From the IMG/VR virus record IMGVR_UViG_3300047557_000848, positions 1 through 41,275 of that record: a stretch of DNA of 41,275 bases; one strand, 5' to 3'. The position numbers and the translations under genes were made by a program. The notes under the pieces are model-generated. The model did no database searches and was not told the origin of the DNA. It saw only the letters and a program-made list of their open reading frames with translations. Each line of letters opens with the position of its first letter. Position 1 is the first letter of the stretch. Source of the DNA: a virus. Shown here in pieces: positions 1 through 41,275 of this stretch.

Positions 1-94
1 TTGGATCAGTCTCACCTGCAAGATAGAGAGCAAGTACTGCTGCCACTCCTGCACGTAGATATGTTGCGAGTACTGCTTTTGTCTTTGCGTTCAT
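1..94 (-). CDS. Holin-like protein, 5' part (copy cut by the window edge)
   Basis: This is the first 31 codons of the gene that is complete at 41033-41221. It starts with ATG at 94-92, which overlaps the TGA of the endolysin gene in an ATGA junction. It is a duplicate created by the terminal redundancy, not a second gene. Confidence 0.85.
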   Translation of the reverse strand, partial: MNAKTKAVLATYLRAGVAAVLALYLAGETDP

Positions 95-148
95 TTGGTT
101 TCCTTTTTCTTAGGTAAAGGTTTAGGGAAGTTAGCCTTTACTTTATTG
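1..148. repeat. Terminal direct repeat, left copy
   Basis: These 148 bases recur at 41128-41275 with one difference: G at 127 here, T at 41254. This is what an assembled circular or circularly permuted genome leaves at its ends, giving a unit of about 41,127 bp. A true short terminal repeat cannot be excluded. The mismatch falls inside the endolysin gene. Confidence 0.9.
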
Positions 149-546
149 ATTGCCTTTGGCTTTGGTACCCAAGGAAACCAAGGTGATGTATCGTCACCGC
201 AGTTGTCCTTGATGGAAATATGAAGATGTGTGTTGTGCTTGTTAAGACCTGTGTAGACCTGCTCGCCATTCTTAGTAGACCAAATCTTTCCCTTGAATAT
301 CAGGTACTTAACTCTCTTGTCCTTCTGTAGTTCAGTATAGATAACCGAGCAGTTGACACCGTGAGATGGGTCATTAGTCAGGTCTACTGCGTATCCTGAG
401 TTATGGTCGGAGTTTGGGTTCTGCTTGACGTGTGCCTTACTAGGCAGCAGTCCATCACTTGCCTTCTTACGCTTTGGCCATAGCGCTGTTGCTTGACGCA
501 ACACAGCGATAGCTGCAGGCGTTGCTCTCTTTGCTAATGGAATCAC
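91..546 (-). CDS. Endolysin, M15-type D-Ala-D-Ala peptidase
   Basis: This 151-aa protein carries the zinc-peptidase signature of the M15 (VanY/DD-carboxypeptidase) family: SDHNSGYAVD at residues 46-55, supplying His48 and Asp55, and HLH at 107-109 supplying the third metal ligand. Such enzymes cut the peptide stems of peptidoglycan. There is no signal peptide, so it needs a holin to reach the wall. A basic tail (last 30 residues, Lys/Pro-rich) may bind the wall. It sits between a membrane protein upstream (543-746) and a holin downstream, a standard lysis cassette at the end of the late operon. The terminal-repeat mismatch changes a codon near its 3' end. Confidence 0.88.
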   Translation of the reverse strand: MIPLAKRATPAAIAVLRQATALWPKRKKASDGLLPSKAHVKQNPNSDHNSGYAVDLTNDPSHGVNCSVIYTELQKDKRVKYLIFKGKIWSTKNGEQVYTGLNKHNTHLHISIKDNCGDDTSPWFPWVPKPKAINKVKANFPKPLPKKKETK

Positions 547-746
547 TTACCACCTCGTTGAATCATAATCTGATAGAGAATCTCAACTTTTTCCTCAAGC
601 CTTGTAACGGAGTCTTTGAGACTTGAGCCTGAATTCGGTTTAAGTTCATTCAGATAATGCTTAACTAACCAGCGCACTGCTGTGGCAAAGCCACCAATGA
701 TGGTTATTACAGCGACGGCTACTGTTGCGTAGTCTTGTGCCTGCAT
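543..746 (-). CDS. Small membrane protein, holin or lysis accessory
   Basis: This 67-aa protein has one hydrophobic segment at about residues 6-28 followed by a predicted coiled-coil tail (about 38-62, heptad-like Leu/Val/Ile spacing). Its stop overlaps the endolysin start and its start overlaps the stop of the 735-aa tail gene, so it is translated as part of the lysis cassette. A role as holin, antiholin or endolysin partner is likely from position; which one cannot be told from sequence. Confidence 0.6.
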   Translation of the reverse strand: MQAQDYATVAVAVITIIGGFATAVRWLVKHYLNELKPNSGSSLKDSVTRLEEKVEILYQIMIQRGGK

Positions 747-2953
747 TACACGCTCCGAATGGTTACTAAGAGCAAGCCCCCGTACCCGGAGAATCGCTTA
801 TCTGATGGGGTTTTGTTAATAAAGTCCAACTCTTCGATAAGTCCGATATAGGACTCACCAGTTCTAAAGTCTTGTACGCGGATGGTGTCACCGATATTCT
901 CAACTGCTTCCAGCTGAGACATACGGTTGTACGCTGATCCTTCATATCCAACTTCGTTGTTGAACTTATCCATCTCGTGGTCGTAGCACATTACTGGGTA
1001 CTGGATTAGACGCTGACGTGGAATAGCAGGTAAAGCCTTAACCTGGTATCCAGTAAACAGTGGCCCAAGGGATGAGTTGCTTGAGTCACGGAACATCTCA
1101 AACTTAAAGGCTACGTACTGGTTAGCGCCGATTGGGTAGTTGACGTTTACCTCAGGGACTGAATCACCCTGAGCAAAGGTACCGATGTTGTACTCAACAT
1201 CTTCTGCGCTGATAGAGTACATATTGAATGCACCCTGCAAGGTATCAATGCGAGGCTGTACCAACTTAAAGATTTTATTCTCAAGAGTGTTGTAACGGAT
1301 AAAGCCTGTACGTAGGTATCCACTAGGTAGCAGTTCAGTTGCTGATTGGATATAGATAGTTCCATCTGAGCCATTGCCAGCGTTGCAGAATGCAAGGCGG
1401 TCTGTGTCTCCTAGGAAAGCACAGGTAGTTGTGTAGTGACCTAGTGTGTCATCTGGATCGTACACATCCCACACATAGGCAAAGACCAACTGGCTAATCT
1501 CTGTACCAAGATTGATACGGGTAAGTCCTACCTGTCCATCTACGCCAGTAGTAGCCCAGATGTACTTATCACGGAATGCAAAGTCATAGACAGGCTGAGT
1601 TGATTCAAAGAGTAATGGGCCGTAGGCAATAGAGCCATCTTGGTCTGAGGTCTGCGCTACACGCATACCCTTGCTAGTACCAATAGCCATATAGCCAAGG
1701 TAGTAACTAATCTTAAAGCAACGCTCACCTACTGGTAGTTCAGCTGCTGTAATAGCAGATGTCAATGTAGGCATAGCGCCAGTGTTCTCAAGGGTAAACT
1801 TGTAAATGTTAGATTGAATACCAGAGTATCCGGCAATGTAGATTGCAGCACCGCTTGAGGTAATGCTGGTAAAGATATGGTCTGGGTCGTTGTGTGAGTA
1901 GACCGCAGTAGGTAGCGTTGTTGCAGTGGTTGCAAACTCATACACCTTGTCATTGACTGCCATAACAATACGTTCTTTGGTGTATTCCATTACCGCATTG
2001 GCTACAGTAATGCTGTTCTCTGTAATCATCAGGGTAGGGGAAACAGAAGCATCATCAGATAGTAACTTCTTATAGACTCTTAAGCGTGGAGTGCCTGCAT
2101 TAAGCACGTTGGTAACCCAATAGCCATAGACACCATCATCACAGATAGCGTGTACTGGATAATCTGAGCCTGAGTTATAGTCAATAAAGTGGATAACCTC
2201 AGCAACACCTGTACCTACTGGCGATACTGCAGTGGATGCCACGTTAGATGCGGTCTTGGCATAGGTAAAGGTGGTTGTAGTTGGCACGCCTGTAATGCGG
2301 TACTCACCATTGAAGGTGGCATCTACGCCACTGATAGTGATTTGCATACCTGTACATAGGCCGTGCGCTGTTGTAGTTGTCAGCGTTGCTACGTTAGATG
2401 TTAGCGCCTTGTTGTTAATAGAGACAGTAATGGCAGGAAAGACTTTATCTACGTCATACTCGTCAGCTAGTAGCACACCATCGTAGGTAATGCTGTTCTT
2501 TGACCACTGGATAGATCGTGCAATCTGCCAAGGGCGACCATCTGTTCTGATGCCACCAGTTATTGTGTGCTGGTTGTTACAGGATGGAAGCAGTGTTGCC
2601 TGTCCTTTTGTCCAGACATCTAAGCCCTTAGACTCTGTAAACTGGAAGCGTAGCGATTCATCCTGTGCTGGCTCAAAGAACTTGATGCCTTGACCAAAGT
2701 GGAATGATGACTGTGAACGCAGCCACCAACCTGTGAGCGTCTGCTCACCTGGCTCACGGCTTGTATCAAACTGATTCTTACGATACTGGGCTGTGACACG
2801 ACGATAAGGTGAGTCATCTAAAGGAGATACGAAGAATGGTAGACCTGCAATAGCAATGTCATAGGCGTATCCAGTAGGCGTGTAGGTTGTACTACCTGCA
2901 GGGTTTGATAGTACTGCGGGTAAGCGCTCACTGATATCAGAACCGTAGGCCAT
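746..2953 (-). CDS. Large tail protein (735 aa), nozzle or fibre candidate
   Basis: I do not recognise a named family. The protein is rich in short beta-type segments, Thr, Gly and aromatic residues, with repeated blade-like stretches between about residues 190 and 520 that suggest a beta-propeller or beta-sandwich structure. It is the largest protein of the tail module and the last structural gene before lysis. A strong Shine-Dalgarno (AAGGAGAAG) precedes the ATG. In short-tailed phages this position usually holds the tail nozzle or tip; that assignment is inference. Confidence 0.6.
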   Translation of the reverse strand: MAYGSDISERLPAVLSNPAGSTTYTPTGYAYDIAIAGLPFFVSPLDDSPYRRVTAQYRKNQFDTSREPGEQTLTGWWLRSQSSFHFGQGIKFFEPAQDESLRFQFTESKGLDVWTKGQATLLPSCNNQHTITGGIRTDGRPWQIARSIQWSKNSITYDGVLLADEYDVDKVFPAITVSINNKALTSNVATLTTTTAHGLCTGMQITISGVDATFNGEYRITGVPTTTTFTYAKTASNVASTAVSPVGTGVAEVIHFIDYNSGSDYPVHAICDDGVYGYWVTNVLNAGTPRLRVYKKLLSDDASVSPTLMITENSITVANAVMEYTKERIVMAVNDKVYEFATTATTLPTAVYSHNDPDHIFTSITSSGAAIYIAGYSGIQSNIYKFTLENTGAMPTLTSAITAAELPVGERCFKISYYLGYMAIGTSKGMRVAQTSDQDGSIAYGPLLFESTQPVYDFAFRDKYIWATTGVDGQVGLTRINLGTEISQLVFAYVWDVYDPDDTLGHYTTTCAFLGDTDRLAFCNAGNGSDGTIYIQSATELLPSGYLRTGFIRYNTLENKIFKLVQPRIDTLQGAFNMYSISAEDVEYNIGTFAQGDSVPEVNVNYPIGANQYVAFKFEMFRDSSNSSLGPLFTGYQVKALPAIPRQRLIQYPVMCYDHEMDKFNNEVGYEGSAYNRMSQLEAVENIGDTIRVQDFRTGESYIGLIEELDFINKTPSDKRFSGYGGLLLVTIRSV

Positions 2954-2987
2954 TACTTCTCCTTAAATTGTTTTTTGGTACGACAAA

Positions 2988-3008
2988 GCACCGCCTGTTA
3001 AGCGGTGC
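2988..3008 (-). terminator. Hairpin in gap before the 735-aa tail gene
   Basis: GCACCGC (2988-2994) pairs with GCGGTGC (3002-3008) over a 7-base loop. On the minus strand the stem is followed by only TTTG, so it is at best a weak terminator. It may instead attenuate or process the late transcript between the small gene at 3023-3253 and the tail gene. Confidence 0.45.
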
Positions 3009-3022
3009 GGTACTGCTAGGAA

Positions 3023-3253
3023 TTACTTAGAAAGCGCTGCAATCTCGTCGGCTGTAAGGCCGAGTGCTGCCAACTTAGCCTGAGCAGATGCCTTAGCTTC
3101 TTCTGCTGCAGCCTTGGCTGCATCTTCTTCAGCCTTCTGTGCAGCATACGCTGCTGCGTCTGCTTCCATCTGTGCAATTTCTGCATCAGTTAGTTCGATA
3201 ATGGTTTCTACACCAGTCTCGCAGTTAACTTCAATGCGGGTAGGACGTGACAT
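3023..3253 (-). CDS. Ala-rich coiled-coil tail-associated protein
   Basis: This 76-aa protein has an N-terminal segment with alternating polar and hydrophobic residues, then a long Ala/Glu/Lys-rich helix (about 30-66) typical of small coiled-coil proteins found beside tail fibre genes. A good ribosome site (AAGGAGAAA) precedes the ATG. Small proteins of this type are often proposed as fibre chaperones or trimerisation aids; no catalytic motif is visible. Confidence 0.55.
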   Translation of the reverse strand: MSRPTRIEVNCETGVETIIELTDAEIAQMEADAAAYAAQKAEEDAAKAAAEEAKASAQAKLAALGLTADEIAALSK

Positions 3254-3269
3254 TATTTCTCCTTAGTTG

Positions 3270-3779
3270 TTATGACTTGACGATGCCGTAAAGATATGCT
3301 GTTGAGTGTTGAAGAAAATTTGGTCCAGTTTGAGGAGTTAATGTAATGCTTGTAATTGCTGAAATATCTGACCATAATCCTGCAATTAGACCATCATAAG
3401 CCACGCTTGCATTGGTTTCTAATACAGCATCGCCAGAATAAGATTTATTATTTGAAGATGCGTAGTTTGGAATATAAACACTTGAAGAACCAAATGTATT
3501 TGATGTAGCAGTATTTCCGTTTCCAAATCCAGCGATTCTTCCAGTAGTGCTGCTTCCAATCCCACTGCTACCGCCACCATAAAACCATCTTGCAGAGAAG
3601 TTAGATGTTGAACCATTGAAAGAAAAATATACGTTTTCATTGACAGAAGATTGGTCTGTTCGTATAGAAAAATCTATCTTCAAATCCGTGTAAGTAGCAG
3701 GTATACTTGAAAAAGTAATAGAAGAAGCCCCGCCTGATCCTACGGTGCTTGAGGCTATGAGGGTAAATGTATTTGGCAT
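3270..3779 (-). CDS. Fibre/receptor-binding paralogue A
   Basis: This 169-aa Ser/Thr/Gly-rich beta protein shares its plan with the two genes upstream in transcription (3795-4295 and 4302-4835): a start region with ITFSSIPATYTDL, a middle with a FNGSTSNF-like turn, and an end with GLWSD-AITSITL and a closing LYGI. I read these as one repeated fold, probably a jelly-roll-like surface domain that could bind the host or decorate the virion. The local sequence is more AT-rich than the neighbouring structural genes. No exact family name is offered. Confidence 0.6.
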   Translation of the reverse strand: MPNTFTLIASSTVGSGGASSITFSSIPATYTDLKIDFSIRTDQSSVNENVYFSFNGSTSNFSARWFYGGGSSGIGSSTTGRIAGFGNGNTATSNTFGSSSVYIPNYASSNNKSYSGDAVLETNASVAYDGLIAGLWSDISAITSITLTPQTGPNFLQHSTAYLYGIVKS

Positions 3780-3794
3780 ATTGTCTCCTTAGGG

Positions 3795-4295
3795 TCAGGC
3801 GGCTGCTATGCCGTATAGGGTGAAGTTAGTACCTACATCAAAAGTATTATTATTTGCTACTAAAGTAATGCTTGTTATTGCAGCAGTATTACGCCATAAG
3901 CCAACAGTCATTCCTGTTCCAGTTGCAGCATTGTTGGCTCTACAAAGAACAGTTTTATTTGTAGTAGTATTTGAGTAGTTCATAATTTGTAAGGTGTTAA
4001 TGTAATTAAAGTTTGATTCAATTACTTCATTGTAGTCTGTGTTAATCTGTGCCTGATTAGTTCTACGCTCTGAAGTCACTGTTGAACCATTACCGCTTAA
4101 AGTAGTTCTTGAGTAGTTAGTTCCAGTATCACCATTAAATCTAAGATTAAGATAGTTAGATGCACTTGTGCCTTTAACTTGAGCAATAATAATTAAATCT
4201 GTGTACGAACCAGAGATAGATGAAAATGTATAAGAAGCCGCCGCACTACCCAGAGTAGTAGTAGCAATCGTGCTGTATGTTGAACCTGCTGGCAT
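3795..4295 (-). CDS. Fibre/receptor-binding paralogue B
   Basis: This 166-aa protein is the middle member of the tandem set. It carries the shared blocks YTFSSISGSYTDL near residue 22, LRFNGDTGTNYS near 51, GLWRNTAAITSITL near 132 and LYGIAA at the end. The block FNxDTGxNY is almost identical to that in paralogue C, so B and C are closer to each other than to A. It is separated by only 15 bases from A and 6 from C, as expected for recent tandem duplication. Confidence 0.6.
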   Translation of the reverse strand: MPAGSTYSTIATTTLGSAAASYTFSSISGSYTDLIIIAQVKGTSASNYLNLRFNGDTGTNYSRTTLSGNGSTVTSERRTNQAQINTDYNEVIESNFNYINTLQIMNYSNTTTNKTVLCRANNAATGTGMTVGLWRNTAAITSITLVANNNTFDVGTNFTLYGIAAA

Positions 4296-4301
4296 TTTCC
4301 G

Positions 4302-4835
4302 TTACCCCTTAATTCCGTATAGTGCGAATGTTGCGTTTGCGGTTATTGCTCCAGAATTAGGAAAAATTGTTACAGAGTTTATTGCAGCAGTATTCATCCA
4401 TAGTCCTGAACGAAGAAGCACATAGCCTGAACCGTTATTATCTGTACCGCAAAGAGAGCGCATTACTTTGTTCTTATTAACATTCGCATAATCCAATATG
4501 TCGATGACTGCAACGCCAGGGTTTACATCGGTATAAGCAACCTTCATAAATGAAACAGAGGTTGCTGCTCCAGCACCAGCGACAGCGGGTACTGCTCCGC
4601 CAAACACCTCGTGCCAAGCGTAGTTATTACCAGTATCGCTGTTAAATCTCATATTAGAATTGTCATTTGCAGTGTCACGATAACTTAAACGAATCTGTAA
4701 ATGCTTGTAAGTACTAGGAATCGAACTAAATGTAACTTCTGTTACATTTCCAGTTGTCGTGATGGTCTGAATAGAATCATAGGAGTTGGCAGCGACCCTG
4801 CCTTGTGATGCAAAGATACCAAGTATTGGACTCAC
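4302..4835 (-). CDS. Fibre/receptor-binding paralogue C
   Basis: This 177-aa protein uses a GTG start that overlaps the TGA of the gene before it (GTGA). It has a short extra N-terminus, then the shared blocks VTFSSIPSTYKHLQI, MRFNSDTGNNY, GLWMNTAAINSVTI and LYGIK. Its middle differs most from the other two, the pattern expected if the variable loops determine receptor choice. Function is inferred from position in the fibre module. Confidence 0.6.
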   Translation of the reverse strand: MSPILGIFASQGRVAANSYDSIQTITTTGNVTEVTFSSIPSTYKHLQIRLSYRDTANDNSNMRFNSDTGNNYAWHEVFGGAVPAVAGAGAATSVSFMKVAYTDVNPGVAVIDILDYANVNKNKVMRSLCGTDNNGSGYVLLRSGLWMNTAAINSVTIFPNSGAITANATFALYGIKG

Positions 4836-5200
4836 GCTATATCACCTGTCACATACCATAGATCGGTTCCCGCTTTAATCAGTGTGGCCACTGAATATTG
4901 CGCTCTTAGTTTAGGAGCCGCAGCTGTCGCTCCGGTTGAAAGTACAGTCGTCGTTCCGCTGGTGACTGCGTTTATTGTCACCTGTCCAGCCCCGATTTGG
5001 ATTATGTTAATCTGGCAGCCGATGGGAAACGCTACGTTGGCATTGGTTGGGATTGAGTAAGTCTGAGCAGATGCGTTGCTTGCTGTGATTAACTCATTGT
5101 TAGCATCCTGCAAGACGAAGGTATATGTAGTACCAGTCTTAGGATCAATAGTTAAAGGTGTTGACGGACTGACTGTACCGCCTACGATATTAAGAGCCAT
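4832..5200 (-). CDS. Fibre module protein with a shared C-terminal domain
   Basis: This 122-aa protein matches most of its length to the last 100 residues of the 270-aa fibre protein at 5520-6332: both contain a TGTTYT start, an INIxQxGAGQVT block, TTVLSTGAT-like and APKLRAQYS stretches. This fold looks like a free-standing copy of that fibre domain. It is rich in Thr, Ala and Val, with no charged active-site pattern, so a structural role is likely. Confidence 0.55.
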   Translation of the reverse strand: MALNIVGGTVSPSTPLTIDPKTGTTYTFVLQDANNELITASNASAQTYSIPTNANVAFPIGCQINIIQIGAGQVTINAVTSGTTTVLSTGATAAAPKLRAQYSVATLIKAGTDLWYVTGDIA

Positions 5201-5520
5201 TAGTTACCATCCGATCCGAAGGCTGAGAATGATGTGTTACCACTTGTTGAGTACACAGTGATAACGTCGGTGTTAGCCAAAGTGATACCGCCTTGTAGCG
5301 ATAGCACTGCGTTAGCAGCAAGTGGTACATCGAATGCGATGTAGTGCTGGTTAGCAAGAGTTGCACCCGCTGGGCGCACTGCGATGCGAATAGCATCCTG
5401 TGTACCACCACGATTTGCAGCTTGCAGTGTGGACACAATGGTCGCACTGCTTGCTGTTAGTAGCGTAGTAGCAGTTGCTGCACTAGGTGCAGACTGCGCT
5501 AAGACTTTATAGGCTGGCAT
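5200..5520 (-). CDS. Small virion protein of the fibre module
   Basis: This 106-aa Ala/Thr-rich protein ends in a run of beta-type segments (HYIAFDVPLAANAVLSL and ITVYSTSGNTSFSAFG). It overlaps both neighbours by one base. Proteins of this shape are common as head decoration or tail-adaptor proteins; I cannot choose between them. Confidence 0.5.
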   Translation of the reverse strand: MPAYKVLAQSAPSAATATTLLTASSATIVSTLQAANRGGTQDAIRIAVRPAGATLANQHYIAFDVPLAANAVLSLQGGITLANTDVITVYSTSGNTSFSAFGSDGN

Positions 5521-6332
5521 TAGGATAGGTCCCCGATCACGGTGAAGTTGTTGCTTGATGTACAGATAATTGTGGCTGCTGAGTACTGGGCGCGTAACTT
5601 AGGAGCAGTTGATGTAGCACCTGTTGAGGTAAGTACTGTTGTTCCATCGCTTGCCACTGTGACCTGTCCTGCACCACGCTGTTGAATGTTAATCTGCTGG
5701 CCTACGGTAAAGACACCGTTAGGTACAGTCAGGGTAATAGCGCTAGCGTTAGTCAATGTAACTAACTTGTTAACATCTGACGCTACTAGAGTATAGGTTG
5801 TACCAGTCTGAGCATTTAGTGTTAAATCAAGTGTAGATACTGCAGGGGTAGCCCATTTAATACCCATTGATGCAGTTGAATCTGCAGTCAGTACTTGACC
5901 GTTAGTTCCTACTGCAAGATTATCTGGCACACCCGATGCGGTAGCACCTACTACGTCACCCTTTGCTGTAACCAAAGACTTAGGAATTGCAGCATTTGCT
6001 GTAGCAACTCCTGCCGTAAAGAATGTTGCGTCATCTCCAGTAAAGACGTGCTTTACAGATGCGCCTGCGCTATGCGCGATTGCTGTGGTCCCTGCCTCAG
6101 CGCGAACGATTGTGAGCGTATCTCCCGATACGTTAGTAACCCATACGATTTCTTCATTGATGGTGTCATAGTCAAGGGCTACTCCAAAAGAGTCTACGTT
6201 GCCAGCGCCTAGCGTGACACCGCCCATTAACGCAGATCCTGTACCCGCTGCTACTGTGATGCTTGTAGCAGAGCTGTTTACACCTGCCGCAAGTGTTGTC
6301 TCAACCGAAGTTGAACTATATTTTCTAGTCAC
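5520..6332 (-). CDS. Tail fibre-like protein (270 aa)
   Basis: The N-terminal half holds a beta-rich domain beginning after SSTSVETTLAAGV and containing the EEIVWVTNVSGDTLTIVR stretch, a pattern common in phage fibre proteins where it may attach the fibre. A linker follows (about 120-165), then the C-terminal domain shared with 4832-5200. The ATG lies just downstream of an endonuclease gene, so the fibre genes and the adaptor at 6753 were probably once adjacent. Confidence 0.6.
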   Translation of the reverse strand: MTRKYSSTSVETTLAAGVNSSATSITVAAGTGSALMGGVTLGAGNVDSFGVALDYDTINEEIVWVTNVSGDTLTIVRAEAGTTAIAHSAGASVKHVFTGDDATFFTAGVATANAAIPKSLVTAKGDVVGATASGVPDNLAVGTNGQVLTADSTASMGIKWATPAVSTLDLTLNAQTGTTYTLVASDVNKLVTLTNASAITLTVPNGVFTVGQQINIQQRGAGQVTVASDGTTVLTSTGATSTAPKLRAQYSAATIICTSSNNFTVIGDLS

Positions 6333-6342
6333 TTATTTTTCC

Positions 6343-6756
6343 TCACTTGGTGTAGTTTTTAAGATACTCGATTGCGGAGCAAAGAATGTCAATGTCATCT
6401 TTTAATAGTCCCAACCCTGTATTGCATTTGTGACATAGGACTCCTCTTTTCTGGCCTGTTTTATGATCGTGGTCTGCGTGCCAGTTTGTGGCACCAGGGT
6501 CTTCGGTCTCACAAATAGCACATCTATAGTTTTGTTCTCTTAATTTATTTTCAAAATCTTCTGGACTAAAACCCGAAAGTTTTTTCCTATTCCATTCCCT
6601 GGTTCTTTTATTATATTGTTTTCTTTTTTCTGGAGTTGGTTTCCAGAGCTTGGAACAGTCTCTACATTGATTATGCAAACCAAATTTACCCGATTTACTT
6701 TTATTAAACTTTGAAAATTCTTTTTCAATTTTACAAGTAGAGCAGCGTTTTATCAT
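6343..6756 (-). CDS. Endonuclease VII-type HNH nuclease (inserted)
   Basis: This 137-aa protein has an N-terminal zinc pair (CSTC near 5-8 and CRDC near 32-35) and the endonuclease VII core: CAICE near 98, HADHDHKTG near 110-118, RGVLCHKCN following. Family members resolve DNA junctions or act as homing endonucleases. It sits alone among structural genes and is clearly richer in A/T than they are, so a free-standing homing endonuclease is more likely than a replication enzyme. A second relative lies at 39740-40162. Confidence 0.85.
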   Translation of the reverse strand: MIKRCSTCKIEKEFSKFNKSKSGKFGLHNQCRDCSKLWKPTPEKRKQYNKRTREWNRKKLSGFSPEDFENKLREQNYRCAICETEDPGATNWHADHDHKTGQKRGVLCHKCNTGLGLLKDDIDILCSAIEYLKNYTK

Positions 6757-7649
6757 TTAGTATAATGTAAACGGACCGGATAGATGTTGGTAAGTTTGAG
6801 TGATTCATCCTGCAGTCTCTGGTTGTAGAGTGCATAGATGTAACGAGATGCGTTGCCACCGGCTGCCCCTGGCACCTTGCTATCTGCAAGGTCTGCTTCA
6901 GCAGAGGTCAAGTTGATACGGCCTGGGTCTACAAATGAGAGCAGACGATAGGCAGCTCCATAGACAATGACATCTCGGCAAGATTCTGGTAGGCCAGTTA
7001 CTGCGCTGAACTCATCAGTACCACTTGTCATAGTCTGTGGCTTAGCCATATACCAGACCTGTACAGTTCTACCAGGTTGGATGTTCTCATAGATGTTGAT
7101 TGTCTTCTGTGTATTAAATGTTGCAACGTTAGCCATCAAGTCTTGACGCCAACGGTTGATAGGTAGCCACTCACGGCTTGAACCAGTAGTCTGCCAAGAC
7201 ATATACAAGATATTGTCGGCATCATCTGGTAGCGGATATGTTGTTTGGCTTGCGTTAAATGTAAAGGTAGTTGAGTAAACAGCCCAGAGTTTAGGATAGA
7301 CAGAGTTGATTGTGTCGTTGATAGCCTGCTGAATGTTGGTGCGTGGAAACGATGGAGTAAGAATTACCTGTGAGTTGACTGCGTGTGGGGCAGCTGAAGT
7401 CCCTTGATACCCGCGACCAAACCCAGGAGCCACGTTCATTGTGTTATTAGAATTATTAAAGTTATCTATCCAGATAAGTTCATCGTCAATTTCGATGATA
7501 CCTTTAGCAAGGTTGGCTGATGAGCCAATCTGAATTGCTGTATCTGTTGTGTTAATTGCACCCGTAAGATACGAGATGCGATCTTGTCGCAGGGTAAAGC
7601 CTGCAAGTGAGGAACGAATCTCACCGATTATGTCGTTAAGGGTTGCCAT
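6753..7649 (-). CDS. Head-tail adaptor/connector-like protein
   Basis: This 298-aa protein starts with an amphipathic segment (NDIIGEIRSSLAGF), then a small beta domain with the EIDDELIWID stretch, then helices beginning near SFPRTNIQQAINDTINSVYP. That layout resembles the adaptor that sits below the portal in several short-tailed phages. Its ATG overlaps the end of the glycosyltransferase gene upstream. The name is based on architecture and position, not on a diagnostic motif. Confidence 0.55.
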   Translation of the reverse strand: MATLNDIIGEIRSSLAGFTLRQDRISYLTGAINTTDTAIQIGSSANLAKGIIEIDDELIWIDNFNNSNNTMNVAPGFGRGYQGTSAAPHAVNSQVILTPSFPRTNIQQAINDTINSVYPKLWAVYSTTFTFNASQTTYPLPDDADNILYMSWQTTGSSREWLPINRWRQDLMANVATFNTQKTINIYENIQPGRTVQVWYMAKPQTMTSGTDEFSAVTGLPESCRDVIVYGAAYRLLSFVDPGRINLTSAEADLADSKVPGAAGGNASRYIYALYNQRLQDESLKLTNIYPVRLHYTK

Positions 7650-8693
7650 CTTCTACCTTACTCCTATAGAACTCTAGGTTTTTAACCAAGCGTTCATCAT
7701 TTGGGTTTATCTCTACTGCTTTAGTGCCGTGTATTACTGCTGTCTTAAAGTCTCCAAGTTGCCAACTGCTAATTGCTATTAGGTCATCGGCCATTGATCC
7801 CCACGCCCAAGACTCGGACAAAAAGGACATTGGCTTCTTGTCATACTCCAGCGCCTTCTTTGCTACCAGTAAGCACGCATCCCACTCTTGGTTTACGTAG
7901 TACAGGTTTGCTAGCGCTAGTATGGATTCTCTGCACGGGTACTCTTCAGTACCTCTAGTGAGCCACTCTTCAGCATTCTTAGGTTCGCATTTAGATAAGA
8001 TGCGACAAGCTGCACTGCGCTCTTCTGGAAAGATACTTAACTCTAAGTACTTCTTTAAGTTAACTGCAGATTCTTTGTACTGGTTATGGTAGGACTGCTC
8101 TCTACCAAGGTAGTACAAGTTTCTAGCATCTGGATTCTCACGCACTGCATTCTCTAGTAGCGTTAGATACTGCGCCCTAGACTTTGTTTTATCCTGCAGG
8201 TGGTGCGTTTCAAAACCTTCAATGCGACCTTTAACTTCAGGTTCTTCCTTGTACCATTCTGGTACTTCGTGGATTGGGTACTTCCACCTGATGCCTTGTC
8301 TGCGGTGTACCTTAAATCCATCAAACTCTGAAGCAACGCTTCCGTCTTCGTGAAATGCTTCAATTCTTCTATACGAAGGTCTATCTATACCTGCAGCAAG
8401 TGGCGCTTCTAGCGCCTGCTTCCAACCGGGTGTGAGTACCTCATCAACATCAAGGGCTATGCAGTAATCAAAGTCTGGTGGCAGTAAGGCTAGCGACGCA
8501 TTCCTCGCGTCATCAAACCTAAAGGGTACGACAGATATTTCATAAACAACGATACCAAGACTTCTAGCAATTTCGACTGTTCTATCTGTTGATCCTGTAT
8601 CTGCGAGGAGGTGGTAGTCAGCTTCCTTTGTGGAGTTGTACCAACGCTCAACGTGCTTCTCCTCGTTCTTGCTTATTGTGTAGACTGCTACTT

Positions 8694-8697
<4 letters not shown>
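7636..8697 (-). CDS. Family 2 glycosyltransferase with TPR-like tail
   Basis: The first 180 residues are a GT-A glycosyltransferase 2 domain: YTISKNEEKHVERW at the start, DTGSTD at 33-38 for the nucleotide, and the metal-binding DVD at 83-85. From about residue 195 on there are helical repeats with the spacing of tetratricopeptide units (for example NLYYLGREQSYHNQYKE and ALANLYYVNQEWDACLLVA). The enzyme should transfer a sugar from a nucleotide sugar; the TPR part may hold the acceptor. It follows a GT25 enzyme and a collagen-like fibre in the same operon, with ATGA-type overlaps, which suggests the fibre or another virion protein is the acceptor. Confidence 0.85.
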
Positions 8698-10557
<1,860 letters not shown>

Positions 10558-10558
<1 letters not shown>

Positions 10559-10854
10559 CAGGCACCTTCATCAATACTTTGGAGTGCTGCGTTTGCAGTA
10601 AGGCCAGTAGTACCAGCGAGGTAATTGCATATACCAGTGTAGTCAAGGCGGCTCTTCGAGCCATCCGCAATACCCGCAATGTCATTGAGAACTCCTACTG
10701 TATCTGTGTGATAGATAGTTACTTCACGATATGCAGCCCAAGCACGAGCAGCCGCTGCCTCATCAAGATACTCTGTGATTGGAGGATAGGTGCCACCATT
10801 AGCGAGCCTGTTGAGTTCTGCTACTAGAGTTGTTCCTGGATTACCTGTTGGCAC
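10558..10854 (-). CDS. Conserved-looking small protein of the fibre module
   Basis: This 98-aa protein starts with MPTGNPGTTLVAELNRLA and is mainly helical, with an Ala-rich stretch (AAAARAWAAYREV) and a C-terminal helix. No motif is recognised. It overlaps the next gene by one base and is probably a virion or assembly component. Confidence 0.5.
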
Positions 10855-10867
10855 CGTCTACCTCTTT

Positions 10868-11131
10868 CTACCACTTAACCTTGTCAGCCCAGTACGCTGC
10901 AGACATTTTGCCTTTGGCAATGTTCTTTGCGTGACGAGCTTTGAATGATGCTTGTCTTGCTGTTGGCTTCTTATCGCCAGTAACGCCTTGTTGTCCAAAG
11001 CGAATTGTCTTTACGTTATCGCCTTCTTTGGCAACTACAACGTGTGACTTTGTTGGATGGCTTGGTGTGCGCTTTGGCTTGTTAAAGCCTGCTACTCCTG
11101 CTCGCTCTAGGCGAGGATCCTTCTTTGCCAT
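10868..11131 (-). CDS. Small basic phage protein (AARHAKNIAKGK type)
   Basis: This 87-aa protein is Lys/Arg-rich. It opens MAKKDPRLERAGVAGFNKPK and ends with FKARHAKNIAKGKMSAAYW, a pattern I recognise from small conserved proteins in the structural modules of many environmental phages, whose function is unknown. The basic charge suggests nucleic-acid contact or packing in the head. Confidence 0.65.
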   Translation of the reverse strand: MAKKDPRLERAGVAGFNKPKRTPSHPTKSHVVVAKEGDNVKTIRFGQQGVTGDKKPTARQASFKARHAKNIAKGKMSAAYWADKVKW

Positions 11132-11293
11132 TTACTTCTTCTTTCTTGCGGCTGCTGCGTTATCTACTAGGTTTGGATAAGGGCGACCTGCTGCCTTGGC
11201 CTTAGCCTTGGCTGCGGTCTTCTGAGCAGGTGTAAGTTTGGTAGATGTCTTCTTTGGATTCTTCTTATCCCAAAATGCTTTTTTAGCCTTCAT
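11132..11293 (-). CDS. Lys/Ala-rich small basic protein
   Basis: This 53-aa frame starts MKAKKAFWDKKNPKKTS and continues with an Ala/Lys helix and a RKKK end. It ends one base after the 10868-11131 gene starts and follows the next gene tightly, so it fits the operon. It resembles histone-like or DNA-condensing micro-proteins by composition only. Confidence 0.6.
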   Translation of the reverse strand: MKAKKAFWDKKNPKKTSTKLTPAQKTAAKAKAKAAGRPYPNLVDNAAAARKKK

Positions 11294-11449
11294 CTACTTC
11301 TTCTTTTTCTTGCTCATACCAGCTTCGCTCAACGCAATAGCGACAGCCTGCTTCTTGCTCTTGACGACTGGGCCTTTCTTGGACCCAGAGCGGAGGGTGC
11401 CAGCTTTGAACTCTGACATTACCTTCTTGACTTTTGCTGGCTTCTTCAT
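11294..11449 (-). CDS. Small basic protein with MSEFKAGTLRSGS motif
   Basis: This 51-aa protein contains VMSEFKAGTLRSGSKKGPVV and QAVAIALSEAGMSKK, a combination found in a widespread family of small phage and bacterial proteins of unknown function. It ends in a run of five Lys. The ATG overlaps the stop of the Cys-rich gene upstream (TAATG). Confidence 0.7.
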   Translation of the reverse strand: MKKPAKVKKVMSEFKAGTLRSGSKKGPVVKSKKQAVAIALSEAGMSKKKKK

Positions 11450-11544
11450 TATTTCTTCCTAGCATTCTTGCAAGTTGCACAGCTGCACTTGCATCCCTTT
11501 TGTGGCTTGCCTGCTTTGCACTTACATCCACACTTGGCGCACAT
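11449..11544 (-). CDS. Metallothionein-like Cys-rich micro-protein
   Basis: This 31-aa protein has nine Cys among many Lys, in the order MCAKCGCKCKAG, then GCKCSCATCKNARKK. CxCxC and CxxC spacing of this density is typical of metal-thiolate clusters. It is held in the operon by TAATG junctions on both sides, which argues that it is translated. A zinc or copper binding role is inferred from composition; it could also be a structural zinc knuckle. Confidence 0.65.
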   Translation of the reverse strand: MCAKCGCKCKAGKPQKGCKCSCATCKNARKK

Positions 11545-11711
11545 TACTTCTTACCGCCAACGCCAGTCGAGATTGACTCATAGGTCATATACTTGCGGTT
11601 AGAAGCAAACTGCTTGTCTGCTAATGGGTAGGCTTCTACCTCATCAACGCTCTTGACATATTCAAACTCTTTACCGTCTTGCTTAGGGTATGTTTCTTCC
11701 ATATCTTTCAT
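11544..11711 (-). CDS. Small acidic virion-module protein
   Basis: This 55-aa frame reads MKDMEETYPKQDGKEFEYV and ends STGVGGKK. It begins 11 bases after the 11722-11991 gene ends and shares its stop with the start of the Cys-rich gene (TAATG). A ribosome site (AAGGAGCAAC) precedes it. No family is recognised. Confidence 0.55.
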   Translation of the reverse strand: MKDMEETYPKQDGKEFEYVKSVDEVEAYPLADKQFASNRKYMTYESISTGVGGKK

Positions 11712-11721
11712 TTGTTGCTCC

Positions 11722-11991
11722 TTAGTCTTTTAGTGTTAAACTTGTACCATCAAAGGCTTTACCTGCTTCGTTACTGATGCGTACTGCTGCATCAATATCA
11801 GGCTGTCTCGTTGAACGAGGCTCAATGCCCTGCCGAACTGCGCTGTAATACGCACCCAACTCTTTGTCGTGTTCTTTGGCTGTAGGAACTCCACTAGCGC
11901 GTGCTGCTCCTGGGTCCATTACTAAGGTCATTACCTTGCAACCGAAGCAACCTTCTACTTCTTCTGGGTGTACTTCTAAATGTTTTCCCAT
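11722..11991 (-). CDS. Hypothetical head-module protein
   Basis: This 89-aa protein opens MGKHLEVHPEEVEGCFGCKV, with a CxxC pair that could bind metal, and has a helical second half. It overlaps the previous gene by one base. It lies between the capsid gene and the fibre genes, where head-completion proteins are common; no specific role is claimed. Confidence 0.5.
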   Translation of the reverse strand: MGKHLEVHPEEVEGCFGCKVMTLVMDPGAARASGVPTAKEHDKELGAYYSAVRQGIEPRSTRQPDIDAAVRISNEAGKAFDGTSLTLKD

Positions 11992-12314
11992 TACGCCACC
12001 GGTGTGAGGTAGTCGCTGTATCCTGCATCTATCAGGATCTGTGCCTCAGCATCCGTTAGTGTGTAGGCGTGACCACCAAGATAATAGGTGTCAGCGTTTG
12101 CTAAGTCATCTTGATATGGAGTTCTGCTTTCAGTAACGACGCTGCCGTTTACTAGAAGTGTGACACCACGTGGAACATCTGTAAGGAAAGATGGCACCGC
12201 TCCAGTATAAGAACCACCAGCAAGTGGTCGTCCTGCTAAGCGTGCATAGGTATTGAAGTATGTGCTATCGCACCAGGTTTCATTCTCCCAAGGAGTTACC
12301 AAGGTATACGGCAT
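11991..12314 (-). CDS. Hypothetical head or head-tail protein
   Basis: This 107-aa protein has many aromatic and Thr residues, a central LLVNGSVVTESRTPYQDD stretch and a C-terminal helix with LTDAEAQILIDAGYSDYL. It is the first gene after the major capsid gene. A head-completion or capsid-decoration role is possible but not shown. Confidence 0.5.
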   Translation of the reverse strand: MPYTLVTPWENETWCDSTYFNTYARLAGRPLAGGSYTGAVPSFLTDVPRGVTLLVNGSVVTESRTPYQDDLANADTYYLGGHAYTLTDAEAQILIDAGYSDYLTPVA

Positions 12315-12328
12315 TCATCTTCCTTTCT

Positions 12329-12373
12329 TAAGTGATGGAGGCAGGTTTGACCCTGCCCCCACCGTTGCACTTA
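12329..12373 (-). terminator. Long hairpin just after the capsid gene
   Basis: On the minus strand a 9-bp stem with one G-U pair (337-345 with 352-360, offset 12000) is extended by a second stem (329-334 with 368-373). The capsid stop codon lies inside the outer arm. No T run follows, so full termination is unlikely. A partial stop or an mRNA-stabilising end for the capsid message fits better. Confidence 0.5.
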
Positions 12374-13306
12374 GTTGATTGAAGCTGCTGACTCAATACG
12401 ATAGAGTGCTGCTTCACGGAGGCGTGCAAAGCCACCCATATAGTACCAACCGATGGTACGGAAACGACGGAGTGCGTCAATCTCTGGACCGATAACGGTT
12501 GAGATGTCCTGACCCTGTGCTTCAGCGAGTGCTTCACGACCAGCGATAACTGCCTTGTAGACGTTAACTCCTGGTGACTGTGTGTTCGCAGCGAATGGCA
12601 CACGAGGTGTCTCTACTACGAATGCACCTTCGATTACGCCGACTGCGCCAGCCACGAATGGTGTGCGATCTACGTACTGGGTGAGTGCCTGGAAGCCGCC
12701 TGTGCCTGATTCAGCACGGAGGTCAGCTGCCTGACGTGGGTGGAGGTATGCAGCGTACAAGTCATTGATACGTGGCACAGCCTTGTTTGTGCGAAGCTGT
12801 GTTACAGCCTCACGGATATCAGCAACAGCCATTGTCATTGAAGATGTGATGGTGTTGGTTGTGGTTGCAGTTCCTGCGTAGATGACGTTTGAGCCACCTG
12901 TAAGAACTCCAGCAACTACAGCGTCAATAGAGTCTGCTGAGTTGTAGGCGATGATGTCAGCAAGTGCTGAGTCTACATCGTTGAAAGAAGTTAGGTTTAG
13001 CTTCTTTGTTGTTGTTACGGCTGAGCCGTATTCGTTGAGTGTTACTGTAACCTGGTTTGGGTTACCAAGTGCAATGCTTGATACATCTGATGTTTCTGTC
13101 AATGTAGATGTAGCCTGAGCTAGATCTGAATAGATTGAGAATACAACTGATGAACCTGGCATTGCCTGTTGTACTGGCTTGACATCTGCAATCGCACGCA
13201 TTACCGGGATGCTACGGAGAGCCATACGAACATATTGATCGTATGCGGTTCTGACGAGGTTGCTAATGTCCGATGTTCCTGTTAAGGAACCTGCTGGAAT
13301 TGCCAT
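12371..13306 (-). CDS. Major capsid protein
   Basis: This 311-aa protein follows the scaffold gene and has the features of the HK97-fold coat group related to N4 gp56/P22-like coats: an N-terminal arm, the VRMALRSIPVMRAIADVKPV helix, a long central domain beginning ITSSMTMAVADIREAVTQLR, and a C-terminal GWYYMGGFARLREAALYRI close. It should assemble the icosahedral head around the scaffold. Size and order (portal, internal proteins, scaffold, coat) support the call. Confidence 0.85.
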   Translation of the reverse strand: MAIPAGSLTGTSDISNLVRTAYDQYVRMALRSIPVMRAIADVKPVQQAMPGSSVVFSIYSDLAQATSTLTETSDVSSIALGNPNQVTVTLNEYGSAVTTTKKLNLTSFNDVDSALADIIAYNSADSIDAVVAGVLTGGSNVIYAGTATTTNTITSSMTMAVADIREAVTQLRTNKAVPRINDLYAAYLHPRQAADLRAESGTGGFQALTQYVDRTPFVAGAVGVIEGAFVVETPRVPFAANTQSPGVNVYKAVIAGREALAEAQGQDISTVIGPEIDALRRFRTIGWYYMGGFARLREAALYRIESAASIN

Positions 13307-13336
13307 TAGGCGCTACCTTTCGTTGTTTGGGTTGAG

Positions 13337-13810
13337 TTAAAGTCCAGACTGACGAATAATCTCATCCAACTCATCTTTGCTATTTGCATTCATAAGGCGG
13401 GACATCACGTCTGCGCCTCGTTCTGGTGACAGTCCTGCATCAGCAGTACCAGTCATCTTCTTGTATGCAGCAATATCAGCTGGGTCTACATTCGTAGTTT
13501 GGTTTTGGCCAAGGTCAATACCGAATACATCGGCATAGTCCTCAAGCCACTTAGACACAGACTCCTCAGTTGGGTCAATGTCCTGAGGTATAAACGAAGC
13601 TATCTTCGTGTTTACCCCGCGACGTTCGAGGGCATCCTTGATGGATCTCTCGCGCTGTGCCTTGCTTAGTCCATCGAACTTATCGCGGAGTTCCGCTAGT
13701 TCTTTGTCCTTCTGCTTGGCTGCTTTGCGTAGTTGTTTAACAAGGTCATTCGATTGTGTATCACCGGTGGTGATATCGTCGTCTTCATCCTCGTAGTCGT
13801 AATTGGACAT
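13337..13810 (-). CDS. Capsid scaffolding protein
   Basis: This 157-aa protein is acidic at the start (MSNYDYEDEDDDITTGD), strongly helical in the middle (LVKQLRKAAKQKDKELAELR) and lies directly before the coat gene. These are the usual marks of a phage scaffold, which guides head assembly and then leaves. A strong ribosome site (GGGAGAAGGA) precedes the ATG. Confidence 0.8.
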   Translation of the reverse strand: MSNYDYEDEDDDITTGDTQSNDLVKQLRKAAKQKDKELAELRDKFDGLSKAQRERSIKDALERRGVNTKIASFIPQDIDPTEESVSKWLEDYADVFGIDLGQNQTTNVDPADIAAYKKMTGTADAGLSPERGADVMSRLMNANSKDELDEIIRQSGL

Positions 13811-13933
13811 ATTGGTCCTTCTCCCTATTCTTTTAGTTGAATTGCGCTAGCCTCATATTCGTCTGGGGAAACGGTATGGCTCTAACTACCGGGCTTCAAA
13901 CACTCCTTAGGGCCGGTCGGTCTAAGGTAGGTC
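13811..13933 (-). other. Leader of the scaffold-capsid message
   Basis: This gap holds two inverted repeats on the minus strand: CCTTAG with CTAAGG around a CCGGCCCTA block (13908-13926 area), and CGGTA with TACCG (13872-13891). The CCGGCCCTA block also occurs in the terminase leader at 25348-25356. The region is probably the untranslated leader of the capsid transcript. Confidence 0.45.
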
Positions 13934-13941
13934 TATTTATA
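13934..13941 (-). promoter_or_regulatory. Candidate late promoter, TATAAATA
   Basis: The minus strand reads TATAAATA, the T4 late -10 word, about 125 bases before the scaffold ATG and overlapping the end of the gene upstream. By eye the only other copy is at 25367-25374, before terminase. Both are followed by a CCGGCCCTA block. The phage codes for a sigma-like factor (32771-33403) that could read them. Confidence 0.5.
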
Positions 13942-15124
13942 TTTGGCCTTGGCCCATTGCTCTTTCTCTGCCAAGTGCGCCTGCTGCTGCTCCAGTAGTA
14001 CCGGAGAATGACGCCTTCTCAAGTCCAACAAGTTTCTTACGGCGAGCTGACGCTGCCTCAGAACCTGCTAGACCAAATACTTCTTGTTCTGCTTCTGTCT
14101 GTCCGTATGGTGATTGACCATAAATCTCTGCAAGTTGTGAGCCACGTGGCACTACTCCTGCTACAGTCTGGAAGCCTTGCTGTGCTTGTTCCTTAGTAAC
14201 GCCGTAGCCTGCTAGTTCCATAGCACGTGCTGCTGAGGTAGATAAATTCTGTCCCATAGCAGCGCCACCGATTTCAGCAGCTGTTACCTTGCGCTTGATT
14301 GCTTCAAGACCCTGTGAAGGATCGAGTACATAAGCCAAGATATCGCCATTGTTAATGTCTGGGTAGAACGCCTTGAGTGCCTGGCTAACTTCTGGGTTAG
14401 CATTGATAACGCGCTTTTGTGCTGTAGAGATTCTATCTTCTAACTCTGTAGCAGATACATCACCAGCAATAAACTTTTCAAATCCTACTTGCTTGCCTGT
14501 CTTATCCTTTGTGTAATAGGTAGCAGGGAGTCCATAGTTACGCATTACATTCTGGTACTGGTCTTCTAGTGCTACATATTCAGCAGGGCTGAGCGCTGAA
14601 AGACCTGCGGCAATACGTGCTTCGTTAGCCTTAAAGCGGTCTTTATAGGCATCAGTACCACGAAGGCGTAGGCCAAACTCAGATACTGGAGTATTCTGAA
14701 TAAGCAAATCTTTAATATCTGTTACTAGGCTACCTAGTCCATACTGCTCGAATTCCATACGAAGAATGTTGTAAGCGCTAAGGCGCTCAGCGGTCTTTTC
14801 TTCTTGGCTCATCTTGCTTAATACATCAGAGGTATAACTCTTGATAAGGTTCTGAATTTCGTCAGCGTTAAGACCAGACTGAGGAATTACTGGAGCAGCG
14901 GTTCCTGTAGTTTTTGGTTGTTCAGTCTTGGCTGTTGCAGCAGTTGCAGGTGTTGCATTAGGAGATGAAGGTATGCGCCTTCTTAGTCTTTCATCTGATG
15001 CAGCAATATCTGCATCTTGTGCAGAACCTGCTTGTCCAAATGGCGTACCTAGTCTTGTAGCAGCTGCAGAGCCTGCTTGACCGAACGGAGTACCGAACTC
15101 ATCTTTTGGTGCTTTAGCCATCAT
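13937..15124 (-). CDS. Internal virion protein (395 aa), ejection-type
   Basis: The N-terminus carries a direct repeat of GTPFGQAGSA at about residues 11-20 and 26-35, then a Pro/Thr-rich low-complexity linker and a helical body from about 83. Such Gly/Ala-rich helical proteins between portal and scaffold are typical of internal or ejection proteins of short-tailed phages. It starts with ATGATG overlapping the previous stop (TAATG). Confidence 0.6.
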   Translation of the reverse strand: MMAKAPKDEFGTPFGQAGSAAATRLGTPFGQAGSAQDADIAASDERLRRRIPSSPNATPATAATAKTEQPKTTGTAAPVIPQSGLNADEIQNLIKSYTSDVLSKMSQEEKTAERLSAYNILRMEFEQYGLGSLVTDIKDLLIQNTPVSEFGLRLRGTDAYKDRFKANEARIAAGLSALSPAEYVALEDQYQNVMRNYGLPATYYTKDKTGKQVGFEKFIAGDVSATELEDRISTAQKRVINANPEVSQALKAFYPDINNGDILAYVLDPSQGLEAIKRKVTAAEIGGAAMGQNLSTSAARAMELAGYGVTKEQAQQGFQTVAGVVPRGSQLAEIYGQSPYGQTEAEQEVFGLAGSEAASARRKKLVGLEKASFSGTTGAAAGALGRERAMGQGQI

Positions 15125-16032
15125 TACCCCATAAATCCGAAGTCTCGGAGGACGGTAGTAGCAACAGATGCTGCTTGCTCACGTGCCTTATTTGTATACT
15201 GCCAGCGATCATCTTTGCGTAGTTCCTTTTCAAAGTCATAAATTGACTTAGTGCCAACCTTTCCATCTGGAAGGGTATAAGCCATAGCGCTACGAATCTG
15301 TGGGTCAAACAGGTCAATAGCGGTATCTGGTATCTCTAGGATATCGCTCATTGACTGAATGTAAGGGCTGGCAAGAGTCTTAAGGTCTAAGCCAGCTTTA
15401 ATCTTATCTGCAAGTGATGGGAATGCTGATGCTGCACTTTCACGAATTGTGTTAAATACAGTGTTCTCATCAACCTGACCAGCAACAATCTTATTAGCAT
15501 AAGATAGTGCGTCATTATCGGATAGTTTAATTCCGTTATCGTAAGCAAGGTTCTTTACTGCTACGAAGTACTTACCAGAAGGACCCTCTGGAATAGAGAG
15601 TTCATTAATCTCCACCTTGCCACTAGCAAGTTGGGTCTTGATTCTTTCCTCAAGAAAGATTGATGGGTCTTCGTTATCTGCAGTAAGGTACTCAGTGCTG
15701 ATAAGTGCGCCGTTTTTGTAAACTTCTTTGACTGTGCTTCTTGAGGCACCAGACTTAGACTTATACTTGGCAAGAATCTGTGGAGTCCAAGTAGTAATTT
15801 CTGTTTCAGAAGCATCACGGCCATAGTACTTTTGAAATACCTTATTGATAGTATCCTTGATTGAGGATGCTGCAGGTATGTTATTGCTTGCATAAGTACG
15901 AGTAAATGTTCCAGCCTTAGGAGGTTTTGGAGCAGATTTAGCAGTTGTCTGCTCTTTAGCAGCACGGGCAGCGTCTGCCTCTTGCTGTGTAATAAGACCA
16001 GCCTTTACAAGATTGTCATAAAAATCTGCCAT
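15124..16032 (-). CDS. Internal virion protein (302 aa)
   Basis: This helical protein starts MADFYDNLVKAGLITQQEAD, has a basic Pro/Lys-rich linker near 25-50, and contains two helix blocks, one beginning SIKDTINKVFQKYYGRDASE. That block, with a Phe/Tyr-Gly-Arg step, recurs in internal proteins that contact the large ejection protein. It is joined to both neighbours by one-base overlaps. Function is inferred from place and composition. Confidence 0.55.
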   Translation of the reverse strand: MADFYDNLVKAGLITQQEADAARAAKEQTTAKSAPKPPKAGTFTRTYASNNIPAASSIKDTINKVFQKYYGRDASETEITTWTPQILAKYKSKSGASRSTVKEVYKNGALISTEYLTADNEDPSIFLEERIKTQLASGKVEINELSIPEGPSGKYFVAVKNLAYDNGIKLSDNDALSYANKIVAGQVDENTVFNTIRESAASAFPSLADKIKAGLDLKTLASPYIQSMSDILEIPDTAIDLFDPQIRSAMAYTLPDGKVGTKSIYDFEKELRKDDRWQYTNKAREQAASVATTVLRDFGFMG

Positions 16033-19000
16033 TATTTAACTTCCTTTGGTGTCAACTGCTTATCTACTACTAGGTCTTGAGATAAGAACCTATCGTGTAT
16101 GTAAGCAAAGCCTAATTTATCGTCACGCTTTAACTTATTAACAAAGCCATCAAATATGATTTTAAGGTCGGCATTTGACTTTGCTTCGATTGACTTCGCT
16201 TCTCTAGTAAGAAGTTCCTTTGCAACAATCTTTCTAAACTCAAGATATCTGTCAACAGATTTCCAAGTTGTACTGTTCTCATTGTTTTCTAGGAAGGTTG
16301 GGTCGCTTAGAATCTTACTTAGTCCAGCAATAACTCGGTTAGTCTTAGACCCATCTGAATCTAGGTAATCGTCATACCAGGCTGTGCGTACGTATTCACC
16401 TGACTTCTTGTCATACATAGGCTTGCCTTCAGCATCAGTCTGGACTGCAAGTTTTTTAATAAAAGCAGTTTTGATAATAGCCAAGTCTTCCGCACCTGTC
16501 TGCTGGATAGAGGTTAGGCCACGAGAAGCAAGTTCTGTATCTAGCGCGTCAGCAAACTTATTGTACTGAATCCAACCCTTTTCAGCGTCAGTCTTTTTCT
16601 GTGCTTCAGCTGGGCTTTGTGATGAAAGGAATCTATCAGGAGCATCTGCCGATACACGCTTCTTGTAAAGGTAATCGTATGCAGACTGTGAGAACTCATA
16701 GCCAGAAGGATCGTTAACAACCAAGCCAACTAACTTAGGGTCAATATTGACTATTTCGCCAATCAACTTGTCATACTTCTTAATGTTAGTTGTAGCAGCG
16801 ATTGATGACTGAACGCCTGTTGGGTTCTTTGAAAGGCTAGATGTAAACGAGAAGAACTCTGGATAATCTTCTAGGAACTTAGCGTCTGCGTCGATTCCAT
16901 ATACGCGTCTATACTCACGTGTCTTATCAAGATAGAACTTGTAAGGAGTATCAAAGCGTGGAGCAAATGGCATAATAAGGTTTGCAGCGACACGCATATT
17001 CCAGTAATCCTTTGTCATTCTAAGGACCTTATCTGCACTTACTGGTTCACGTCCATTGCGCTTTGCACGCATTTGTTCTGTGTTCCAGATAAGTTGATAT
17101 GTGCGAGCAAACTGTGGGTCATCTTGACCCTCTCTACGTGTCTGCAATCTTTGCACCCAAGCTGGCAAGAAGCCAGATGCAGCATCCTTTGGATACCCGT
17201 ATGGGAATAACCACTTAAGAGTTTCTCTTGTATCAGGTTGGTTCTTAGTAATTTCTGCAACTGGCACCGCTACATAAGGTCCGGTTGGAAATATATCACT
17301 GAATAGATTTGGATTACCCTTGTTATATAGGGCATCCATTCCGCCTTGGAAGATAATATCTAGTGATGCTTTAGGAATACCAATTTCAGTAAGTGACTTT
17401 AAACCAGGAACTGCTTGTGTTAATCCCTTTGGAAGACTAAACCACATAGTGTCATTGCCTGAGGTTTGACCAGGTGGGATAATGTTGCCATCCTGATCTG
17501 TTACTAAGCCTGCTTCATTTGGTGCTTGCCAAACCATATAGCCACGATTGACGATAGCAGGGTTTGCTACTGCAAACTTCATCCAAGTCTTGTAAGAGTT
17601 CTCTTGTGCTGAGAAGAATGGGTTGATGTACTTCATAACCATAGCAAGGTTGCTCTTGCGCTCGATGTTAAAGAGTACCTTCTTCATTTCACGAAGGGCT
17701 GACTTCTGAGCTGCAGCCATAATCTTCTGCTGGTCTTCAAAGGAGATTCTATCTCCCTTAAGTCCTGCAACAATATCTACGCGACGGCGTGCTTCTTGAC
17801 GATAGAAATGTACATATAATGGGTTACGTGCCAAAGTATCTTCTGGTAGCGTTGCAAGTAACTTGAATGCACCGTTGATAAACTTTTTATACCATATGTC
17901 TGACTTATTAAAGAATGTTTCTTCAAGAAGGTGACCGTGAATAATAGGTAGGTCAGTTGGGTCCTTAAAGGTACTACGCAAATCTTCTGCAGTTATGTCT
18001 TTTAACTTGCTACGCAAGTTTGAAGATATTGGCAAGTATGTGTCAAAGAAGTTGCTGATTGTAGTAACATACTCAGCTGCTTCGTCTGAAGTTTTACCAA
18101 GACGACTGCGTAAGTCGCGTCCTTCTGGAGAAGTCTTTAGCCATTTAGTAAGATTGTCAATGGTTTCACCATTAACAATCTTGTTAACCACTGCAGAGTT
18201 ACCAAACTGTTGACGCAGTGTTTGCGCCCACTGCTCAAAGTAACCAGGGTCTGTAGGGCGAACAGCACCCATACCCTTTGACGCTAGATTGCGTGCATAC
18301 ATATCAGTATTGCTATCAACCATACGCTCAAATGAGTTACCAGAAGAAGCAATCCTGCGGAACATATCACCTAGTGGCCCACCAAAAGCGTCGTCTATTT
18401 CATAGACTTGACCATCAGATGTTGTTATCTTAAAGGTACCAGTGCCAATGCGATCCTTTGGCTTTGCTTTTTTAGACTTATTAAGAGCCTCTGCATAACT
18501 ATTATATACAGCAAGTTTTTCTTCCTGAAGAAGTTTAAGTGTGTTTACCTCACCAAGTAAATCTACATCTTCTGGGTCAAGAGACAGTTTGGCTTCTGCT
18601 GCGCCAATCTTGGTCTTTAATTCTTCAAGTTCACGAATAACTCTAACGCTTGATTTCTGAACTTTCTCAAGTGTTGCTGCAACTCCAAGAGGGCTGTACT
18701 TATCAACCAGTCTTGCTGGTACTCGTACTGAGTTATTAACAATATTCTTGATACCAGGACCTAGGTGGCGAAGTGATGCCATAGCGCCAACTGAGGCAGC
18801 AATACGGAGCTGAGAATCAATAGCGTTACGCTGTGTGTAGCCAAGGCGAAGTAGCGCTCCAGCCTTAAACAAGTCTTGAGCAACATCCGCTGCGTTAAAT
18901 AACTGGTCAGTACGTCTACCTAAGGTAGCGTTGATTGTATTTGCATTGCGCTTTAGAACTCTATCTAGTAAATCAAAATCCATTAAAGGCAAGAAGTCAG

Positions 19001-20699
19001 CACTTTGTGATTCAAGTTGTGGCACACTAATAACAGATCCATCTGTGTCAACCATATAACCGCGTTTTTGAATTGACTTTAGGGCAGACGTACGAGCGCC
19101 TTTGTAATTATTATAGATATCATTTATGGCATCTTCGTCAATATTGTACTTAGCTGCTAGCGCTCTTACTGCGGTTTCTTCAATATTTTGGGTAGCAATA
19201 AATCTTTGCTCAGGAGTTGCTGCAGCAATATAACTATTAAGAAGTCCATTTGCCTGCTCATCGCTAAGAAGACCAATCCTTTTAAGAGTCTTTGGAGTTC
19301 CCTTAATTGCTTCAGTTGGACGCAAACGCTCAAGGGTTGCAACAACTTCTCTATATGAATCTGGGTCGTTAAAATCTACAAGTCCTGCTGGACGTTCACC
19401 TCCAGCCCAAGAAAACTTCTGGTATAAACGATGGAAAGGTGTTGGCTGGTAAACTTCAAGTTTAGCTGCGCCTACTGTTTGGTCGTAAAACTTAATAGCA
19501 CGGGCAGTTGCTACAAAGTCTTCTGCTTGCTGTAAGCCTTTACCAGTTGTGCGAGTAAGCGCACCTCCACCCTCGCCAAGTTGCATTAACTTAGCAAAGT
19601 ACTTGTCAGATGCAGCCAAAGATGTGTAGTTGTCCTGCGCTGCCTTAATAACAGCAGGGTTATCGTTCAAGAAAGGTAGCATTCCGCTACCGTCTGGTGC
19701 AGAAAATAACTTAAATTCATCAACTGTGGATAAATCACCACGTGCTGTCTCTAGTGCATCTGTAATGTATGCACGTTGCAAGCGAAGTTCGTCCATTGCT
19801 ACAGGGTCACCTAAAGCAGAGCGTAGAATCATCGCTGTTTCGTCACGGTCTACAGAATCACCTAGCAAATGTGCTAATAGTCCTGGTTGTGATGAAGACT
19901 TAACCATTGGATGGTTCAAAGCGTACAAGGAATCGTTCTTAGTAAAGTCATCTAGTACTCTACTAAAGCGATTGTTTACACCAAACTGAGCCTTTGTAAT
20001 ATCTTCCGCTGCTTTTGCTACAACATCTGAGTTCTTAAGTAGCCCTACACCTAATTGGCTAGCCTTTGCTGCCTGCGTGACCTTGGCGCCAGCAAGAGTT
20101 ACGTCACCAAAGAACTGTGCTAGTAAATCAACGCCACCTGATGTGGACTTACCCCAAGCGCTCTTCTTAAAAGCTGCATCGCGCTGTGCTGGATCGTAGA
20201 TATTAAACTTTGGGTCATATACTGAACGAGTATTTCCTACTGCTGCTTGGCCGATTGAAATATCTTGAGCGCCCTTGTAGGCTTTGCTCCATAGTTTAGG
20301 GTCAAAGTAGCCAAGTTCAGCGATAAGTGGACCTTCGCCAGTAACGCTACGCTTGTTAATCTCACCAACTGCTAGTGCAACTGTGGCTAGAGGTTCACGA
20401 ATGTACTCTTGGTTGATATAACCAATACGCTCAAGCGCTGGTTGCACTAGAGGAACCTTCATAATAGCGCCAGCAGCAGATGCTAAAGGCTTGATTATAT
20501 CTTTGCCTTCTTTTTCTGCAGCAGTCTTAAAGGGTTGGATAAAACCGTTGTATTCATCTGCGTCATTCCAAGGTGCAGTTCCTACATCCCAAGCAAAACG
20601 TGCAGCACTTCCTGTTGCTTCAAGAATCTCTCCACCGAACTTGCCGGTGTTCTTTACCGCAGTAGTTGCTACATCACCAATTCTGTTCCATAAACTCAC
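16032..20699 (-). CDS. Giant internal (ejection) protein, 1555 aa
   Basis: This is the largest gene, about 11 percent of the genome. The protein is mostly helical, with a membrane-prone start (VKNTGKFGGEILEATGSAARF) and long coiled-coil parts (about 690-750). No transglycosylase or other enzyme motif was found by eye. Its place between portal and scaffold matches the large ejection proteins of T7-like phages (gp16 in T7), which build a channel across the envelope; it is not a typical tape measure, which would follow the coat. It starts with GTG overlapping the previous TGA. Confidence 0.6.
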   Translation of the reverse strand: MSLWNRIGDVATTAVKNTGKFGGEILEATGSAARFAWDVGTAPWNDADEYNGFIQPFKTAAEKEGKDIIKPLASAAGAIMKVPLVQPALERIGYINQEYIREPLATVALAVGEINKRSVTGEGPLIAELGYFDPKLWSKAYKGAQDISIGQAAVGNTRSVYDPKFNIYDPAQRDAAFKKSAWGKSTSGGVDLLAQFFGDVTLAGAKVTQAAKASQLGVGLLKNSDVVAKAAEDITKAQFGVNNRFSRVLDDFTKNDSLYALNHPMVKSSSQPGLLAHLLGDSVDRDETAMILRSALGDPVAMDELRLQRAYITDALETARGDLSTVDEFKLFSAPDGSGMLPFLNDNPAVIKAAQDNYTSLAASDKYFAKLMQLGEGGGALTRTTGKGLQQAEDFVATARAIKFYDQTVGAAKLEVYQPTPFHRLYQKFSWAGGERPAGLVDFNDPDSYREVVATLERLRPTEAIKGTPKTLKRIGLLSDEQANGLLNSYIAAATPEQRFIATQNIEETAVRALAAKYNIDEDAINDIYNNYKGARTSALKSIQKRGYMVDTDGSVISVPQLESQSADFLPLMDFDLLDRVLKRNANTINATLGRRTDQLFNAADVAQDLFKAGALLRLGYTQRNAIDSQLRIAASVGAMASLRHLGPGIKNIVNNSVRVPARLVDKYSPLGVAATLEKVQKSSVRVIRELEELKTKIGAAEAKLSLDPEDVDLLGEVNTLKLLQEEKLAVYNSYAEALNKSKKAKPKDRIGTGTFKITTSDGQVYEIDDAFGGPLGDMFRRIASSGNSFERMVDSNTDMYARNLASKGMGAVRPTDPGYFEQWAQTLRQQFGNSAVVNKIVNGETIDNLTKWLKTSPEGRDLRSRLGKTSDEAAEYVTTISNFFDTYLPISSNLRSKLKDITAEDLRSTFKDPTDLPIIHGHLLEETFFNKSDIWYKKFINGAFKLLATLPEDTLARNPLYVHFYRQEARRRVDIVAGLKGDRISFEDQQKIMAAAQKSALREMKKVLFNIERKSNLAMVMKYINPFFSAQENSYKTWMKFAVANPAIVNRGYMVWQAPNEAGLVTDQDGNIIPPGQTSGNDTMWFSLPKGLTQAVPGLKSLTEIGIPKASLDIIFQGGMDALYNKGNPNLFSDIFPTGPYVAVPVAEITKNQPDTRETLKWLFPYGYPKDAASGFLPAWVQRLQTRREGQDDPQFARTYQLIWNTEQMRAKRNGREPVSADKVLRMTKDYWNMRVAANLIMPFAPRFDTPYKFYLDKTREYRRVYGIDADAKFLEDYPEFFSFTSSLSKNPTGVQSSIAATTNIKKYDKLIGEIVNIDPKLVGLVVNDPSGYEFSQSAYDYLYKKRVSADAPDRFLSSQSPAEAQKKTDAEKGWIQYNKFADALDTELASRGLTSIQQTGAEDLAIIKTAFIKKLAVQTDAEGKPMYDKKSGEYVRTAWYDDYLDSDGSKTNRVIAGLSKILSDPTFLENNENSTTWKSVDRYLEFRKIVAKELLTREAKSIEAKSNADLKIIFDGFVNKLKRDDKLGFAYIHDRFLSQDLVVDKQLTPKEVK

Positions 20700-21118
20700 A
20701 GGTTATCCCATAACTGCCTAATAGCTGCACGTGTTTCTGGTGAAGTATTAGGCTGGTCTGCAATGAAGTTTAGTACTGGCTTGTATGAAGTAATTGCTGC
20801 TCTAAAATTTGTGTCGTCTTCTTGACGCATAGCAAGTGCCTCTGAACCTGCACCTGGTCCCATATCAATACCTTCTTGAATAGGTACATCTGGGCGCTCG
20901 GTTGGAGCATATAGCGGAGTAATTGCCGCTTCACGCACAGCAGATGCTGGCGTTCCTTTTACATCAGGAGTGGTAGCAAGAGTTGCGCCTGACTTAATGG
21001 CCGCTGTCTCTTGACCTTCTCCGTATGATGTTGAACCCATATCAAGTTTATCTGTACGAGTTGAAAACTTGCCTGGACCGGAAGGACCTGCTAATGGGTT
21101 CATTGGCGCAGTTGTCAT
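20696..21118 (-). CDS. Small internal virion protein (MTTAPMNPLAGPSGPG type)
   Basis: This 140-aa protein opens MTTAPMNPLAGPSGPGKFS, is disordered in the first 90 residues and ends with a helix (SPETRAAIRQLWDNL). I chose the ATG at 21118 because it overlaps the previous TGA (ATGA) and starts the recognisable N-terminus; an upstream in-frame start would add 15 residues inside the previous gene. Proteins with this opening recur next to the portal in environmental phages, role unknown. Confidence 0.6.
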   Translation of the reverse strand: MTTAPMNPLAGPSGPGKFSTRTDKLDMGSTSYGEGQETAAIKSGATLATTPDVKGTPASAVREAAITPLYAPTERPDVPIQEGIDMGPGAGSEALAMRQEDDTNFRAAITSYKPVLNFIADQPNTSPETRAAIRQLWDNL

Positions 21119-21333
21119 TTGTCCTCCTCTAAAGTCTCTAAGTCTTGTGTCATTTGTTCCCACACTTTGTTTTCTTCTACTGAGCGATTAGCGTGGTAGA
21201 TGCTCAGTTCGTATAGCGCTTCAAAAAATCCTGATATTGCTTGCATTAAGTTATATGCAAACTCTGCAAATACAACTATGAAGTGAGAACGGCGTACAGG
21301 AGGTGGCACTTTATTATTTTGCATCTCCTGCAC
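21115..21333 (-). CDS. Small helical protein after the portal
   Basis: This 72-aa protein has a central hydrophobic-aromatic helix (FAEFAYNLMQAISGFFEALY) and an acidic end with VWEQMTQDLETLEED. It could begin at GTG 21333 or at the ATG three codons later; an AGGAG lies between them. Such small proteins commonly sit beside the portal. They may be membrane-associated or help head assembly. Confidence 0.5.
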   Translation of the reverse strand: MQEMQNNKVPPPVRRSHFIVVFAEFAYNLMQAISGFFEALYELSIYHANRSVEENKVWEQMTQDLETLEEDK

Positions 21334-21346
21334 GCCTTTCCACTAA

Positions 21347-21475
21347 TTAAGCCTTCTTGCCTTTGCGAGCTGTTCCGGCATAACCGAAGTCAACTTTACC
21401 GCCCTTAACTGATCCTGCCTTAGTGTCAACCTTGATTGGCTGTACTGGGGCTGGAGCGTGTGATCCCTTGTTCAT
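21347..21475 (-). CDS. Small basic protein before the portal cluster
   Basis: This 42-aa frame reads MNKGSHAPAPVQPIKVDTKA and ends ARKGKKA. It has the best ribosome site of the late block (AAGGAGGTGC, 6 bases from the ATG), so it is likely to be made in quantity. No family is recognised. Confidence 0.6.
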   Translation of the reverse strand: MNKGSHAPAPVQPIKVDTKAGSVKGGKVDFGYAGTARKGKKA

Positions 21476-21492
21476 ATTTGCACCTCCTTCGG

Positions 21493-23241
21493 TTACGCTG
21501 CGCCGGTGATACCGGCTAGTAGTGTGGCTATATCTGGAGTTTGACCAGTAGCAGGGGCCTGACCACTTTGTTCTTGTGGAGGTTGCTGCGAGGCAGGAGC
21601 GGGGGCCGCACCTGCTACTGGAAGCTGTTGTTCACCCATTGGTGGCATTGCCATTTCTGGCTGTGGTTCTGGTGCAAAGACCTTCTCCACGATTGATTCA
21701 AGTGCTAATCCTTTTTGGCGACCCTTGATAACCTCTGCGATACGAGAGACAATCTGTGAAGGGTCTTGCCCCTGCGCTGCGAGAGCAGGTATTGCCTGTG
21801 CATACTGGGCCACAGAAACGCGAAGAGCGTCGCGCATTTCTTCAATATCAACACGCTGTTCCTCCTGTGTGACGTTAAGGTCCATTGGAATCTCACGACG
21901 TACATAGTCGCGGGAAACCAACTTGTCTGAACGCATCTGAAGGAGTGCAATGATTGCACGTGATGGGTCCATACCAGACATAATTCCGTAACGTACTTCT
22001 ACACCGTACTCGCCGCGAATGTCGCGTCCTGGTGTGTACTTCAAGACGTAAGGTGTTCCATCTTCAGAACCCTTGATTGTCTTCTGTACGCTACTAAATA
22101 GCTTCTCGTCTACCTCAAAGCATAACCCAACGAGATCGCCAAACATTCTGGCGAATTGGGCCTGTGCGGATTTAATCTGAGTATCAAAGCCAGCCTGCAG
22201 TTCTTGAACGCCACGACCAGTAATAACACTTGCGTTGATGTTTCCGGATCTTGATTCAGGGTAACGAGCGCCAAGCCGTAGTTCACGTTCTAGTACTCCT
22301 GACTCAGTAAAGACTCCTGGTGGTAGTTCTAGTCCAACGCGACGAATGTTCTGCGGTTGGGAAGAACGCATAATAGAATCTGGACCGAGTGCAAGTTCCT
22401 GTACATCCTGTGGGATAGCGATAGGTGCTTGGATAGACTTCTCTGCTGCTTGAATCTGTAGGATTGCAAAGCGAGCGCGTGCAAGCTGTACTGCCAAGAC
22501 ATCATCAAACTGACCGCGTGCTTGTCCATCAAGAGATGGACGCATCGCTACGTGTACAAGACACTTACCGACTGGGTTTGGTGTACGGATAAGAGTCAAG
22601 TTTTGACGCTCTGGTAGATAAATTAAGTCTTGCTCAGCGTCGTGGTAGCGAACCATAGTGATATATGGGTTACCAGGCTGGTAGTTATTCTTCTTGTAAA
22701 TCTGTTCTGCAAACTCTGGGTACTGAGACGCAAGAGTTTCTGTGTCAGTATTAAGAACCTGAGTCAAAGATACTACGCGACCAAAGCGGTCCATCTCTGG
22801 GTAGCAACCCCAAGGGTTGAGTAGGCGCATACGTGGATTGTTAGAGTCGTAGTCCATCTCGACCATACCAATCATCATTCCGTATGTGTTGTACCAGTCA
22901 GCACCTTCATACATCTGGAGCTGTAACTCTGATACGCCAACATAGAAGTTAGCGATACGAGTTCTAGTATCAGCAGCTTTACGCGCTGAATCGGAAACCA
23001 TATTGGATGCAGAGCAGTTAAAGGATGGAAGTGGTGCCATTGCTTCTGCCAAGTCACGAGCTGCAACGTCAATAAAGTTGGCAACGAGTGGCTTTGGGTA
23101 ATCCTCGGAGAACATTGAAGGATAGACCTTAGATAGATCTCCTTGACGCACCGAAAGGACGTCACGCATACGCTGGTCGCGTGCTGCAAACTTGGTCTGC
23201 AAGCGACCTAACTTCGCGTTAACTTCTTTTGGTGTTAGCAC
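21493..23241 (-). CDS. Portal protein
   Basis: This 582-aa protein follows terminase and precedes the internal proteins. It has the features of large portals: an N-terminal ARDQRMRDVLSVRQGD helix, central beta segments, LVGLCFEVDEKLFSSVQ near residue 370, and a Pro/Gln-rich end (from about 525) that often enters the head. It forms the 12-fold ring through which DNA is packed. It starts with GTG after an AAGGAA site. Confidence 0.75.
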   Translation of the reverse strand: MLTPKEVNAKLGRLQTKFAARDQRMRDVLSVRQGDLSKVYPSMFSEDYPKPLVANFIDVAARDLAEAMAPLPSFNCSASNMVSDSARKAADTRTRIANFYVGVSELQLQMYEGADWYNTYGMMIGMVEMDYDSNNPRMRLLNPWGCYPEMDRFGRVVSLTQVLNTDTETLASQYPEFAEQIYKKNNYQPGNPYITMVRYHDAEQDLIYLPERQNLTLIRTPNPVGKCLVHVAMRPSLDGQARGQFDDVLAVQLARARFAILQIQAAEKSIQAPIAIPQDVQELALGPDSIMRSSQPQNIRRVGLELPPGVFTESGVLERELRLGARYPESRSGNINASVITGRGVQELQAGFDTQIKSAQAQFARMFGDLVGLCFEVDEKLFSSVQKTIKGSEDGTPYVLKYTPGRDIRGEYGVEVRYGIMSGMDPSRAIIALLQMRSDKLVSRDYVRREIPMDLNVTQEEQRVDIEEMRDALRVSVAQYAQAIPALAAQGQDPSQIVSRIAEVIKGRQKGLALESIVEKVFAPEPQPEMAMPPMGEQQLPVAGAAPAPASQQPPQEQSGQAPATGQTPDIATLLAGITGAA

Positions 23242-23250
23242 TGGGGTTCC

Positions 23251-23400
23251 TTAATTTGCTGTGTTTACGTAAATGCCGGTCTTCTTAGCTGTTCTTGCCT
23301 TGGCCTTTTGGTTGGCAATGAATGCTTTTTCAGAAGCGGTCAATGGTTTCTTGGTTGCTTTGGCTGTTGGCTTAGGTGTTGGCTTCTTCATTCCTGGCAT
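23251..23400 (-). CDS. Lys/Thr-rich small basic protein
   Basis: This 49-aa frame starts MPGMKKPTPKPTAKATKKPL and has a short helix (TASEKAFIANQKAKARTAKK). It fills the gap between terminase and portal and has a good ribosome site (AAGGAGACACA). Composition suggests nucleic-acid binding; nothing more can be said. Confidence 0.55.
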   Translation of the reverse strand: MPGMKKPTPKPTAKATKKPLTASEKAFIANQKAKARTAKKTGIYVNTAN

Positions 23401-23409
23401 TGTGTCTCC

Positions 23410-25269
23410 TTAGACGAACAGTTTGTTCTGGTTGGCAAGCATCTCGTCTATATTGACGACTACTCGTTTGCGCTTTTCTGCGCTAGTTAAAAATGGATTC
23501 TTCAAGTGGTGCGTGGCGTACTGGCCGTAGTTGAGCATCTCTCTTGCTCTAATCTCACAGAACCAAAGTGCCATCACCATATCGGTCTTACCCTTAGTGG
23601 TAGGTGTCCACGTAATCAACTGCTCGATAAGAGCCTTGACGTTTTCAGTCTGGTCACTAGGTAGATGTATTAAGTTATCGCGGTGGTGCTTACCGTCGTG
23701 TTGCTTGGTACCGAAGAGGGTAGCCATAGATGCCACACCAAAGCCTGAGTCCCACTTATTAGAACCAGTATGATGTTCTTTGAGTAGAACGCCGCGAGAT
23801 GCCAAGAATTGTTTAATGCCTTCGTCCTGCGTTAAGAAAGCCTGAAAAGCGTTCTTTTCAATAATCCACTCACTGGGCGAGTAGAGCGAAGTCCAGTTAA
23901 GGATAATGTCGCGGATCTGCTGCGGTGAGGGGCGGGTTACCTTCATAGCGTCTACGATGTAGCGCTTAGAGGTGGCACGGTCTACGGCGTAACAGATAGC
24001 TGCGGTATCTCCCACAATGGCCGGGTCCATACCACAGATAATCGTAAAGCCACTTAAATCTTTTGGATGTCCCGGATGTCCTGGCTCAAGTCGGCCAGAC
24101 TTACGCATTCCATCTATCGAGCCACGTACACATACTGGGTCAAAGGCAGCGTTTTCTGATACATCCTGTTGCTGGTAGACCAGCGCCCAGGTACTTGCAT
24201 CCATAGCCTGGCGTTCGTTGTACAAGTTACGACCAGACCAGCGAGGGTATAGACCCTCTTCGTTCTTATCGGATTCTTCTTGACCATCGAAAGGGGCATC
24301 AGAGTAAGGCCAAAGGGTAACCCACTTGTCGGGGTCCTCGTCAGGCTCAAGGAGTGCTGGCATAGCCAGATACTTCCAAGGGACAAGTCCACCTGGGTAT
24401 CTATCTTCTGAGCGAAGCTCTTTATATAAGTCAACAGATGCAACTCTAGTACCAATGACTACCAGTTTACCAGTAGGGTTCAGACGAGATCGCACGTCCT
24501 GGGTCAACCAGCGAATCTGCTTTTCGAACTCATTAGCGTTCTTGAGGGTTACCGCATCGTCTACAATAATCATATCGGCACGCTTGCCGTAAATCTGACC
24601 GCCGATACCGACGGCTTCGATGTTTGGGTCCTTTTCAGAGGACTCACGGAGTTCATCACCAAAGGTGACACGGGTTGCCTGCCAGGAGGCAGACTTAGAA
24701 TTAAACCCTACGCCAGCAGCGTATGCCGCTTGAAGGTCTTGATACATTGGGTGAGTCAGTCTTTGCTTGATGGCGTAGAGAAAGTCAGCAGCTAATTGCT
24801 GTGTCTGGGAAACTATCAGAACTCTGAAGTTCGGATTCTGGGCTACCTTCCACGTTACGTAGTCCACCGTGATTGTGATGGACTTGGCGTGGTTGGGTGG
24901 AATGTTAATCAGTACGCGGTTTGCCGCAAGGCCCGGCTCGAACTTCATACTAGGATGTAGCCAAGAAGGTTCTCGGCCTTCAATCACATCTACTAGGTTC
25001 TGCTGGTGCGGAAAGGTCCGACTATGTAAGAAGCGCTGACGGAACTCGGCGAAGTCAATATCGTGAACGTCACCGGATGCAAAGGCTTTATCCTTCAGGC
25101 CAAGGCGGGTTCGATCTACCTTATCTGCAAATATCTTATCGGTGCGACGATAGTACTCGTAACTTTTAATACTTTTACCGGCTGAGCCGCAAGCGGCCTC
25201 AATGGTCATACCTTCTGCGACACAGCCGAGGATAATCCTCTTGGCTATATCTGCTGAGTTCTCTGCCAC
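23410..25269 (-). CDS. terL: Terminase large subunit
   Basis: This 619-aa protein has the packaging ATPase and nuclease parts. The Walker A-like loop is IPPNHAKS at 123-130, Walker B is ADMIIVDDAV at 231-240 with Asp237/Asp238, the coupling motif is VIGTR near 271-275, and the nuclease domain starts at ICGMDPAIVGD (Asp415). Residues 1-50 look like a helix-turn-helix (TIEAACGSAGKSIKSYEYY), a region usually found on the small subunit. No separate small terminase gene was seen, so this part may bind the DNA. It starts with GTG after AGGAG. Confidence 0.9.
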   Translation of the reverse strand: MAENSADIAKRIILGCVAEGMTIEAACGSAGKSIKSYEYYRRTDKIFADKVDRTRLGLKDKAFASGDVHDIDFAEFRQRFLHSRTFPHQQNLVDVIEGREPSWLHPSMKFEPGLAANRVLINIPPNHAKSITITVDYVTWKVAQNPNFRVLIVSQTQQLAADFLYAIKQRLTHPMYQDLQAAYAAGVGFNSKSASWQATRVTFGDELRESSEKDPNIEAVGIGGQIYGKRADMIIVDDAVTLKNANEFEKQIRWLTQDVRSRLNPTGKLVVIGTRVASVDLYKELRSEDRYPGGLVPWKYLAMPALLEPDEDPDKWVTLWPYSDAPFDGQEESDKNEEGLYPRWSGRNLYNERQAMDASTWALVYQQQDVSENAAFDPVCVRGSIDGMRKSGRLEPGHPGHPKDLSGFTIICGMDPAIVGDTAAICYAVDRATSKRYIVDAMKVTRPSPQQIRDIILNWTSLYSPSEWIIEKNAFQAFLTQDEGIKQFLASRGVLLKEHHTGSNKWDSGFGVASMATLFGTKQHDGKHHRDNLIHLPSDQTENVKALIEQLITWTPTTKGKTDMVMALWFCEIRAREMLNYGQYATHHLKNPFLTSAEKRKRVVVNIDEMLANQNKLFV

Positions 25270-25366
25270 GTAATCTCCTAATAGTAAACCCTAGCCGTTT
25301 GGTCTACCGTATACGCCTACGCCGAGGTACGGTTTCAGGGACGGTTCTAGGGCCGGAATGCTTTTT

Positions 25367-25374
25367 TATTTATA
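25367..25374 (-). promoter_or_regulatory. Candidate late promoter before terminase, TATAAATA
   Basis: The minus strand reads TATAAATA about 100 bases before the terminase GTG, followed 10 bases later by the CCGGCCCTA block that also follows the copy at 13934-13941. The same run gives six T on the plus strand, but no plus-strand gene ends here, so it is not read as a terminator. Confidence 0.5.
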
Positions 25375-25450
25375 CTAGGTTGGAGAGTTTCCTAATACTG
25401 GGCTACCTAATTATCTCAAAATATAAGATTCAATACTGGATATAACTATC

Positions 25451-25593
25451 CCCGCCCAAGTACCGCGGCGGGAGTCAAACTCCCGAGCAAGCCACAGCGC
25501 AGCGAGGGGTAAAGCTCGCTTCGCCCTAGGGGGCTACGCGAAGGGTTCTACCCGTAGCGTAACGGGTCGCAAAGCATAGCTTCCCCGCTTTGC
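25451..25593. repeat. Cluster of tandem hairpins
   Basis: Successive inverted repeats fill this stretch: CCCGCC/GGCGGG (25451-25472), GGGAGT/ACTCCC with a 3-base loop (25470-25484), AGCGAG/CTCGCT (25501-25520), ACCCGT/ACGGGT (25550-25567) and GCAAAGC/GCTTTGC (25569-25593). Some arms overlap, so alternative folds compete. None has a T run, arguing against simple terminators. Confidence 0.65.
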
Positions 25594-25612
25594 TCCCCTA
25601 CTATATATAAGG

Positions 25613-25635
25613 CGCTAAAATAGGGTCATTTAGCG
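25613..25635. promoter_or_regulatory. Operator-like palindrome CGCTAAA-N9-TTTAGCG
   Basis: CGCTAAA at 25613-25619 is mirrored by TTTAGCG at 25629-25635, ending two bases before a candidate -35. The CGCTA/TAGCG half-sites recur at 40216-40237 in the other divergent control region with nearly the same spacing, which suggests one DNA-binding regulator. Confidence 0.5.
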
Positions 25636-25637
25636 GG

Positions 25638-25666
25638 TTGTACTGTGTGACCTTAGTCACTGTATA
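25638..25666 (+). promoter_or_regulatory. Candidate early promoter with operator in its spacer
   Basis: TTGTAC at 25638-25643 and TGTATA at 25661-25666 are 17 bases apart, close to a housekeeping sigma promoter pointing into the early genes. The spacer contains the palindrome GTGAC-CTTA-GTCAC (25647-25660), and another palindrome lies just upstream. The arrangement fits a repressible promoter. Confidence 0.45.
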
Positions 25667-25768
25667 TATAACCGCAGGTCAGAGGCATAATACGGATCTC
25701 ACTTTAGCAAATATTTTTTGTTGGGGAGTATATACCCTCCGCGCTTGCAAATTAAGCATATGGGGTCG

Positions 25769-25785
25769 GTCTCACTCTGTGAGAC
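25769..25785. promoter_or_regulatory. Perfect palindrome GTCTCAC-TCT-GTGAGAC
   Basis: Seven base pairs with a 3-base centre, about 100 bases downstream of the candidate early promoter start. It could be an operator on DNA or a tight hairpin in the early leader RNA. Confidence 0.5.
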
Positions 25786-26018
25786 AGGGCAGACAGGGCA
25801 GGGCTATTGCAGGGCAGGGCAGACACTAGACATATGCCGCGGAATTGTCTGCCATATTGTTTAAGGTGCGGGGAATCGGTAAGGTAATCGGGGCGGGCTT
25901 ACTAGCCTATCGGCAGCAATCGGCAGCAATCGGGCAGCTGTAAGGCACAAGGTGCAAGGGCAAGTGATGCAGATTCGAGGCGGCAGCTCTATTGTCGATC
26001 CAGACATAACGCGGCAAT

Positions 26019-26225
26019 ATGTCAAGGCAGGGCGATATGGCAGCACTTAGCTATCGGGCATCAAGTGAGGCAGCTCTTGCCCGTTACCCTGCAAGCTACC
26101 AAGGCAAGGTGCAGCGACACCAAGAGGGGCAGCTCTTGCGGGTGCTTGCAGATAGGGGAGGCGCACGTATATCATTAAGGCGTGGCAACCCCTCCAAGCC
26201 GCCACGAGAAAAGAGAATCAAGTGA
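26019..26225 (+). CDS. Possible early basic protein (68 aa)
   Basis: The frame reads MSRQGDMAALSYRASSEAAL and ends PSKPPREKRIK. Its TGA overlaps the GTG start of the next gene, as in the rest of the early train, which favours it. Against it, the sequence shares GGCAGCTCTTGC repeats with the non-coding region before it. The second ATG (26037) has a better ribosome site. Confidence 0.35.
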   Translation: MSRQGDMAALSYRASSEAALARYPASYQGKVQRHQEGQLLRVLADRGGARISLRRGNPSKPPREKRIK

Positions 26226-26407
26226 AGTCATCACAAGAGCTACGCAACGACATCATCGAGGATTTAACTACTCTCGATCTTAATTCAATCGTTGCACCTA
26301 ACCAACTAGGGCGCATCGCGCAAGCCATCTACAAGCTAAGCGAGCTAGTAGATGAAGAGCAATACCAAGCGAGCCTCGCGGCTTATGCAGCAAAGGAGAA
26401 TAAATAA
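26222..26407 (+). CDS. Small helical early protein, paralogue 1
   Basis: This 61-aa protein starts at GTG and contains SSQELRNDIIEDLTTLDL followed by a second helix (RIAQAIYKLSELVDEEQYQA). The opening matches the next gene (TQELRGEIREEL), so the two are likely duplicates. No family is recognised. Confidence 0.6.
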   Translation: MKSSQELRNDIIEDLTTLDLNSIVAPNQLGRIAQAIYKLSELVDEEQYQASLAAYAAKENK

Positions 26408-26569
26408 ATGATGGATACACAAGAGCTACGCGGTGAGATTCGCGAAGAATTAAGCAACACGCTTGCACACGCAAGAGCCGTAGATAATGATGAGTATTTA
26501 CTCACCTACCTTCACGGCAAGGCAGCAGCTTTGCGCGGCGTATTAGCTCTATTAAGTAGGGGAGAATAA
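26408..26569 (+). CDS. Small helical early protein, paralogue 2
   Basis: This 53-aa protein reads MMDTQELRGEIREELSNTLA and then EYLLTYLHGKAAALRGVLAL. It resembles the protein before it at the N-terminus. The junctions at the ends of both genes carry the same 17-base string beginning GGAGAATAAATAAATGA, which serves as stop, ribosome site and next start. Confidence 0.6.
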   Translation: MMDTQELRGEIREELSNTLAHARAVDNDEYLLTYLHGKAAALRGVLALLSRGE

Positions 26570-26573
26570 ATAA

Positions 26574-26903
26574 ATGACTATCCGACTAGAGCAATTCCAC
26601 GATGATGCAAGTGGCAACACTTGCAATATTCACGATGTAATGAAGGCAATCATTAACACCGCACCGCAAGGCGTAAAGGTTAATTACGAATTCCCTGGAT
26701 ACGTCTCGATTGTGTTGCCTAATGATTACGAGATTGCCTTTGGCGATTCCCTTGAAAAGGCTAACGGCTACTCTTGGAATACATATGACGCCGAGGGTTA
26801 TAGCGACTATTGCGACGCCTTTGATGACCTAGGCGATACCGATTCGATTGCTAATAAATTGTGGCAGCAAGCTGCCCCCGTACTAGAAAAGGCAGGGCTA
26901 TAA
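26574..26903 (+). CDS. Hypothetical acidic early protein
   Basis: This 109-aa protein opens MTIRLEQFHDDASGNTCNIH and has several Asp/Asn-rich, aromatic turns near residues 60-90 (YSWNTYDAEGYSDYCDAF). Its high acid content resembles DNA-mimic or host-takeover proteins, but that is only a guess from composition. Confidence 0.55.
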   Translation: MTIRLEQFHDDASGNTCNIHDVMKAIINTAPQGVKVNYEFPGYVSIVLPNDYEIAFGDSLEKANGYSWNTYDAEGYSDYCDAFDDLGDTDSIANKLWQQAAPVLEKAGL

Positions 26904-27218
26904 ATGAACATCGAGGCAACCAAAGAATCTATGCGAGAAGAGATTCTCGATTCAATCAAGCGCGGCGAGACTCTCGAGGCTATCCGTGACCGCTCGGGCG
27001 AGCTAGTAGATAGTTATACCCCGCTCTACAATAATGACGTAATAGAAGAGTGGCAGCATATGCCAAGCTCTTACGATAACCGAGGCGCTGCCGAGCTTGG
27101 TGCGGGTAAGGAGATTGACATCATCAACCTAATGCAGCTCGACTTGTATCTCTATTACGGAGACATATTTAATGAAGTGCTAGAAGAGATTGCAGAGGCA
27201 TCAAGCGATGAATCTTAA
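26904..27218 (+). CDS. Hypothetical early protein (104 aa)
   Basis: It reads MNIEATKESMREEILDSIKR, a helix, then VIEEWQHMPSSYDNRGAAEL and an acidic helical end. It immediately follows the previous gene and overlaps the next. I recognise the general type from actinophage early regions, where it has no known role. Confidence 0.55.
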   Translation: MNIEATKESMREEILDSIKRGETLEAIRDRSGELVDSYTPLYNNDVIEEWQHMPSSYDNRGAAELGAGKEIDIINLMQLDLYLYYGDIFNEVLEEIAEASSDES

Positions 27219-27345
27219 TGACTTTGCCTATCTCTTATCGACGTTGCTAGGGCTTGCGAGCCTAGTAGTCGCAGCGTGTGCCTTGTGGCTTGTAGTCGAG
27301 GCGATTCACTTCATCTATTGCAAGCTAACGGGGCGCAAGTACTAG
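27208..27345 (+). CDS. Single-span membrane micro-protein
   Basis: This 45-aa protein starts inside the end of the previous gene. Residues about 8-34 (LLSTLLGLASLVVAACALWL and beyond) form one membrane helix, followed by a short basic tail ending CKLTGRKY. It could modify the host membrane early in infection. Confidence 0.55.
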   Translation: MNLNDFAYLLSTLLGLASLVVAACALWLVVEAIHFIYCKLTGRKY

Positions 27346-27357
27346 AGGCGTACTCTT

Positions 27358-27413
27358 GGGGAGGGTAGCGGCTTATGCTGCGCCCCTCCCTTGGGGTCTG
27401 CAACTATGCAGAC
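27358..27413 (+). promoter_or_regulatory. Double hairpin before the sliding-clamp gene
   Basis: GGGAGGG (27359-27365) pairs with CCCTCCC (27384-27390), with further GCG/CGC pairs inside, and GTCTGC (27396-27401) pairs with GCAGAC (27408-27413). The clamp ribosome site and ATG follow 18 bases later. No T run is present, so this looks like a leader RNA or processing element. Confidence 0.55.
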
Positions 27414-27431
27414 AAGAGAAAAGAGACATAT

Positions 27432-28052
27432 ATGGATACAATCACTACACCCGTTGCAACCGATGCGGCAAGCGTAACCGCGCAGCTTGGCGACATCATC
27501 GAGCTATTCGAGGGCGCAGCTACTCACGCGGATAATCGCAAGGATTACTTGCCTATCCTTAACACCCTGCGAATCTATAGCGAGGGCGGTTACTTGTACG
27601 CCGCAGCAACCGATAGGTATCGCGTCATATCGGGGCGTATCGAGGCGCAGGGCAGCTCGCTCGATCTTGAAAAGAGCCTCATATCGCTAGCCGATATTAA
27701 GCGCATTACGTCATTACTTAAAGGTGAGGGCAAGCGTATGGATTCCCTACCCGTTACCTTCACCCGTCTAGGTGATTCCCTCTCGGTATCGGTGCGCGGT
27801 AACGCGATAAGCATCGAGCTAGTAAGTGGCAACTATCCACCTATCGGCAACTTCATCGGCAAGGATATGCAGACCGCAGCTATTGAATCGGTGAATCTTA
27901 ACCCTGCCTTCTTTGCAGATTACGCCAAGATTGCCGGCAAAGGTGAGGCGGTAGGTATCACCTTTACGGGGGCGGGCAAGCCTATGCAGATTGACGTTAA
28001 GGGTAAGCGCGTAGAGTGGAGGGCGCTCTTGATGCCTATGCGCCGCGCATAA
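27432..28052 (+). CDS. dnaN: DnaN-like sliding clamp, short form
   Basis: This 206-aa protein has DnaN marks: PILNTLRIY and YLYAAATDRYRV in the first half, and the closing ALLMPMR that ends nearly all beta clamps. Bacterial clamps have three domains and about 370 residues; this one has room for two. It should encircle DNA and tether a polymerase, yet no polymerase gene is present, so it probably recruits the host enzyme. I chose the ATG at 27432, after AAGAGA; an upstream in-frame start would read through the leader hairpins. Confidence 0.78.
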   Translation: MDTITTPVATDAASVTAQLGDIIELFEGAATHADNRKDYLPILNTLRIYSEGGYLYAAATDRYRVISGRIEAQGSSLDLEKSLISLADIKRITSLLKGEGKRMDSLPVTFTRLGDSLSVSVRGNAISIELVSGNYPPIGNFIGKDMQTAAIESVNLNPAFFADYAKIAGKGEAVGITFTGAGKPMQIDVKGKRVEWRALLMPMRRA

Positions 28053-28073
28053 CTAGATCGGTGCGCTATCTAT

Positions 28074-28118
28074 CTACCCTCGCTCGCTGCGGGGGTAGGT
28101 GGAGGGCAGCACCGCCCT
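28074..28118 (+). promoter_or_regulatory. Double hairpin after the sliding-clamp gene
   Basis: CTACCCTCGC (28074-28083) pairs with GCGGGGGTAG (28089-28098), ten pairs including one G-T, and AGGGC (28103-28107) pairs with GCCCT (28114-28118). The next ATG is at 28148. The plan matches the gaps before 27432 and 28797. Confidence 0.55.
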
Positions 28119-28147
28119 AAGTAAGTAATTAAGAGAGAGAGTGAGCT

Positions 28148-28297
28148 ATGACTATAGAAAAGAATAGAGAGGGCGCGTGGGTTATCTATGCGCTAGGGAG
28201 AGAGGGCTACCTCATTACCCGCAGCTACTACGGATACACCAAGCGCGAGAGTGCGCGTTTATTCCGTCAATATATGAAAGAGAGGGAGGGCAAGTGA
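28148..28297 (+). CDS. Small basic early protein
   Basis: This 49-aa protein reads MTIEKNREGAWVIYALGREG and ends RQYMKEREGK. The WVIYALGREGYLITRSYYGY stretch looks like a small beta sheet followed by a helix. Its TGA overlaps the GTG of the next gene. Confidence 0.55.
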   Translation: MTIEKNREGAWVIYALGREGYLITRSYYGYTKRESARLFRQYMKEREGK

Positions 28298-28512
28298 GCG
28301 AGATTGACACACATAACCACACCTGGCGCGTGGATATTGTAGAAGAGATATGCCTAGCCTTTGAAGAGATAGAGTCGGATCGAGAGCTAAACATCATCGG
28401 TGCGGCAGCTTATAGGCAGCGCAAAGAGAGATTATGGGATACAGCTCGCAAAGAAAAGATAGACCCCGCAGCTATCAAGGCACGATTGAAAGAGAGGGAA
28501 GGTAATGGTTAA
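28294..28512 (+). CDS. Small helical early protein
   Basis: Starting at the GTG that forms a GTGA junction, it encodes 72 residues: MSEIDTHNHTWRVDIVEEIC, then an acidic and a basic helix ending LKEREGNG. Longer readings upstream would run through the previous gene, so this start is preferred. Function unknown. Confidence 0.55.
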   Translation: MSEIDTHNHTWRVDIVEEICLAFEEIESDRELNIIGAAAYRQRKERLWDTARKEKIDPAAIKARLKEREGNG

Positions 28513-28687
28513 GGCAAAAGAGGGAGATATTGTGGTATTCGATAAGCCTATTGAATTCCTAGACGGCAAGGTATTCCAAGAGCTGCGATTTATTAAGCGC
28601 TCACAATTCCGCGATCCGATTACAGGGCAGGGCTATCACATCGTATCCTGGCGTAACTACCCGCACACAATTAAGAGGGAGGGTTAG
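28505..28687 (+). CDS. Small beta-type early protein
   Basis: This 60-aa protein reads MVKAKEGDIVVFDKPIEFLD and continues with alternating beta segments, like a small SH3- or OB-like barrel. It overlaps the previous gene by eight bases. Function unknown. Confidence 0.5.
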   Translation: MVKAKEGDIVVFDKPIEFLDGKVFQELRFIKRSQFRDPITGQGYHIVSWRNYPHTIKREG

Positions 28688-28693
28688 ACGCGT

Positions 28694-28778
28694 ACTATCG
28701 CACTCTCTCGCACATAGGGGAGAGTGTGGTAGTCTGCACCTAACCGATAGGGCAGACCTACTTGTAAAGGCAAGTAGG
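28694..28778 (+). promoter_or_regulatory. Tandem hairpin leader in the early operon
   Basis: The first stem is long: 28694-28707 pairs with 28720-28733, fourteen pairs including two G-T. A competing stem joins GTCTGC (28732-28737) with GCAGAC (28752-28757), and a third joins CCTACTTG (28757-28764) with CAAGTAGG (28771-28778). The ribosome site for the 28797 gene follows directly. Competing arms at 28732-28733 would allow switching. Confidence 0.6.
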
Positions 28779-28796
28779 TAATAGAGAGGGAGAGCA

Positions 28797-28925
28797 ATGA
28801 GTAAAGAAGAGTGGCTTGCGAGCCTTGCAGATGGAGACGATGGCACGGGATTCGAGGGTGATGGCGTGCAGCTTATGTGCGGCGATCACCTAGTGCCTGT
28901 AGATAATTGCGGGTGCTTACTATGA
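28797..28925 (+). CDS. Acidic micro-protein
   Basis: This 42-aa protein reads MSKEEWLASLADGDDGTGFE and ends with CGDHLVPVDNCGCLL, three Cys and a His that could bind a metal. It is joined to the next gene by ATGA. Confidence 0.5.
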   Translation: MSKEEWLASLADGDDGTGFEGDGVQLMCGDHLVPVDNCGCLL

Positions 28926-29044
28926 ACGAGGGAGATATTCTCGAAGAGATTATTCAAGCAACCGAGATAGACGGAGCTTCTTATACTGATGGAGAAGTAC
29001 TAGATATTATCGTAGAGATACTGAAAAGAGAGGGCAGAATATGA
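28922..29044 (+). CDS. Acidic micro-protein
   Basis: This 40-aa helical protein reads MNEGDILEEIIQATEIDGAS and ends VEILKREGRI. ATGA junctions link it to both neighbours. Function unknown. Confidence 0.5.
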   Translation: MNEGDILEEIIQATEIDGASYTDGEVLDIIVEILKREGRI

Positions 29045-29217
29045 AAGAGACAATGCAGGAGACGATGAAAAGAGAGCAGGAAGAGATGCTAGCCACGCTT
29101 ATGCGTGCTAATAGTGCGCTATCGCGCATCTTCAATATGGAAGAGGGAGAGAACCTACAAGAGAGAGCAGACCGCACCAATCCTTATTTACTAAAGAAAG
29201 AGGGAGACAATGAATAA
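29041..29217 (+). CDS. Helical micro-protein
   Basis: This 58-aa Met/Glu/Lys-rich protein (MKETMQETMKREQEEMLATL) is likely a single coiled-coil helix with a loose tail. Its end overlaps the next start by eight bases. Confidence 0.5.
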   Translation: MKETMQETMKREQEEMLATLMRANSALSRIFNMEEGENLQERADRTNPYLLKKEGDNE

Positions 29218-29386
29218 AGATATTTACCTACTGGTAGCCGATGTTCTATCAGGTATTAACCACGATGAAGAGGGGCAGCCAGTCACTATGGACGTGGTTG
29301 CACGAGAGCTAGCAGATGCCTTCAAGGAGAGCGATGCGACCTTTGATCGTGTTCAATTCCTCAACGATTGCGAGGCAGCTCAATGA
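29210..29386 (+). CDS. Small early protein
   Basis: This 58-aa protein reads MNKDIYLLVADVLSGINHDE and then helical MDVVARELADAFKESDATFD. Junction with the next gene is ATGA. Function unknown. Confidence 0.5.
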   Translation: MNKDIYLLVADVLSGINHDEEGQPVTMDVVARELADAFKESDATFDRVQFLNDCEAAQ

Positions 29387-29523
29387 GTAACTGGACTGTA
29401 TGGGTAGGCGGTAGCGAGATGGATTCACACTTACTTACCTTGGATAAAGCTCAATTCGTAGCGCAAGAGTGGAAGAGACGTGGCTATGACGATGTAGTAA
29501 TAGAGAAGGTGCAAGATGAATAA
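29383..29523 (+). CDS. Small early protein
   Basis: This 46-aa protein has an alpha-beta look: WTVWVGGSEM, a helix LDKAQFVAQEWKRRGY, then DDVVIEKV. That order is common in very small stand-alone modulators. It overlaps the next gene by eight bases. Confidence 0.5.
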   Translation: MSNWTVWVGGSEMDSHLLTLDKAQFVAQEWKRRGYDDVVIEKVQDE

Positions 29524-29662
29524 ATATACTTGTTTCGTATGTGCAGATGATTTTGATGAGGACGATATTGTATGGGCTAATCGTGAGGGTAATATCGAAC
29601 AACCCACTTATGCCTACTGTGTGCCTTGCCTGCCAGGGCAGAAGGAGAGCTACGATGAGTGA
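29516..29662 (+). CDS. Zinc-ribbon micro-protein
   Basis: This 48-aa protein has CFVC near residues 6-9 and CVPC near 35-38, the two knuckles of a zinc ribbon, with an acidic loop between. It overlaps the next gene by eight bases. Confidence 0.6.
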   Translation: MNKYTCFVCADDFDEDDIVWANREGNIEQPTYAYCVPCLPGQKESYDE

Positions 29663-29945
29663 CACAATCATAATTAAAACCAAACCTTGCTGTGTCTGCG
29701 ATAACTATGAAGTGTGGAGCTTAGAGCGAGATGCTGTAACTAGATGGCAAGAGGGAGAGAATATCCAAAATGCTTTTCCTAATATGAGTGCGGGAGATAG
29801 GGAGATTCTTATATCTGGCACACACCCCGCTTGCTGGGATCAGCTATTCCCAAAGGAAGAGTGCGTTGATTGTGGGCGCTCTCTTGAAGAGTGTGAGGCA
29901 GATGAAGAAGATTGTGTACAGATGAAGGAGGACGATAGTGAGTAA
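29655..29945 (+). CDS. Cys-rich acidic early protein
   Basis: Beginning at the ATG at 29655 (MSDTIIIKTKPCCVCDNYEV), it has 96 residues with CCVC, a middle HPACW and a second group CVDCGRSLEECEADEEDC. Two zinc sites are plausible. The longer upstream frame belongs to the previous gene's overlap. The acidic tail may mimic nucleic acid; that is speculation. Confidence 0.6.
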   Translation: MSDTIIIKTKPCCVCDNYEVWSLERDAVTRWQEGENIQNAFPNMSAGDREILISGTHPACWDQLFPKEECVDCGRSLEECEADEEDCVQMKEDDSE

Positions 29946-30180
29946 CGTAATCAGCTTTCACCCGCGTAAGTCATCGCTGATCCTGCTCTATGAAGTGGTA
30001 GACGACTGGGGTAACGCAGAGTGGGGAGGGGAGCGCCCGGAAGAGGCGCTTAAGTGGATAGCTAATTCCCGCACCGCTACACGAATCCTAGTATCAGGGT
30101 GGGATAGTGATGATGAAGATGCTCACCTAGTAGGGCAACCGCTAGACGTAACCGACCTAGTAAAGGCGGCTAGTAGATGA
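29938..30180 (+). CDS. Hypothetical early protein (80 aa)
   Basis: Starting at GTG, it reads MSNVISFHPRKSSLILLYEV, then WGGERPEEALKWIANS and a final VTDLVKAASR. The alternating beta and alpha segments suggest a small compact domain. It overlaps the next gene by ATGA. Confidence 0.5.
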   Translation: MSNVISFHPRKSSLILLYEVVDDWGNAEWGGERPEEALKWIANSRTATRILVSGWDSDDEDAHLVGQPLDVTDLVKAASR

Positions 30181-30329
30181 TATGCGGAGAGTGTAAGAAA
30201 GAGGGCGAGAGCCTTTATTGTCCAGAGTGCATCACCTTTACAGGCACAGCTTGTGGAGAGTGCGGCTATTGCTCGGTATGCGAGCGCAAATATAAGTACT
30301 TAGATTCTAGTGATTGGAAGCAAAGATGA
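30177..30329 (+). CDS. Double zinc-ribbon micro-protein
   Basis: This 50-aa protein has four CxxC pairs: CGEC near 3-6, CPEC near 15-18, CGEC near 26-29 and CSVC near 32-35. It could hold two zinc ions. Function unknown; small zinc proteins of this sort can bind host transcription or replication proteins. Confidence 0.6.
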   Translation: MICGECKKEGESLYCPECITFTGTACGECGYCSVCERKYKYLDSSDWKQR

Positions 30330-30409
30330 TGCTGTACTGGATAGGGTTAGGGCTAGTGCTACTGGTAGGCTATGCCATTATACGCTTGGAGGAGAGACTT
30401 AATGACTGA
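30326..30409 (+). CDS. Single-span membrane micro-protein
   Basis: This 27-aa protein is almost one membrane helix (MMLYWIGLGLVLLVGYAIIR) with a charged end (LEERLND). ATGA-type overlaps on both sides support translation. It is shorter than common gene-finding limits. Confidence 0.45.
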   Translation: MMLYWIGLGLVLLVGYAIIRLEERLND

Positions 30410-30698
30410 TGATGTGACAAGGAGAATAGCTACTGCTAACAATATGGCGGTGCGCCAGCGTAACTATAGGCGAGCGCGGGATCGCGCTCTAGCAAGGTTG
30501 GCACAAGCCTACCCTGATGACTACAGAGACTTACTAGAGCAGGAGAGAGCAAGCGATGAGCGTATGGGTAAAAGTTGGGTTGATATTGCTGGGAATACTA
30601 TTACTAGCCAGTTGGGTACACGACCCGGTGTTGCCGCAGCTAGACCACAAACCGCAGATGACGGCGAGAACCAAGGCAACAGGGGAGGAGAAGCGTGA
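30402..30698 (+). CDS. Conserved-looking basic early protein
   Basis: This 98-aa protein starts at the ATG in an overlapped junction (MTDDVTRRIATANNMAVRQR) and has the block YRRARDRALARLAQAYPDDY followed by a short acidic part, which I recognise from small actinophage proteins without known role. Its last 48 codons overlap the start of a transglycosylase in another frame. It ends in a GTGA junction with 30695. Confidence 0.55.
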   Translation: MTDDVTRRIATANNMAVRQRNYRRARDRALARLAQAYPDDYRDLLEQERASDERMGKSWVDIAGNTITSQLGTRPGVAAARPQTADDGENQGNRGGEA

Positions 30699-30969
30699 GA
30701 ACAAACGAATCGCAAGAGAATATAGTCGCGCTCTCGGATATTCGAGAGGAGAGGTTGCGTGCCTTGTCACCCTATGGACCCGTGAAAGCAGGTTTGACCA
30801 CCTTGCCGACAACAAACGAAGTACGGCTTATGGAATTGCTCAACTCCTTGGAGAACGTAGTTCACGACCTGAATTACAAATCCTTCACGGCTTACGATAC
30901 ATTGAACACCGCTATTCAGGGAGTGCGTGCCGCGCTCTCAAGCATAGCGACAGAAGAGGGTGGTACTGA
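30556..30969 (+). CDS. Membrane-anchored lytic transglycosylase
   Basis: This 137-aa protein has one N-terminal membrane helix (about 6-21), a basic linker and an SLT-type domain: VTLWTRESRF with catalytic Glu77, AYGIAQ at 91-96, and GLRYIEHRY and a closing RGWY. This is the layout of actinobacterial lysozyme-like wall enzymes, which cut the glycan strand. An AGGAG lies before the ATG. It is read in a frame different from both genes it overlaps (30402-30698 and 30695-30973). As an early product it may open the wall or remodel it rather than cause final lysis. Confidence 0.8.
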   Translation: MSVWVKVGLILLGILLLASWVHDPVLPQLDHKPQMTARTKATGEEKRENKRIAREYSRALGYSRGEVACLVTLWTRESRFDHLADNKRSTAYGIAQLLGERSSRPELQILHGLRYIEHRYSGSACRALKHSDRRGWY

Positions 30970-30973
30970 GTAG
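30695..30973 (+). CDS. Small helical protein, fully overlapping the transglycosylase
   Basis: This 92-aa frame starts at GTG in a GTGA junction with 30402-30698 and reads MRTNESQENIVALSDIREER, then a helical part LMELLNSLENVVHDLNYKSF. Composition is protein-like, and its stop touches the methyltransferase start. It shares almost all of its DNA with the transglycosylase gene in another frame, so it could also be a passenger frame. Confidence 0.45.
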   Translation: MRTNESQENIVALSDIREERLRALSPYGPVKAGLTTLPTTNEVRLMELLNSLENVVHDLNYKSFTAYDTLNTAIQGVRAALSSIATEEGGTE

Positions 30974-31596
30974 TGCTGGTATTTGATTTATTTTCAGGTA
31001 CTGGCAGCTCTACTCAAGCCTTCAGAGATGCGGGTCATACAGTAATTTCTTTCGAGATGGATAAATCCTTTGAGGCAACTGAACATATAGACATATTTAA
31101 TCTACGGGCAGATAAAATGATTGCCAAGTATGGTCAGCCTGATTTCGTATGGGCTAGTCCACCTTGTACAGCTTTCAGCGTGGCTTCCATCGGACATCAT
31201 TGGAAGGGTGACGCTAAAAGTAAAGAGCCTAAGACTGAATATGCCAAGCTCTCGCAGGATCTTGTAGCTCACACCCTGCAGCTCATCAAAGAACTGAATC
31301 CCAAAGGTTGGTTGATGGAGAATCCTCGTGGCATATTGCGTAAGCTAGATGTGGTTAAAGGATACCCATTACATACAGTTACTTACTGTACTTACGGAGA
31401 CTCTCGTATGAAACCAACTGACTTGTGGGGAATAGTTCCAGGGTGGACACCTCGGACAGCTTGCAAAAATGGTATGCCTTGCCACGAATCTGCACCAAGA
31501 GGCGCTCGTACCGGGACACAAGGGATAGTAGGTGCTAAAGATAGAAGCCGTATTCCTTATGCCTTAGGAGAAGAATTACTTAAAGCTATGATATAG
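30973..31596 (+). CDS. DNA cytosine-C5-type methyltransferase
   Basis: This 207-aa protein has the C5-methylase motifs: DLFSGTGSSTQAF at 5-17 (motif I, SAM site), SPPC at 62-65 (motif IV, catalytic Cys65) and ENP at 116-118 (motif VI). The target-recognition part is very short, ending RTGTQGIVGAKDRSRIPYAL. It could shield phage DNA from restriction; no cognate nuclease is beside it, so an orphan methylase is likely. It is the last gene of the early block. Confidence 0.8.
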   Translation: MLVFDLFSGTGSSTQAFRDAGHTVISFEMDKSFEATEHIDIFNLRADKMIAKYGQPDFVWASPPCTAFSVASIGHHWKGDAKSKEPKTEYAKLSQDLVAHTLQLIKELNPKGWLMENPRGILRKLDVVKGYPLHTVTYCTYGDSRMKPTDLWGIVPGWTPRTACKNGMPCHESAPRGARTGTQGIVGAKDRSRIPYALGEELLKAMI

Positions 31597-31620
31597 TTTG
31601 CAAGCCCTCCTCACGGAGCT

Positions 31621-31654
31621 AGCCCTCAGTCGTTACTCTTTCCGACTGGGGGTT
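31621..31654. terminator. Hairpin between convergent genes
   Basis: CCCTCAGTCG (31623-31632) pairs with CGACTGGGGG (31643-31652) across a 10-base loop, ten pairs plus outer A-T. It lies exactly between the stops of the rightward methylase and the leftward methyltransferase, a place for a two-way terminator. The T tracts are weak on both sides. A smaller stem (31603-31620) precedes it. Confidence 0.6.
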
Positions 31655-32246
31655 AGTGCTTTCTAATCCAGTACTGATTGTTCTTAACAAGTGTGTCGTA
31701 CTGCCCTTCGTGGCGAAGGAGGAAGAGATCAATGCCAGGCTTAGCACGCAAGTGCAGGGGAAGATGGCTACCCCACTCGTAATCATCAAAGGCCATAATG
31801 CCACCGGACTTTAACTGTGGCCACGATAGTTCAGCATCGAGTATCACACCGACTGTAGTGTGGTCTGCATCTATGTAGATGAAGTCATAGTCAGGATCTT
31901 TACGCACACTCTGTAAGAACCACTTAGTGGTGGACTTGAACGTAGCAATTCTATCTTTGTACTGCTCTATCTTAGAGAGGTAAGTAGCATAAACATCATC
32001 AAAGTCCATCGTCTCGTGTGCTTCCTCATCACTACCTTCCCACGTATCTACATCTATTAACCAGCAACCAGTACCAGTAAGGATATGTTCTGCTAGCCAT
32101 ACGCTTGTGTCCCCTGTGAATACACCAAGCTGTAAGAACTTAAGGTTATCTTTGCCAGCATACTCAGCAAGGTGTGTCTCAAAGTTCTGCTGTGCAGCTT
32201 GAGCGAACCAGTTAGGATACTCAACCGCCATTGACATAGAACCCAT
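31653..32246 (-). CDS. SAM-dependent methyltransferase (class I)
   Basis: This roughly 197-aa protein has a Rossmann methyltransferase core: FLQLGVFTGDTSVWLAEHIL as the SAM-binding motif, WLIDVDTWEG, and DFIYIDADHTTVGV, the pattern of the Methyltransf_24 group that often acts on sugars or small molecules. The C-terminal part GGIMAFDDYEW matches too. I chose an ATG near 32246; two further in-frame ATGs follow. Its target is unknown; modification of virion sugars is one possibility. Confidence 0.75.
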   Translation of the reverse strand: MGSMSMAVEYPNWFAQAAQQNFETHLAEYAGKDNLKFLQLGVFTGDTSVWLAEHILTGTGCWLIDVDTWEGSDEEAHETMDFDDVYATYLSKIEQYKDRIATFKSTTKWFLQSVRKDPDYDFIYIDADHTTVGVILDAELSWPQLKSGGIMAFDDYEWGSHLPLHLRAKPGIDLFLLRHEGQYDTLVKNNQYWIRKH

Positions 32247-32394
32247 CACCCTTGAAACTGATACCACCCACTGACCACACGCGAGTCATAGACTCGTGGC
32301 AACCAACGCAGACTGGCATTACTTCTGTGTCATACATACTGCGTTCAATCGTGTAAGTGTTACTACACTTGACGCACTCGTAGTCATAGGTCAT
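32221..32394 (-). CDS. FmdB-like zinc ribbon protein
   Basis: This 57-aa protein opens MTYDYECVKC, has a second pair CVGC near 29-32 and ends GGISFKGDGFYVNGG, which is the FmdB-type zinc ribbon found in many bacteria and phages. It overlaps its neighbours at both ends. The biochemical role of this family is not settled. Confidence 0.75.
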   Translation of the reverse strand: MTYDYECVKCSNTYTIERSMYDTEVMPVCVGCHESMTRVWSVGGISFKGDGFYVNGG

Positions 32395-32774
32395 AGCTTG
32401 ATAGCCTCCTCCACATCTAAGTACCCGACAATCTTATCAACCTTCTCATTGTTCTCAAACTCTGTAGTTGCAGGCATAGGGTGGACAAACCATTCAGGTT
32501 CGTCTATCTCTGTCAGATCAAAGGAGTAGATGCCAAGCGGTGTGCTGTTGATGTAGAAGGGCAGAAGGTCGCGGTGGTATGCCTGTGTGATGAGCTTGCG
32601 ATACTTCATCTGCTCTATAAGTAGCGTAGAATAATGACTTTGGCGACACTTCAGTTCGATGAAGTGACCGGCCTTTGCGCTAGTACAGTCGAAGGCATCA
32701 TAGATACCAGGCGCTCGCTCTAAATCTGGGTAGAGATTCAGTTTAAGAAAGTCGAAAAGAACTAACTCGTTCAC
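32391..32774 (-). CDS. PD-(D/E)XK-type nuclease
   Basis: This 127-aa protein has the spaced residues of the PD-(D/E)XK fold: Asp26 in GIYDAFD, then Glu40-x-Lys42 in FIELKCRQ, with a following helix (STLLIEQMKYRKLI). Such small phage enzymes cut branched or foreign DNA. It sits directly after the sigma-like gene. Confidence 0.65.
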   Translation of the reverse strand: MNELVLFDFLKLNLYPDLERAPGIYDAFDCTSAKAGHFIELKCRQSHYSTLLIEQMKYRKLITQAYHRDLLPFYINSTPLGIYSFDLTEIDEPEWFVHPMPATTEFENNEKVDKIVGYLDVEEAIKL

Positions 32775-33403
32775 TTGTAAGGACTGACCCCACCGAGTAA
32801 GTTATTCAGGTGTCGCATTGCGCTGTTACATCTGCGGTCTGCAGTAGTGAAGTGGCACTCTAGTACCTGCCCTATCTGTGCAAGGGTAAGGTTTTCGTGA
32901 TAGCGCAGCGTAAGTATGCGCTGATCCTCTTGCTCTAATGCAACGTAAGCCTTCTTAATATCAATCAGCGTAGCAAGTAGTGTGCCACCTTCTGCTGGAG
33001 ACGATGAACCCTTAGGCATACCATCTTGTATCATCTCTTGTGCTTGCTCTAACACTGTGCCATCTAGTACGGAAGCAATAACAAACGGAAGCAACTGCGC
33101 CAGCGTTGCACTCTCGTAGTATGCCTCATCTCCTAGTTGATAGCCGGACTTGTGAGCCTTCTCCTTACGACAGTAGCGCTCAGCTGCACGCTTCATCTGC
33201 CACGCTATCTTCTGCTCGTTATGCCTGCGCTTTTCTGTATCCTCTTCACCTAACTGCTCGTTGATGTAGGCAGCACGAGTCATAGCCCAGTGCAGGCACT
33301 CCTGCTTCACGTCATCACGCTCGACAAACTTTCTGTAACTCTTGTACACATTACTAGCAACGCTAGGCACTATGTCATAAACAGATGGGTGTATCTCAGT
33401 CAC
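32771..33403 (-). CDS. Sigma-70-like factor
   Basis: This 210-aa protein has a region-2-like helical stretch early (YRKFVERDDVKQECLHWAM) and a clear region-4-type helix-turn-helix near the end (LRYHENLTLAQIGQVLECHF). The middle is basic. It would bind host RNA polymerase core and change promoter choice. Two TATAAATA boxes in the late block are natural candidates for its targets, which is inference. Confidence 0.65.
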   Translation of the reverse strand: MTEIHPSVYDIVPSVASNVYKSYRKFVERDDVKQECLHWAMTRAAYINEQLGEEDTEKRRHNEQKIAWQMKRAAERYCRKEKAHKSGYQLGDEAYYESATLAQLLPFVIASVLDGTVLEQAQEMIQDGMPKGSSSPAEGGTLLATLIDIKKAYVALEQEDQRILTLRYHENLTLAQIGQVLECHFTTADRRCNSAMRHLNNLLGGVSPYK

Positions 33404-33704
33404 AGTTAGGTAGTTCCGAATCTATAATGTGCTGAAGGTTCAGCAACTTGATTGCAAGGAAGTCTATGTAGTTACTGGCATCGGCCAGCTCTTCTACCAG
33501 TTCTCTGATGGTATCGGAGAAAGAAAAGGACTCGAACTTCTGTCCTTTAGCAAGTGAGTACTGGTCTGCGCCAACACCACGCACACGAGATGCACGCAAG
33601 GACGCAAAGGATTCAATGAAAGATGTTAAGTCTTCAGTGGATACACCATCTGCCCTGTATCCTGTAACTGCAGCGTGGTCTACGAGCGGATTCGTGTTGG
33701 ACAT
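33396..33704 (-). CDS. Helical protein, possible MazG-like NTP pyrophosphatase
   Basis: From the ATG at 33704 (MSNTNPLVDHAAVTGYRADG) this gives 102 residues. The end, DTIRELVEELADASNYIDFL, resembles the helices of all-alpha NTP pyrophosphatases with EExxD-type metal sites. That would make it a nucleotide-pool enzyme, but the match is partial. An upstream TTG start is possible but overlaps another small frame. Confidence 0.5.
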   Translation of the reverse strand: MSNTNPLVDHAAVTGYRADGVSTEDLTSFIESFASLRASRVRGVGADQYSLAKGQKFESFSFSDTIRELVEELADASNYIDFLAIKLLNLQHIIDSELPNCD

Positions 33705-33775
33705 ATTAAGAGCGTCTCCTCTTCTTCGTTGATCTGCAAGATGTGAAAGCCCATAGTATGCAAAGTCTGTATCAT
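33680..33775 (-). CDS. Possible micro-protein between primase and 33396 gene
   Basis: This 31-aa frame reads MIQTLHTMGFHILQINEEEE and ends CPTRIRS. It overlaps the start of the next gene by 25 bases. No good ribosome site is seen and it may not be translated. Confidence 0.3.
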   Translation of the reverse strand: MIQTLHTMGFHILQINEEEETLLICPTRIRS

Positions 33776-33791
33776 CTGTTGCCAATCACTC

Positions 33792-34442
33792 TTATCCAAT
33801 CGCCTCACCCACTAGCAGAGTCTTTGTCGCTTCAGCGCCATAGGCTAAGTAGTAGTCGTTGATGTCCATACTTGGGGGCAAATGTACTATAGTTCCGTTT
33901 AATACTTCTTGTTGGACACGCTTAGAGAACTCAGCTCCTGGGTTGGTGCCATCTTCCTTCACGTCGTTATCTCCCACGATATACACACTGTCATAACCAT
34001 TAAGTAACTTAGCAAAGTGTGGCTTCCAAGCCTGCACTCCGGGTACTCCCACTGCAGGTATACCCAGTACACCTGAGACTATGACTGTATCTAACTCACC
34101 TTCGCAGACAACGATATGCCTACTTAAGATTGTAGTATCAGTGACGTTATAGAGATGTGCCTTCTGCCCAGTAGGTGAGCCATACTTAGGCTTGCCATCA
34201 TCTAACCTACGAAACTTGAAGCCTACGCAGCTACCAAGGGCAGTGATGTACGGAATAGATATCCAGCCATCGTGCAGTTCGTGACCATTCATAGGATCGG
34301 TAACAGTACCGAGCATATAAAGGGCTGCTACCTCTTCAGATATCCCACGTTCTGAGAGCGCGACGAGAGCCTCTGGACTTATTTGCTGAGCGTATCTGTG
34401 CGCCGCTTCCAGCAGCAATTTCGATTGCACGTTTGAGGCCAT
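33792..34442 (-). CDS. Primase TOPRIM subunit (split primase)
   Basis: This 216-aa protein begins with helices including SPEALVALSERGISEEVAAL, typical of primase bodies, and has a TOPRIM core: VVCEGELD near 111-118 and VGDND near 156-160 for metal. It would make RNA primers with the zinc part encoded just upstream. It starts with ATG after GGAG, 107 bases inside the zinc gene, in the +1 frame. Confidence 0.8.
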   Translation of the reverse strand: MASNVQSKLLLEAAHRYAQQISPEALVALSERGISEEVAALYMLGTVTDPMNGHELHDGWISIPYITALGSCVGFKFRRLDDGKPKYGSPTGQKAHLYNVTDTTILSRHIVVCEGELDTVIVSGVLGIPAVGVPGVQAWKPHFAKLLNGYDSVYIVGDNDVKEDGTNPGAEFSKRVQQEVLNGTIVHLPPSMDINDYYLAYGAEATKTLLVGEAIG

Positions 34443-34713
34443 CGTTAAACTCCAAGTTCTCTATGAGGCAAACAATGTTTGCGGCATTGCCTCCTTTACC
34501 GCAGGTATGGCAGAAATACAGGTTGTCATAGGTATTGATGACAGCTGACCTTCTACTATCAGAATGTAAACAGCACCGCACTGATGCTGACTTACCTTCT
34601 CTTACTTCACCGCCGAAAAATCTAATGATTACATCTATGGGGATTGAGTTTGCATCAACGGAACCTTTGTACCTGCCCGCCTTACGTACCCTGGACCAGT
34701 CTTGTGCTGGCAT
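34336..34713 (-). CDS. Primase zinc-finger subunit (split primase)
   Basis: This 125-aa protein from the ATG at 34713 has the CHC2 zinc finger that starts bacterial primases: CCLH near 47-50, then YFCHTCGKGG near 66-75. Its end (from about residue 90) is read in a different frame from the TOPRIM gene over the shared 107 bases. The start was chosen over an upstream GTG because AAGGGG lies just before it. Confidence 0.78.
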   Translation of the reverse strand: MPAQDWSRVRKAGRYKGSVDANSIPIDVIIRFFGGEVREGKSASVRCCLHSDSRRSAVINTYDNLYFCHTCGKGGNAANIVCLIENLEFNDGLKRAIEIAAGSGAQIRSANKSRGSRRALRTWDI

Positions 34714-34814
34714 ACACACCCCTTTATGTCGCACTTATCGTGCCAGTGTGCAGCACGCTTTAGATGTCCCACGCTATTCTCTTCGCCTGCCCTAATGCAG
34801 TATGAACAAATCAT
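34635..34814 (-). CDS. Cys/His-rich small zinc protein
   Basis: This 59-aa protein reads MICSYCIRAGEENSV and then HWHDKCDIKGCVCQHKTGPG. The Cys and His pattern resembles small zinc proteins common in actinophages. It overlaps the primase zinc gene by 79 bases at its end and shares TAATG with the gene before. Confidence 0.6.
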   Translation of the reverse strand: MICSYCIRAGEENSVGHLKRAAHWHDKCDIKGCVCQHKTGPGYVRRAGTKVPLMQTQSP

Positions 34815-34987
34815 TATTCTACCTTCTCAAACGCTTCGATAAGTTCTGAGTACTTCAACCTTGTGAGTGGTCGCTTACCCGTATCCCAACTTTCTCCTTC
34901 TAAGAAGAGAGCTATGTAATGTTCATTTACACTAAGGTAATCGTAGGTGTCAAAGATTGCACCTGTTGCCTTGCTACGCCACTTCAC
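34814..34987 (-). CDS. Small hypothetical protein
   Basis: This 57-aa protein starts at GTG in a GTGA junction and reads MKWRSKATGAIFDTYDYLSV, ending SELIEAFEKVE. No family is recognised. Confidence 0.5.
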   Translation of the reverse strand: MKWRSKATGAIFDTYDYLSVNEHYIALFLEGESWDTGKRPLTRLKYSELIEAFEKVE

Positions 34988-35196
34988 GCTTGATCCAACT
35001 CTTCTGCTATTTTCTGGTATCTCTTGTACCTATCAGCAATACTCTGTCGCCACTTAGGGCTGAAGTAATAGACGCTAATATCAAAGAAGATAAGCGACAA
35101 CTGGAAGCCGCGCTTATGTATGGTAAAGCCTACTGATACTGCTGAGAAGTACCAGTCAATATCAATATCAATTCTGTTCAGTATCGTCAGACTCAT
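34984..35196 (-). CDS. Small hypothetical protein, beta-rich
   Basis: This 70-aa protein has alternating beta segments (IDIDWYFSAVSVGFTIHKRG and FFDISVYYF) and ends in a helix. It begins inside the resolvase gene in another frame. It may be membrane-associated. Function unknown. Confidence 0.5.
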   Translation of the reverse strand: MSLTILNRIDIDIDWYFSAVSVGFTIHKRGFQLSLIFFDISVYYFSPKWRQSIADRYKRYQKIAEELDQA

Positions 35197-35632
35197 CTGT
35201 TGTCTCCTCTACTACTTCTGCTGCTGGAGCTTCGCTCCAAGTCTCTGTGCTAGTAATTTCACCTTGTGGTGTTGGCATTGTCTTCTCCTTTAACCATTGC
35301 TCTAACGACTGGACCACCCAGGCGTCCTTAATACCAGAGTTGCGACGCTTAACCACAACGTAATGCAGTGGCACTTCCCCAATACCACGAGCCTTAGCGT
35401 AGTTAAGCGCCTCAACCTCTGCCTGCCTCCAGAACTCCGGTAAGTCTAGTCTTGCCGTGTTCTTGAGTTCTAGTATGTATGTCTGTCCCGCGACAACTAC
35501 TACTAGATCTCCTTCGTCGTCCTTGCCTGCTAGCCGTAGTCGCTCAGCTAACACACCAAGACCACGAAACCATTTCATTACATCAATCTCAAAGGCTGCG
35601 CCTTTTGCTTTGTTGTACTTAGGACTACTCAT
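35168..35632 (-). CDS. Holliday-junction-resolvase-like nuclease
   Basis: From the ATG at 35632 this gives 154 residues. The order KGAAFEIDVMKWFRGLG, then Asp42 in EGDLVVVV and Glu55-x-Lys57 in YILELKNTA, is that of Hjc-type PD-(D/E)XK resolvases. The Glu/Thr-rich tail after about residue 120 is disordered. It likely trims branched DNA during replication or packaging. Confidence 0.72.
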   Translation of the reverse strand: MSSPKYNKAKGAAFEIDVMKWFRGLGVLAERLRLAGKDDEGDLVVVVAGQTYILELKNTARLDLPEFWRQAEVEALNYAKARGIGEVPLHYVVVKRRNSGIKDAWVVQSLEQWLKEKTMPTPQGEITSTETWSEAPAAEVVEETTDESDDTEQN

Positions 35633-35780
35633 CTTTACCGGTATCGTAAACAGCCTTGCCATTCTCATCCAGCTTTACCTTAAGAATCTTCAAGTCAATC
35701 AGCACCATCAACAGGTTAGTCATATCCTGCTTGAGTTGTTTAATCTCATTCTTCAGATACTGAATCTCTGTATTAGCCAT
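35625..35780 (-). CDS. Coiled-coil micro-protein
   Basis: This 51-aa protein (MANTEIQYLKNEIKQLKQDM) is mainly a coiled coil with a short loop. It fills the gap between helicase and resolvase with overlaps on both sides and could link or regulate them. Confidence 0.55.
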   Translation of the reverse strand: MANTEIQYLKNEIKQLKQDMTNLLMVLIDLKILKVKLDENGKAVYDTGKDE

Positions 35781-36655
35781 CACGCTATCTCTCTTCCATA
35801 TTCGTCCTCTGGAACATAGTTGCTAGTATAACCTGCACGTGCATCTCTTGCGAGCATAGCGCCATACGAGTTGTTATCTGATATCTGACAAGCACCATAG
35901 TTCACATACAGGGTTACATAGTCCTTGCCATCTGCTGCGTGTGGACCAAAGCGGTTCTTGACCGCTGCTACCTTTAACTCACCTTGTACTGGGTGATAGC
36001 CCAGTGTCAGGATAAGTGCAGGCAACTGGCTTACCTTGCCGTGAATAGCACGACGTGCTGGTGGTTCTGTTGGTGAGCCATACTCTGATTGCTCAGAGAC
36101 GTGGTGCAGTACCAGTACACAGGCTTCAGTCTTGCGTGCCATATCGTGTAACTCCATCATAATTGCACGAAGCCCGGCCCATTCGTTGTCTGTCTCAGCA
36201 GCTACATTCATAAGGTTATCTATGATGATCAACTCAGGGGCCAGCCCGTACAACTCTACGTATGCCTTAATCTCCAACTCGATATCATCGAGTGACGGAC
36301 TGGAATCAAAGACCCACTTGATATGACTTAACTTATCAAAGTGCTTGTCGTAGTAGTGAGAGTCTGCAGATAGATTCTGCTCAACTGTTACTTGATTGTG
36401 ACCGCTAGTATGCGCTGCTGCTCTCATCATTACAGTTGTTGTATCTGTATCAGCTGAAAAGAACAACGTAGGTCTTTGTGCCTTGACCGCGTATATCAGT
36501 GCAAACATAGACTTACCAGCATTCGGTGCGGCAGCAACCATACAGACTTGTCCTCTACGGAACTTAATCTGCTTGGCTGCTAGCCCACTCCAGGCATCAG
36601 GAAGAGGCGTTGCTTTGGTGAGAACAGTACCCCACGCCCGTTGTAGGTCAAGCAA
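35780..36655 (-). CDS. DnaB-type helicase/RecA-fold ATPase
   Basis: This 291-aa protein has Walker A AAPNAGKS near 42-49, Walker B LIIIDN near 142-147 and a following LVLHHVS segment, as in replicative helicases and their RepA-type relatives. It lacks the N-terminal domain of bacterial DnaB. It starts with TTG after an AAAGGGGGAG site, inside the end of the WhiB gene. With the primase genes it should form the replisome's priming unit. Confidence 0.78.
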   Translation of the reverse strand: MLDLQRAWGTVLTKATPLPDAWSGLAAKQIKFRRGQVCMVAAAPNAGKSMFALIYAVKAQRPTLFFSADTDTTTVMMRAAAHTSGHNQVTVEQNLSADSHYYDKHFDKLSHIKWVFDSSPSLDDIELEIKAYVELYGLAPELIIIDNLMNVAAETDNEWAGLRAIMMELHDMARKTEACVLVLHHVSEQSEYGSPTEPPARRAIHGKVSQLPALILTLGYHPVQGELKVAAVKNRFGPHAADGKDYVTLYVNYGACQISDNNSYGAMLARDARAGYTSNYVPEDEYGREIA

Positions 36656-36914
36656 CGAACTCCCCCTTTACGATAATGTTTAACGACTTACGGATTGGTC
36701 TGCGATCTGTTTCAGTCAGACCGCCCCAGATTCCGTATCTTTCATTCTTTATACCCCACTCTGCACATTCAGTTTGGTGGGGACAGGAGCGACATATTCT
36801 TTTGGCCATATTGATTTCAGTTTGGCCAAGTTGGTTCTCCTCCTTTTCAGGGAAGAACAAGTCACCACCTATCTCAGCGCAGCTTGGGTTCTCATAGAAC
36901 CTCGGCTCGCGCAT
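36648..36914 (-). CDS. whiB: WhiB-family iron-sulfur regulator
   Basis: This 88-aa protein has the WhiB set of four Cys (12, 41, 44, 50) for a 4Fe-4S cluster and the GIWGG turn at 61-65, followed by a basic RRPIRKS. WhiB proteins are limited to actinobacteria and their phages, where they bind the primary sigma factor. This is the strongest host marker in the window. Confidence 0.92.
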   Translation of the reverse strand: MREPRFYENPSCAEIGGDLFFPEKEENQLGQTEINMAKRICRSCPHQTECAEWGIKNERYGIWGGLTETDRRPIRKSLNIIVKGEFVA

Positions 36915-36917
36915 ACA

Positions 36918-37304
36918 CTAACGAACCCAGATAGTCTCGCACTTATCTGCTGCACCCTTAGGTGCAGCGCACATATAACCCTGCCAAGGTCCACGTGCTG
37001 ATGTGCCTGTCTTAAAGGCCATCACTCCGTGCTTACAGGTCTTGGTTGCAGATGCTGCATCCTGCCCAGTATTAGTTACTGCAACTGGTGTTGCATTGAA
37101 CTGTGACTGGATATTAGATACTGCAGCAGCGGTGGCGTTGCCACCTGATAGTTCAGATGATGTTGACTTAATCAAAGCTGCGACCATTGATAGGTCAGTA
37201 AGACCTGTCTCAAGATCGCGCACATCTGATGCGTATAAATTGATGAGTGTTCCATCTGCCAACTTGTAGTTGATTTGGAACTTTGTGTTCTCATTTGCAG
37301 CCAT
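36918..37304 (-). CDS. Zinc-ribbon-ended replication-module protein
   Basis: This 128-aa protein has an N-terminal beta-alpha part (KFQINYKLADGTLINLYASD), an Ala/Thr-rich linker, and a C-terminal CKHGVMAFKTG...YMCAAP...C group that may bind zinc. It lies between a RecB-like nuclease and WhiB. Some actinophages have a protein of this sort beside the recombination genes; role unknown. Confidence 0.5.
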   Translation of the reverse strand: MAANENTKFQINYKLADGTLINLYASDVRDLETGLTDLSMVAALIKSTSSELSGGNATAAAVSNIQSQFNATPVAVTNTGQDAASATKTCKHGVMAFKTGTSARGPWQGYMCAAPKGAADKCETIWVR

Positions 37305-38258
37305 TTACTTTCCTCCACTTGGTTTGATGTTTAGTCTTACTGATTCGTTACCAACAATCTTGGGAACAAACCCTAGAAGTTTCTCAACCTCTTTTGCGTC
37401 TACAGTCTCACGACCTTTGACTGTTGTCCAACTGATTTCGATACCACTTGCAGTAGTTCCGGTAGCACCTTCAAGGCTTGCCTTGTAAGAGTCTCGCTCT
37501 TTCTCTAGCTCCTTTATCTTGCTGTCTAACTGTAAGTAGTGCAGTGCGTGCTTGTCAACTTCTTCGTCCTCAATCACGACTTCACTAAGGACGATACGTT
37601 CTTTCTTGAGACCACCGCAACCCATCTGCTCACTAGCATCGTAGTACTGGCAGTAGTTCTTGCAGAAAGAAGCTTCTTTTTCTGGCTCTGGCAATGTAGT
37701 AGATGCCTTGACATTGGCTAGCCAAGTCATTGCCTCGATTGCAATAGACTCATCATAAGGTTCTGTGTGGACTCGTACACTATCCTCATCACCATCACGA
37801 GCGATTGCTACTAGGTTGACATCTTTGACCTTTGCCTTACCAGACTTCTCTAATAGGTATCCATATACCTGCACTTGCCAGCGCTGTTGCTTTGATGGAA
37901 AGTATGAAAGGTTCTTTAACTTGACTGTCTTCCAGTCAACAACTGAACCAGTCTCTGGAATGAACAAGTCAATGTGTGCCTTGATGCCGTCATACTCAAC
38001 TTCTGTTTCAACCCAGTACTTCTCACCATTAGGATCAATAGCCTCGATTGACTTCTCAATCTCTGCGTGAATAGCAGTACCCATAATGGCTGCAAGTTTC
38101 TTTAATTCAAAGTTAGTCTCTGGCTGTTCATTTAACCGGTACCAGACCTTGCGTTTACATCCACCAATTTCTGATGGACCAACTTGTGTTTGCTTAGAGC
38201 GGGACTTGTTAGCGTCCTTCTCGTGCAACACAGTCAGCAATAATTCTTTTGGATTCAT
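37305..38258 (-). CDS. RecB/Cas4-like nuclease with Fe-S cluster
   Basis: This 317-aa protein has the PD-(D/E)XK core of the RecB family: His64 in GTAIHAEIE, Asp97 in AHIDLF, Asp108-x-Lys110 in VVDWKTV, and the QVQVYGYLL helix. Cys34 plus Cys199, Cys203 and Cys214 fit the four-Cys iron-sulfur cluster of AddB/Cas4. It should degrade or process DNA ends in recombination. Confidence 0.82.
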   Translation of the reverse strand: MNPKELLLTVLHEKDANKSRSKQTQVGPSEIGGCKRKVWYRLNEQPETNFELKKLAAIMGTAIHAEIEKSIEAIDPNGEKYWVETEVEYDGIKAHIDLFIPETGSVVDWKTVKLKNLSYFPSKQQRWQVQVYGYLLEKSGKAKVKDVNLVAIARDGDEDSVRVHTEPYDESIAIEAMTWLANVKASTTLPEPEKEASFCKNYCQYYDASEQMGCGGLKKERIVLSEVVIEDEEVDKHALHYLQLDSKIKELEKERDSYKASLEGATGTTASGIEISWTTVKGRETVDAKEVEKLLGFVPKIVGNESVRLNIKPSGGK

Positions 38259-39097
38259 TCCTGCCCTCTTTCATCTTCTTCAAAGAAACACCCGCATCCA
38301 CCGATATCAGTTTCATCAATCAGCGTTGGAGCACTTTCAACTCTACGCCTTAATTCTACCAAAGGCAATGGTCTTTTAACGCCATCTTTCATATCTCTTA
38401 AAATAGACACATCCTTGCCTATATGTCTAATTACTTCTTGTTCTTTCTCTTCCCACATAGCAAAGCGTTCAGGCATAATTTCTAGCAACTTCTTAAACTG
38501 TGCTTGGCCAGCACGTACGCAACCACCACCGCAGTTGTTATGGCTGAATCCAAGATCGTAAAGACGAGGCGTTGTAAGTCCTTCGTCTTTAGCCCACTGT
38601 ATTAACTCAGGTTTATCAAAATACATTCTTGTTTCTCGGTGGTAATAAGGTTCAGCTAATGGGGCAATAGCTTGGTAAGGCTTATAGTTCTTAACGATTG
38701 CTGGCAAACGATGTGTTTCCGTCCAGTCAATACCCACGTACACGACAGTCTCTTCTGGGTCACAGTTCTCTTCAAGCCATTGACGAGCTGGCTTTTGTTT
38801 AAGTTCAAAGGAACAATGTGCTAGTCGAGAATTACCTAAGAATTTTCTTTCCTTGAATACATCCCAGATATCTTTACCTTGATTAAGGTACACGTAGGTA
38901 CCGCCAACATTCTTTACAGAATCATCTAGGAACCTGTATGTGTCTTCATCTTCTCCGATATGCGGGGATTCAGCATTACCCTTTACATCAGTAAAGACAA
39001 GGTAAAGGTCATCGGTGCCGTGCTTAGCAGCAACCATCTTTGCTGCAGCCCAGGAACCAATACCGCCTGAGTACATTACAACGTGTTTTACTGCCAC
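38255..39097 (-). CDS. PP-loop ATPase, PAPS-reductase-like
   Basis: This 280-aa protein has the PP-loop SGGIGS at 10-15, the signature of enzymes that adenylate a substrate, and in this family often move sulfur. Cys95, Cys189 and Cys193 (NNCGGGC) and a C-terminal GGCGC add possible metal or sulfur sites. Relatives include PAPS reductase and DndC, which modifies DNA with sulfur; no other dnd genes are visible. Its substrate is unknown. It starts with GTG. Confidence 0.72.
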   Translation of the reverse strand: MAVKHVVMYSGGIGSWAAAKMVAAKHGTDDLYLVFTDVKGNAESPHIGEDEDTYRFLDDSVKNVGGTYVYLNQGKDIWDVFKERKFLGNSRLAHCSFELKQKPARQWLEENCDPEETVVYVGIDWTETHRLPAIVKNYKPYQAIAPLAEPYYHRETRMYFDKPELIQWAKDEGLTTPRLYDLGFSHNNCGGGCVRAGQAQFKKLLEIMPERFAMWEEKEQEVIRHIGKDVSILRDMKDGVKRPLPLVELRRRVESAPTLIDETDIGGCGCFFEEDERGQE

Positions 39098-39195
39098 TTA
39101 CGATCATCTCTCCACTGTAGCCACGCATCAAATCCGTATGCGCTAACAAATCCAATAAGAAATGCTAGACCGCAGTATGCAATCAACTCTTTCAT
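39088..39195 (-). CDS. Single-span membrane micro-protein
   Basis: This 35-aa protein is a membrane helix (LIAYCGLAFLIGFVSAYGF) with a basic tail. It is overlapped at both ends, by the Ntn hydrolase (ATGA) and the PP-loop gene, which argues that it is translated. Confidence 0.5.
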   Translation of the reverse strand: MKELIAYCGLAFLIGFVSAYGFDAWLQWRDDRKWQ

Positions 39196-39752
39196 TTGTA
39201 AACCCTTTCCTGTACTACTACTTGTATCGGTGGTGAAGTGTTGATATCTAAAATGGATGCAATCTGCACTGCCTTCTCAGCTACCACACTTGCCGTGAGG
39301 ACCTTATTGTAATTCTTAGGTGGCAAGGAATACAAGTACCCAATAGCATAATTTCCACCAGAGCCTGCCGCGAATAGCCCACGCTCGGATGTGTTAAACG
39401 ATAGGTCGCCACCGATAGAGAAGAGATTGCCGTTGAACCCGATAAGGAACGAGAAGTTCATCTCCTTGTTATCTATCTCGTAGTTACCTTCCTTGAAGGC
39501 TGCAGAGATACTAGGCAGAATCTTGCTACCCATAAACCTCGTTGGGTCCTCACCGCGATAGAGCGGTGGCTTCCACGCATAGGCAAGGATATCTCCTGGA
39601 CGTGAGTCACCAGTAAGACCGAGTAGGTATTTACCAGTGCTGATTATCTTCGGAGTTTCTACTGAGATGATGCGTTGATCTCCGTCAGTTATCTGCGAAT
39701 CCGCAGCCATTAGAATGAAGTCAGGTCCTTGGACCCCTACTAAGGTTGTGAT
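39192..39752 (-). CDS. Proteasome/HslV-like Ntn hydrolase, likely ATC start
   Basis: Reading from ATC at 39752 gives 186 residues beginning ITTLVGVQGPDFILMAADSQ. If the first residue is removed, Thr1 and Asp17 fall exactly where proteasome beta and HslV need them, with Lys34 close to the usual 33, and GLTG and GSG blocks follow later. The first canonical start, ATG at 39710, would cut off the catalytic Thr. An AGAGG site lies 6 bases before the ATC. Upstream in frame there is no ATG, GTG or TTG before a TGA. Alternatives are a frameshift from the endonuclease gene or loss of function. Confidence 0.68.
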   Translation of the reverse strand: MTTLVGVQGPDFILMAADSQITDGDQRIISVETPKIISTGKYLLGLTGDSRPGDILAYAWKPPLYRGEDPTRFMGSKILPSISAAFKEGNYEIDNKEMNFSFLIGFNGNLFSIGGDLSFNTSERGLFAAGSGGNYAIGYLYSLPPKNYNKVLTASVVAEKAVQIASILDINTSPPIQVVVQERVYK

Positions 39753-40162
39753 GGTTCGCCTCTTTCCTCTAAATACTTCACAGCTTCAAGGAGTAAGATT
39801 TTATTATCCTTTGCATAACCCAATAGTAGGTTACAATCGTTACAAAGTAAACCGCGTACTTTCCCTGTATTGTGGTCGTGGTCTATGTATAGCGTAGGGT
39901 GATTTCTACCAGGCTTATCTGTTCCACAGATAGCACACAACCCACCTTGGTCTGTATTAAACTTATCATAATCTTCTTTTGTTATACCGTAACGTCTAAA
40001 CCGAGAGTATGTTCTGCCACGTTCAGGCTTGGAATACCTAGCAGTGCGTGCTAAATCAGCACGGCACTGTAAACAATACACAGATTTACCATCTTTGCGT
40101 GATTTATCAGAACCGAAAGCATCTACTGGGCGTTCTGTTTTGCAGTTGTGGCAATATTTCAT
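39740..40162 (-). CDS. Endonuclease VII-type HNH nuclease
   Basis: This 140-aa protein has N-terminal CxxC pairs (4/7 and 30/33) and the endonuclease VII core CAICG, DHDHNTGKVRGLLCNDCN, and a C-terminal helix. T4 endonuclease VII resolves junctions before packaging. It is the first gene of the leftward replication block and overlaps the Ntn hydrolase start region, so insertion as a homing gene is also possible. Confidence 0.82.
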   Translation of the reverse strand: MKYCHNCKTERPVDAFGSDKSRKDGKSVYCLQCRADLARTARYSKPERGRTYSRFRRYGITKEDYDKFNTDQGGLCAICGTDKPGRNHPTLYIDHDHNTGKVRGLLCNDCNLLLGYAKDNKILLLEAVKYLEERGEPSQP

Positions 40163-40284
40163 ATAACAAGTATAACAAAATATCGGCGTGTCGTACCAGA
40201 GACACGCTTACTAGGCGCTACAATATGAGCGTTAGCGAATAACAGTAAGCAGCCCTCACGGGCTGTAGGGAGTGAGGCCAGACA
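40163..40284. promoter_or_regulatory. Divergent control region with three inverted repeats
   Basis: The gap between leftward endonuclease VII and rightward genes holds GCGTGTC/GACACGC (40186-40207), CGCTA-N12-TAGCG (40216-40237) and the hairpin CAGCCC-TCAC-GGGCTG (40250-40265). The middle one matches the half-sites at 25613-25635. Promoters for both directions should lie here, but I could not pick certain -10/-35 boxes. Confidence 0.5.
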
Positions 40285-40554
40285 GTGCGAAGGCTCCGTC
40301 TACCAACCCTGCAAAAGTTCAGGTCCTATCGTAACCCATACAATGGCCTTCCTGAGCCTTACGGGACCGATTTAAGGGACTTAGGCCCAGTACACGTCTG
40401 TCCGTGTGGCTCTCAGGTATTCAACGCTATGGTGTCCTTTGATGACTTCGAGATATCCTGGTACTTCCTAGACGGAACCTGCGTCAGTTGTGGCAATCTA
40501 GTAAAACTACCTTGTCCTCCAGATCGTGATGAAGCACAGACTTTCGGAAGTTAA
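40285..40554 (+). CDS. Small zinc-binding protein
   Basis: This 89-aa protein starts at GTG and has HVCPCG and CVSCGNLVKLPCPPD, a zinc-ribbon pattern, with SFDDFEISWYFLDG between. It overlaps the HNH gene after it by 26 bases. Function unknown. Confidence 0.55.
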   Translation: MRRLRLPTLQKFRSYRNPYNGLPEPYGTDLRDLGPVHVCPCGSQVFNAMVSFDDFEISWYFLDGTCVSCGNLVKLPCPPDRDEAQTFGS

Positions 40555-40882
40555 TGAAACCCTACGGACGGGTGTATGTTCAATCTGCGGACCTACAAAA
40601 GTCAAGATACGCGACGGCAGACTTCAATCCGTTACCAGTAAATATAGATGCTACGCAGTTTACAAGCGCACCATCATCAAGAATAGATACCCATACGCAG
40701 TCCACAAGAAGGACTACTGCGAACACTGCAACTTCAAGCCAGTCCATATCAGTCAGCTCGACGTGGACCACATTGACGGCAACAGGCACAACAACGACCC
40801 GTCTAACCTACAGACGCTCTGTGCTAACTGCCACCGCCTCAAGACTCACTTGAATGGTGATAGCAACTCTGGTATCTTTTAG
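40529..40882 (+). CDS. HNH endonuclease
   Basis: From the ATG at 40529 this gives 117 residues with the HNH signature LDVDHIDGNRHNND, then LQTLCANCHRLKTHLNGD, and two zinc pairs (CSIC near 17 and CEHC near 67). Small HNH enzymes in phages act in packaging or as homing endonucleases. Its place by the end of the genome, next to the lysis end, is compatible with either. Confidence 0.8.
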   Translation: MKHRLSEVNETLRTGVCSICGPTKVKIRDGRLQSVTSKYRCYAVYKRTIIKNRYPYAVHKKDYCEHCNFKPVHISQLDVDHIDGNRHNNDPSNLQTLCANCHRLKTHLNGDSNSGIF

Positions 40883-40883
40883 T

Positions 40884-40959
40884 TGCGGTTGGTAGATGAG
40901 CACGACTCAATCTCACCAAGTGTTGCAAGCCGTCGTGGGCTGAGCAACCACCAACCGCA
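40884..40959. ncRNA. Candidate structured RNA element
   Basis: TGCGGTTGGT (40884-40893) pairs with ACCAACCGCA (40950-40959) and inside it CACGAC (40901-40906) pairs with GTCGTG (40932-40937), giving a two-stem fold of 76 bases. It begins just after the HNH stop. It lacks a T-loop motif, so it is not a tRNA. It may end the rightward message or be an RNA in its own right. Confidence 0.4.
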
Positions 40960-40973
40960 CCTAATTTTAGGCA

Positions 40974-41010
40974 TAAAAAAAGAAGCCCGGTCCCCGAAGG
41001 GACCGAGCCT
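40974..41010 (-). terminator. Rho-independent terminator of the late operon
   Basis: On the minus strand CGGTCCC-TTCG-GGGACCG forms a stable stem with a UUCG loop, extended by GC pairs, and is followed by seven T (40975-40981 on the plus strand as A). It lies 20 bases past the holin stop, the end of the late transcript across the closure point. Confidence 0.9.
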
Positions 41011-41032
41011 CTTGTTGCCTCGCGCTTATGGG

Positions 41033-41221
41033 TTACTTAGACCCACGACCAAACTCTGTAGCCTTTGGATCTAGCCACTTAAGGACTGGACCTGCGATAG
41101 CAGCAACTGCTGCAGCGCCTAGCTTCTTTGGATCAGTCTCACCTGCAAGATAGAGAGCAAGTACTGCTGCCACTCCTGCACGTAGATATGTTGCGAGTAC
41201 TGCTTTTGTCTTTGCGTTCAT
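41033..41221 (-). CDS. Holin-like membrane protein (complete)
   Basis: This 62-aa protein has two hydrophobic stretches, about 11-26 (ATYLRAGVAAVLALYLAG) and 33-49 (LGAAAVAAIAGPVLKWL), and ends FGRGSK. Small two-span proteins after the endolysin are usually holins, which open the membrane at lysis. In the closed genome its ATG overlaps the endolysin TGA. Relatives with the same DPKxxEFGRGS-type end occur in environmental phages. Confidence 0.7.
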   Translation of the reverse strand: MNAKTKAVLATYLRAGVAAVLALYLAGETDPKKLGAAAVAAIAGPVLKWLDPKATEFGRGSK

Positions 41222-41275
41222 TTGGTTTCCTTTTTCTTAGGTAAAGGTTTAGGTAAGTTAGCCTTTACTTTATTG
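41128..41275. repeat. Terminal direct repeat, right copy
   Basis: This copy matches 1-148 except at 41254 (T here, G at 127). It covers the start of the holin gene and the last codons of the endolysin gene. It marks the closure of the genome; bases from 41128 on should be counted once. Confidence 0.9.

Follow-up and report, generated by a model that had tools for sequence, protein, structure and literature searches.

A phage proteasome-like hydrolase displaced from its start slot by a mobile endonuclease gene and left with an inferred ATC start

Results

The hydrolase locus and its neighbors

The window, by which we mean the whole stretch of DNA that was analyzed, is 41,275 nucleotides long (IMG/VR virus record IMGVR_UViG_3300047557_000848, positions 1 to 41,275). 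Close to one end of it lies a minus-strand gene for a proteasome/HslV-like N-terminal nucleophile (Ntn) hydrolase, preceded by a gene for endonuclease VII (PF02945, E=1.7e-23) whose frame overlaps that of the hydrolase by 13 nt (Table 1). The dyad farther upstream occurs as a single copy in the window; in most relatives it precedes the leaderless start, and it looks like an operator or regulator site.

Table 1. Positions of features at the hydrolase locus in the window
Feature	Position	Strand	Remarks
Proteasome/HslV-like N-terminal nucleophile hydrolase	39192..39752	minus	Inferred start ATC 39752-39750; Thr1 39749-39747; stop 39194-39192
Hydrolase codons 1-4 (ATC ACA ACC TTA)	39741..39752	minus	Changed in excess when filled alleles are set against the nearest empty ones; taken to belong to the cassette
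Shine-Dalgarno (SD)-like site AGAGG	39759..39763	minus	6 nt 5' of ATC; anti-SD duplex predicted at -10.8 kcal/mol for the upstream region
Endonuclease VII (PF02945) gene, inserted	39740..40162	minus	Its ATG fills the leaderless slot; its TAG stop lies 13 nt into the hydrolase frame
-10-like TATACT	40169..40174	minus	6 nt 5' of the endonuclease ATG; start predicted to be leaderless
Promoter-proximal dyad GTGTC...GACACGCCG	40184..40205	minus	Conserved; precedes the hydrolase in empty-site relatives

Adjoining the hydrolase is a gene (38255-39097, minus strand) that matches phosphoadenosine phosphosulfate reductase (PHROG 424, 1.3e-54) and, weakly, the PADLOC model for SspD (1.1e-9), and beyond it is a gene (37305-38258, minus strand) for a Cas4-like PD-(D/E)XK exonuclease whose match to TIGR00372 (E=6.7e-14) falls under the cut-off of that model. 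On the opposite strand, near the hydrolase promoter region, is an HNH endonuclease gene (PF01844; 40526-40882, plus strand), and a similar ORF occurs in other phages of the set. The presence in the window of a WhiB gene and of a gene resembling gp49 of mycobacteriophages L5 and D29 suggests an actinobacterial host, although this is an inference, and a search of the collection turned up no close cultured phage.

A proteasome-like hydrolase with an intact active site

The hydrolase matches the Pfam Proteasome family (PF00227, E=1.8e-6, above the gathering score) and PHROG 1040, “peptidase HslV family” (E=2.8e-23), and its weak sequence matches to HslV and BPH are consistent with both assignments. 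An alignment of 52 sequences shows no variation at T1, T2, K34 or G47 and at least 90% conservation of D17; Thr1 and Asp17 of the window protein stand in proteasome register, and Thr1, Asp17, Lys34 and Gly47 are conserved in it. Its AlphaFold model is confident (pLDDT 91.8, pTM 0.87). Foldseek gave BPH structures as the best solved matches (PDB 5ovs, 5ovt and 5ovu; E=8.5e-12, TM 0.74), followed by HslV (E=4e-11), at identities of about 20-24%, and models of phage HslV-like proteins match it at TM 0.88.

We could not place the protein in a named subgroup. Its score against the HslV equivalog TIGR03692 (30.9 bits) is far under the cut-off of 157.75, and it does not fit the description of PPH, the proteasome homologue of phages and their hosts, which is about 140 residues long and lacks helix H2; our protein has 185 residues from Thr1, and the model shows helices at 49-57 and 69-87. 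The protein is, then, a proteasome-like threonine hydrolase of the BPH/HslV fold with an intact active site and of unresolved subgroup; proteolytic activity and a free Thr1 are inferred, and the family name itself implies neither ring assembly nor peptidase activity (PMC8665760).

The hydrolase frame has no canonical start before its catalytic threonine

The first codons of the hydrolase, ATC ACA ACC TTA GTA, occupy positions 39752-39738 (ATC ACA ACC, 39752-39744), and the reading, which encodes TTLVGVQGPDFILMAADSQ..., stays open down to 39192, 186 codons counted from ATC. Upstream and in frame lie TGA AGC TGT GAA GTA TTT AGA GGA AAG AGG CGA ACC, and none of the eleven codons that separate this TGA from ATC is ATG, GTG, TTG or CTG. 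A canonical start in this frame first appears farther downstream, as the ATG of residue 14 (Met14).

Could the ATC simply be a sequencing error? We consider that it is not, because an independent contig (L001) has the same ATC in front of a protein that is 98% identical, with 12 synonymous differences, and because further relatives have ATC, ATT or ATA (hereafter ATH) starts. That the ribosome initiates at this codon is very likely, but this was strongly inferred rather than measured, from alleles without a canonical start, from a clade that starts at ATT without an upstream gene, and from purifying selection. The alleles without a canonical start are L044, L048, L052 and L032, in which the first 69 codons contain no ATG, GTG or TTG and an upstream stop is present, so that the active-site half of the protein could not be made unless ATC were used, and an internal Met cannot rescue it. 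Four ATH alleles do have a possible upstream start (L005, GTG at -5; L030, ATG at -5; L066, TTG at -4; L076, GTG at -5). Against the ATC model stands the absence of transcript 5' ends, ribosome profiling or N-terminal peptides for these uncultured phages.

These results bear out much of the original prediction. It had stated that no ATG, GTG or TTG precedes Thr1, that AGAGG lies six bases before the ATC and that Thr1 and Asp17 are in register, and all three statements held. Its proposal that ATC is the sole start that retains Thr1 held as an inference, and no relative was found to begin at the internal Met without Thr1.

ATH starts are confined to leadered alleles of the hydrolase

A first protein search, which took no account of the start codon, yielded 64 viral loci, and the 60 whose start could be seen comprised 49 ATG, 7 ATC, 1 ATA, 2 GTG and 1 TTG (ATH, 8 of 60). 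Pattern scans for ATH, GTG/TTG and ATG starts brought the set to 147 distinct full-length homologues, 20 of them with ATH, a share that is inflated because ATH alleles were deliberately sought. No relative was confirmed in bacterial genomes among the genome contigs searched.

Most relatives look leaderless, by which we mean that a TAnnnT box lies mostly 6-8 nt before the ATG or GTG start and that an SD is absent. Within the main clade of 135 members, the 106 leaderless-looking alleles comprise 101 ATG and 5 GTG and not a single ATH, whereas the 29 leadered alleles comprise 12 ATC, 4 ATA, 4 ATT, 3 TTG, 1 GTG and 5 ATG. The median predicted anti-SD energy is -10.8 kcal/mol for ATH alleles versus -5.4 kcal/mol for leaderless ones (p=1e-10). 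Mapped on the tree, the leadered state requires about 18 changes and ATH about 13, and in independent pairs leader and ATH agreed in 6-8 of 9 and were opposite in none (median p 0.016). It is possible that the junction spread by recombination, in which case there were fewer independent origins than tree changes.

An inserted gene is not a prerequisite for an ATH start. In the ATT clade (L075, L077, L088 and L092) the hydrolase is preceded by a short leader that bears an SD, with no gene upstream of it. Both ATT and ATC are known here without an inserted gene, and an SD is present every time. Nor is the link between leader and near-cognate start absolute, because leadered ATG occurs in the L072 clade, in L120/L180 and in the outgroup L146; a rule that an SD excludes ATG is thereby ruled out. 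In collection-wide scans these three lineages were the only ones with SD-led ATG, which was absent from the two large clades where most ATH arises. An ATG/ATC difference within an already SD-led gene, with no inserted gene, can be seen between L072 and L266/L267, all of which have TTAAGGAGGG leaders; L072 reads GCGAATC ATC and L266/L267 read GGTA ATG.

The ATH genes are under purifying selection. Their frames are intact and their dN/dS (0.02-0.25, with a value near 0.1) is like that of ATG genes, and in the ATT clade this constraint spans a dS of 0.6-1.0. The pattern is also peculiar to the hydrolase: among 693 conserved ORFs surveyed in 15 related phages, no second gene turned up with a clear ATH where the start is conserved, which rules out phage-wide use of ATH starts.

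A mobile cassette has taken the start slot of the hydrolase

We compared alleles with an inserted gene (filled) with their nearest alleles lacking one (empty), namely the pairs L005/L007, L030/L045, L032/L031, L047/L045, L068/L194, L070/L171, L089/L144 and L091/L115. The left homology runs through the promoter and stops exactly at the ATG of the empty allele, which is now the ATG of the inserted gene. In the window the insert replaced 16 nt, the -10 box included, and has a TATACT 6 nt before its ATG; a -10 box lies 6-8 nt before the ATG in 17 of 18 inserted genes checked. The original prediction that insertion of the endonuclease removed the original start therefore held, in that the ATG of the insert occupies the place of the leaderless ATG of the hydrolase. 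Two points have to be corrected: phage proteasome-like hydrolases were already known (PHROG 1040; PMC8665760), and near-cognate starts are spread more broadly among the relatives, including some that have no endonuclease.

Four kinds of insert were found at the start slot: endonuclease VII, a protein of about 50 residues (MEELIE...), a different HNH protein and a 19-codon ORF. The protein of about 50 residues (MEELIE...REQALRIL; L069:1295-1447 and L032:2858-3010) occupies the same slot as the endonucleases, is always accompanied by ATC, and is of unknown function. In filled alleles codon 1 of the hydrolase is ATC, ATA, TTG or GTG, and the recoding extends into the codons that follow. Synonymous differences between filled and empty alleles number 22 of 33 in codons 2-4 versus 71 of 595 in codons 5-60 (p=3e-12), while in empty-empty controls the same codons give 9 of 33 and 95 of 588 (p=0.15). 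The simplest reading, and a likely one, is that the cassette includes the SD, the start codon and the first four hydrolase codons, although selection after insertion may also explain the excess of synonymous change in codons 2-4.

The endonuclease VII gene has a nuclease domain and is present at this one site in some alleles and absent in others, and so qualifies as a free-standing homing endonuclease; cleavage and copying are inferred. Where endonuclease VII copies lie at other sites in these phages, the gene after them has retained an ATG, GTG or TTG start. One such copy is in the window itself (6343-6756, minus strand; PF02945, E=2.4e-20), and the gene that follows it seems to start with GTG behind GGAAAAATAA. 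The window gave no Rfam match, which rules out a group I intron or another structured RNA at the insertion; a tRNA-associated insertion was ruled out as well, there being no tRNA found.

Discussion

Insertion at the start slot and inferred initiation at ATC

The model that we favor, and consider likely, combines insertion at the start slot with SD-led initiation of the hydrolase at ATC. The ancestral hydrolase would have been translated from a leaderless mRNA with ATG, or sometimes GTG, as its first codon. A mobile cassette, which in the window is a free-standing endonuclease VII gene, would have entered at this start codon, so that the ATG of the cassette gene came to lie in the leaderless slot and was driven by the hydrolase promoter, while the 3' end of the cassette gave the hydrolase an SD site, a near-cognate start (ATC in the window) and synonymous codons 2-4. 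The hydrolase would then be initiated at ATC from this SD, probably in part through coupling to translation of the endonuclease. Even at ATC the initiator tRNA should bring in fMet, whose removal by an aminopeptidase should expose Thr1. Of this scheme the open frame, the SD, the takeover of the slot and the recoding of codons 1-4 are seen in the sequences of the filled and empty alleles, whereas leaderless transcription, initiation at ATC, removal of Met, proteolysis and any reduction in yield are inferred.

Both states fit known categories of start. The empty-site relatives meet the criteria for leaderless genes (a -10 box whose end lies 6-8 nt 5' of ATG/GTG, without an SD), although leaderless transcription is inferred, and window-type alleles meet those for an SD-led near-cognate start (no canonical start, an SD, a conserved state and a constrained gene). 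Mycobacteria accept only ATG or GTG as leaderless starts, but behind an SD they can use ATG, GTG, TTG, ATT and, weakly, ATC (PMC4633059), and by analogy the start codons of the relatives match this rule. It counts against the model that ATC showed only weak activity when starts were selected in mycobacteria, with 0.2% of reads (PMC4633059).

Why has ATG not been restored?

A major question arising from this model is why the displaced gene has not regained ATG. Three explanations, throttling, tolerance and homing-site immunity, are not separated by the evidence, and the question remains open.

The first possibility, which is compatible with the main model but which we lean against somewhat, is throttling: the hydrolase must stay scarce, and a near-cognate start is selected as a translational brake. 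On this view ATG behind a good SD leader would overproduce the enzyme, and ATC, ATA or ATT is therefore kept, as has been proposed for ccpN and pcnB. In its favor, an SD-like site accompanies every ATH; ATT has been retained across an old clade; ATA, a single transition from ATG, persists in two distant clades; ATG is missing after unrelated inserted genes and after a gene-less 5' UTR alike; endonuclease VII copies at other sites precede genes with ordinary starts; and AUU and AUA yield roughly 10-30% of AUG in S. aureus (PMC13009471). Against it, TTG and ATT are robust with an SD in mycobacteria (PMC4633059), so that not all such codons need be brakes, SD-led ATG does exist in the L072, L120 and L146 lineages, and there are no expression data.

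The second explanation, capture and tolerance, is likewise compatible with the main model, although we lean slightly against it. It holds that the cassette took the ATG and the promoter and that whatever initiation-competent triplet was left sufficed, there being no selection against ATG but merely weak selection for it. Support comes from the coincidence of the old ATG position with the start of the cassette gene, from the heterogeneity of the start codons (ATC, ATA, TTG and GTG) and from the linkage of codon 1 to codons 2-4 as parts of the cassette. However, ATA and ATC are one step from ATG, yet the collection-wide scans found no SD-led ATG in two large clades, and ATT and ATC are present also without an inserted gene. 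That ATA and ATT lie one step from ATG and have persisted nonetheless argues mildly against pure chance capture.

Homing-site immunity appears unlikely. It supposes that the endonucleases recognise the conserved start region and that codons 1-4 were recoded in resistant alleles, Thr-Thr-Leu changing silently and the start codon being able to become near-cognate at most. The changes between filled and empty alleles are indeed concentrated in codons 1-4, and there are endonuclease-free ATH alleles (the ATT clade, L072 and the small-protein alleles), as would be expected of resistant alleles. Against this, insertion by itself might already split the site, one cassette has no recognised nuclease, there are no cleavage data, and unrelated inserts that share the recoding would need similar targets. 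A bolder version, which we also doubt, has several unrelated cassettes homing to the start codon and codons 2-4, with near-cognate starts as the price of resistance to recleavage; if it were true, conflict with mobile endonucleases would drive the evolution of the start codon of a phage protease, even in alleles since rid of the endonuclease. As no more than an idea, it is also possible that control depends on IF3, which perhaps discriminates against both leaderless and near-cognate starts.

Readings in which ATC is not a start

Could ATC not be a start at all, the hydrolase being made instead by frameshift fusion with the endonuclease or from Met14? The overlap of the two frames and the in-frame position of Met14 in the window speak for these readings, but we regard them as very unlikely. 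For the fusion, no slippery heptamer was seen at the junction, and the ATT alleles have no upstream gene, so that fusion is excluded in that clade; we consider it ruled out. A start at Met14 would remove the invariant Thr1-Thr2 and is ruled out by the alleles L044, L048, L052 and L032 without a canonical in-frame start in 69 codons. SD sites are, moreover, suitably placed across different lineages. A further idea, that ATC results from avoidance of a TGA stop in the upstream frame, is weakened because TTG alleles retain TGA and because the ATT clade has no upstream gene. Finally, although all of the data are from metagenomic contigs, a sequencing or assembly error or a dying gene is all but excluded by the ATC of an independent contig with its 12 synonymous differences, by ATH in 20 distinct relatives and by intact frames with a dN/dS of about 0.1.

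Significance and relation to known systems

The locus offers a natural experiment on translation initiation, with before-and-after pairs of near-identical alleles that are leaderless with ATG or GTG or SD-led with ATC, ATA, ATT or TTG, and these alleles obey codon rules measured in mycobacteria, yet do so in uncultured phages. It shows too that a mobile gene can seize a leaderless start slot precisely while the displaced gene remains usable, and that this has recurred with unrelated inserts. There is also a practical consequence: gene callers limited to ATG, GTG and TTG would start the enzyme at Met14, losing the catalytic threonine, or miss it altogether.

Each element was already known singly: phage proteasome homologues (PMC8665760), leaderless translation (PMC4633059), near-cognate starts in bacteria (PMC13009471) and promoter-sharing homing endonucleases (PMC2988022). 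What looks likely to be new is the recurrent takeover of a leaderless slot that leaves the neighbor with an ATC or ATA start. We found no account of a recurrent takeover leaving a near-cognate start in the literature searched, nor any report there of an ATC, ATT or ATA start in a tailed-phage gene, which is not proof of absence.

The hydrolase shares Thr1, Asp17, the equivalent of Lys33 (K34), Gly47 and the fold with group I of the proteasome-like family, BPH and HslV (PF00227; PHROG 1040; PMC8665760), but differs in falling far below the HslV equivalog cut-off, in its low identity and in its displaced start codon. Like PPH and AAH (PMC8665760) it is phage-borne and group I-like, but it is longer than PPH and has two helices where PPH lacks H2. 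The empty-site relatives resemble mycobacterial leaderless genes (PMC4633059) in the spacing of the -10 box, the lack of an SD and the use of no codon other than ATG or GTG, although here the transcript start is predicted and the host uncultured. The ATH alleles share an SD-led, conserved near-cognate start with infC and pcnB (AUU) and with S. aureus ccpN and citZ (AUA) and cvfC1 (AUU) (PMC13009471); those, however, are cellular genes whose starts are kept within lineages, whereas in the phage hydrolase the state arises repeatedly, is tied to mobile insertion and most commonly involves ATC. Lastly, the free-standing homing endonucleases of T4-like phages (PMC2988022) also insert beside a gene, use the promoter of their neighbor and overlap neighboring genes, but the insert at the hydrolase takes the leaderless slot itself and hands its neighbor a near-cognate start.
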